In this document: one piece after another, positions 1 through 33,320 of the stretch
Layout of the letters: every line of letters begins with the position of its first letter
Position numbering within the stretch: the first letter of the stretch is position 1
DNA from: Microcaldota archaeon
GTDB lineage: Archaea > Micrarchaeota > Micrarchaeia > Micrarchaeales > Micrarchaeaceae
Direction of reading: 5' to 3'
NCBI GenBank assembly: GCA_021792395.1
Contig: JAJYUR010000005.1
Span: 1 to 33,320 of the forward strand
DNA length: 33,320 nucleotides
The notes under the pieces: generated by a model
Database searches by the model: none
Seen by the model: the letters and a program-made list of their open reading frames with translations, nothing else
What the model was told of the DNA's origin: nothing
Program-made: the position numbers and the translations under genes

Positions 1-10
1 AGCATTACAA

Positions 11-18
11 TTATAAAT
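11..18 (+). promoter_or_regulatory. TATA box of tRNA-Leu
   Basis: TTATAAAT lies with its centre about 28 nt upstream of the tRNA 5' end. That is the expected archaeal TBP-site spacing if transcription starts at or near the mature 5' end. Seen directly; the function is inferred from position. Confidence 0.6.
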
Positions 19-41
19 CTGATTCGGCAAATAGGATGCAT

Positions 42-127
42 GCAGGGATAGCAAAGCCTGGCCAAATGCGACAGGTTCAGGGCCTGTTCCCGTAGAGGGT
101 TCGAGAGTTCAAATCTCTCTCCCTGCA
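42..127 (+). tRNA. tRNA-Leu(CAG)
   Basis: A complete class II tRNA folds by eye. The acceptor stem is GCAGGGA (42-48) with TCCCTGC (120-126), and A127 is the discriminator. The anticodon stem ACAGG/CCTGT closes the seven-base loop TTCAGGG, giving anticodon CAG (leucine, CUG codons). A long variable arm with a CCC/GGG stem follows, as expected for Leu. The T-arm is GAGAG/CTCTC around TTCAAAT. No intron and no encoded CCA. The 3' end is a common archaeal integration site, and the accessory-looking region starts immediately after it; a degenerate copy of its last bases occurs at 4631-4649. Confidence 0.96.
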
Positions 128-156
128 TTTACGATTTCATGGAATACGAAGAGGCA

Positions 157-345
157 CTAGAGGAATTCAGGCGAATCTGACATCCTCCCACGAATAAATT
201 CGTCGTCTCCACTCACGTTTCCAAGCTTTAATAAGAGCAATTCAAGATTTTCCTTTCTCAAAGCTGCAACATCCATTAATAGGGAGATCAATTTATCTTT
301 CTCCAGTTTTTTCAATTCCTTTCTCAGGTTCTCTCCTTTCATCAT
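157..345 (-). CDS. small helical protein, third gene of TA-like operon
   Basis: A 62-residue protein of unknown function. It begins ATG ATG, 8 nt downstream of the RelE-like gene, and shares its strand. The N-terminal half is a charged amphipathic helix with leucines spaced every three to four residues (LRKELKKLEKDKLISLLMDV), resembling in pattern the start of small DUF6155-like proteins. That comparison is from memory and weak. The C-terminus is polar and ends about 30 bp from tRNA-Leu; its last codons overlap an IS605-end-like sequence, so the reading frame may have been cut by an insertion. Co-transcription with the two upstream genes is likely from spacing. It could be an accessory antitoxin or a decayed gene end. 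Confidence 0.5.
   Translation of the reverse strand: MMKGENLRKELKKLEKDKLISLLMDVAALRKENLELLLLKLGNVSGDDEFIRGRMSDSPEFL
176..203 (+). mobile_element. possible IS200/IS605 right-end remnant
   Basis: TCTGACATCCTCCC is followed by a perfect 5-bp hairpin, ACGAA/TTCGT around TAAA (190-203). A TGACATCC(T/C)CCC block followed by a short hairpin is how many IS200/IS605-family right ends look. A second copy of the block occurs in the same orientation at 4376. No transposase accompanies it, and it lies inside the 3' end of the 62-residue ORF on the other strand. Chance resemblance is possible. Confidence 0.3.
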
Positions 346-353
346 CTCAGTAC

Positions 354-719
354 CTACTTTTTCCTGTAGCCTAATATTCTGTCATATCCCTTGTGGTCTA
401 TTATGTACAGGATAAAACTCACTATCTCGACTTCATTAGTCCTTATCGTATATATCATTCTCCAATAGTGAGTAAGTTCTATTCGGAACAGATTATCAAC
501 ATCAAGGCCTTTCGGTATCTGTTCTTTTGCTATGCCTTGTCCATACGCCTGATTATACTTCAAAATCTCTACTTTCTTGTTTATTGATTTCAGTAATTGT
601 ATCTCTTCGGAGTTTGTCCTGCCCTTGCTTCTCTGCTCTTCTACAACTTTGCATAGCATTTCATATGCCTCTTTGGCTTGGTCTTTGAGAATAACCCTTA
701 TGACTTTTGGAGTCTTCAT
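354..719 (-). CDS. RelE/ParE-type toxin-like protein
   Basis: A 121-residue basic protein of the size of archaeal RelE/ParE superfamily toxins. After an N-terminal helical part there is a segment around EILKYNQAYG...IPKGLDVDNLFRIEL and then YWRMIYTI...EVEIVSFILYIIDHKGYDRILGY. This matches the beta-sheet core and DHK-Y-R-Y tail typical of this archaeal family, from memory of such sequences. Members usually cleave mRNA at the ribosome or otherwise inhibit growth; activity here is inferred. It overlaps the upstream wHTH gene by four bases, a classical antitoxin-toxin arrangement. Base and codon use (more AAA, ATT) differs from the ATA-rich core genes. Confidence 0.75.
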   Translation of the reverse strand: MKTPKVIRVILKDQAKEAYEMLCKVVEEQRSKGRTNSEEIQLLKSINKKVEILKYNQAYGQGIAKEQIPKGLDVDNLFRIELTHYWRMIYTIRTNEVEIVSFILYIIDHKGYDRILGYRKK

Positions 720-994
720 AGCTCTAATCCCCCTTTCTTAAGTCTACTCATCAAATTGCTTGGCGTGTATGTCCACACTACACCTTTTGTAGTTATCAGT
801 ACCTTACCACTTTCTTGTAGGTAATTTAGAATTTCAAGAAGAGTTGCGTGCATCACTTTTCTCGGTAGCCTCCTTTTCAATTCTGATATTTTGATAACTT
901 CTTTGCTATCTCTTAAAGTTTGTTCCACCATAAGTACAGTGTTCAAAGTAGGCGAATGTTGAATCTGCATCTGAACTTGGGTTTTTGAAGCCAT
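716..994 (-). CDS. winged-HTH antitoxin-like protein
   Basis: A 92-residue protein starting at ATG 994; an upstream in-frame TTG at 1003 is less likely. The middle (DSKEVIKISELKRRLPRKVM, then LLEILNYLQESGKVLITTKG) is a clear winged-helix pattern: a helix-turn-helix followed by a wing ending in a tryptophan-containing strand. Small wHTH genes overlapping a RelE-like gene are a recognised archaeal toxin-antitoxin arrangement, so this is probably the antitoxin and autorepressor. The upstream DNA (1005-1060) is very AT-rich with several TATA-like stretches where it could bind. The upstream, overlapping position supports translational coupling to the toxin. Confidence 0.7.
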   Translation of the reverse strand: MASKTQVQMQIQHSPTLNTVLMVEQTLRDSKEVIKISELKRRLPRKVMHATLLEILNYLQESGKVLITTKGVVWTYTPSNLMSRLKKGGLEL

Positions 995-1106
995 ATTTAT
1001 CAATAATATTTATATCAATTAGATATATAAATATATCTTTTAGATTTATATATATTCATTCTTCGTATATCAAACCTCCACCTGTCTTTTCTACATCACT
1101 TAGGTT

Positions 1107-1219
1107 TCTCTACATGAACTTAGCAATTCATGTAAAGAAAATCTCCCTCGTAAATCTCTGAGAAGGTTATTTTTTCCCCGTGCTACTGCACATCAATATT
1201 ATAGCCGTCCATGTAGAGA
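1107..1219. repeat. 10-bp inverted repeat spanning the 1.1 kb intergenic region
   Basis: TCTCTACATG at 1107-1116 is exactly complementary to CATGTAGAGA at 1210-1219. The left arm also forms a local hairpin, ACATGAA/TTCATGT (1112-1133). The right arm overlaps bases that pair with ACATGG at 1306-1311, so the pairings are mutually exclusive. This could be a transposon-end remnant or a conformational switch. Confidence 0.45.
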
Positions 1220-1448
1220 TTACCCCATCTTACAGCCTACACCCGCCTTTAAGACATCTTTGGATGTCGCACGGCGGACTACGGCTGCTGCGGCTACTTT
1301 GTAGGACATGGCGACGTAAGGCTGATTTTGACCTCCCGCAAAATCAGCCGCTTGCTAGGTTGCTAGCTTGCAGATCGTTGGGACGTTAGCCCACGTGAAT
1401 CCAAAGGATGAACGTGCTGGCGTAGTTTAAAGGGCTAGGGTTACCTAG
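1207..1448. ncRNA. candidate structured non-coding RNA
   Basis: This GC-richer block lies inside AT-rich sequence with no convincing ORF. Nested exact pairings are CCATGT/ACATGG (1209-1214/1306-1311), CCTAC/GTAGG (1236-1240/1301-1305), CCGCC/GGCGG (1243-1247/1273-1277) and GACATC/GATGTC with loop TTTG (1253-1268). Further hairpins follow: an 11-bp perfect stem at 1320-1330/1339-1349; GCTAG/CTAGC at 1354-1367; CACGT-GA-ATCC against GGAT-GA-ACGTG (1392-1416), where the GA steps could form tandem sheared pairs; and CTAGG/CCTAG around GTTA (1435-1448). I do not recognise RNase P, SRP or another known RNA in it. Strand is undetermined because hairpins read the same on both. It could instead be the non-coding part of a decayed transposon. 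Confidence 0.45.
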
Positions 1449-1509
1449 AAAAGATAGGAATAAAAACACATAGTTAGAATTGATAACATAGTAATTATTG
1501 GTAAGTATA

Positions 1510-2034
1510 ATGGCATCTACAATATCGGATTTTATACACAAAACATTTAGCAATAAAAATTATTGTGCAAAATGTGCTAAAAGGTATCTTGAGCGTACAG
1601 ATAAACACCAATGTAAGTTCTGCAATAAATATTTTTGTTCTAGGCATATAGCACCAGAAAGGCATAATTTTGAATGTTCTACCATGGAAAAAGATTATAT
1701 TCAAATAAAGAAATCAGAAAATAATTATTCAGTTCCATACGAAAAATTCAATGTTGAAAATTTCGCTAAAATGAAGAAATCAGAGAAAATTGTGTATCTT
1801 AAAAAGAAGCAGTTAGAGTTTAAAAAATATCATACAGATAATTTTTGCTCCTATTGTGATAAGAGATATAATAGTTGGACAGACGTTCATCAATGTAGAT
1901 ATTGTAATAGATACTTTTGTGTTAGACATTGGGTTCCAGAAACACATAAGTGCAATGGAAATCCTTTAAGACCGCCCGGAGGCATGATAGAGGTTCATCA
2001 CGTTGGCGGTAAAATAGATGTGTATGGCAATTAG
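1510..2034 (+). CDS. double AN1-type zinc finger protein
   Basis: A 174-residue protein with two AN1-like zinc fingers at about residues 19-56 and 112-148. Each reads C-x2-C, about twelve residues, C-x2-C-x4-C-x2-H, about five residues, H, then C. The fingers are similar to each other (CxxC, DxHQC, C-x-YFC-x-RH, PExH), pointing to internal duplication. A lysine-rich helical linker separates them and the tail is histidine- and glycine-rich. AN1 fingers in eukaryotes and archaea bind protein partners, often linked to ubiquitin or proteasome function; the role here is unknown. I chose ATG 1510 over the in-frame TTG 1498. The gene is AT-rich and uses CGT and AAT unlike the core genes, which suggests transfer. 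Confidence 0.75.
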   Translation: MASTISDFIHKTFSNKNYCAKCAKRYLERTDKHQCKFCNKYFCSRHIAPERHNFECSTMEKDYIQIKKSENNYSVPYEKFNVENFAKMKKSEKIVYLKKKQLEFKKYHTDNFCSYCDKRYNSWTDVHQCRYCNRYFCVRHWVPETHKCNGNPLRPPGGMIEVHHVGGKIDVYGN

Positions 2035-2069
2035 GCAACCTTTTCTTTAACGGTACTTTCGAATGGTAG

Positions 2070-2213
2070 TTAGCCTCGATAAACAAATATCCTTGTTCTT
2101 CTCCTAAATTTATAACCTACATAAACAGCAGGTAAAATTATTACCAAAGCAGCCGCATCTCCGCCAAACCAAAATAGAATGGCTGCGAAAACGACACATA
2201 ATAAACCTACTTT
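2070..2213 (-). pseudogene. fragment of a small membrane protein
   Basis: An open frame of 47 codons on the minus strand ends at TAA 2070-2072. It encodes a clean hydrophobic stretch (GLLCVVFAAILFWFGG and ALVIILPAVYVGY) followed by a basic tail, KFRRRTRIFVYRG. The frame is closed upstream by TAG at 2214-2216 and has no good start codon at its beginning. Shifting by one base before that TAG would join it to a short upstream frame, so a frameshifted gene is the simplest reading. A functional start at an internal TTG is possible but would remove the first membrane segment. Confidence 0.45.
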
Positions 2214-2262
2214 CTATGTTTTGAAATCTTAACACTAGCTGCTTAAATAGATTGCTCGGATA

Positions 2263-2325
2263 TTATGGCTTTCTAGGTCTACCTTTGATGTAGAATTTGC
2301 CATTCTCGAACCAAGCTTTTGACAT
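2263..2325 (-). CDS. possible 20-residue microprotein
   Basis: ATG 2325 opens a 20-codon frame ending in TAA at 2263. The peptide is MSKAWFENGKFYIKGRPRKP, basic and aromatic. It follows another short minus-strand frame by a few bases and precedes the membrane-protein fragment. There is no independent evidence of translation; it may be part of the same decayed gene. Confidence 0.2.
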   Translation of the reverse strand: MSKAWFENGKFYIKGRPRKP

Positions 2326-2399
2326 ATTAATTTTCCTGAGCCAATCTATTTATTACCAATTCATTTTCAACCTTTCTGTATTTAGATGGGTCTCAATTA

Positions 2400-3200
2400 T
2401 TATTCGATTCTCAAAGCATCTTTTATTCTTCCAAGCAAGCCTTTCTTCTTTTTAGTCCAGCGGTTTTCTCCATGTTTATCACCGAAGTCTGTGTTCATGT
2501 TTTCATAAGCTTTGTTTATCAGTCTTTTATGTTCCTTATCATCCAGTTTTGACGTTGGCTCATCTTTTTCTGTTTTGATGCCTAACTTTTTGCGAGCTTC
2601 TTCTATGTCCGTTTTGCTCATGGATTTATATGGAGTTGAAGTGTGCTCTTTGTGTGGAGCCTTCTTTCTCTTTGTTGTTTTTGGCTTTTGTTTTTCACTT
2701 TGCTCTTTCATGTTGCTGATCGGCCTGCCCTCTATGAATTTTATGTAGTTGCTGTCCTCATTTATTTCAGCGAGCCTTTTTGGGTCTTGCCTGATGCGTT
2801 CGTCTGCCTTCCTGTTTTGTTCGGCAGTGATAAATTGTGAACCTCCAGCTTGAGGTTTCCAAACATTTGGTTTCACATAGTTTTTGATTCTTTCAAAATA
2901 AGCTTTCTCATCGGACGAATCGTGCAACAATCCTAGATGATGTATCACTTCATGTATGCATGTGCTTTCCAGTTCGTTCATACTTTGTCTTTTCATCTGC
3001 CTTTCGGAAATGCAAATTTTGTTCACTCCGCCAGTATGATAGTGTCCGTTTTCGGGCCCGTTGACTCCTTCCAAAGGGCATCCGTCAAAGTTTACGTAAG
3101 GTTTTGGCAACTTGCAGTATTCACATGCCAAGTAGACTGTTTGAATTACCTTGTCCTTTTTGTATTGCAACTGCCTTTTCTCAAAATCATCGCTGTTCAT
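2400..3200 (-). CDS. zincin-like protein with HExxHxxGxxH motif
   Basis: A 266-residue protein from ATG 3200 (an in-frame TTG at 3230 would add ten residues). The sequence HEVIHHLGLLHD at about residues 83-94 is a textbook HExxHxxGxxH zinc site with a following Asp, as in metzincin-clan peptidases. Four cysteines upstream (residues 26, 29, 41 and 63, the first two as CEYC) could form a structural metal site. Unlike archaemetzincin, the cysteines lie before the catalytic motif, so I do not assign it to that family. The second half is long, lysine-rich and probably disordered, ending in a short amphipathic helix. No signal peptide or membrane segment, so a cytosolic role is likely. The island setting suggests an element-borne protein of unknown substrate. 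Confidence 0.65.
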   Translation of the reverse strand: MNSDDFEKRQLQYKKDKVIQTVYLACEYCKLPKPYVNFDGCPLEGVNGPENGHYHTGGVNKICISERQMKRQSMNELESTCIHEVIHHLGLLHDSSDEKAYFERIKNYVKPNVWKPQAGGSQFITAEQNRKADERIRQDPKRLAEINEDSNYIKFIEGRPISNMKEQSEKQKPKTTKRKKAPHKEHTSTPYKSMSKTDIEEARKKLGIKTEKDEPTSKLDDKEHKRLINKAYENMNTDFGDKHGENRWTKKKKGLLGRIKDALRIE

Positions 3201-3272
3201 CCCTGTTTCCCATTCGACCTTAAACGGCAAAAACAGCTACGCACTTCTTTCCGCCCATGATTGCGCATTGCT

Positions 3273-3289
3273 GCAGTGTGACGCACTGC
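3273..3289 (-). terminator. hairpin downstream of surface protein gene
   Basis: GCAGTG/CACTGC pair exactly around a five-base loop, 10 bases beyond the stop codon of the 3299-4087 gene. No T-run follows on the minus strand, so termination is only a suggestion; it may simply be a spacer hairpin. Confidence 0.3.
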
Positions 3290-3298
3290 TTATAGTGC

Positions 3299-4087
3299 CT
3301 ACACCTCTCCTAAGTACAAGGAGCCAGTCTCATTGAACTTAGTCTCATTGAAATGGAAGTTTACAACTTGGCCGCTAGACATTTTTGCGTAGCCGTTTAA
3401 ATTTAACGGCAGGTTGTACTGGGCAGATATGCATGTGTTGAAGTATACGGTAGCTGGGATAAATCCTAATGAATCTGCAATGGATCCGTTAACCATGACG
3501 GTTGCCGTGCCATTCATGCTATAGCATAGTTGCCCTTTGTAAATCTGCAATCCGTATGAGTTTGTGGACACGTTGCCAATGGTGCTGAAATTTGCTATTT
3601 CATCTGCAAGCTCAAGCATAGGAATGTAAGGCTTCCTGTATACGCAGCTTGGGAGCGCGTATGGCTGGCCGTTGTACACCGGTTCATGATAAGTAGTGCA
3701 TACTAGCCCTGGAGCTGATATGTTTGCCAGTCTCGCCGTGACTTCATTATAGCCATTGCTATACAGTATGTACAGCGCAAGGTATGTGCTGCTACTGTTC
3801 TTATTATATGAAAATTGTACATAGGGATCAGAGCCATTAATCGCAATGCTGCCGTTGTAGCTTAGGTTAAGAGTCTTTGCAGAATTTATCCTTGAAAGCA
3901 TTATCGATTGCAAGGTACTCGCATTGAGCTGCTTTACCGTTAGCAGCGAATATGGCAGCGACCCGTAAACCAAGACAAGGTATGCTAATACGGCTATAAT
4001 GACTACAGATATGATAAGCCCAATATGCCTGCTCTTTCTCTTATCCGGATAAGTGCCGCTGCGCTTGCTGTTATTTGCCTTGTACAT
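3299..4087 (-). CDS. membrane-anchored, N-glycosylation-rich surface protein
   Basis: A 262-residue protein of unknown function. A basic N-terminus (KRKSRH) precedes one hydrophobic segment (about residues 23-45), which should act as an uncleaved signal anchor and place the rest outside the cell. The ectodomain is rich in Asn-x-Ser/Thr sequons (a dozen or so), serine and tyrosine. It contains four cysteines that could form two disulfides, at roughly 130, 148, 193 and 219. Two TTTATAAA boxes lie about 25-40 nt upstream of ATG 4087 with no Shine-Dalgarno sequence, so the mRNA is probably leaderless. Codon use (ATA, GCA, GGC) matches the chromosomal core better than the island genes, so it may be a resident gene. 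Confidence 0.65.
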   Translation of the reverse strand: MYKANNSKRSGTYPDKRKSRHIGLIISVVIIAVLAYLVLVYGSLPYSLLTVKQLNASTLQSIMLSRINSAKTLNLSYNGSIAINGSDPYVQFSYNKNSSSTYLALYILYSNGYNEVTARLANISAPGLVCTTYHEPVYNGQPYALPSCVYRKPYIPMLELADEIANFSTIGNVSTNSYGLQIYKGQLCYSMNGTATVMVNGSIADSLGFIPATVYFNTCISAQYNLPLNLNGYAKMSSGQVVNFHFNETKFNETGSLYLGEV

Positions 4088-4161
4088 AGATAGATTTTGA
4101 TGTTGAAGGTTTATAAAGGTTTATAAATGATATATCCAGTTGAGCAGAACTAAGATGGCAG

Positions 4162-4314
4162 ATGCCAGTGCGATATACGAGTGCCCCCACTGGGAGCTGC
4201 ATAAAAGAAGGATACCTAAGATTATATATCTCGATAATAGAAAAATTCAGTTCCAGGTTGTTCGAAGCAGAGATAAGGAAATATGGCATAGAACCAATGT
4301 TTAGTAGATTGTAG
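4162..4314 (+). CDS. possible 50-residue protein, divergent from surface protein
   Basis: An ATG frame of 50 codons with codon use like the core genes (ATA, AGG, GCA) encodes an amphipathic helical second half (LYISIIEKFSSRLFEAEIRK) ending IEPMFSRL. A TATA-like box at about 4119-4126 lies some 36 nt upstream. A different-frame 49-codon ORF (4155-4304) overlaps it, and I cannot exclude that either, or a frameshifted mix, is the real remnant. No family recognised. Confidence 0.35.
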   Translation: MPVRYTSAPTGSCIKEGYLRLYISIIEKFSSRLFEAEIRKYGIEPMFSRL

Positions 4315-4375
4315 CATCCACAAGTGATATATAGTATAAAATGTATCACAAAACACTTTATAGGGAACTTATTGC

Positions 4376-4440
4376 TCTGACATCCCCCAACCGCTGAAGG
4401 TAAAGAACTTCTACCACAATTGGAAATCGTGGGCTTTCTG
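4376..4440 (+). mobile_element. possible IS200/IS605 right-end remnant
   Basis: TCTGACATCCCCC is followed by a stem-loop, CCAC-A-ATT / AAT-C-GTGG around GGA (4414-4432), and then GGCTTTCTGCTAG. This order (TGACATCCCCC, hairpin, CTTTCTGCTAG-like tail) resembles IS200/IS605 right ends. The opening block also occurs at 176-189. No TnpA or TnpB coding sequence is present, so at most it is a scar or a non-autonomous relic. Confidence 0.4.
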
Positions 4441-4630
4441 CTAGTATTTTTGTATTAACTGTGCATCTCCTTATATGAGACCTGTTTCCTGATGACTAGA
4501 GACGACCAATCCGCATTCGGAAAATGGATATGATTTGCAACGCCCTGCCCAGATATCAGATTCCATTCGCCAAGTCATGCATTCTACATGCAGCGGACCT
4601 TATTCGAGAACTCGTACATTAAGGCTTTGG

Positions 4631-4649
4631 GAGTTCAGATTCCCTGCAT
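4631..4649 (+). repeat. degenerate copy of the tRNA-Leu 3' end (att-like)
   Basis: GAGTTCAGAT directly followed by TCCCTGCAT repeats tRNA-Leu positions 105-114 (GAGTTCAAAT, one mismatch) and 120-128 (TCCCTGCAT, exact). The five bases CTCTC between them are missing. Direct repeats of a tRNA 3' end mark the two borders of integrated elements, and here they would enclose 129-4640. The match is short and broken, and no integrase is in between, so this is a candidate for an old, decayed att site only. Confidence 0.4.
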
Positions 4650-4650
4650 C

Positions 4651-5430
4651 TTAATCTTTTTTAAGCTCTATATTGAATGTGCCTGTAGGAAGCTGCTGCA
4701 TTATCACGTCTAGATCGGAGTAATGCAAAAGCGCAGAAAGGCGTTTTGCCGCATCTGATTTTTTCATTTTTCCCTGCACAATTGTGGCGCAGGGAGTTTC
4801 AATCTTAAGCTTCTCCAATGTTGCTTTCGGCACAACCTTCAGCTTATCCACTTCTACAAAAGCGAACAGCTCCAATTCCGTGTTCCTGTACCAGTCCCTT
4901 TCGCCCTTCAGCATAAAGCTTCCAGTGCCAAGGGATCCCTGGCTTGTCGACTTGCTTACCTGATCCCTATTCATTGCATATACGTCGACAGATTTCTGCA
5001 TCTTCTGCCACGCGCTCGAAAAGCATGCGGCGAACTGCGCGACCTCGTTGCGTATCTCATGCGGGGCATCAGCACCGCCCTGCAATATCACAACAGACGC
5101 CCCGAATATGTCCGAATGGAAGAACAGGTCGTGCTCCGAGAAATGTCTTGAATTCAGGAATTCGTTCTGATGCGCGTCCCTGCCACCTATTGCCAGCATG
5201 CCGTTGCTTGTGAAGAACCAATGGAACTTCTCATACCAATCCTTGCTGCGCACCTTGATTATCTTGCGCTCCTTCACTACATCATTCTTCCTTGCTTCCT
5301 CTAAGCGCGCTTCCAAATCCTTTATGACCTCTTTTATTTTTTCACGTTTGTGCAGAAGCCGTTTGGATTTTTCGTAATATGCGCTTGCGTTCTCCTGTGC
5401 GCTCTTTGTAAAATCCACTTTTATTTCCAT
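4651..5430 (-). CDS. stand-alone NFACT-R domain protein (RqcH/NEMF C-terminal part)
   Basis: A 259-residue protein from ATG 5430; GTG 5445 is an alternative. A charged coiled coil (about residues 10-60) is followed by the NFACT-R (DUF814) domain. Hallmarks are W-Y-EKFHWFFTSNG, IGGRDAHQNE (82-90), then DLFFHSDIFGASVVI and the DVYAMNRDQVSKSTSQGSLGTGSFM segment. Full-length archaeal RqcH/Tae2 proteins have about 600 residues with an N-terminal NFACT-N domain and HhH in front. Here only the last part exists, so the protein is split or reduced. NFACT proteins act on stalled large ribosomal subunits, and the R domain is thought to bind RNA. It lies downstream of secE on the same strand with its own possible TATA sequence near 5485-5493. 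Confidence 0.85.
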   Translation of the reverse strand: MEIKVDFTKSAQENASAYYEKSKRLLHKREKIKEVIKDLEARLEEARKNDVVKERKIIKVRSKDWYEKFHWFFTSNGMLAIGGRDAHQNEFLNSRHFSEHDLFFHSDIFGASVVILQGGADAPHEIRNEVAQFAACFSSAWQKMQKSVDVYAMNRDQVSKSTSQGSLGTGSFMLKGERDWYRNTELELFAFVEVDKLKVVPKATLEKLKIETPCATIVQGKMKKSDAAKRLSALLHYSDLDVIMQQLPTGTFNIELKKD

Positions 5431-5484
5431 GGCGACATCCCTCACATCTGGGCAATGCAGAGTTCAACGTCCACAGCAATGGCA

Positions 5485-5682
5485 CTATATAAAGGATAGA
5501 TTCCCGGCTATGAGCAGTGATATTATTATAGCCATAATGAAGCCTATGAACCCGACTAGAAGTATGCCTATGATTATTATCTTCGCGCTCTTGTTGAACT
5601 CCGGAGCATTAGGCTTGTAGCTTATGCTCATTATATGCCGCGAATTTTCAATAAACCTTTTGAAGTTAGATATTATGCCCAT
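5485..5682 (-). CDS. secE: protein translocase subunit SecE/Sec61-gamma
   Basis: A 65-residue protein with the exact architecture of archaeal SecE. There is an amphipathic N-terminal helix (FKRFIENSRHIMSISYKPN), the conserved P-x-x-x-EF turn, then one transmembrane helix (about residues 33-60). It clamps the SecY pore in the membrane. It is the first gene of a short minus-strand run with the NFACT-R gene and is divergent from thiI, sharing an AT-rich promoter region. No glycine-rich or fused domain is present; length is normal for the archaeal family. Confidence 0.93.
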   Translation of the reverse strand: MGIISNFKRFIENSRHIMSISYKPNAPEFNKSAKIIIIGILLVGFIGFIMAIIISLLIAGNLSFI

Positions 5683-5745
5683 ATGAACCAGACTTTTATT
5701 TTATTACTTAATATAGCTTGTAAGCTTATATTTATTTAGTTATTG

Positions 5746-6951
5746 ATGAAAGATTTTAAAATACAATGCCAGAGTGCCGCATTGGATGATGGTCTAATGG
5801 ATTTTAAAGGATTTGATTGCATAGTAATCCATTTTGGAGAGATATCTATAAAGGGGAATAATAAGCCGGATTTTACGAAGAGGCTTTACGCCAACATAAA
5901 GCAGATGCTTGAAGGCATAGAATATGAAAAATTCGAGATGCTTAGGGACAGGTTCGTTTTATATCCCAAAAACAACGAAGGGTATGCAAGGTCGCTGGAA
6001 CGCCTGGGTCGCGTGTTCGGGCTCTCGTGGTATGCCCCTGCTTTGATATCGAAGAGCAATATAGATAGCATAATCAGGAATTCCAAAAAGATAATCGGAA
6101 ATGAGGAAACTGTAAAGATAATAGCACATAGGAGTTACAAGGAACTTGATTTTACATCTACTGAATTGATAGGGGAATTCATAAACAGAGAAAAAGAACT
6201 CAGATTCTTGATAGATAAGAATTCCAATTCAAAGCTTTACATAAACATTACAAGGGAAAGGACTTACATGACAAGAGAAAGGCGTGCAGGATTGGGAGGA
6301 CTGCCAGTCGGGTCGTCCGGAAGGGCCATATCACTTTTTTCCGGAGGCATAGATTCGCCGGTAGCTTCGTATTTCGCGATGAAGAAGGGCCTAGGACTTG
6401 TATATGTGCATGTGCATGCATTCAGTGACAATGAAGAGGCTGCTGGCTCTAAGATAAATGGATTATTGCAGATATTGGGAAGGTACTGCAACAGCATTAG
6501 GGTATATTATGTTCCTGCATACCCTTTTCAGAGCGCTGCCATGCGCATACCTCACAGATTCGAGCTCATACTGTTCAAAAGATTTATGTTCAGGCTGGCA
6601 GAAAGAATATCTGATATCGAAGGCGCAGACGCAATAGTCACCGGAGAGAGCCTTGGGCAGGTGGCATCGCAAACGCTGAAAAATATGGCATCATCCCAAA
6701 GCGGCGTTGACCAATTTATCTTCAGGCCGCTTATAGGATTCGACAAAAATGAGATAATAGAATGCGCAAAAAGTATTGACACGTTCGATATATCTATAAA
6801 AAAATACAAGGATGTCTGTTCGATAAGCTCTATAAAGCCCGCAACCGGCACCAGCATCAGCCTAATTGACAGGTTATCAGAAAGCATTTCAATGGACGAT
6901 GTGGTTGACAAAGCGCTAGAGCTTGCCATGAAAAAGGATTATAAATTTTAG
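5746..6951 (+). CDS. thiI: tRNA 4-thiouridine synthetase ThiI
   Basis: A 401-residue protein with ThiI order: a ferredoxin-like domain with HFGEISIKGNN, THUMP domain, then the PP-loop AMP-forming domain with SGGIDSP at about residues 199-205. It adenylates and thiolates U8 of tRNA (a near-UV sensor) and can supply sulfur for thiamine. The cysteine in KKYKDVCS (about 358) matches the catalytic Cys of the PP-loop domain. There is no C-terminal rhodanese domain, as is usual in archaea. I chose ATG 5746 (TTG 5743 is adjacent); ATG 5797, just before the conserved core, is also plausible and would shorten the protein by 17 residues. Confidence 0.93.
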   Translation: MKDFKIQCQSAALDDGLMDFKGFDCIVIHFGEISIKGNNKPDFTKRLYANIKQMLEGIEYEKFEMLRDRFVLYPKNNEGYARSLERLGRVFGLSWYAPALISKSNIDSIIRNSKKIIGNEETVKIIAHRSYKELDFTSTELIGEFINREKELRFLIDKNSNSKLYINITRERTYMTRERRAGLGGLPVGSSGRAISLFSGGIDSPVASYFAMKKGLGLVYVHVHAFSDNEEAAGSKINGLLQILGRYCNSIRVYYVPAYPFQSAAMRIPHRFELILFKRFMFRLAERISDIEGADAIVTGESLGQVASQTLKNMASSQSGVDQFIFRPLIGFDKNEIIECAKSIDTFDISIKKYKDVCSISSIKPATGTSISLIDRLSESISMDDVVDKALELAMKKDYKF

Positions 6952-7008
6952 ATTTTTTCATGCAGGTTTTGGGCAAACTATTAATATTTACAGCACTAGA
7001 TTATATCC

Positions 7009-8025
7009 ATGCACGAAAAGATAGTTAAACCTAGAGCGCTCAAGCCAGGGGACACAATAAAAATAATAGCGCCGTCATCTATGCTGACAAGCGAATACAA
7101 CCTGTCACAGGCATTGAAATTCCTTAAGGACAAGGGATTCAAAGTCAGCCTTTCCAAGAGCATGACCCAAGTTTCAAATGCGAGATATTTCACAGCTGGA
7201 GACCATATAAGAACCGCAGAAATAGAGAACGCATTCAAGAGCGATGATATAGATGCCATAATAGCGCTCAAGGGAGGTGCAGGCGCCATAGACCTGATAA
7301 ACATGATAGATTACGACATAATAAAGGATCACCCGAAAATATTTATAGGCTCAAGCGACATAACTCTTCTGCAGTTGGCGTTCCTAAAAAAAGCAGGTCT
7401 CGTTACTTTTCAGGGACCCATGTTAATAGATTTAATGGAAAATAATAGCAGCATTCTGAAGCACAATTGGACGGCATTGATAGACATAATACAAAACGGG
7501 TCCGAAGCAGTATTGCGCAATCCAGAAGAAGGCGCGCAGGCGCGTACGCTCATAGAAGGCACAGCCAAAGGCAGGATAATAGGCGGTAATTTAAGCATGA
7601 TCGCACTTATAGCCAATACGGGATATATGCCAAAGACTGATGGCAGCCTCCTATTCCTTGAGGATGTCAATGTGGAGCCATGGGTGCTTGACAACCTGCT
7701 TACCTCGCTTTTCATAAGAGGGGTAATACAAAAGGCAAGGGGCGTGTTCTTTGGCGGGTTTCCCCATTACGGAGTGAAAAACGCAATAGATACGCAAACT
7801 TCGACATCTTACATAATGGAAAGCATATTTACAGAGGACTATCTTACCGCGGCAATACACAACACCATACTGGATATAATGACAAGGAAGGCGAAAATCC
7901 CTTCGTTCGTGGAGTTTGCATGCTGCCACGGAGAATACGTAACTACGGTACCTATAGGCGTGAATGGGGAATTGGATTCAGAAGAAAAAACAGTTACCAT
8001 GCTCGAAAGCGCGGTTGAGCTGTAA
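7009..8025 (+). CDS. S66-family LD-carboxypeptidase/MccF-like serine peptidase
   Basis: A 338-residue protein covering the full S66 fold. The N-terminal PRALKPGDTIKIIAPSS motif, ALKGGAGA, and the nucleophile elbow GSSDIT (Ser about 116) are present. So are the acidic residue in LFLEDV (Glu about 218) and the histidine in CCHGEYVTTVPIG (His about 307), giving a complete Ser-Glu-His triad. Bacterial relatives trim muropeptide tails or inactivate microcin C. Archaea lack murein, so the substrate here is open: imported peptides, peptidyl nucleotides or another microbe's wall fragments. No signal peptide, hence cytosolic. It stands alone on its strand between thiI and a small membrane protein gene. 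Confidence 0.88.
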   Translation: MHEKIVKPRALKPGDTIKIIAPSSMLTSEYNLSQALKFLKDKGFKVSLSKSMTQVSNARYFTAGDHIRTAEIENAFKSDDIDAIIALKGGAGAIDLINMIDYDIIKDHPKIFIGSSDITLLQLAFLKKAGLVTFQGPMLIDLMENNSSILKHNWTALIDIIQNGSEAVLRNPEEGAQARTLIEGTAKGRIIGGNLSMIALIANTGYMPKTDGSLLFLEDVNVEPWVLDNLLTSLFIRGVIQKARGVFFGGFPHYGVKNAIDTQTSTSYIMESIFTEDYLTAAIHNTILDIMTRKAKIPSFVEFACCHGEYVTTVPIGVNGELDSEEKTVTMLESAVEL

Positions 8026-8137
8026 ATCGCATCCGCTTTTGCATTTCCTTTGAAAATATAGACGGATGTTTATTTAACACAGAATGCAAAAACCTTTTAA
8101 ACCTTAATACATTAATTAATCTGAATAAGGTGAAAAC

Positions 8138-8404
8138 ATGGCTGAAAAGAAAACAGTTATAACAATAGATCCAAGCTTAGAGTATTCTAGGCGCCTGCAT
8201 TATAACGAAAAGCATTCTGGATGGCAGATATTCAAGTCGATATACTGGAGCATCTATATATTTATCATGGGTGTGATATTATATGCAGTGCCTATGTCAA
8301 CGAGCCAGTTCTTCGGATGGGCTCTAATGCTGTTTGCATTGTTCTTCATAGTCTATGGGTTTAGCACATCGCTGCACCTGAAACTGATGAAGAAATATGC
8401 ATAA
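8138..8404 (+). CDS. small two-helix membrane protein
   Basis: An 88-residue protein of unknown function. A polar N-terminus of about 32 residues, ending NEKHSGWQIFKS, is followed by two hydrophobic helices (about 33-52 and 59-77) and a short basic tail, LHLKLMKKYA, so both ends probably face the cytoplasm. A good Shine-Dalgarno sequence (GGTGA) lies six bases before ATG 8138 and a TATA-like TTAAACCTTAATAC region is further upstream. It precedes secFD but is separated by a pyrimidine-rich tract, so it is probably a separate transcript. Confidence 0.75.
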   Translation: MAEKKTVITIDPSLEYSRRLHYNEKHSGWQIFKSIYWSIYIFIMGVILYAVPMSTSQFFGWALMLFALFFIVYGFSTSLHLKLMKKYA

Positions 8405-8417
8405 ATATTAGGAAAAG

Positions 8418-8460
8418 GATTTCTTTTTCTTTTTTCTTCATTTTTCATTTTTTATTTATT
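8418..8460 (+). terminator. pyrimidine-rich transcription terminator
   Basis: A run dominated by T, with several T5-T6 stretches and interspersed C, follows the 8138-8404 gene. Archaeal RNA polymerase terminates on such U-rich tracts without needing a hairpin. It separates the small membrane protein gene from secF. Confidence 0.6.
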
Positions 8461-8539
8461 CTTTGATGTTTATTAAATAATTTGTTATATTCAATATATT
8501 TGCCTTGGTAAAGAGCAGGTCTAGCACTAGGTTGATTTG

Positions 8540-9709
8540 ATGCAGCTGGGAAATTTCTATGAAAGCAAGCACTACAAGCTATTCGTACTGATACCTATCG
8601 CACTTCTTCTGATAAGCATATATTTTATACCTAAGATACAGTTGGACTCGTCTTTGACTGGAGGCACGCAGATACAGATGTCCGCGACATCAAATTTCAG
8701 CGTTGCAAATTTCACTTTAATGATCAACTCTAAATTTCCGCATGCGCAGATACAGCGCTCAACCCTGAATGGCGTCACCAGCCTTTCAGTAACCATACCT
8801 TCCAATACAAGCATAACTTCTGGATACGGATATCTTTTACAGATATATGGCTGGGACAGCAATTATTCGATTGCGCAGAGCAATGCTGCGGTCTTCGGCA
8901 CCGAGCTTGGAACAAATCCATCCAACGCGAGTGCAAAGGCAGGGCTGGCAGGGGCAAACAGGAACATGACCAAGGCCATGGGCGCCATGGATTCCTTGAT
9001 ATCGAGCGAACTGATTTCACTAAAACCACTTCTTGGCAGCACGCCATACCTGTACAATTCTAGCAGCGCGGCTTCGATAGTGCGCACGGGCAGAAACGCA
9101 TACGACAACGCCTCGTCAATTTACAAAAACAGTGTTGTATCATACATGCACAAATACATAGATTTTGTCACATATTCGTACAACGACGTGACGCCAACGC
9201 TCGGGGCTTTCTTCCTTACAGAGGTGCGCAATATCATAATAATAGCATTCATATTAGTGGCGATAGCCGTGTTCTTCGTATTCAGAACCCCGATTCCGTC
9301 ATTGGCGCTCGTGTTCGGTGCGGCTAACGATATAATAGTAGCCCTGGGCGCCATGGGTGCTTTCGGAATACCTCTTGGAGTCGCGTCTATAGGCGGGTTG
9401 CTGATGCTCATCGGATATTCTATAGATACCGAATTGCTATCGGCAATAAGGATATTGAAACGTTCTGAAGGCACGCCTTCGGAGCGCGCAATCGGCACCA
9501 TGAAAACGGGCGTTACAATGACAAGCGCAGCAATAATATCTTTCACTACGCTTTTTATAATTGCATATATAGTATTCATACCTACCTACATCGAGATTGC
9601 AGGCGTGGTCATATTTGGATTGATAGCAGACGTATTCACCACATGGTTCGGCAACTCTATAATGATATTGTGGTATAAGGAAAGGAGGGATAAGAAATGG
9701 CAAAGATAA
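8540..9709 (+). CDS. secF: protein-export membrane protein SecF
   Basis: A 389-residue protein with the RND-like SecF plan. TM1 (about 16-32) is followed by the conserved LDSSLTGGTQIQM strand. A long extracytoplasmic domain then leads to five clustered transmembrane helices from about residue 230, including ALVFGAANDIIVALGAMGAF and IGGLLMLIGYSIDTEL. With SecD it uses ion gradients to help release translocated proteins on the outer face. ATG 8540 is preferred over TTG 8537. Its end overlaps secD by 13 nt. The order F before D is the usual archaeal one. Confidence 0.92.
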   Translation: MQLGNFYESKHYKLFVLIPIALLLISIYFIPKIQLDSSLTGGTQIQMSATSNFSVANFTLMINSKFPHAQIQRSTLNGVTSLSVTIPSNTSITSGYGYLLQIYGWDSNYSIAQSNAAVFGTELGTNPSNASAKAGLAGANRNMTKAMGAMDSLISSELISLKPLLGSTPYLYNSSSAASIVRTGRNAYDNASSIYKNSVVSYMHKYIDFVTYSYNDVTPTLGAFFLTEVRNIIIIAFILVAIAVFFVFRTPIPSLALVFGAANDIIVALGAMGAFGIPLGVASIGGLLMLIGYSIDTELLSAIRILKRSEGTPSERAIGTMKTGVTMTSAAIISFTTLFIIAYIVFIPTYIEIAGVVIFGLIADVFTTWFGNSIMILWYKERRDKKWQR

Positions 9710-11286
9710 AGGATTACCTGCTTGACAGGCGCATACTTACGCTTATAGTAATAGCCGTAGCCCTCCTTGCGCTAGACCTGCATTACGGATTGCACTTGGG
9801 CATAGAGTTCATAGGAGGCACGCAGATACCTGTGACGCTGCAGCACGGCCTTAACCAATCCGAATTCAGCGGGCTGCTTTCCACACTGGACCAAAGGGTT
9901 TCCACATTCGGGCTAAAGCAGGTCACCGTGGAGGGCATAGGCAACTCAGAGGTTTATGTTGTGGTGCCTACGGTCTCGTCGAGCGAGATAAATGATACCA
10001 TATCCATAATAGAAAGCCAGGGCAGGTTTGACGGCATCGTGAATGGAAAGATTGCGGTAAACGGGAGTGACATACTGCACAGCAGCATAGGAGCATTACC
10101 CCCCACTTCGGTAAACGGGTCAGTTTCATGGGCCGTGTCTTTTTTTATCACCCAGAATGCAGCGGAAAACTTTGCAAAGGTGGTTTTAGGCCAGGCTAAC
10201 ATGCCGCTATATATGTTCTTGGACAGGCCGAGCAACACAACCATACTCATAAATGCTTCTGGATTGGGAAACATAACCAGCGGGCTTACGGCTTCTGCTG
10301 CGCTTGCAGCGATGAAAAATGCGTTGGCCCTTGACAACAATTCAATACCGGTAATAGCGGTTTACAACAACAATGCGAGCATACAGAACGCGGAGAACTT
10401 CCTTTCTTCGAAGAAAGGATATTATAAGACGATCTTGGCAAGTTCAAACATTAATCCGGCACTGCTTGATTATATAAGATCAAACAATTATACATTGAAG
10501 CTTGAAAGCAAAGCGAATATGACGCCTACCTATTTCAACAACGGGCTAAACAACACCACATTGGAGACATGGCCGCTCGTAGGGCTGCTTTCAAGCCCTC
10601 TCCTAAATCCTTCAATAACAAACGGCAGCATAGGCGACAGCTATGAGATATCAGGCATCGCCCCGCTCACGCTTCCACAACAGCAGAGGCTCGTATACGC
10701 CAACAACCAATCCAAGAACATTGCAAGCATATTGAGCGGCGGAGCACTGCCGGTCGGGGTTATAGTTGGCACACCAACACAGACGTCGCCAACTTTGGGT
10801 AAGGGAGCATTGGACGTAAGCGTGCTGGCACTCACAATGGCGTCCATATTCGTATCCCTGTTCATAGTGCTAAGATATAGGAAGGCATTCCTCATAGCCC
10901 CCATAATAATGACCACGCTCATGGAGCTTTTCATAATAATCTCGATAATAGGCTTGATAGGCACGATAGACATAGCAGCGGTTGCTGGCATGATTGCAGT
11001 AGTAGGTACTGGCGTTGACGCACAGATAATAATAACGGACGAGGTACTGAACAAGGAGGGCACGAGCGGCGCAACGAAGGTGCTGCTTGGAAATGCATTT
11101 TATATAGTGTGGGCGGACGCATCGCTGCTTATAATAGCCATGATGCCGTTGCTTTTCTCAACTGCTTTGGTTGACATAATAGGCTTTTCAGAGTCTACAA
11201 TAATAGGCGCCCTTATGGGCGTGCTGATAACAAGGCCGGCATATGGAGCGATAGTCGGAAAGCACTATGCAGAGGCAGGTAGTTGA
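9697..11286 (+). CDS. secD: protein-export membrane protein SecD
   Basis: A 529-residue protein. TM1 is followed by LGIEFIGGTQIPV (about 35-47), a large periplasm-like P1 region rich in N-glycosylation sequons, then five helices near the C-terminus from about 370. These include the conserved GMIAVVGTGVDAQIIITDE helix with the acidic residues linked to ion coupling. It partners SecF and SecYE/G. The start lies inside the secF 3' end with GGAGGG-like sequence (9685-9690) upstream, so translation is probably coupled. Stop and nmd3 start are one base apart, giving a secF-secD-nmd3 operon. Confidence 0.92.
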   Translation: MAKIKDYLLDRRILTLIVIAVALLALDLHYGLHLGIEFIGGTQIPVTLQHGLNQSEFSGLLSTLDQRVSTFGLKQVTVEGIGNSEVYVVVPTVSSSEINDTISIIESQGRFDGIVNGKIAVNGSDILHSSIGALPPTSVNGSVSWAVSFFITQNAAENFAKVVLGQANMPLYMFLDRPSNTTILINASGLGNITSGLTASAALAAMKNALALDNNSIPVIAVYNNNASIQNAENFLSSKKGYYKTILASSNINPALLDYIRSNNYTLKLESKANMTPTYFNNGLNNTTLETWPLVGLLSSPLLNPSITNGSIGDSYEISGIAPLTLPQQQRLVYANNQSKNIASILSGGALPVGVIVGTPTQTSPTLGKGALDVSVLALTMASIFVSLFIVLRYRKAFLIAPIIMTTLMELFIIISIIGLIGTIDIAAVAGMIAVVGTGVDAQIIITDEVLNKEGTSGATKVLLGNAFYIVWADASLLIIAMMPLLFSTALVDIIGFSESTIIGALMGVLITRPAYGAIVGKHYAEAGS

Positions 11287-11287
11287 C

Positions 11288-11974
11288 ATGGTAAGGTTCT
11301 GCCCGACTTGCAACAGGTCGAGCGATGAGGTCGGGTTCATAGGCGAATTCTGCGAAGTATGCACAGCCGACAGGATAAGCAAGACCTTGCCAGATGTAGT
11401 ATCAATAAAAAGATGCAAAAACTGCATGAATATAAAGGCCGATGTAGACTACGAACCGCTCAGCAAGGATTCCATAGAGCGCGCGATAAAGCATGAGATG
11501 CATGCGAAGGAGTTCAGGCTGAAGATGCTAGAGTATGATGAAGTAAAAGGCACAGCAGACATGCTCTTTAAGACTGATATAGACGGCAATAAGCTGTCGT
11601 TCACTAAAAAACTGCACATAAAGATAGAAATGGGCTACTGCCCGAAATGCTACAGGATGAAAGCAGGATATTATGAAGCAGTAGTGCAGCTGAGGGGCAG
11701 GAGCGCAGATGTGGAAAATTTCGTTACAAAGCTGCTAAAGTTCATCGAATCAAGAAACGGATTCGTATCGAAGATAGATGACATGCCAGACGGATGCGAC
11801 ATATACGCGAGCGACAAGGCGGCGGTATCGGCATTCTTCGACAGCAAGGATAACCTTAAGCCTAAAAAATCATACGAGCTTTACGGGATGAGAAGAGGGA
11901 AGAAGCTTTACAGGCACAAGTTCTTCATAGACCTGCGGGACCCTAGAGGGCTCTGGAACAGGAAGAAGCACTGA
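11288..11974 (+). CDS. nmd3: NMD3-like 60S/50S export or maturation factor, short form
   Basis: A 228-residue protein with NMD3 zinc motifs. FCPTC and FCEVC are at the N-terminus, CKNC follows near residue 44, and there is the family signature IEMGYCPKCYRMKAGYYEAVVQLRG. Eukaryotic NMD3 is the adaptor of the large subunit; archaeal relatives are thought to act on the 50S subunit. Archaeal homologues are usually clearly longer (300 or more residues, from memory) with an extra C-terminal beta-barrel region. Here the protein stops soon after RRGKKLYRHKFFIDLRDPRG, so it is a reduced version. ATG 11288 starts one base after the secD stop. It converges with thrS with a single base between stop codons. 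Confidence 0.88.
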   Translation: MVRFCPTCNRSSDEVGFIGEFCEVCTADRISKTLPDVVSIKRCKNCMNIKADVDYEPLSKDSIERAIKHEMHAKEFRLKMLEYDEVKGTADMLFKTDIDGNKLSFTKKLHIKIEMGYCPKCYRMKAGYYEAVVQLRGRSADVENFVTKLLKFIESRNGFVSKIDDMPDGCDIYASDKAAVSAFFDSKDNLKPKKSYELYGMRRGKKLYRHKFFIDLRDPRGLWNRKKH

Positions 11975-11975
11975 G

Positions 11976-13673
11976 TCATTTCTTTAATTCCAACCCTGCA
12001 GCCCTATTGGTTATCTTCTCCTTGAGTGCAGATGCAAAATCTTCCACGCGTTCGCCCTGCATCTGGATGCCATCTCTGGTCCTTATGGATATGAGGCCCT
12101 TCTCTTTCTCCTTCTTACCAAGTATAACGATATATGGTATCTTTTGCATCTGTGCTTCGCGTATCTTGTAATCTAGAGTCTTGTCAGATATGTCCAATTC
12201 TGCCCTTATGTGCGCTGACTTAAGCTTGGAGTATACATTTGAGGCATAATCATTGGATGCCTCAGATATGGATATAACACGTGCATGTATCGGTGAGAGC
12301 CATAGAGGGAATTTGCCGCCATAGTGCTCTACAAGCACGCCAGTGAATCTTTCAAGGGAGCCGAGTATCGCCCTGTGTATTATCACAGGGGTATACTGCT
12401 TGCCGTCCTCTCCAGTATATTCGAGGCCAAAGTTCAATGGCAACTGGTAATCCAGCTGTATGGTAGCGCATTGCCATGGACGCCCTATCGAATCGTATAC
12501 GTCAAAATCTATTTTTGGACCGTAGAACGCCCCCTCCTTCTCTTTTATCTCGTAATCTATGCTGTTTTCGGAGAGCGCAGATTTCAGCGTGGCTTCAGCG
12601 CGCGTCCATAATTCTTCGCTTCCCATATGATCATCGGGCATTGTGGAAAGCTTTGCTACGAACTTCATGCCAAATACAGCATATGTCTCCTTCACCATCT
12701 TCAATAGCGCTGCGATTTCGCCGCCTATCTGGTCCTCCCTTGCAAATATATGGCCATCATCCTGGGTCATTTGCTTTACCCTGAATAATCCGGTTACCAC
12801 GCCGCTCAACTCGCTCCTGTGCAGTTTGTCGAATATTGCAGTCCTGAAAGGTAACTCCCTGTAGCTCCATCGCTTGGACTTATATATGAGTATGGTTGAT
12901 GGGCAGTTCATAGGCTTTAACCCTACCTCCCCAAAAGCCGAATCAAAGATGAACATGTCAGCTTTATAATGGTCAAGATGTCCGCTTACCTGCCATAGAG
13001 CTATATTGGCTATCAACGGCGTGCTTATCTCTTTGTAATCGTATTCTTCTTCCTTCTCCCTCATTAATTTAACCAATTCATTATAGATGGTGAGGCCTTT
13101 TGGGTGCCAATAGACCATCGCTGGCGATACCTCCTGGAAGCTGTAAAGGTCCAACTGCTCGCCTATGGTCCTGTGGTCCCTTTCATGGAGGCCAGACCAA
13201 TCGCTCTTCTTGACTATTGATATGTCGAGCTTGCGCGCAGGCTTCTTTAACGCATGCGTATCTGCACTACCATAATGGTGCGATTGCTCTGCAAGCGGAT
13301 GTCCTTTTATTGCTACGCTGAGGCGCTTGTTCCAGCCGAATGGCGCGTCTACAACGTTTATGCCGCTCTGCTTGGCAAGGCTGCGCATATGCTTCAATAT
13401 ATCTAGGGCTTTAGCTGGCTCTTCCAAATCGTCGCTCAGGTGCGCGAATGGGTATATCACGATGTTTTCTGATTTCTGCTGCTTGGCGAACTTTACAGCA
13501 TCGGTTATAGCTTTGGATGCAGATTCATTGGTATCCCCATTCTCTATCGTGACCAGAAGGGCGATGGCATTCTTCACCGTTTCTATTTTCTTAGCGGAAT
13601 CTTCATACACCTTCGACTCCGGCTTTATCAGTTCATATTCTATTGAGTTTACATCAAGTTGAAGGATCCTCAT
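11976..13673 (-). CDS. thrS: threonyl-tRNA synthetase, archaeal type
   Basis: A 565-residue class II synthetase. Residues 1-140 are the archaeal D-aminoacyl-deacylase-like editing domain (starting MRILQLDVNSIEYE). The catalytic core has zinc ligands Cys257 (MNCP), His308 (QDDGHIF) and His433 (IIHRA), the motif 2 region HRSELSG...FRVKQ and motif 3 GSLERFTGVLVEH. An anticodon-binding domain follows from about 455. It charges tRNA-Thr and edits misloaded serine. A TATATA box about 25 nt upstream and AGGTG six bases before ATG 13673 mark the start. Confidence 0.96.
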   Translation of the reverse strand: MRILQLDVNSIEYELIKPESKVYEDSAKKIETVKNAIALLVTIENGDTNESASKAITDAVKFAKQQKSENIVIYPFAHLSDDLEEPAKALDILKHMRSLAKQSGINVVDAPFGWNKRLSVAIKGHPLAEQSHHYGSADTHALKKPARKLDISIVKKSDWSGLHERDHRTIGEQLDLYSFQEVSPAMVYWHPKGLTIYNELVKLMREKEEEYDYKEISTPLIANIALWQVSGHLDHYKADMFIFDSAFGEVGLKPMNCPSTILIYKSKRWSYRELPFRTAIFDKLHRSELSGVVTGLFRVKQMTQDDGHIFAREDQIGGEIAALLKMVKETYAVFGMKFVAKLSTMPDDHMGSEELWTRAEATLKSALSENSIDYEIKEKEGAFYGPKIDFDVYDSIGRPWQCATIQLDYQLPLNFGLEYTGEDGKQYTPVIIHRAILGSLERFTGVLVEHYGGKFPLWLSPIHARVISISEASNDYASNVYSKLKSAHIRAELDISDKTLDYKIREAQMQKIPYIVILGKKEKEKGLISIRTRDGIQMQGERVEDFASALKEKITNRAAGLELKK

Positions 13674-13875
13674 TTTTACACCTAAGGGTTATATATGGCT
13701 CTTCCAGTTATATTAGAAATCAAAACGTTTAATAGCATATGCGGCGCAACGAAAAGCTTCCACGCTATTAGCACGCTCCATGCGATTATGCTGTTTGGAA
13801 TAATCTACCGCACACCATTTACTCACAAGATTGAAACCGTATCAATGAATTTAAGCCTTTTGTGCAATGTGCAAT

Positions 13876-14367
13876 CTACTGCGAAGGTATCATGTACACG
13901 CATGAAACGCCTGCGTTTGTCGGGCATGATGACTGTGCGCTTACATTAACCAGGTACGTGCCGGTAGACGTTATGCTTGCAAGGTTTCCGCTTACATTCA
14001 CGGGCGTGTATGCGGTAACATAATCTAGGCCAGCATTGGTTCTAACCTCGAATACTATCTCATGGCCTACAGTATTGTTAAGGCTGCCGACCAGTATATT
14101 CTCGACATCTGGCGGGACGTTCAACAATATCAGCTGCTTAGCAGGGAAGCCTTGGCTTCCGACGGATGTAGCTATGCCTGCCATCTTGCTTGCAGACTGC
14201 TGCGCTTCGGTAGTTGAAAGAGTAGAAGATGACGATGATATTTGTATGAATGCAAGTACGACTATGGGCAGTAGTATTATCAATCCAAAAGACAGCGTTA
14301 TGAGCAATTCAAGGCTTGATTGCGCGGCCTTCCTTTTATGTAATTCATACCTTCCTATTATATCCAT
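13876..14367 (-). CDS. class III signal peptide (type IV pilin-like) protein
   Basis: A 163-residue protein. The N-terminus HKRKAAQSSLELLITLSFGL is a typical archaeal class III/prepilin signal: basic residues, then QSSLE at the head of a hydrophobic helix. Cleavage is expected just before the QSS segment by a prepilin peptidase (PibD/EppA type). The mature part is Ser/Thr-rich with a few Asn-x-Ser/Thr sites and one pair of cysteines near the C-terminus. It probably forms or assists a surface filament. Its ATG overlaps the stop codon of the CBS-HPF gene (TAATG), so the two are co-expressed. Confidence 0.8.
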   Translation of the reverse strand: MDIIGRYELHKRKAAQSSLELLITLSFGLIILLPIVVLAFIQISSSSSTLSTTEAQQSASKMAGIATSVGSQGFPAKQLILLNVPPDVENILVGSLNNTVGHEIVFEVRTNAGLDYVTAYTPVNVSGNLASITSTGTYLVNVSAQSSCPTNAGVSCVYMIPSQ

Positions 14368-15503
14368 TACAATACATCCTTGTAGTGTTCGTAAGCATTC
14401 CTTTTTTCCTTCAGCCTTATTATCTCTTTCTTTAGCTTCTCGAGTGCCTCTGCAAGAGTTCTGTCTAGCAGGAAATCGGTCTCGTGCACCTGCAGCGTGC
14501 CGAAAGACTTCAGCGATGCCCTTATCTTTATTTCGTATTGGTCTGATTTTATAGGCCTTACTCTAATAGATATATAATTTATGTCTGCGCCCCTTATCTT
14601 TTCGGTCTTGCTTAGAAATTCCTTGACAGAGTCGCGCACTTCACCCATATACTGGTATGTCTTTTCATCAAATCCTGACAGCAGTATCCTGTTTTCTTCT
14701 ATCCCTCTCTGCGATATTAGATATTCCAGAATGTCTGAAACGGTCAATATGCCGACCGGGGCATTATGCCTCATAATTATCAGGGAGGATATGCTCCGCT
14801 CTATCATACGCCTGATGGCGTCTTTGATGGATGCATCAGCATTAATCACTACCGGGTCCTTGTTGTATATGCCAGATATTGATATGTTTGATGGGTTGTA
14901 TATATTTTTCCTTATCTCCGGAGCGCGTTCGTTTGTAGATGCATATTTCATCACCATATCGGAATGCGTCAATAATCCGGAAAATTTGCCGTTATCCAGC
15001 ACTACAAGGCGCTTCACCTTGTTCTTTTCCATTGCCGCTTTTGCCTGAGAGAGATTGGCATCAGAGGCTATCGCCAATATCGGCGATGTCATTATGCTGC
15101 CGGCCTGGACATCATTCTCGACCAATGAAAGCGATAGCATCATCTTAAGCAGGGTTGAGCGCTTTATGACGCCCATTATCTTGCCATCAGATACAAATGG
15201 AAGAGCTTTGGCCTGAATCTTGTAGAAATAGGATATCAGGTCGTTTATGCTAGTGCTTTGGAAGACTTTAGGCACCCGCACTGCGAACCTTTCGGCAGAC
15301 ATGTCCTTTGAAATCTTCAAACGCATGCCTGATTTATATATTGCTCTCGTATCTATTACGCCGTAGAACGTCCCCTGCTTATTTATCAGTACAGCTTCGC
15401 TTTTTTGTATAGCCGGAATGACCTTAGTTATAGGCATCCTTGAATCGAAAACAGGAACTTTGGATACGAGCTCTTTTGGTATTGAATCGGATTTGTTTGC
15501 CAT
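14367..15503 (-). CDS. four-CBS protein with C-terminal HPF/S30AE-like domain
   Basis: A 378-residue protein. Four CBS repeats form two Bateman modules (about 12-60, 75-122, 133-187 and 205-262), with signatures such as GVIKRSTLLKMM, GLLTHSDMVMKY and GILTVSDILEYL. The last 105 residues (VRDSVKEFLSKTEKIRGADINY...) have the alternating beta pattern of ribosome hibernation factor/sigma-54-modulation (S30AE) domains; that match is by pattern. CBS pairs bind adenine nucleotides, so a nucleotide-responsive ribosome-silencing protein is a reasonable inference. It starts at ATG 15503, with a TATA sequence about 33 nt upstream shared with the divergent tRNA-Cys gene. The 3' end overlaps the pilin-like gene. 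Confidence 0.8.
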   Translation of the reverse strand: MANKSDSIPKELVSKVPVFDSRMPITKVIPAIQKSEAVLINKQGTFYGVIDTRAIYKSGMRLKISKDMSAERFAVRVPKVFQSTSINDLISYFYKIQAKALPFVSDGKIMGVIKRSTLLKMMLSLSLVENDVQAGSIMTSPILAIASDANLSQAKAAMEKNKVKRLVVLDNGKFSGLLTHSDMVMKYASTNERAPEIRKNIYNPSNISISGIYNKDPVVINADASIKDAIRRMIERSISSLIIMRHNAPVGILTVSDILEYLISQRGIEENRILLSGFDEKTYQYMGEVRDSVKEFLSKTEKIRGADINYISIRVRPIKSDQYEIKIRASLKSFGTLQVHETDFLLDRTLAEALEKLKKEIIRLKEKRNAYEHYKDVL

Positions 15504-15534
15504 GATTGCACCTTACATAGTTATTTTCCAAGAA

Positions 15535-15546
15535 ATATATAAATAG
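15535..15546. promoter_or_regulatory. bidirectional TATA region between CBS-HPF gene and tRNA-Cys
   Basis: AATATATAAATA is centred about 33 nt from both the ATG of the CBS-HPF gene (minus strand) and the 5' end of tRNA-Cys (plus strand). The near-palindromic sequence could recruit TBP in either orientation. Inference from spacing. Confidence 0.5.
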
Positions 15547-15573
15547 TAAAGCATGAGAAATATAAAAGCATAA

Positions 15574-15660
15574 GCCAGGATGGCAGATAGGCCATGCGGC
15601 CGCCTGCAGAGCGGCAAAGGCGGGTTCGATACCATTATTGCGAAAATCCCGCTCCTGGCT
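15574..15660 (+). tRNA. tRNA-Cys(GCA) with 16-nt insertion (intron) in the T-loop
   Basis: Acceptor stem GCCAGGA (15574-15580) pairs with TCCTGGC (15653-15659), and T15660 is the discriminator, as in tRNA-Cys generally. The D-arm is GCA/TGC with GG in the loop. The anticodon stem GCCGC/GCGGC encloses CTGCAGA, giving anticodon GCA (15606-15608). The variable loop is AAAG. The T-stem GCGGG (15620-15624) pairs with CCCGC (15648-15652), but the loop between is 23 nt instead of 7. Removing 16 nt restores TTCGAAT or TTCAAAT. The gene is otherwise perfect, so this is best read as an intron-containing tRNA rather than a pseudogene. Confidence 0.92.
15630..15645 (+). other. putative tRNA-Cys intron in T-loop (one of three placements)
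   Basis: Sixteen nucleotides must leave the T-loop. Cutting after TTCGA (shown), TTCG or TTC each restores a legal seven-base loop, so the exact sites are ambiguous. TTCG (15625-15628) and CGAA (15641-15644) can form a four-base helix near the junction, but I could not draw a canonical bulge-helix-bulge. Non-canonical tRNA introns outside the anticodon loop are known in some archaea and are cut by the splicing endonuclease. Confidence 0.7.
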
Positions 15661-15688
15661 TATGTTGCATTGAGTCATTATCGCGTTG

Positions 15689-16123
15689 TCATACATCTAG
15701 GACGACATTGGCTTTAAAGCCGTTTGAAGTCTTTGACACCGATAGCGCATACCTTGACACTCCCTTTATATCAAGCTTCGAAACTTCAGGGTATTTATGC
15801 CTGCTTATAAGGGATGCTTCGAATGAGAATCCAGATGTGCGCTTGCGCACATCCACCTCTTCAGCCATATATGTATATACCCCTTTTGCATCGCTCAAGG
15901 AAAGTATGTCCTGAAGGAAGTACCACAGCAACGTCTCTATCGAAGGCGCTTTGTCCTTCACCTTGAGCCGTATTTTTTTACCAGCAGTTTTGGAAAGTAC
16001 ATCAGTATCGGCATTGACTCCGGACATTGCAAGAAGCGCATTTGAAAAAAGTTCCGGCAAGGTGCGCCCATATGCTACGAATTCCACGTCAGCGGTATGA
16101 TTCTTATATATGTATCTTCTCAT
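15689..16123 (-). CDS. archease, RtcB ligase cofactor
   Basis: A 144-residue protein of normal archease length. Signatures are NHTADVEFVAYGRTLPELFSNA at the N-terminus, IETLLWYFLQDILSL in the middle and the C-terminal strand GFKANVVLDV. Archease activates the RNA ligase RtcB, which joins tRNA halves after intron removal. It sits 28 bp from the interrupted tRNA-Cys, convergent with it, which fits functionally but may be coincidence. The acidic metal-binding residues expected near the N-terminus (Asp in HTADVEF) and C-terminus (final LDV) are visible. No RtcB gene is in the window. Confidence 0.92.
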   Translation of the reverse strand: MRRYIYKNHTADVEFVAYGRTLPELFSNALLAMSGVNADTDVLSKTAGKKIRLKVKDKAPSIETLLWYFLQDILSLSDAKGVYTYMAEEVDVRKRTSGFSFEASLISRHKYPEVSKLDIKGVSRYALSVSKTSNGFKANVVLDV

Positions 16124-16223
16124 ATGTTCGTCACATTGCTTAATTAATATAAAACCAAAAATTATATAATTGAAATGATAATAAACTATGTCCTGTGAAG
16201 AGAAGAGTAACTACTGAATTGTG

Positions 16224-17825
16224 ATGATGCCCATTTCGGCTGAGGACATTGGTGTTTGTGTGGTCTTATTTGGTTCTTATAGGCTGAGGGTTGTCGGCAT
16301 ATCGGCACTACTGGCCGGGTTCATATTAGCTGCAATGAACTCGATACGCATAACAGGGCTAAGCGTATCAGATTCAGATCCCTCTACATACATAATCGTA
16401 GTAATGCTAATGCTGCTTGTAGCAATAGTGCTATCGGTAAAATATGCCCCAGATCCTGAGCTGAAGAAATCTAATGTGGCCATTGGGCTGTCGCTTCTGG
16501 CAATCTATGTGCTTGCCATCTCATATGCAAGAGGCGCGATGTCTTTCCTTTTTATTTCTTACAGGATAGATGCATTGCTGTTTCCAATAATCCTAGCATC
16601 GCTCATAATACTTATATTTGGGATAAAAGGGCTTAAACGCATGAAGTTCCTTGTCATATACTCCATTTTTGCATCGCCTTTGCTTCTGCTCCCTACCTTC
16701 CAGATAAGCTCGCCATTTACGGCATTCAATGCCTATGTAGTTTTTGACACGCTTAAAGCGATAGGCATCCCGGTCCTGAAAAGCAATCTCACCATAATAG
16801 CACCATCTTCGGCGCAGATATCCATAGCGCAGACATGCGCAGACATAGGTGCATTCATAGCGCTTATCATGTTCCTGCTGCCAATAGCATATTTTTATTC
16901 AGGAAAAATAACCAGCAAGATCAAATGGATAGTATCAGGGGTTGCACTTATGCTCCTGCTTAATGTGCTTAGGATGTTCAGCATAGCCATAGTATGGGCA
17001 TATTATGGCATAGGAGCTGCAGTTGGCACCATACACGTGTTCATCGGAGAGGTGCTCTTTGACATAGCCATAGTGGTAATGATATTGATATCTGGCAGAT
17101 ATGGGCTTAGGATACGCGTTGGCACAGGAAAGCACAGCAAAAATACTGCAAGAGCCCATCGTGCATATAAGGAGAGGAATAATGCAAACCCTGGGCACAT
17201 CGCGATGGCTGTATTCGTGCTTGCAGTAGCCTTTGGTTCCATAGCCTATTATGCAGCAAGCCCATATATCAGGCTTGCAGACGCACCTATATCTAACTTC
17301 ACCCCCAGTGTGAATATTTCCAATTTCACCGCAAGCGTAAGCCTGATAAGACAATTAGAGGCAGGCAGGGGCAACATAACGGTCGTTGGAAGCGGGAGGG
17401 ATGCAGTAGTGGCGGCAGTGCATATGAATAGCAGCCTGAATGGAAGCACATATGTAGTAATAGGAAAGGCTTATCCATATGCGAACAATAGCATCATGCA
17501 GGAATTTACCGGCAATTCCACACGCTACTCCGGAATGCATGCGCTGATATTAAAAAATGGCGTGGTGGTACATGCGCTTGAAGGCATATCCAATGGCAGC
17601 CTATTCTATGTAAATTATTTTTCATTGCCATATTTCACTGGGGGCAGATACATAACCCTGAGCTACGAAATCATATCAAATGATACGGCAGCGTATGGCA
17701 GATGCATGGGCAATGATGATGGAGCGGATTACCTTGAATCGGCATTGTATGATTATGAGGCGGGTTATTTCGGAGACCCTTATAAATATGTTTTGTGCCC
17801 TTCATATCTCATAGCATCGGGATGA
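16224..17825 (+). CDS. archaeosortase/exosortase-family protein with extra C-terminal domain
   Basis: A 533-residue polytopic membrane protein. The first 290 residues carry about eight transmembrane helices and the exosortase/archaeosortase triad: Cys205 (SIAQTCADIGAF), Arg250 (NVLRMFS) and His271 (GTIHVFIGEVLFD). After a basic cytosolic loop comes another transmembrane segment (about 325-345) and an outward domain of about 190 residues with many N-glycosylation sites. Its position and size recall the EpsI-like domain found fused to some exosortases; this link is inference. Archaeosortases cut C-terminal sorting tails and attach surface proteins to lipid. Start uncertain among GTG 16221, ATG 16224 and ATG 16227. 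Confidence 0.85.
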   Translation: MMPISAEDIGVCVVLFGSYRLRVVGISALLAGFILAAMNSIRITGLSVSDSDPSTYIIVVMLMLLVAIVLSVKYAPDPELKKSNVAIGLSLLAIYVLAISYARGAMSFLFISYRIDALLFPIILASLIILIFGIKGLKRMKFLVIYSIFASPLLLLPTFQISSPFTAFNAYVVFDTLKAIGIPVLKSNLTIIAPSSAQISIAQTCADIGAFIALIMFLLPIAYFYSGKITSKIKWIVSGVALMLLLNVLRMFSIAIVWAYYGIGAAVGTIHVFIGEVLFDIAIVVMILISGRYGLRIRVGTGKHSKNTARAHRAYKERNNANPGHIAMAVFVLAVAFGSIAYYAASPYIRLADAPISNFTPSVNISNFTASVSLIRQLEAGRGNITVVGSGRDAVVAAVHMNSSLNGSTYVVIGKAYPYANNSIMQEFTGNSTRYSGMHALILKNGVVVHALEGISNGSLFYVNYFSLPYFTGGRYITLSYEIISNDTAAYGRCMGNDDGADYLESALYDYEAGYFGDPYKYVLCPSYLIASG

Positions 17826-17847
17826 TTATTTTTGTATCGGGGATGCG

Positions 17848-18828
17848 ATGAAGTTCGAATTTAGCGCAGGCATAATAGTATATGCAGATATGGATGGTGA
17901 ACGTAAGTTTTTATTCCTGAAAAATCCGCATGGTTGGTGGGACCTGCCGAAAGGGCACATAGAAAAGGGGGAGAATGCCATCAAGGCCGCGCTAAGGGAA
18001 ACAAAGGAGGAGGCCAACCTGGTATTGAAGCCATATAGATCGTTCGTTTACAGTGAAGACTACTGGTTCATCAGCGCTGGCGAAAAAATAAAGAAGAATG
18101 TCAAGATGTTCATAGCAAAAGCGGACAACGTGGGGGATGTGAGGATATCCGAAGAGCATAGCGGATACGCGTGGATGTCTTATAAAGTGGCACTGAATGA
18201 GCTTAGGTATAAGACGCAGAAGCAGATGATATCTTCTGCGAACAGCTATATATCGCGATTAGAAAAAATCGATGCGATTAATGCAGAATATGCCAATCTG
18301 CCGAATATTGCGGCAGACTGGAAGCTCAGCCGAAGATTCGTCCCGGGGGAAGGCAGATTGAACGCAAAGGTGATGTTCATAGGGCAGGCGCCCGGGGCAG
18401 AGGAGGATATGAAGCTTAGGCCATTCATAGGCAGAAGTGGGAAGCTGCTAGACAGGCTGATTAAGTCCGCAGGGCTTGTAAGAAGGAATGTTTACATAAC
18501 CAGCGTGGTCCAGTTTTTCCCGCCTGAAAACAGGGTGCCTACTGACGATGAGATAGCACTATGCAAACCATTTTTGGATAGGCAGATCGCAGAGATAAAT
18601 CCAGAAATAATAGTTTTGCTCGGGTCGGTAGCTGCAAAGGTGGTAGTCGGGCTGGACGGCATCAAGTCAATACACGGGAGAGTGATATCTGGCAAGCCTA
18701 CTTATCTCGTCACTTTGCACCCTGCAGCTGCAGTCAGGATAAAATCCAATATGCCGCTTATAGAAGCGGATTTCAAGATTCTAAAATCCCTTTTAAAAAA
18801 TAGAAAAAGGTTTGGAACCCGCCAGTAG
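17848..18828 (+). CDS. Nudix hydrolase-uracil-DNA glycosylase (family 4-like) fusion
   Basis: A 326-residue two-domain protein. Residues 1-140 are Nudix: WDLPKGHIEKGEN followed by REtxEE (Gly36, Glu42, Arg50, Glu51, Glu54, Glu55), most like Ap4A-hydrolase-type members. The usual final Gly of the box is Asn57. Residues 150-320 match family 4 UDG: PGEG (166-169), motif 1 GQAPGAEED (179-187), RPFIGRSGKLLD, PPENRVPTDDEI and motif 2 HPAAAV (291-296). Family 4 enzymes hold a 4Fe-4S cluster with four cysteines. Here only Cys239 remains; the CxxC region reads NIAADWKLSRR and the third position is Phe223. It follows the archaeosortase gene closely and ends at a terminator hairpin. Confidence 0.88.
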   Translation: MKFEFSAGIIVYADMDGERKFLFLKNPHGWWDLPKGHIEKGENAIKAALRETKEEANLVLKPYRSFVYSEDYWFISAGEKIKKNVKMFIAKADNVGDVRISEEHSGYAWMSYKVALNELRYKTQKQMISSANSYISRLEKIDAINAEYANLPNIAADWKLSRRFVPGEGRLNAKVMFIGQAPGAEEDMKLRPFIGRSGKLLDRLIKSAGLVRRNVYITSVVQFFPPENRVPTDDEIALCKPFLDRQIAEINPEIIVLLGSVAAKVVVGLDGIKSIHGRVISGKPTYLVTLHPAAAVRIKSNMPLIEADFKILKSLLKNRKRFGTRQ

Positions 18829-18837
18829 GTTGGCGGG
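18818..18837 (+). terminator. terminator hairpin overlapping the Nudix-UDG stop codon
   Basis: CCCGCCA (18818-18824) and TGGCGGG (18831-18837) form a perfect 7-bp stem. The stop codon TAG lies in the six-base loop, and CTCCTCTTT follows. Both the last codons and the terminator therefore use the same bases. The convergent wHTH gene ends eight bases further on, so the hairpin may serve both directions. Confidence 0.6.
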
Positions 18838-18844
18838 CTCCTCT

Positions 18845-19390
18845 TTACTGTGGGGGTGAAACAATTAGTGTATTGGTCGCCTTGCCAGCATCATATTTGT
18901 AATAAACCTTGTGACCCAACTGGTATCTTTCTATCATGCCCAGCTTGTATAACCTGTTTAACCTAGATGAAGCAGCATTATTGCCTTTATAATTCATGTA
19001 TTTCTTCAAGTCATTCGCGCATGCCATGCCATTTGGCGAAAGCTGCAGGAATTGTATTATCTTTGCATCAGTGCCTGAAAGCAGGACCTCCTTGGCTTTC
19101 TCCATAGGCTTGGGCTGGGAGTACTGCATGGGCTGCTGATCCTCGTACGAATCGTCGCCTAACTCCTCCTCGAGTTTTGATATTGCATTTGCTATGCTGT
19201 TCAACACCATCGTTGTTTTCTTGTTCTCATCTATCATGTATCTTAGGAGGGAGAACATCTGGCTGCTCGTCTGGTCGGACTTATCCTTTTCTGTAACAAC
19301 ACTCTTCAAGTCCGAGGCTTTTAGGGATATAGAATTGAGCTGCCTTTTCAATGTAAGCAACTCTTTTTCAATCGCTTTTTTCGAGCGCAT
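18845..19390 (-). CDS. winged-HTH regulator with coiled-coil N-terminus
   Basis: A 181-residue protein from ATG 19390; a TTG at 19459 would add residues unlike the rest. The first 95 residues are helical and charged (a coiled coil likely used for dimerisation). A Gln/Pro linker follows. The C-terminal 75 residues form an ArsR/MarR-like winged helix: AKIIQFLQLSPNGMACANDLKKYM, a recognition helix in AASSRLNRLYKLGMIERY, then a wing, GHKVYYKYD. It is probably a DNA-binding transcription regulator. A tandem 11-bp repeat lies upstream (19442-19463) between a TATA box and the gene, a natural site for autoregulation. Confidence 0.7.
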   Translation of the reverse strand: MRSKKAIEKELLTLKRQLNSISLKASDLKSVVTEKDKSDQTSSQMFSLLRYMIDENKKTTMVLNSIANAISKLEEELGDDSYEDQQPMQYSQPKPMEKAKEVLLSGTDAKIIQFLQLSPNGMACANDLKKYMNYKGNNAASSRLNRLYKLGMIERYQLGHKVYYKYDAGKATNTLIVSPPQ

Positions 19391-19441
19391 GCATATCAAA
19401 CCTTTTATGATCCTGGCACAATGGTTACATGAATGTATTGC

Positions 19442-19463
19442 ATAACAATCATATAACAATCAT
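19442..19463 (-). promoter_or_regulatory. tandem 11-bp repeat upstream of wHTH gene
   Basis: ATAACAATCAT occurs twice head to tail with no spacer (on the minus strand, ATGATTGTTAT twice). A TATATATTT box lies about 25-35 bp upstream in the direction of transcription. Two direct half-sites one helical turn apart suit binding by a protein on one DNA face. Operator function is inferred. Confidence 0.45.
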
Positions 19464-19576
19464 GATTCAATCAAGATTATTGTGCAATGATATATATTTA
19501 AACCTTCTTGAAAAACCGCTTAAAAAATAGGCGATTAGCGGAACAAAAGGTACGCGCATCAGGATGAACGCATTTG

Positions 19577-20500
19577 TCAATGCTGGTGCCTTTTATTGGA
19601 GCCATGCATCTTTGGGCCTCTCTTGAAATTAGGCTTTCTGCCATCGAAGCGATTAAATCGGCTGTGCCCAAAATTGCGGTTTTCCTTCTGCTTCACAGGA
19701 CTCTTTTGTATCCTGGAAATGCTCTCATCTAAATCCTTCTTGAGTTTTTCTGCTATGAAGTTCTTCGAGAAATAATCTGCCTTTAAGGCTATTGCTATTT
19801 TTGCCGCGTATGCCCTTGCTATCCTGCCCCGTGTATCCTTTCTGGCGTTGCCTACTGCCGGAAACTTGAATAGGGTGCCGTATTTAGGCGGCTTGCTGCC
19901 AAACTTTATATGTTTGAACAGGGCCTTCTCTGCTCCAAGGAGCTGTATTGTGCTGGCAGGCATTACTGCGAGCCTCTCCATAGAGCCCGCCTTGCTCAAG
20001 AGCTCGGCAGCTATCTTTTCGTCTGTTAAATAAGTAGTATTTGGAAGAATTCTCTTTGAAGCAAGCTTAAGATATTTTTCTAGCTCTTCCAGCATGGAGT
20101 TGGTCTCTAAGCTAAGCCTTGCATATGATTTTATCGCGGCCTTCTCGTCGCCGTTCATCTCCCTTCCTATTGACGCTTTGGCTTTCTGAATTATCGATTG
20201 CACTTGGCCATCGTCTTTTATGGCCTTTTTTATGTCTTCCTCGCTTACTTCGTTCCTGTTTGTAAATACGAGAACCAGATTCGCCAGTGTTGCAGGGTTT
20301 GTGAGTTTTATTTCCGGAAAATATAGCCCATACCATTCACTGAGCCTTTCATATAGCAGATTGTATGCCCTGCTCATCTCGTTATAAGCGTTGATGGCCT
20401 GCATCAGGGCGTATTCTTCGTTCGTATACGCTTCTTTTATCCCGCTTCTAGCTGCCTTAAGCATCTTTTCCCTTAACTCGACACGCTTGTCATTTTCCAA
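19577..20500 (-). CDS. nop5: Nop5 (Nop56/58) C/D-box sRNP core protein, N-terminally reduced
   Basis: A 307-residue protein. The coiled-coil region is recognisable (ALMQAINAYNEMSRAYNLLYERLSEWYGLYFPEI, residues 31-64). The Nop domain has its RNA/L7Ae-binding signature GAEKALFKH (189-197) followed by KPPKYGTLFKFP. The tail is basic and disordered. Archaeal Nop5 normally has about 110 extra N-terminal residues (NOP5NT) that hold fibrillarin; only about 30 precede the coiled coil here. The start is TTG 20500, and the upstream frame runs only 15 codons to a TAG with no such domain, so this is not a mis-chosen start. It should still scaffold guide sRNPs for 2'-O-methylation, but its fibrillarin contact must differ. 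Confidence 0.88.
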   Translation of the reverse strand: MENDKRVELREKMLKAARSGIKEAYTNEEYALMQAINAYNEMSRAYNLLYERLSEWYGLYFPEIKLTNPATLANLVLVFTNRNEVSEEDIKKAIKDDGQVQSIIQKAKASIGREMNGDEKAAIKSYARLSLETNSMLEELEKYLKLASKRILPNTTYLTDEKIAAELLSKAGSMERLAVMPASTIQLLGAEKALFKHIKFGSKPPKYGTLFKFPAVGNARKDTRGRIARAYAAKIAIALKADYFSKNFIAEKLKKDLDESISRIQKSPVKQKENRNFGHSRFNRFDGRKPNFKRGPKMHGSNKRHQH

Positions 20501-20586
20501 ATAAACACCAGAATACGAAGTATATGCTGCCGTTAAATTCTAAATATCTTGCCTTTTGCAAAGGATTTGTATATGATTCAGATTAA

Positions 20587-20605
20587 GCCGGGCTTTCCAC
20601 CCGGC
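20587..20605 (-). terminator. hairpin terminator after RHH gene
   Basis: GCCGGG/CCCGGC form a perfect GC-rich stem around a seven-base loop, 25 bp beyond the stop of the RHH gene. T-rich bases follow mainly on the plus side (CTTTTCT) and TTAATC on the minus side. It separates this gene from nop5 on the same strand. Confidence 0.5.
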
Positions 20606-20629
20606 CTTTTCTGAAATGCTTGCACGCAC

Positions 20630-20989
20630 TCATTTCTTTGTTATGCTCTTGAAAATCTCCTTGCTTTCCGGCACTTTGCCCGTGCCTATCTTTGTAGGGG
20701 ATACGTTCGAATTGAACGATATGCTAGACGAATACCACGCCCCTAACATGCCGTCTTCTGCCGGGAATTTAGATTCGCTTGTATTTTCACTTATGCTCAG
20801 GTTCAACCTGCCCTTTATCCCTGCGCCGTATTCCTTTTCTATGTTGCTTATTGCACTGTCCGACTTGCTGACAACCTTGACGAAAGATTCTATGCTCTTT
20901 TTTGCTATATTGCTCCAGTTTATCTCCGGATGCATTTTTATTACGGCATACAGTTCTTCAGGTATTGCCAAAGTTATATTTTTCGCCAT
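20630..20989 (-). CDS. ribbon-helix-helix regulator-like protein
   Basis: A 119-residue protein from ATG 20989, with a strong AGGTGTGA Shine-Dalgarno sequence just upstream. The first 45 residues (MAKNITLAIPEELYAVIKMH, then PEINWSNIAKKSIESFVK) fit archaeal RHH proteins: a short DNA-binding beta strand then two helices. The rest is Ser/Asn-rich and probably flexible, not like a usual toxin-binding tail. No toxin gene adjoins it, so it may be a solitary regulator. The perfect palindrome at 20997-21010 lies directly before its ribosome-binding site and could be its operator. Confidence 0.65.
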   Translation of the reverse strand: MAKNITLAIPEELYAVIKMHPEINWSNIAKKSIESFVKVVSKSDSAISNIEKEYGAGIKGRLNLSISENTSESKFPAEDGMLGAWYSSSISFNSNVSPTKIGTGKVPESKEIFKSITKK

Positions 20990-20996
20990 ATTCACA

Positions 20997-21010
20997 CCTA
21001 TATATATAGG
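20997..21010. promoter_or_regulatory. 14-bp palindrome upstream of RHH gene
   Basis: CCTATATATATAGG is a perfect palindrome. It ends eight bases before the RHH ATG and overlaps the Shine-Dalgarno sequence and possibly a TATA element. RHH dimers bind such palindromes, so autorepression is likely; this is inference. Confidence 0.5.
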
Positions 21011-21111
21011 GCGAGTAAGATATTTATAGTTTTGCACATATTACACAGATTCTTGTGTAAAATGATTGCATGAAAAGTATAAATATCTCTTAGGGCGCTA
21101 GTATGTAATTT

Positions 21112-21930
21112 ATGGCAGGAAGTTTTACGCAGCGAAGATATGACTACCCAAAGGCGGTTGTAAATATTGATTACTCCAAACTGGATAGGACTGCGCATGC
21201 AGAACTCAGGCCCAATACCTTCGAGGAGTATAGTGGACTTACCTTGAAAAATGCGCATTGCGTATCTTATCCGTATACTAATGAGCACGCGTATGATGGC
21301 AGGTTCTCAAAAATAGAAAATAAATCAAAATTTACCTTCATAGTTGGAGGAGGGTTGGCTTTGAACCTGATATCTGAGCTTTTGCCTAAAAATCATTTCG
21401 AATCGCTTACCGGCATAGACGTGTCTTATGCCCAGCTGTTGAACTTCAAGCATCTGTGCATACAGCATAGAAAGGCGGCAGAAAACAACCTCAAAGTATT
21501 TCTGAGGCGCGATGTCGAGTTGTCTAAGACGGTAGCAAATGCCACCCACATAAAGTTGGAGAGCACAGTTATAGATGGCGGCATATTTGGACTGGAAGGG
21601 AACATCCGTATAGAACCGCAAAAAAGAGGTGAGCTTTCAAAATTTCTGATACCTACGCTGAAATTCAGCGATATACCCGTAATGAATCTTTACGCAAAAG
21701 ACATTTATGGGTATTTGGCCGAAGTCACAACGGAAAACGCGCCAGACCTTATATATTTTTCTAACGTCTTCCATTGGATGGACAATGATTCAACTAAAAG
21801 GATTGTTTCGCTTATCCTGAAAGATGCGAAGTTCGCCGAGGGCACCACACTCATATTTGACAGGCAGATAACAGCTAAAAATGATAAAACAATTGCAGTG
21901 AAGAAAGGCTCCTCCTTTGTATTACTTTGA
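21112..21930 (+). CDS. SAM-dependent methyltransferase/aminocarboxypropyl-transferase-like protein
   Basis: A 272-residue protein with a class I Rossmann SAM-binding pattern. The glycine-rich strand is FTFIVGGGLALNLISELLP (about 74-92), followed by the acidic strand end TGIDVSYAQLLNFKHL. A motif 4-like segment, PDLIYFSNVFHWMDND, comes later. The last segment and the overall order recall DUF3419/BtaA-like enzymes, which move the aminocarboxypropyl group of SAM, but I cannot decide between that and an ordinary methyltransferase. A TATA box (AGTATAAATA) about 30 nt upstream of ATG 21112 suggests a leaderless mRNA. It stands alone between the divergent RHH gene and glyS. Confidence 0.6.
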   Translation: MAGSFTQRRYDYPKAVVNIDYSKLDRTAHAELRPNTFEEYSGLTLKNAHCVSYPYTNEHAYDGRFSKIENKSKFTFIVGGGLALNLISELLPKNHFESLTGIDVSYAQLLNFKHLCIQHRKAAENNLKVFLRRDVELSKTVANATHIKLESTVIDGGIFGLEGNIRIEPQKRGELSKFLIPTLKFSDIPVMNLYAKDIYGYLAEVTTENAPDLIYFSNVFHWMDNDSTKRIVSLILKDAKFAEGTTLIFDRQITAKNDKTIAVKKGSSFVLL

Positions 21931-22010
21931 TCTGATGCGGGCAATCAAGCATTAGGTTTTTATACTTCCAATGATAAAAAAATTTACCAAAAGAGAAGGG
22001 AGTGTTTGTA

Positions 22011-23537
22011 TTGAATATAGAAGATGTTATGGCATTGGCCAAACGCAAAGGGATATTTGCGCCAACCGCCGAGATATATGGAGGCGCAGCGGGACTGTAT
22101 GATTATGGCCATGTAGGGGCTGCTATCAAAAGGAAGTTCGAATCGGTATGGATGGCTTACTTTGTAGAACGCATGGAGAACTACCATATGATAGATGGAT
22201 CCACAGTATTGCCTGAAAAGCCGTTGGTTGCATCAGGCCATGCAGCACTGTTCAATGACATACTTGTAGGATGCACCAAATGCAACACATATTTTAGGGC
22301 CGACGTGCTATTGAAGGATTCAGGTATAGATGTATCTGAAGGGGCCAGCGCAGCAGAATTGGATGATGCCATATCAAAGAATAAGGTGATCTGCCCAAAA
22401 TGCAAGGGCGCATTTGGAAAGGCAAGGGCATTCAACATGATGTTCGACCTTTATTTGGGACCTGAGAGGAATGAAAAAGCATACCTTAGGCCCGAAACTG
22501 CCCAGTCGGTATACCTTAATTTTTTCAGGGAATTCTCGATATCAAAAAAGAAACTTCCACTTGGGCTTGCAATAGTCGGCAAAGCGTACAGGAATGAAAT
22601 ATCCCCAAGGCAGGGCTTGTACAGGTTGAGGGAGCTTACGCAAGCAGAACTCCAGATATTTTTTGACCCGGACAACTGGAATTTGAGTATAGAAGGCATG
22701 CGCGACATGAAACTCAATGTAGCCATGTACGCGAACGGGGGCAGGCAGGAGAGCATCTCAATCAAGGATATGATTGAGAGATACAGCATACCGCAGTTCT
22801 ATGCATTTCACATGGGCTTGATAAACACATTCTACACAGACGTAATAGGCATAAGCAGCGAACACATAAGGTTCTATGAAAAAGGGGGAAATGAAAAGGC
22901 ATTCTACAACAAGCTGCACATGGATATAGAAGTTGACGTAGAAAGTTGGGGCGGCTTCAAGGAGGTTGGAGGCTTGCATTATAGGACAGATTATGACTTG
23001 AAGGCACACTCCAAGGGCTCTGGACAAGACCTATCAGTGATGGTAGGCAGCAAGAAGCTGATGCCCAACGTATTGGAATTAAGCTTTGGCGTAGACAGAA
23101 ATGTATGGATGATGATAGATCGCTTATATGAAAAAACCGAAGCGCGCTCAGTATTGAGGCTGCCCAAGTTTCTAGCCCCGACAATAGCCGGAATTTTCCC
23201 GTTGCAGCATGAAGAGGCATTGGTTCACAAAGCGCGTGAGTTATATCTGTCGCTTAAACCAATCCTGAACGTAGAATTTGACATGTCCGGATCAATAGGC
23301 AGACGATATGCAAGGATGGACGAGATAGGAACCCCTTTCTGCATAACAATAGATTATGACACGGTCGACAAGAGCTCAGAGAGGTACGATACCGTAACAT
23401 TGAGGAATATGGAGGATAAAAGCCAAACCCGCATGAAGATAAGCGATATAGCAGGGGTGCTCTTGCAGGCGTCAAGATTCGATCCGTCAAGGTTCAGCAA
23501 CATATCGAATTATGCGCCATATGCAGATGATGATTAA
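22011..23537 (+). CDS. glyS: glycyl-tRNA synthetase, eukaryotic/archaeal dimeric type
   Basis: A 508-residue class II synthetase. The N-terminus (MALAKRKGIFAPTAEIYGG, then GLYDYGHVGAAIKRKF) is a GlyRS hallmark. A CxxC zinc-like pair flanks an insertion (CTKCNTYF ... CPKCKGAFGK). Further on come YLRPETAQSVYLNF, the EISPRQGLYRLREL motif 2 region, SFGVDRNVWM at motif 3, and an anticodon domain from about 400. It charges tRNA-Gly. I chose TTG 22011 because GGGAG lies at good spacing before it; GTG 22002 overlaps that sequence. The stop is followed at once by the ogg1 start. Confidence 0.95.
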   Translation: MNIEDVMALAKRKGIFAPTAEIYGGAAGLYDYGHVGAAIKRKFESVWMAYFVERMENYHMIDGSTVLPEKPLVASGHAALFNDILVGCTKCNTYFRADVLLKDSGIDVSEGASAAELDDAISKNKVICPKCKGAFGKARAFNMMFDLYLGPERNEKAYLRPETAQSVYLNFFREFSISKKKLPLGLAIVGKAYRNEISPRQGLYRLRELTQAELQIFFDPDNWNLSIEGMRDMKLNVAMYANGGRQESISIKDMIERYSIPQFYAFHMGLINTFYTDVIGISSEHIRFYEKGGNEKAFYNKLHMDIEVDVESWGGFKEVGGLHYRTDYDLKAHSKGSGQDLSVMVGSKKLMPNVLELSFGVDRNVWMMIDRLYEKTEARSVLRLPKFLAPTIAGIFPLQHEEALVHKARELYLSLKPILNVEFDMSGSIGRRYARMDEIGTPFCITIDYDTVDKSSERYDTVTLRNMEDKSQTRMKISDIAGVLLQASRFDPSRFSNISNYAPYADDD

Positions 23538-24413
23538 ATGGTTTATGATGAAATATTCGCAAGCAGGATAAAAGTTGCTGATTTCAGCCTTAGGCATACA
23601 TTTGAAAGCGCGCAGCCGTTGACGTTCTACGGCCATTATAACAATGCCAGCAATACGCTCACATATGCGGACGGGCAGCATATGCTTAATGTAGGCTTTG
23701 AAGGGAACGCAGAAAGCGGGCAGATTGTAGTTGCAAGCAGGTATGCCAATGCGATTGAAGACGTCAAAAAGAGGTTCAGATTGGAGGACGACATGAATGG
23801 TATGTATGCATCAGTATCGACTGACGCGTTTATGAGGAAGGCCATAGGCAAATACCGCGGCATGCGCGTAACGCTTAATGACCCGTGGGAGACTACAGTA
23901 TGCTTCATAATTTCACAATTCAATAACGTAAAGAGGATACGCGGGATCGTACTTAAATTGATTGGAACTTTTGGCTCTGACATAAAGGACGATAATGATA
24001 GGGTTATAGGCAGATCATTCCCGAAGAGCGCAGACTTGCTCAACGTTACGGAATCTGATTTTAAAAAGATAGGTGCGGGATTCAGGGCCAGATATTTAGC
24101 AGAAGCGGCGCAGTACTGCACGCATAACCTTGATCTGTACAAACTGGATCCTAATGATTACGAAGGCCTTAAATCTGAGCTGACAGGAATAACAGGAGTA
24201 GGGGATAAGGTCGCAGATTGCATAGCTTTAATGGGATATGGCAATATGCATGCTTTCCCGATAGATGTCTGGGTAAAGAGGACGCTTGAAAAATTTTATT
24301 TCAAGGGCAGGAAAAAATCAGTTAAGGAATTGCATGCTTTTGCGGAAAAAAAATGGGGTAGATATGCAGGCTTTGCGCAGCAATATCTTTTTTATCAGGG
24401 CATGAATATATAA
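23538..24413 (+). CDS. ogg1: Ogg1-type 8-oxoguanine DNA glycosylase/AP lyase
   Basis: A 291-residue protein of the HhH-GPD superfamily. The motif GITGVGDKVADCIALMGYGN (217-236) with Lys224, followed by HAFPIDVWV with Asp243, gives the lysine nucleophile and catalytic aspartate of human OGG1-like enzymes. The N-terminal TBP-like beta domain (about 1-95) is present, so it belongs to the long OGG1 branch rather than the short archaeal AGOG. It removes 8-oxoguanine and nicks the strand. Its ATG follows the glyS stop with no gap, so it is translated from the same mRNA. Confidence 0.9.
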   Translation: MVYDEIFASRIKVADFSLRHTFESAQPLTFYGHYNNASNTLTYADGQHMLNVGFEGNAESGQIVVASRYANAIEDVKKRFRLEDDMNGMYASVSTDAFMRKAIGKYRGMRVTLNDPWETTVCFIISQFNNVKRIRGIVLKLIGTFGSDIKDDNDRVIGRSFPKSADLLNVTESDFKKIGAGFRARYLAEAAQYCTHNLDLYKLDPNDYEGLKSELTGITGVGDKVADCIALMGYGNMHAFPIDVWVKRTLEKFYFKGRKKSVKELHAFAEKKWGRYAGFAQQYLFYQGMNI

Positions 24414-24429
24414 TGTATATTGTGATATT

Positions 24430-25008
24430 ATGGATGGTCTTGCAGAGGACATTGAGAATGTAGGAAGCCACTTGGTTAAGAAGCAGGAGAACTTCGATAA
24501 AGTTGCGAAATTATCGCGGGATATAATAAGAAATTCAGGAAAAATGATAACGATGCTGCACAACGGTAAAATCGCTGATGCATCCCAGATAGGATCGCAA
24601 CTGCATGATGAGATAATTGAACTAAAGCGCATAGACGCAGGAATGGAATATTACTCCTTGCAGGCATACCAGGAGTATGCTGAAGCTATGATTTTTTCCT
24701 CGATCAAAAACGATGGAGCCATATTGCGCATGCAGGACACTGGCGTCTCCGAGGATGCCTATATTTTGGGGCTCCTGGACGTTGTCGGAGAGCTGAAAAG
24801 GGAGATCTTTGAGGCGCTTAGAGAACGCAAGATTGATTTGGCAAATAAGTTCTTTGACAAAATGAAGGATATATATGATACGACAAGAAGCCTTAGGTTT
24901 GCTGAAGCCACGCTCCAAGGGCTCAGGAAGAAGCAGGATGTAGCTAGGATACAGATAGAAAACGCAGGCAATGAAATACTCTATTTCAATGCTGCCAAGC
25001 AGGGTTAA
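24430..25008 (+). CDS. translin-family RNA/ssDNA-binding protein
   Basis: A 192-residue all-helical protein. The second half has the archaeal translin signature: YILGLLDVVGELKREIFEALRE, then the FFDKMKDIYDTTRSLRFAEATLQGLRKK segment with DVARIQIENA. Archaeal translins form octameric barrels that bind and may cut small RNAs. Length is typical. It follows ogg1 by 16 bp on the same strand, probably in the glyS-ogg1 operon. Its end overlaps the convergent HTH gene by four bases. Confidence 0.85.
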   Translation: MDGLAEDIENVGSHLVKKQENFDKVAKLSRDIIRNSGKMITMLHNGKIADASQIGSQLHDEIIELKRIDAGMEYYSLQAYQEYAEAMIFSSIKNDGAILRMQDTGVSEDAYILGLLDVVGELKREIFEALRERKIDLANKFFDKMKDIYDTTRSLRFAEATLQGLRKKQDVARIQIENAGNEILYFNAAKQG

Positions 25009-25382
25009 TTCCTAAAGGACGATATGCGCCCTTTTCTCTTGGAATCGTTTATATGCCATCCCAATTTTGATGCTTCATTGAATATCAGTTTGCTTGTTGC
25101 AATCGAATCCATTTTTTTTGATACTGCTGCAGCGCTTTTTTTTGATATTATCATGTCTATTATCTCTTTTTCTGCCTTGGTCTTCTCGATTGCGCCCTTG
25201 AGTGAATTTATGTTGCTTGAATACCTGTTGTTAACATATTTGCTTACAGCTGATTGTGTGATGCCCAGATGCCGTGCTATTTCGAATTGCGTAAAACCGT
25301 AATTTGAAATCAATTGTTCAGCTATTGCTGCGCGTATGGCAGGTATGGCTAATTTTATTACGTTTTCGCATGACATTCTCAT
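25005..25382 (-). CDS. HTH transcription regulator (COG2522-like)
   Basis: A 125-residue protein. The opening SCENVIKLAIPAIRAAIAEQLIS and the HTH (YGFTQFEIARHLGITQSAVSKYVNNR) match the archaeal XRE-like family often annotated near thiamine genes (COG2522); I cite that from memory. The remaining part is helical. I chose ATG 25382, four bases after the stop of the upstream RpiB-like gene; TTG 25400, inside that gene, is an alternative. The tight spacing means the two are co-translated and probably work together. Confidence 0.8.
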   Translation of the reverse strand: MRMSCENVIKLAIPAIRAAIAEQLISNYGFTQFEIARHLGITQSAVSKYVNNRYSSNINSLKGAIEKTKAEKEIIDMIISKKSAAAVSKKMDSIATSKLIFNEASKLGWHINDSKRKGRISSFRN

Positions 25383-25386
25383 GATA

Positions 25387-25947
25387 TCATTCAATCCCAA
25401 ATATGTCTTTTAGATTTTTCTTTACGCCTTTTTGCGGATTCCAGAATGGCTCTTTCTGCCCATTTTCATTGCTTTCGGGATTCGCAAATTTCTTTTGCGG
25501 TTTTTGGCGCGTTTGCACATTGGCATATGTCTGCTTCAGCGGCTGGAGTGCAGGTTTTTGCTGTTGCGGCCTCCTTTCTGTGATTGGCGCATGGATGTAT
25601 TTTTCGAACAGATCGCAGAGCTCATCACCATCAAATGAGCTGTCTAGAAGCACAGTATTGACGCCAGCTTCATCTATAGAGTCAAGATCATCTGCAGTTT
25701 TGCAGAGCACCGCCCTTATGCCATCCAATTTATTTGCCTCGATTGTAAGGACTGCAGGCTTCGAGGTTATTATTATATTCAGGTCAGAATCCCCGCTATG
25801 GGATATGAGGTCCTTGAGCTGTGTGCGGTAATCGCTTTCACTCTCTTCTGAAATTATGGCCTTATTGCCATTTCGATTGAGGAAATTGGCCAAATGCACC
25901 CCCATGTGCAGGTCTTCGGCTATTATATAAGCTTCCATAGTGTCCAT
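25387..25947 (-). CDS. degenerate RpiB-like protein with disordered tail
   Basis: A 186-residue protein. Residues 5-120 follow ribose-5-phosphate isomerase B: YIIAEDLHMGVHLANFLNRNG, a strand LNIIIT, then the family's IEANKLDGIRAVLC and AGVNTVLLDS. The catalytic features are gone. The CGTG loop reads TSKP, and the DH and HN histidine positions are replaced. The last 65 residues are Gln/Pro/Lys-rich and likely disordered, ending in an amphipathic NLKDIFGIE. Probably a non-enzymatic ligand-sensing or protein-binding relative. It shares an operon with the HTH regulator. A TATAAAAC box lies about 20-30 nt upstream of ATG 25947. Confidence 0.65.
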   Translation of the reverse strand: MDTMEAYIIAEDLHMGVHLANFLNRNGNKAIISEESESDYRTQLKDLISHSGDSDLNIIITSKPAVLTIEANKLDGIRAVLCKTADDLDSIDEAGVNTVLLDSSFDGDELCDLFEKYIHAPITERRPQQQKPALQPLKQTYANVQTRQKPQKKFANPESNENGQKEPFWNPQKGVKKNLKDIFGIE

Positions 25948-26034
25948 AGTATCAGTTTTATATTATTATTTTAAATATAATGAATATTAATCTTTTTATT
26001 GTTTCTTAACCATATATAATTGCAGGTGTTTAGT

Positions 26035-26268
26035 TTGAGAGGAAAAGAGACCATAGTAATATGCGAATCATGCGGGAGAAAAGTGCCAAGAAACAAGGCC
26101 ATAGTGTTTGAAAAAGCGATAAGCTTTAGTACTGACCTTAAGACAACGAACGACGTAAGATTCTTTGAGAAGAGGAAGGTTTATTATTGCATAAGCTGCG
26201 CAAAGCACAGAGGCATATTCGAAAAGAAAAAGAGGCAAGCAATTGAGCGCTCGAAGAAGCTGATGTAA
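26035..26268 (+). CDS. rps26e: ribosomal protein S26e (eS26)
   Basis: A 77-residue protein matching eS26. CESCGRKVPRNKAIVFEK and YYCISCAKHRGIF form the CxxC...CxxC zinc ribbon of this small-subunit protein, which binds near the mRNA exit channel. TTG 26035 is chosen because AGGTG lies six bases upstream; TTG 26020 sits next to the TATA-like CATATATAA and would add five residues. Its stop overlaps the start of the downstream membrane protein (TAATG). Confidence 0.88.
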   Translation: MRGKETIVICESCGRKVPRNKAIVFEKAISFSTDLKTTNDVRFFEKRKVYYCISCAKHRGIFEKKKRQAIERSKKLM

Positions 26269-27245
26269 TGGCAATAGACCCCGAGGATATGCTCATATTC
26301 AAGGTACGGGAGGAGAAAGGAGAATTACCAATGCCTTCGAATGCAAAAAACCGGACGTCTAATCCTAGCACAACAGCTACGCCAAAAAAGAAGGTTGAGG
26401 TGCGCAATGAGGCAAAAAATGGCACCATTGTGCAGGCGCAGAAGACCAATGCAGCTACGTTCAATCCTGCAGCAGTAAATTCAAGTGTAGGGTATGTATC
26501 AAATGCGTCATCCTACAGGGAGGTAGCGGATGCGCTTATCACGGAGGGGGAAAACGTAAAGGATTATATAGGGCATGGAACCAAAGGAGGGGAGACCAGA
26601 TTTGAAACCGAAAGCAAAGAAGCAGCTATAGGATTGTCATGCGTATGGCACCCATGGAGGCCTGCGTATGCCATATGCAGCTATTGCCATAGACCATTTT
26701 GTTTCGAGGATATAGTAGAAAGGAATGGGAGATATTACTGCTTGGAAGATGTTGACAAAGCAGAACCAGCAAAGGGATTGGAAAATATAACTTATAACAG
26801 ATTGGGAATCATATCCGCAGCTATGTTTTCTGCGGCATTTGTGGCGTTCTTACTGCTTGGGAGCAGCCAATTGGGATATGTGATAAATTTTGCGAATAAA
26901 CTTGGATTTTTCACTTTCATGTCAAACATAAAGTTTGACTACATGTTTCCGATTATAGCAGCCATAGTGGCATTTTTCGAATTGATTACAGGATTTATGG
27001 TTTTAATGCAGGCGCGCAAGGGTTTCGCCATAGGCATAGTTTCAGGATTCATAGCTGTCGCACTTTTTACCTACCAGTTTCTAGCTACAACCACACCGTA
27101 CCTGCTTATTATAGATATATTGACTTTTGCAGGCATATTTTCCTTAGTGTATTCTAGGACCATAGACACAACAGCATCCGATGCATTATTGAGTGCGGAA
27201 AGCGCACCTGTACCTATGGAATTCGCCAATGTGGGAAGATTCTAA
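26268..27245 (+). CDS. B-box zinc finger membrane protein
   Basis: A 325-residue protein of unknown function. Residues 1-115 are polar and low-complexity. Residues 123-165 form a B-box-like treble site with Cys/His pairs: CVWHPWRPA, CSYCHRPFCFED, then GRYYCLED. Four or five transmembrane helices follow from about 178 (AMFSAAFVAFLLLG, MFPIIAAIVAFFELI, FAIGIVSGFIAVALF, LLIIDILTFAGIF). Proteins with a B-box plus membrane helices occur widely in archaea and bacteria without known role. The gene overlaps S26e by one base and the convergent bud32 by four. Confidence 0.7.
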   Translation: MAIDPEDMLIFKVREEKGELPMPSNAKNRTSNPSTTATPKKKVEVRNEAKNGTIVQAQKTNAATFNPAAVNSSVGYVSNASSYREVADALITEGENVKDYIGHGTKGGETRFETESKEAAIGLSCVWHPWRPAYAICSYCHRPFCFEDIVERNGRYYCLEDVDKAEPAKGLENITYNRLGIISAAMFSAAFVAFLLLGSSQLGYVINFANKLGFFTFMSNIKFDYMFPIIAAIVAFFELITGFMVLMQARKGFAIGIVSGFIAVALFTYQFLATTTPYLLIIDILTFAGIFSLVYSRTIDTTASDALLSAESAPVPMEFANVGRF

Positions 27246-27859
27246 CGTAATGCATGGTCCAACGACCTGTTTTGGTATCTGCCCCTTTGTTCTATCTCTT
27301 CAAGCTTTGCGATTACCTTGCCGGCACCCTTGAGATGGCGCCGATAGCTTTCGATGAATGCATGGTAATCTTTTTCAACAAGCGATCGTTTCATTAGAAG
27401 CAAATCTATTGCCTTGTCTTCGAGTGAAAATGTATATTCTGATAGCCCAAAATCTATTACATGGACCTTCATGTTTTTATCGACAATTATATTTGCAGGG
27501 GTGTAATCCCCATGGGCTATCATAGACGAGTGAAGTATTGCAAGCTCAACGCCTATCCCATGCATTGCCTTGATGCTGCCTGCATGCCGCATCGCCAATA
27601 TACGATCCAACCTTGTACCGGTTATTGCTTCCATGCATATGGCATACCTGCTTACAAAGATGGGCTTCGGAGCTGATGCACCTCCAGATACTGCAAGATA
27701 CAGCATTTTAGCCTCGTTTTTTGTGCGCGAAGTTCTTATGTTTTCGTATAGGCTCTTTTCCAGATATGGCTTTGCACGCCTGTATTTCAGGACAGCATCC
27801 AACCCCATAAATTTTAGCTTGAAGATATCAGCCTCTGCGCCTTCTGCAATCTTCTTCAT
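27242..27859 (-). CDS. bud32: KEOPS kinase/ATPase Bud32
   Basis: A 205-residue small RIO-like kinase. IAEGAEADIFKL is the nucleotide loop and VLKYR carries the lysine (about 25). HGDYTPANI (116-124) and VIDFGLSEY with the DFG Asp (136) complete the site. Length and the minimal C-lobe are typical of Bud32. In KEOPS it stimulates Kae1 during t6A37 tRNA modification. It begins one base after the kae1 stop, as a separate gene rather than the Kae1-Bud32 fusion of some archaea. Confidence 0.93.
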   Translation of the reverse strand: MKKIAEGAEADIFKLKFMGLDAVLKYRRAKPYLEKSLYENIRTSRTKNEAKMLYLAVSGGASAPKPIFVSRYAICMEAITGTRLDRILAMRHAGSIKAMHGIGVELAILHSSMIAHGDYTPANIIVDKNMKVHVIDFGLSEYTFSLEDKAIDLLLMKRSLVEKDYHAFIESYRRHLKGAGKVIAKLEEIEQRGRYQNRSLDHALR

Positions 27860-27860
27860 T

Positions 27861-28838
27861 CTACCACGTTATACGTACAGTGTCTGCACGATATCTTTGC
27901 TGCACGTTGCAATCTTTATCCTTTATTTTAGCTCCTGACATGTGCATTTTTTCAGCGACAAGGGCTATCATTGCACCATTATCAGCATTATACTCGTTTG
28001 AGGCAACATAGAATTTAGCTTTGTGCATATGCGTCATTCCTTTAAGCATAGCTGCAAGCCTGGCACTTTGAGCCACCCCTCCGCACACCGTCAATTCCTT
28101 TTTTGACGTCAACATCAATGCCCTTTCGGTTGCCTCTGAAAGCATTGAAAAGGCGGTTTCCTGCAGGGAAAATGCTACATCTTTACTGCTTTCCTTATCC
28201 AGCATCTTTACAGCGTTGGTAAGCAATCCAGTAAACGTGAAATCCATGCCCTTTACATTATATGGCATGCTTATGTATTTACCTCCTTCTGCAAGTTTTG
28301 CGACGCTTGAGCCCCATGCGGGGTTCAGATTAGCAGCTCTGGCAAAATTGTCAAGCATATTCCCTACGCCTATATCGAATGTCTCTCCGTATACCGTATA
28401 ATGCTTGAATGGAGATGCAACAACACCTAGAATCTGCGAATTGCCCCCGCTCACATACAATGCCAGCGGATCCTTGAATCTAGATAGATGTTTTGTAACC
28501 TCTATGTGCGCTATGGCATGGTTGACAGGATATATAGGTATGTGGAGTTTGTTTGCCAATGTTTTGGCAGCAAGTTCGCCGACACGGAGGCATGGCCCTA
28601 TCCCAGGCCCTTTGGTATATCCTATCGAATCGATATCATGCAGCGATATGCCTGCATACGTTAAGGAATCTTCTATCACAGCGTAAGAGGCATCGGAATG
28701 GTGGTCTGCAACTTTCCTAGGTATCATGCCTTTATCGGATATTGCATACATGTCCTTTTTGTTGGATAGGAACTTTCCATTATCAACTATGCCTACCCCA
28801 AATGTATGCGCACTGCTTTCTATGCCCAAAGTGACCAT
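27861..28838 (-). CDS. kae1: tRNA t6A threonylcarbamoyltransferase Kae1
   Basis: A 325-residue protein of the ASKHA fold. The N-terminal MVTLGIESSAHTFGVGIVD, GYTKGPGIGPCLRVG, the iron-binding NHAIAHIE (His about 107 and 111) and YVSGGNSQI identify it. It transfers the threonylcarbamoyl group to A37 of ANN-decoding tRNAs within KEOPS. I chose ATG 28838 because a TATA box is centred 28 nt upstream, fitting a leaderless mRNA and the family's usual start; ATG 28853 would add five odd residues and lie too close to that box. Confidence 0.95.
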   Translation of the reverse strand: MVTLGIESSAHTFGVGIVDNGKFLSNKKDMYAISDKGMIPRKVADHHSDASYAVIEDSLTYAGISLHDIDSIGYTKGPGIGPCLRVGELAAKTLANKLHIPIYPVNHAIAHIEVTKHLSRFKDPLALYVSGGNSQILGVVASPFKHYTVYGETFDIGVGNMLDNFARAANLNPAWGSSVAKLAEGGKYISMPYNVKGMDFTFTGLLTNAVKMLDKESSKDVAFSLQETAFSMLSEATERALMLTSKKELTVCGGVAQSARLAAMLKGMTHMHKAKFYVASNEYNADNGAMIALVAEKMHMSGAKIKDKDCNVQQRYRADTVRITW

Positions 28839-28860
28839 GCATAAGGATTGCATTGAGCAT

Positions 28861-28869
28861 TTTTATATT
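28861..28869 (-). promoter_or_regulatory. TATA box of kae1-bud32
   Basis: AATATAAAA on the minus strand is centred about 28 nt before ATG 28838. It supports a leaderless kae1 transcript and decides between the two possible start codons. Confidence 0.5.
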
Positions 28870-28910
28870 TTTTGCTGTCCCATAAACGAATGCGAAAGAA
28901 AAAGAATGTG

Positions 28911-29180
28911 CTATTTCTTATTCAAGGCCTTTTTTATTTCGGCAAATTGTTCATCTATGTTTTCCAGCGCCTTTTCTACCGCTTCCATTGCCTTTTTCTT
29001 GTTAGTCTTTACAACAAGTATGGGCTTACCAACTTCAGGATGGTCTTTCTTAACGCCTGCGAATTCCACATCCGGGTTGTTCAGAAGCTCGCTCGCAATT
29101 AGATCAGGCATTGTGAGGTCGCCAGACTGGAATTCTATCATAAGTTCCTTGTTTTCATTCTTTATTATTTGTAGTTCCAT
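28911..29180 (-). CDS. rpo11: RNA polymerase subunit Rpo11 (RpoL)
   Basis: An 89-residue protein of typical Rpo11 length. Features are MELQIIKNENKELMIEFQ, the DLTMPDLIASELLNNPDVEFAG helix-strand, KKDHPEVGKPILVVKT, then the dimerisation helix to the end. It pairs with Rpo3 to start RNA polymerase assembly. ATG 29180 has GTGAG a few bases upstream, and this sequence overlaps the csl4 stop (29189-29191). The csl4-rpo11 order is a recurrent archaeal arrangement, which supports both assignments. Confidence 0.88.
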   Translation of the reverse strand: MELQIIKNENKELMIEFQSGDLTMPDLIASELLNNPDVEFAGVKKDHPEVGKPILVVKTNKKKAMEAVEKALENIDEQFAEIKKALNKK

Positions 29181-29188
29181 CTTCTCAC

Positions 29189-29800
29189 TCAAATCTTAGT
29201 ATTTTCTTCCAATATCCCTTTTATTTTGTTGAAATCGCCATATGCTGAGCTTACCTTTCTAAATTCGGTATGCTTGCATTCTTTGCATTGGAGCACATTC
29301 CTTTTACTTCCCAATGACAGCGGATTGTTGCATACCTCGCAATTTGAATATACTACGCCGGCGATATCCTCCATTATGCCCATGGTATATACGTCTGGAT
29401 CATTGAAAAGGATCTTTGCTAGGACTATGTCGCCGAGCTTGCACGGCTTCATTATCTCGTCATTTCGCGGCGGCCTTGGGCCCCTTCTTGGAAGCACGAT
29501 TTTTCCATCCTTTGGAGCGAAGAATTCCTTATCATCGAATTCCAAGTCGTCAAGCTTTAGGAATATGACGCTCTTCAAATCGCCCACTACTGAACCTATG
29601 GCGTACATACCCTTCTTCAATTTTTTTATCTTGCGTCCTACTACCCTAACGGCGATCTTGCCCTCAGCTATTTCCTTTACGCCTATTCCTGATGAGTACA
29701 CTATCCCTTCTTCTGCGAATGCGTTGCCGGCAGGCAAATATTCTTCCTCTGTAGACAGCCGGTCTCCAGGCATTAACAACAATTTTTCATCTTCGCTCAT
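29189..29800 (-). CDS. csl4: exosome RNA-binding subunit Csl4
   Basis: A 203-residue protein. The N-terminal domain starts MPGDRLSTEEEYLPAGNA; an S1-like barrel lies in the middle (LGDIVLAKILF, VYTMGIME). The C-terminal zinc ribbon has CEVCNNPL and CKECKH. It caps the archaeal exosome and guides RNA into the Rrp41/42 ring. A TATA-like CTTTATAAAG lies only about 8-17 nt upstream of ATG 29800, so a second AT-rich box further up may be the real promoter. It shares an mRNA with rpo11. Confidence 0.92.
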   Translation of the reverse strand: MSEDEKLLLMPGDRLSTEEEYLPAGNAFAEEGIVYSSGIGVKEIAEGKIAVRVVGRKIKKLKKGMYAIGSVVGDLKSVIFLKLDDLEFDDKEFFAPKDGKIVLPRRGPRPPRNDEIMKPCKLGDIVLAKILFNDPDVYTMGIMEDIAGVVYSNCEVCNNPLSLGSKRNVLQCKECKHTEFRKVSSAYGDFNKIKGILEENTKI

Positions 29801-29873
29801 TATCTCAACTCTTTATAAAGAGAAATATTAAGGATTAATCAACATTAAGGAATATAATTGTTTTTGTTTTGCA

Positions 29874-29927
29874 CCTTTTTAAGCCTTTCCAGGCATCTGC
29901 AAAAAGGGCATGCAAAAATCCCATGCC
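29874..29927. other. overlapping hairpins in the csl4/ygjP-like divergent spacer
   Basis: CCTTTTT (29874-29880) pairs with AAAAAGG (29901-29907) and encloses GCCT/AGGC. GGCATG (29907-29912) pairs with CATGCC (29922-29927). The two stems share base 29907, so they compete slightly. They lie outside both genes; a small RNA or terminator role is open. Confidence 0.3.
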
Positions 29928-29968
29928 GTTCCAATGCCATTTATACTTATTTGGGCAAATAATGGTTT

Positions 29969-30697
29969 ATGGAAGGCAAGCAGTCAGTGGAGATAAATGG
30001 GAGGAATTTTGGCGTTAGGCTCATAAGGGCAAAACTGAGGAACTCGTATGCCAAGGTTGATGGGGATTGCATAGTAATAAAAATACCTTATATGATGGAT
30101 GCCGTGACTTCCGAAAAGACTGCAAACGGGCTATATAAGCGAATTGTAAAGGCGCTGCAAAGGAACCCAGGAAGGTTCCTTGAAAATAGGCTGGAATTCT
30201 GCGATGGGCAGGTTACGCGCGCACTGGGGCGCGAATTTTTAATAAAGGTAGAGCCCAAAAAAGCAAAAAATGGATCTGTAAAGGTGGATGGCAACAGATT
30301 GGCGATAAAGATACCGCAAAACATGGAAGCGCATACTGAAAGGGATATGGTATCAAAACTTGCGGTAAAAGGCATAAGCATGGCTGTCCTTCCGCTCGTA
30401 GATGCAAGAATAACTGCTTTGAATGACGCGCATTTCAATTCCATACTGAAAGGCACGCGCATCAACAATAGCAAACGGGTATGGGGATCGTGCTCGCCTG
30501 AAAACGTGATAACCTTGAACTTCAAACTGCTGTATTCCCCTCCTGAAATAATGGATTATGTAATAGTCCATGAATTATGCCATACGAAGATAAAGTCCCA
30601 CTCAAAAAGATTTTGGAAAGCAGTAGCTAATGTGATCCCTGATTATAAGAAAAAGAAAAAATGGCTGCGCGAATCCTCATACCTGATAAAAAGCTAA
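29969..30697 (+). CDS. YgjP/SprT-like metallopeptidase with duplicated N-terminal module
   Basis: A 242-residue protein. The C-terminal half is the YgjP (DUF45) domain: VWGSCSPENVITLNFKLL, DYVIVHELCHTKI with HExxH-like HELCH (201-205), third ligand His211 in SHSKRFW, then VIPDYKKKKKWL. Family members are predicted zinc peptidases or hydrolases. The first 145 residues contain the same module twice: G-R-x-F...KVDG....IKIP..M.A at about 11-46 and again at 87-121. Normal members have one copy. A TATA box is centred 25 nt upstream of ATG 29969, so the mRNA is probably leaderless. Confidence 0.85.
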   Translation: MEGKQSVEINGRNFGVRLIRAKLRNSYAKVDGDCIVIKIPYMMDAVTSEKTANGLYKRIVKALQRNPGRFLENRLEFCDGQVTRALGREFLIKVEPKKAKNGSVKVDGNRLAIKIPQNMEAHTERDMVSKLAVKGISMAVLPLVDARITALNDAHFNSILKGTRINNSKRVWGSCSPENVITLNFKLLYSPPEIMDYVIVHELCHTKIKSHSKRFWKAVANVIPDYKKKKKWLRESSYLIKS

Positions 30698-30726
30698 AAG
30701 GTGCATTTAATGCACCTCTAGGCGAT

Positions 30727-31026
30727 TTAACCGAAAAGGCTCGCCAGTCCTCCCGCTGCTTCTTCTTCATTTTTCTTTTCTTCCTTTGCTTCCTTCTTCG
30801 GCGCGGCTTCAGCATGATGTGCCGGAGCAGCTGCAGCTTGTACCTGCATGTTCTGCGCGTTCTTTATTATGTCCTTTATGTCTACATCCTTCAAGGATGC
30901 CACTACTGCTTTGGCCCTAGCTTCATCTGGGGTAAAGCCCGCTGCTTTCACTACGTCCATCAGTTCTTGCTCTGTTACAGGTTTTCCTGCTGCATCAATA
31001 AGCAATGCTGCATATACATATTCCAT
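30727..31026 (-). CDS. rpl12: ribosomal stalk protein L12/P1
   Basis: A 99-residue protein: N-terminal dimerisation domain (MEYVYAALLIDAAGKPVTEQ), Ala-rich hinge (VQAAAAPAHH), charged tail and terminal GGLASLFG that recruits translation GTPases. ATG 31026 has GGTGA seven bases upstream; GTG 31035 overlaps it. It is the last gene of the L1-L10-L12 operon and convergent with the YgjP-like gene. Confidence 0.95.
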   Translation of the reverse strand: MEYVYAALLIDAAGKPVTEQELMDVVKAAGFTPDEARAKAVVASLKDVDIKDIIKNAQNMQVQAAAAPAHHAEAAPKKEAKEEKKNEEEAAGGLASLFG

Positions 31027-31063
31027 GTTTTTCACCTACATTAGTATCATTTATTCAATAGAC

Positions 31064-31897
31064 TTATTCAGGCACAATGTTATTTATTGTTGACGCTTGA
31101 AGCACCGCGTTGGCAAGGAGCTTGTCGATTATGCCTGAATCGTAAAGCTTTGCCTCTACCCCTACGTGCAATGCACTCAGGTATGCGTCTGTAACTAATT
31201 TCTTTATTGTATACTTGTTAACTATTTTTGCCTTGAAGCTCAATTCAAGCGCCTCTGCAAATGCATGCGCAATGTCTTTCGACAGTTGCTCCGCATTCAT
31301 GCTCAATGCGTCCTGCCTGAAGATCAAGCCCCCTGAAAGCAAAGCTTTCGGAGCTATATATGCAGTGAACGGCATTACTTCGAGCGTATGAAGCGCCTTT
31401 GCTATCGACAAGCTTATCTGGCTGCCTTTTGCCACCAGCACCTTGTCCTTGGCTATAAGCACCTTACCTTTATCCATCTTTACATCTATCCCTGCACTCT
31501 TTAGCTCTGTTACTGCCTGCCCGGGCTGAAGCGATGTCTCTCCTGCGCTTATCACTATATCTTCCGGCGCTATCTGCTTTGGCTTTGCAGCTAGCTTAAG
31601 CGATTTCGACTTGAATAACTTATTCAGCTCGAACGGGTCCTCATTGCTAAGCAATATTGCAGATGTGCCTTTGAGTTCTTTGACCAACGGCTTTGTCCTT
31701 TCGCTGCTTTCCAATATCATTTCCATAAAATTTTTCCTTCCCGTCATAAACCTGACCTTCTCCCTCATCGAGTTCCTAGACGACTGCAACAGCCTGTCAG
31801 GTATGTGGTCAAGTTCGACTACGCCTATAACCTTATAGGCATCAAGCGCCTTCTTCCCCTCATCAACGAATTTGATTTTCTGTTCTTTTGTAAGCAT
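31064..31897 (-). CDS. rpl10: ribosomal protein L10/P0, short form
   Basis: A 277-residue protein. The rRNA-binding domain, the insertion domain (ISAGETSLQPGQAVTEL...) and the helical spine that docks L12 dimers (residues about 205-270) are all present. Archaeal P0 usually continues with a hinge and an acidic tail ending in a GTPase-binding motif like that of L12. Here it ends ASTINNIVPE directly after the helices, so the stalk's central tail is missing. It lies 10 bp after rpl1. Confidence 0.93.
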   Translation of the reverse strand: MLTKEQKIKFVDEGKKALDAYKVIGVVELDHIPDRLLQSSRNSMREKVRFMTGRKNFMEMILESSERTKPLVKELKGTSAILLSNEDPFELNKLFKSKSLKLAAKPKQIAPEDIVISAGETSLQPGQAVTELKSAGIDVKMDKGKVLIAKDKVLVAKGSQISLSIAKALHTLEVMPFTAYIAPKALLSGGLIFRQDALSMNAEQLSKDIAHAFAEALELSFKAKIVNKYTIKKLVTDAYLSALHVGVEAKLYDSGIIDKLLANAVLQASTINNIVPE

Positions 31898-31907
31898 AAA
31901 AACACCT

Positions 31908-32540
31908 TCAGACTATGCGCAATGGTTTGCTCATCGTGAGCTTTACATACGCAGATTTTATATTTGCCTTTCCTACCTTCTTCGCCAGAGCATTTATTAC
32001 CTCATCTATATTCGATGAAATGTCTTCCGGCTTCATGCCTTCTGTGCCGACCAGGCAGTGTATCGTAGGAAGATATTTGCCTTTGCTCCTTAAGTATATT
32101 GATTTGCTTATGTTGCTTATCACTGCAGATACGTCTTCGCCTATTAAAGGCCTTGGTATCTTGTTCTTCGGACCGAGGAACTGTCCCAACGATTTAGCTA
32201 TTTGGGGCATCATGCTGGGCTGCGCCACGAGTTCGTAGTTCAGCAGGTCTGCCATCTGCGCCTTATTTGAGCTCAACGATTGCAGCTGCGAACTTGGTAT
32301 AACCCTTGCACCGGCAGCAGTGGCCTTTTCAGCCAGTTTTGTATCGTCTGCAAACACTATGGCCTTGCTGTCCCTTCCTTTTCCATGTGGTAATTTTACC
32401 TCAAGATTTAATCTGTTATCCTGCTTTGTAAAATCTATGCCCTTGAAATTCACGGCAAGCTCTACGCTCTGGGTGAACTTTCTCTTTCCTTTATTTTCTT
32501 CGATAAAGGTTTTCAATTTGCTTAAAGACTCTTCTTCCAT
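31908..32540 (-). CDS. rpl1: ribosomal protein L1
   Basis: A 210-residue protein of normal length: NFKGIDFTKQDNRLNLEVKLP, QFLGPKNKIPRP and KLTMSKPLRIV at the end. It forms the mobile L1 stalk at the E site and in many archaea represses its own mRNA. A strong GGAGGGAT Shine-Dalgarno sequence and a TATATAA box (about 32593-32598) precede ATG 32540. A CTGCA...TGCAG hairpin right before the Shine-Dalgarno sequence could be the autoregulatory site (inference). L11, often the first gene of this operon, is absent. Confidence 0.95.
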   Translation of the reverse strand: MEEESLSKLKTFIEENKGKRKFTQSVELAVNFKGIDFTKQDNRLNLEVKLPHGKGRDSKAIVFADDTKLAEKATAAGARVIPSSQLQSLSSNKAQMADLLNYELVAQPSMMPQIAKSLGQFLGPKNKIPRPLIGEDVSAVISNISKSIYLRSKGKYLPTIHCLVGTEGMKPEDISSNIDEVINALAKKVGKANIKSAYVKLTMSKPLRIV

Positions 32541-32613
32541 AATAATCCCTCCTGCAATGCTGCAGTAACTGCGGGAAAAGCAGTAGATTATTTATATAAT
32601 GAAAATTTAAAAA

Positions 32614-32634
32614 GGTTTGCATGCATGGCAAACC
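32614..32634 (-). terminator. intrinsic-like terminator after DUF302 gene
   Basis: GGTTTGC/GCAAACC form a perfect 7-bp stem around ATGCATG. On the minus strand it is followed by TTTTTAAATTTT, a hairpin plus U-run. It lies about 55 bp beyond the DUF302 stop and before the rpl1 promoter. Confidence 0.6.
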
Positions 32635-32688
32635 AAATTGCGATGCTGCCATCTATTGCATATGCGTTGCTGCAAAATAATGCCTGCC

Positions 32689-33060
32689 TTAATCGGTCAC
32701 CCTAATGACACCCATTATTTTATTGAATATGCTGTCAAGTTCGTTTAGTACGTTTATGTTCCACTTGGAAAATATTTCTGAAGGCTTATAATATTCAACA
32801 TGCGTCCCATCGTTATCATCGAATATGTATATCCTTAAAGGCGGCTCTATCCCTGCCTTTATATTCGCATTGAAAAGCATTTTTGCATACTTTGGAGAAA
32901 ATACTTCAAGTATTGCGTTGCCACGTATGTCCATGCCTATTTTCTTCAGGTTTGCCTGTGCGTCTATTTTTGAGACTATCCCAAGACCGTTAGCCTTTAC
33001 GGCATCTTCCAATGCATCCATTGTTTCTTTAAAACCAAACTTTGATTTTATTAGTTCCAT
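32689..33060 (-). CDS. DUF302 family protein
   Basis: A 123-residue protein of the DUF302 fold. FGFKETMDALEDAVKANGLGIVSKIDAQANLKKIG is followed by LEVFSPKYAKMLFNANIKAGIEPPLRIYIFDD. These small proteins occur in bacteria and archaea as dimers of unknown role, sometimes linked to redox or sulfur metabolism. No signal peptide. It is a single-gene unit upstream of the ribosomal operon with its own terminator. Confidence 0.85.
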   Translation of the reverse strand: MELIKSKFGFKETMDALEDAVKANGLGIVSKIDAQANLKKIGMDIRGNAILEVFSPKYAKMLFNANIKAGIEPPLRIYIFDDNDGTHVEYYKPSEIFSKWNINVLNELDSIFNKIMGVIRVTD

Positions 33061-33248
33061 TGAATCTATTTCAAATCAGGTTAAAAGTATTTAATATTTG
33101 CAGGGATATTTCGATAACGCAGTAAATGTCAGATAGTTTACGATTATGGTGCATTTTTCGAGCAGGGCGCTTAGGTCTTGCATTGTCAATGCCGTAAAAT
33201 TCCGTTAGGATAATGTTTTTATATCTTTAAGTTAAGAATATAGTTGAG
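33061..33248. other. intergenic region before rpl29
   Basis: No ORF or tRNA seen. A TTTTTATATC box near 33211-33220 is centred some 26 nt before the GAGGTG Shine-Dalgarno sequence at 33246-33251 and is the likely rpl29 promoter. Confidence 0.4.
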
Positions 33249-33320
33249 GTGCTTATTATTAACGCAAAAGACATGCGAGCATTGACAAGCGATAACCTGA
33301 AGTCAAAACTTGACGAGTTA
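33249..33320 (+). CDS. rpl29: ribosomal protein L29, 5' part only
   Basis: The visible reading frame ends at the window edge. The segment AKDMRALTSDNLKSKLDEL is the conserved start of L29, which lines the peptide exit tunnel rim. The start is unclear. GTG 33249 lies within the GAGGTG Shine-Dalgarno sequence; ATG 33273 would remove conserved residues; and a rare ATT at 33258 has ideal spacing. Confidence 0.8.
   Translation, partial: MLIINAKDMRALTSDNLKSKLDEL

Follow-up and report, generated by a model that had tools for sequence, protein, structure and literature searches.

The window, the whole stretch of 33,320 nucleotides analysed here, contains a tRNA-Cys(GCA) gene at positions 15574–15660 of the forward strand, recognized by direct reading, by parsing and with ARAGORN. 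Its acceptor stem (GCCAGGA/TCCTGGC), D arm, anticodon stem (GCCGC/GCGGC) with the loop CTGCAGA (anticodon GCA), variable region (AAAG) and T-stem (GCGGG/CCCGC) are intact, and the gene ends at 15660 with the discriminator T73, a base kept in all 90 tRNA-Cys genes parsed for comparison. The T-loop, TTCGATACCATTATTGCGAAAAT (15625–15647), is 23 nucleotides long. Both features, perfect arms including U73 and the 23-nucleotide loop, had been described in an earlier sequence-only reading and were confirmed. The gene is predicted to consist of a 5′ exon (15574–15630, +), whose last position, 59, closes the loop segment TTCGAT and whose cut site was placed by threading on 27 tRNA-Cys genes; a 16-nucleotide intron, ACCATTATTGCGAAAA (15631–15646, +), delimited by threading and folding and by the retention of Y59 and T60 in intronless relatives; and a 3′ exon (15647–15660, +), comprising T60, the 3′ strands of the T-stem and acceptor stem and T73, defined by parsing and threading. 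The 5′ strand of the T-stem, GCGGG (15620–15624, +; parsing and folding), forms the outer helix h of the splice motif.

The next gene, in convergent orientation, encodes archease, the partner of the RtcB ligase (15689–16123, −; Pfam PF01951, E = 6.8e-22). In 59 loci around tRNA-Cys genes, with flanks of differing length and from overlapping genomes, archease occurs in 36, a CBS protein in 41 and an exosortase in 32; the spliced tRNA often adjoins the archease gene, as does one intronless tRNA-Cys (L051). Elsewhere in the window, NUDIX and uracil-DNA glycosylase domains are fused in one frame (17848–18828, +).

The unspliced tRNA-Cys gene was not called by ARAGORN, either in the window or isolated, with or without the intron option, and scored only 16 bits with the Rfam tRNA model. 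An Rfam scan of the window at the gathering score returned nothing, the tRNA-Leu included, which a whole-genome search with RF00005 did find. Once 16 nucleotides had been removed, ARAGORN called tRNA-Cys(gca) for seven of the eight registers tried (k = 1 to 7), a result that supports the insert but not any particular register. In the gene's own genome (G000; 831,528 bases in 44 contigs, 88.66% complete), a DNA search with the tRNA-Cys gave one match, or two at a laxer limit, and no second GCA anticodon was present among the parsed tRNA candidates; a second intact tRNA-Cys gene, the observation that the earlier reading had named as counting against it, was not found in the portion assembled.

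A DNA search of 99 genomes, including G000, gave matches at E values up to 10 in 96 of them, from which 90 tRNA-Cys genes in 89 genomes, the window's own among them, were parsed; in the 10 genomes lacking a parsed gene, matches were either absent or short and weak. The T-loop measures 7 nucleotides in 63 of these genes and 20–36 nucleotides in the other 27. The comparison with related genomes, proposed earlier as a check, thus shows an insert at this position to recur in 27 of the 90 genes, which means that it is not a product of chance. All 27 share one layout (T-stem, TTCG, three nucleotides, an inner part, CGA(A), NNT, T-stem). TTCGA…CGA is found in every one, and the full TTCG/CGAA complement of four pairs in 25, the last pair of the central helix being missing from L047 and L052, which retain three. 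Insert length is variable and the core unconserved, with both splice flanks conserved. The inner part can form at least four contiguous pairs in L047, L050, L052, L054, L058, L061 and L074; the remaining 20 form between one and three. Splicing between positions 59 and 60 would yield TTCGAYT, a loop also present in intronless relatives, in 24 of the 27 genes; the other three (L035, L036 and L038), all from genus g6, would carry A59. Among the intronless genes, Y59 (C or T) and T60 are each found in 63 of 63. G57 occurs in 27 of 27 intron-bearing genes versus 26 of 63 intronless ones (Fisher P = 1.5e-8, uncorrected for kinship).

A scan of the GTDB genome collection, overlapping the parsed set, yielded 29 stretches matching the insert pattern, 23 of which are titled Candidatus Micrarchaeota archaeon (ARM-1 included), one Micrarchaeum (A_DKE), one Mancarchaeum, three Marsarchaeota and one Aenigmatarchaeota. 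The tRNA-Cys in the last-titled record, L139 (JACPJU010000001.1), has a T-loop insert with the TTCG/CGAA layout and, by eye, an apparent second insert before the anticodon stem. In A_DKE (Ca. Micrarchaeum harzensis; L147) the insert measures 13 nucleotides, and the predicted mature loop is TTCGAAT.

Removal of 16 nucleotides restores a standard T-loop in more than the three ways counted earlier, the loops for k = 3 to 7 being TTCAAAT, TTCGAAT, TTCGAAT, TTCGATT and TTCGATA. Comparison among relatives led to the choice of k = 6, corresponding to a 59/60 intron, and the combination of the T-stem, TTCG/CGAA pairing and two bulges likewise gives this single register, with TTCGATT as the spliced loop of a canonical tRNA. 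The central 4-bp helix H joins an exon strand, TTCG (positions 54–57; 15625–15628, +), to the complementary intron strand CGAA (15641–15644, +; threading and pattern counts), with pair probabilities of 0.83–0.91 in the isolated T-arm. Two bulges border it: the 5′ bulge AT|A (15629–15631, +), placed by threading, with the 5′ splice site predicted between 15630 and 15631, and the three-nucleotide 3′ bulge AA|T (15645–15647, +), supported by threading and folding, with the 3′ splice site predicted between 15646 and 15647. When the whole precursor is folded, the minimum free energy (MFE) structure includes the T-stem, TTCG/CGAA and the 3′ bulge (AAT), and the isolated T-arm folds at −9.0 kcal/mol with helix H compared with −6.6 kcal/mol without it.

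The inner helix consists of one contiguous C–G pair in the threaded structure, short of a strict hBHBh′ motif and leaving the 5′ bulge without a closing helix. The window intron is best read as the bulge-helix-loop (BHL) form of the bulge-helix-bulge (BHB) motif, with the inner helix nearly absent. The sequence-only reading had inferred a 16-nucleotide intron with possibly relaxed cleavage and suggested folding as a check for a relaxed BHB; a T-loop intron with a relaxed motif is supported, the BHL arrangement appearing in the MFE fold of the full precursor. Its statement that a simple BHB could not be drawn does not stand, as the motif is present in that fold and the inner helix is completed in many relatives.

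The central helix varies little, since TTC is universal, though base 57 can be A or G, and this position is the one at which the exon and intron strands can be compared. Among pattern matches in the 99 genomes (most of those fetched parse as tRNA, a few badly and L305 not at all), base 57 and its intron partner form A–U in 205 matches from 84 genomes and G–C in 36 from 29, with G–U in 4 matches from 4 genomes and A–C in a single match from one, the tRNA-Arg match L273. Controls with reversed patterns gave 1, 0, 1 and 0 matches for A57–U, A57–C, G57–C and G57–U, respectively, and the four-way test gave a Fisher P value of 1.5e-37, uncorrected for kinship. The exon base and its intron partner thus vary jointly, with compensatory A–U and G–C pairs. 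L305, L321 and L331 have no convincing tRNA parse. The inner helix was assessed in 142 matches (127 with A57 and 15 with G57) hand-picked from those listed among the 205 and 36 matches, leaving out near-repeats from sister species, several genomes with a single match, and a match in G076 that resembles a tRNA without an intron followed by a fortuitous match downstream; in this set the mean number of terminal pairs was 2.87, compared with 0.61 after shuffling and 0.92 in the highest of 500 shuffles.

T-loop introns are therefore common in this archaeal order; their scale was less expected, as were the indications, described below, that T-arms or introns have moved between tRNA genes. Such introns had been regarded as rare in the earlier reading; pattern matches for the A57 form occur in 84 and for the G57 form in 29 of the 99 genomes, the window's own included. 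Nor is the position itself exceptional, as the earlier reading had held it to be even for archaea, 59/60 being among the archaeal tRNA intron positions listed in PMC4090602, a review that points to Crenarchaeota and Nanoarchaeota as groups rich in noncanonical tRNA introns.

Within G000, a census identified seven tRNA genes with an insert in the T-loop: Cys(GCA), Ala(GGC), Arg(TCT), Ser(GGA), Lys(CTT), Arg(TCG) and Leu(CAA). The 59/60 motif fits all but Leu(CAA); five of the six fitting genes have TTCA/TGAA and would be spliced to TTCAAAT. The pattern listing of G000 that contains these six genes holds one further match, which is not a tRNA. Three of the six genes score below the Rfam cut-off. 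The tRNA-Leu(CAA) gene (L026; G000:C40:5932-6028) has a 19-nucleotide T-loop, TTCAAAAATACGAACAAAT, with a 12-nucleotide insert in which, by eye, only TTC/GAA pairs. Probable D-loop introns are present in Gln(CTG), Leu(TAA) and, by eye, Ser(GCT) (L236, L238 and L240), and a 37/38 intron was parsed in eleven tRNA genes and, doubtfully, in one more. Isotypes from the doubtful parses (L009, L031, L239–L242, L254, L256, L258, L263 and L269) were left unused, except for Ser(GCT) by eye. The Ser-like tRNAs L031, L263, L256, L258 and L269 have an upstream anticodon-arm insert that the parser did not place. A tRNA gene lies at or near the start or end of contigs C3, C26, C31, C34, C40 and C42 and at positions 41–128 of the window, and an identical Leu(CAG) sequence is found at the ends of contigs C32 and C34; these contig-end tRNA genes may be sites of insertions that vary between strains.

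The splicing endonuclease encoded in G000 (L181:507–1673) is a single chain of 388 residues in whose one reading frame PF01974 matches two stretches, and its best match is PDB 4fz2/9w2k. It is identical to 4fz2, from ARMAN-2, at 258 of 387 aligned positions. With its single chain of about 390 residues, catalytic Y/H/K residues and the ASL residues Y160 and K161 (numbered as in PMC12397907), it is of the epsilon2 type. Residues Y160, K161, Y236, H251 and K282 are kept in this protein and in 66 of 66 aligned homologues, some from genomes that have the Cys intron and some from genomes that lack it; the type of endonuclease is accordingly no predictor of the intron, the same conserved enzyme being encoded where the intron is absent. 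RtcB ligase and archease, the further components of the archaeal tRNA splicing pathway, are both encoded in G000.

One of the compared genomes connects these observations with published biochemistry. The EndA of G018 is 100% identical to the 387 given residues of 4fz2, and G018 was therefore taken as ARMAN-2; its tRNA-Cys (L059) has a 13-nucleotide insert with the same layout as the window intron. As described in PMC12397907, the ARMAN-2 endonuclease cleaves ARMAN-2 pre-tRNA-Cys(GCA), a BHL-type substrate, in vitro, and alanine at ASL position Y160 or K161 renders cleavage undetectable. The published substrate would have the same T-loop intron site as L059, and it is very probable that excision of a close counterpart of the window intron by its matching enzyme has been demonstrated already. 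The two systems share the tRNA, the family, the insert layout, the BHL form (PMC12397907) and an epsilon2 enzyme with Y160 and K161; they differ in insert length (13 versus 16 nucleotides) and in that cleavage is shown for ARMAN-2 (Ca. Micrarchaeum acidiphilum) and predicted here. The epsilon2 enzyme is further described as cleaving introns of the BHL and hBH types at a range of positions (PMC4033280), and canonical and relaxed BHB motifs are reported from the T-loop too (PMC6379350). The window intron has its T-loop position and BHB logic in common with the noncanonical 59/60 introns of PMC4090602, and differs in its Micrarchaeota host and BHL form. In view of the cleaved ARMAN-2 BHL substrate, the T-loop BHBs and the listed 59/60 position, the kind of intron is already known; the window tRNA-Cys gene itself is a new case.

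The gene, insert, helix, covariation and encoded enzymes are established here by computation, and the insert is almost certainly a real intron. On this sequence evidence we consider it very likely that a 16-nucleotide archaeal tRNA intron splits the tRNA-Cys gene between positions 59 and 60 and is removed by the epsilon2 endonuclease. In the precursor, the T-stem would be extended by the 4-bp helix between the universal UUCG (positions 54–57) and CGAA near the 3′ end of the intron, flanked by the 5′ bulge AU|A and the 3′ bulge AA|U in the BHL form of the archaeal splice motif. The endonuclease, with an ASL loop tolerant of relaxed motifs, would cut within both bulges, and RtcB, assisted by archease, would join the exons in the living cell to give an ordinary seven-nucleotide T-loop, UUCGAUU. 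A cut at a different register (56/57, 57/58 or 58/59) is improbable: k = 3, 4 and 5 likewise yield standard loops called as tRNA-Cys, but by hand check none has a 4-bp helix between two 3-nt bulges, whereas the 59/60 cuts follow the second nucleotide of the bulges that flank helix H and produce the Y59 found in 63 of 63 intronless genes.

That the insert might be kept, the lineage using a tRNA-Cys with an enlarged and structured T-loop, is very unlikely. A TTCG/CGAA hairpin would stack upon the T-stem, yet its pairing in a retained loop would compete with the contacts between the T-loop and the D-loop. A loop that varies from 20 to 36 nucleotides around an unconserved core, with both splice flanks conserved and base 57 and the intron covarying as a BHB helix would, also speaks against retention, as do the recurrence of this insert layout in several isotypes within a genome and the cleavage of the ARMAN-2 precursor in vitro (PMC12397907). 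Least probable of all is that the gene is a pseudogene damaged by random insertion, with another tRNA-Cys serving the cell. At 88.66% completeness the genome could be missing a second gene, and a few low-scoring tRNA candidates are unparsed; against this, all other arms are intact, T73 is kept as in 90 of 90 genes, inserts of the same layout occur in 27 genomes and the parsed census candidates include no second GCA anticodon. The 59/60 BHL intron remains the preferred reading.

The evolutionary history of these introns was approached through an endonuclease tree and through similarities within genomes. On the tree of 55 genomes (20 with and 35 without the Cys intron), the intron requires at least 9 changes, compared with means of 16.6 and 16.4 after shuffling and no value as low as 9 in 500 shuffles; the tree is weak, its starred branches forcing only 2 changes and the branches of G026 and G080 being very long. 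Repeated gain or loss of the Cys intron is likely, not proved. Within genomes, 7 of 186 intron pairs reached a similarity of at least 0.5, compared with 0.97 on average and at most 6 across 1,000 permutations, the strings being short and the 142-entry set hand-chosen. Similar Cys and Ala introns occur in G032, with inner parts CCTACG and CATACG, and a weaker likeness of the two in G050. ARMAN-2 has very similar introns in Ala, Arg-TCT and Arg-CCT, and the Arg-TCT and Arg-CCT introns of G026 are identical, a case in which gene duplication is possible because both are Arg tRNAs. A59 is found in all three Cys genes of genus g6, two of which also have the GCGGG T-stem of the Ala and Arg genes. In G000, the Cys intron has no twin among the six introns that fit the motif; the Cys T-stem is GCGGG nonetheless.

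The introns shared within genomes, together with the Cys features of g6, point to a transfer of T-arms with their introns between tRNA genes, by transposition or gene conversion, a lead to be followed. The pattern resembles the transposition of tRNA introns in Thermoproteales (Fujishima 2010, as cited in PMC4090602 and PMC8450103) in that different tRNA genes of one genome carry very similar introns, and differs in that T-arms only are involved here, in small numbers, for which T-arm gene conversion or tRNA duplication may also account. More broadly, and at somewhat less than even confidence, 59/60 could be a general intron site in Micrarchaeota (Cys, Ala, Arg, Ser, Lys and His), with introns or whole T-arms passing between unrelated tRNA genes of one genome; given a permissive ASL endonuclease, and with the universal TTCR supplying one side of the splice helix, an intron could land in any T-arm.

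The T-loop intron described here is overlooked by ARAGORN and by the Rfam tRNA cut-off, and its likely splice site was fixed by comparison. Unless 59/60 T-loop introns are modelled, annotation of Micrarchaeota may miss essential tRNAs. More than two hundred pattern matches range from strict BHB to bare BHL, with the ASL residues the same in the endonucleases checked, and this natural variety of introns offers a ready series of substrates for defining the minimum structure needed by the epsilon2 enzyme.

Follow-up and report, generated by a model that had tools for sequence, protein, structure and literature searches.

A Nudix domain fused to a uracil-DNA glycosylase that has lost Fe-S cluster ligands in one order of Micrarchaeota

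The Fe-S clusters of DNA glycosylases are held to be structural elements, or redox sensors that serve the signalling of repair enzymes along DNA. Among the family 4 uracil-DNA glycosylases (UDGa), the Thermus enzyme has a uracil pocket formed by E41, G42, E47, F54, N80 and H155, with N89 positioning the water (PMC5387724). In this enzyme, the substitution E41Q lowers k2/Km about 890-fold, a loss that is mostly rescued by G42D, and N80A lowers it about 40-fold (PMC5387724). UdgX, an offshoot of family 4, has an equivalent glutamate, E52, which activates the nucleophile; its H109S/E52N mutant is about 75-fold weaker than H109S (PMC10359453). Among Nudix proteins, ApnA hydrolases have a specificity tyrosine downstream of the Nudix box (PMC5389931).

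MutY provides a known case of a DNA glycosylase that carries a Nudix-fold domain: it is an HhH glycosylase whose MutT-like C-terminal domain recognises 8-oxoG (PMC9266487). The archaeal protein described here shares this general plan, but it belongs to a different glycosylase superfamily, has the opposite domain order, and retains intact catalytic residues in its Nudix domain. Text searches of open-access papers gave no earlier description of a Nudix-UDG fusion.

Architecture and family placement

The fusion is encoded at 17848-18828 on the + strand of our window, a stretch of 33,320 nucleotides from contig JAJYUR010000005.1 of a Microcaldota archaeon (assembly GCA_021792395.1). Its open reading frame begins with ATG and encodes 326 amino acids, and all of the features located within it below are on the same strand. 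An AF2 model of the fusion (39 sequences) has a mean pLDDT of 95.4 and a pTM of 0.91. DSSP assignments on this model define a long helix (aa 122-149; 18211..18294) that links both domains. Purifying selection acts on both halves. Relative to two congeners, dN/dS is 0.055 and 0.070 for the whole fusion, 0.080 and 0.086 for the UDG half, and 0.025 and 0.045 for the Nudix half. An earlier note on this DNA had described a family 4-like UDG joined to a Nudix domain resembling Ap4A hydrolases, and profile, sequence and structure matches all bear this out.

The N-terminal Nudix domain (aa 7-126; 17866..18225) matches the Pfam NUDIX profile PF00293 at 56 bits (cut-off 21.1). Its best solved relatives in phmmer searches are the Ap4A hydrolases 1kt9/1ktg, 3i7u and 3u53, and Foldseek aligned the modelled half with 1ktg (TMt 0.86) and 3i7u (TMt 0.88). 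The Nudix box, GHIEKGENAIKAALRETKEEANL (aa 36-58; 17953..18021), follows the consensus GX5EX7REUXEEXGU. Only its late G deviates in the window protein, and this glycine is present in most relatives. Residues G36, E42, R50, E51, E54 and E55 of the box are invariant in both of our alignments. A candidate for the Ap4A specificity tyrosine is Y72, which is at least 90% conserved but comes out shifted by one to three residues when the fusion is aligned pairwise with 1kt9 and 3u53. In its top sequence and structure matches and its full Nudix box, this half resembles the asymmetrical Ap4A hydrolases of the NUDT2 type (1ktg, 3i7u, 3u53), and it appears to be a hydrolase of the dinucleoside-polyphosphate (Ap4A) type with intact catalytic residues. 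Unlike those enzymes, it is fused to a DNA glycosylase.

The remainder of the protein is a family-4-type UDG domain (aa 159-317; 18322..18798), as placed by TIGR00758 and Foldseek. The Pfam UDG profile (PF03167) covers aa 166-301 at 117 bits (cut-off 24.3), and the NCBIfam profile TIGR00758 (UDG_fam4) scores 154.9 bits, above its cut-off of 125.3. Scores lie below the cut-offs of the archaeal equivalog NF040953 (152.9 bits, cut-off 250) and the UdgX profile TIGR03914 (102.2 bits, cut-off 189.95). The closest solved relatives are the family 4 UDGs 4zbx, 1l9g, 1vk2 and 1ui0, and the modelled half matches 1l9g and 1ui1 at a TMt of 0.84 each. With the UDGa enzymes of Thermus (1ui0/1ui1), Thermotoga (TM0511; 1l9g/1vk2) and Sulfolobus (4zbx), the fusion shares its fold (TMt 0.81-0.84), motif B (HPAAxxR), and the equivalents of E47, F54, N89 and H155. 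It differs from them in lacking three of the four [4Fe-4S] ligands, in reading GQAPG for GE(A/G)PG, in its N-terminal Nudix domain, and, for most members, in carrying S at N80. Profile and fold make the UDG half a derivative of family 4, yet its missing cluster ligands and altered motif A set it outside the family as defined. Motif A is altered in UdgX as well, but UdgX has its own Fe-S cluster, GEQPG, and a KRRIH loop with the nucleophilic H109, none of which occurs in the fusion (GQAPG, PPENR). H276 was considered as a new catalytic residue akin to UdgX H109 and was dropped, as several cluster-bearing relatives have H there.

Cluster ligands and the uracil pocket

Canonical relatives from the same class possess the CxxC motif, VVKC and the fourth cysteine. 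In the fusion, the sole cysteine among 326 residues is C239 (18562..18564), at the fourth ligand position. The VVKC cysteine, which is the third ligand, is replaced by F223, and the former CxxC site (P152 to W158; 18301..18321) is free of cysteine. An ungapped count back from the shared VPGEG assigns P152 and A155 to the CxxC cysteines, an assignment that is approximate given the differing N-terminal loop length among relatives; the region is Cys-free regardless. W158 was dropped as a replacement of the second Fe-S cysteine because it aligns with the conserved aromatic that follows CxxCxL in canonical enzymes.

Ligand loss is invariant across the 60 fused proteins tested. At the F223 column, 59 proteins have F and one has I; about 16 different residues, none of them cysteine, occur at the A155 column; and C239 is conserved as cysteine in 57. 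Further, neither the A155 nor the F223 column has a cysteine in any of the 68 fused or half proteins checked, and the aligned fused proteins contain no alternative conserved set of cysteines. The earlier note's claim that three of the four cluster cysteines are replaced, in a protein with one cysteine overall, therefore stands. An alignment placing cysteines elsewhere, which it had named as a refutation, did not emerge, and the loss is common to close relatives. We infer that the protein folds without a [4Fe-4S] cluster.

The cluster has also disappeared from three stand-alone relatives (L141, L094 and L033), which indicates that its loss is independent of fusion. Of these, L141 (genome G216) is a UDG from another family of the class that has no CxxC and reads VVKW, apparently a separate cluster loss. 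A general loss of Fe-S biogenesis can be rejected, since the window genome encodes SufBD-type proteins, five radical SAM proteins, and two Nth-type HhH-GPD glycosylases with intact CX6CX2CX5C Fe-S loops. Cluster loss is consequently specific to the fusion protein.

Three motifs hold counterparts of Thermus pocket residues. In motif A, GQAPG (aa 179-183; 18382..18396), Q180 stands where the Thermus enzyme has E41 (PMC5387724). The segment SVVQFFPPENR (aa 219-229; 18502..18534) carries S219 at the N80 position, F223 at that of the third Fe-S cysteine, and N228 at N89. Motif B, HPAAAVR (aa 291-297; 18718..18738), supplies H291, the invariant equivalent of H155. Across the 60 fused proteins, Q occupies the E41 position in 58, A the G42 position in 59, and S the N80 position in 57, with N in the other three. 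H291, E186 and F193 (equivalent to H155, E47 and F54) are present in all 60, and N228 in 59. By analogy with the effects of E41Q and N80A in Thermus, uracil excision by the fusion could be weak, or its substrate different.

The same pocket changes occur in two bacterial stand-alone UDGs, L091 (Nealsonbacteria) and L092 (Oleimmundimicrobium). Both have GQAPG, with Q at E41 and S or G at N80, yet retain all four Fe-S cysteines and have no Nudix domain. The pocket change is thus not a by-product of cluster loss, and it may be the older of the two. N80S alone is also found in L143, L151 and L153.

Distribution, neighbourhood and separability

We surveyed 295 genomes of the phylum. Full-length fusions are present in 112 of about 161 genomes from families f1 and f2, which make up the window's order, and absent from the roughly 134 surveyed genomes that belong to other families of the class. 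Named carriers comprise MAGs of Ca. Micrarchaeota and NZ_CP060530, the complete chromosome of Ca. Micrarchaeum sp. A_DKE. In the tree, the UDG halves group as a single clade, with 100/100 support in a rough bootstrap, and the nearest sampled lineage comprises the Cys-bearing stand-alone L091 and L092, together with L142. Proteins with the UDG half only nest within the fused clade, indicating that their Nudix domain was lost later.

Two members stand apart. L038, the fusion of genome G026, has a UDG half that has lost several motifs (N89, QFF and the fourth cysteine), a possible case of decay in one genus. L061 is a full-length fusion in a Thermoplasmata-titled MAG where the usual neighbours are absent; either the bin is mislabelled or the gene was transferred to a lineage that may include hosts.

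In the window, the fusion is preceded by an archaeosortase/exosortase-like gene (16221..17825, + strand; PF09721, 80.5 bits), whose stop ends 22 nt before the fusion ATG, and by an archease gene on the opposite strand (15689..16123, - strand; PF01951). The archease gene lies beside the fusion in 35 of 41 loci and the archaeosortase-like gene in 33 of 41; the three-gene block is mostly conserved. The archaeosortase/exosortase-like product is a membrane protein. The window also encodes, at 14367-15503, a protein with three CBS stretches whose C-terminus weakly resembles S30AE (20.9 bits, under the cut-off).

Some lineages have kept one half of the fusion at this locus. Genomes G011 and G034 have the archease gene, the archaeosortase gene and the Nudix half alone, and G012 has the same two neighbours with an intact UDG half and a short N-terminal remnant. 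At the genus level, g10 has deleted the UDG half and kept the Nudix half, and g11 has kept the UDG half without the Nudix domain. Each half has thus been deleted in place, and the two are separable. A different PF03167 UDG is encoded elsewhere in G011 and G034, as in genus g10, and genus g28, which has no fusion, carries a family 5 UDGb instead. The other UDGs of g10 and g28 show the pattern expected of non-orthologous replacement. Such replacement of a lost UDG half fits a real glycosylase role. It is not seen throughout: several lineages of the order lack PF03167 proteins altogether, showing that UDG activity is not indispensable.

Repair background and possible functions

The window genome is a draft of 44 contigs, 88.7% complete. 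Neither this draft nor either congener contains a second PF03167 UDG, so that the canonical enzyme which, according to the earlier note, would reduce the fusion to a relic was not found in any of the three. Many relatives have a second, distant PF03167 protein (L039-L044 and L047) of about 180 aa, which is MUG/TDG-like and carries a GINPH..GS motif. An EndoQ-like protein, scoring below its family cut-off, occurs nearly everywhere in the order. The window genome has it too, and there it could take care of deaminated bases. We rejected EndoQ as the replacement of UDG where the latter is missing, as there is no simple complementarity; the near-universal EndoQ-like protein is absent in G011 and G034.

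The PF00692 dUTPase profile has no match in the window draft genome, an absence best read as draft incompleteness. Matches occur in both congeners and in 244 of the 295 phylum genomes; most are weak and about 180-200 aa long, as expected for Dcd-type proteins. These genes led us to reject the Nudix half as a substitute for a missing dUTPase. The coupled cleaning of a dUTP-like pool, as the earlier note had imagined, likewise finds no support: the Nudix domain is of the Ap4A type, dUTPase/Dcd-type genes are common, and the halves are found apart at the same locus.

We consider it fairly likely that the fusion is a housekeeping protein with two functions, pairing an Ap4A-type hydrolase with a cluster-free UDG that probably excises uracil or deaminated bases. 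Both activities and their substrates are predictions from sequence. A possible, though distinctly less probable, alternative is that the altered E41Q/N80S pocket excises another base, such as a deaminated purine or a 5-substituted uracil, and that the Nudix half hydrolyses the matching nucleotide. The prevalence of Q180 (58/60) and S219 (57/60) suggests such a shift, as both line the uracil pocket and the corresponding Thermus mutants lose activity (PMC5387724). However, the canonical N is tolerated at the S219 position in three of 60 fused proteins, the changes recur in the Cys-intact stand-alone L091 and L092 and so are not tied to fusion, and the two halves are separable. Rather doubtful, too, is repair of pool and DNA by one protein, in which a cluster-free UDG of new specificity would be paired with a Nudix domain that breaks down either the corresponding damaged nucleotide or an alarmone linked to repair.

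The Nudix half might instead lack catalysis and serve the glycosylase in recognition or targeting, for which MutY offers a precedent in its 8-oxoG-recognising domain (PMC9266487) and the model a well-defined predicted domain arrangement (pTM 0.91). We regard this as improbable, because every aligned fusion preserves the Nudix catalytic residues, unlike a binding-only domain, and because g10 keeps the Nudix half after UDG loss whereas g11 keeps the UDG half without it. Decay of the UDG half into a functionless relic would accord with the degraded motifs of L038 and with lineages devoid of any PF03167 protein, but a UDG-half dN/dS of 0.08, catalytic residues that are invariant across about 40 genera, and the intact UDG half that G012 holds after Nudix deletion make it very improbable. 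An assembly or gene-calling artefact, which a window from a 44-contig draft genome might suggest, has a negligible chance of being correct; absence of the fusion from all relatives, which the earlier note would have read as assembly error, is contradicted by 112 genomes, including the complete chromosome NZ_CP060530.

In the bifunctional housekeeping protein that we favour, fusion would have occurred once, in the ancestor of one Micrarchaeota order. The UDG half would keep its fold by ordinary packing, with F223 at a ligand position, and would flip out uracil or another deaminated base into a pocket altered at Q180 and S219. There, H291 would steady the leaving base, with N228 and E186 positioning the water. 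The Nudix half would hydrolyse a dinucleoside polyphosphate. The two halves probably act independently of each other, and their fusion would serve co-expression, not substrate channelling.

A glycosylase that has shed its cluster ligands across an order, in a genome whose Nth-type enzymes keep theirs, represents a natural test of the cluster's role. The cluster-bearing L091 and L143 and their cluster-free orthologues provide a natural pair for this question. Further, Q at E41 is natural here and nearly abolishes activity when introduced alone into the Thermus enzyme, so the fusion offers a way to learn how catalysis in family 4 accommodates this substitution. An OGG1-type 8-oxoguanine glycosylase without an Fe-S loop (OGG_N + HhH-GPD) is also encoded in the window, at 23538-24410.
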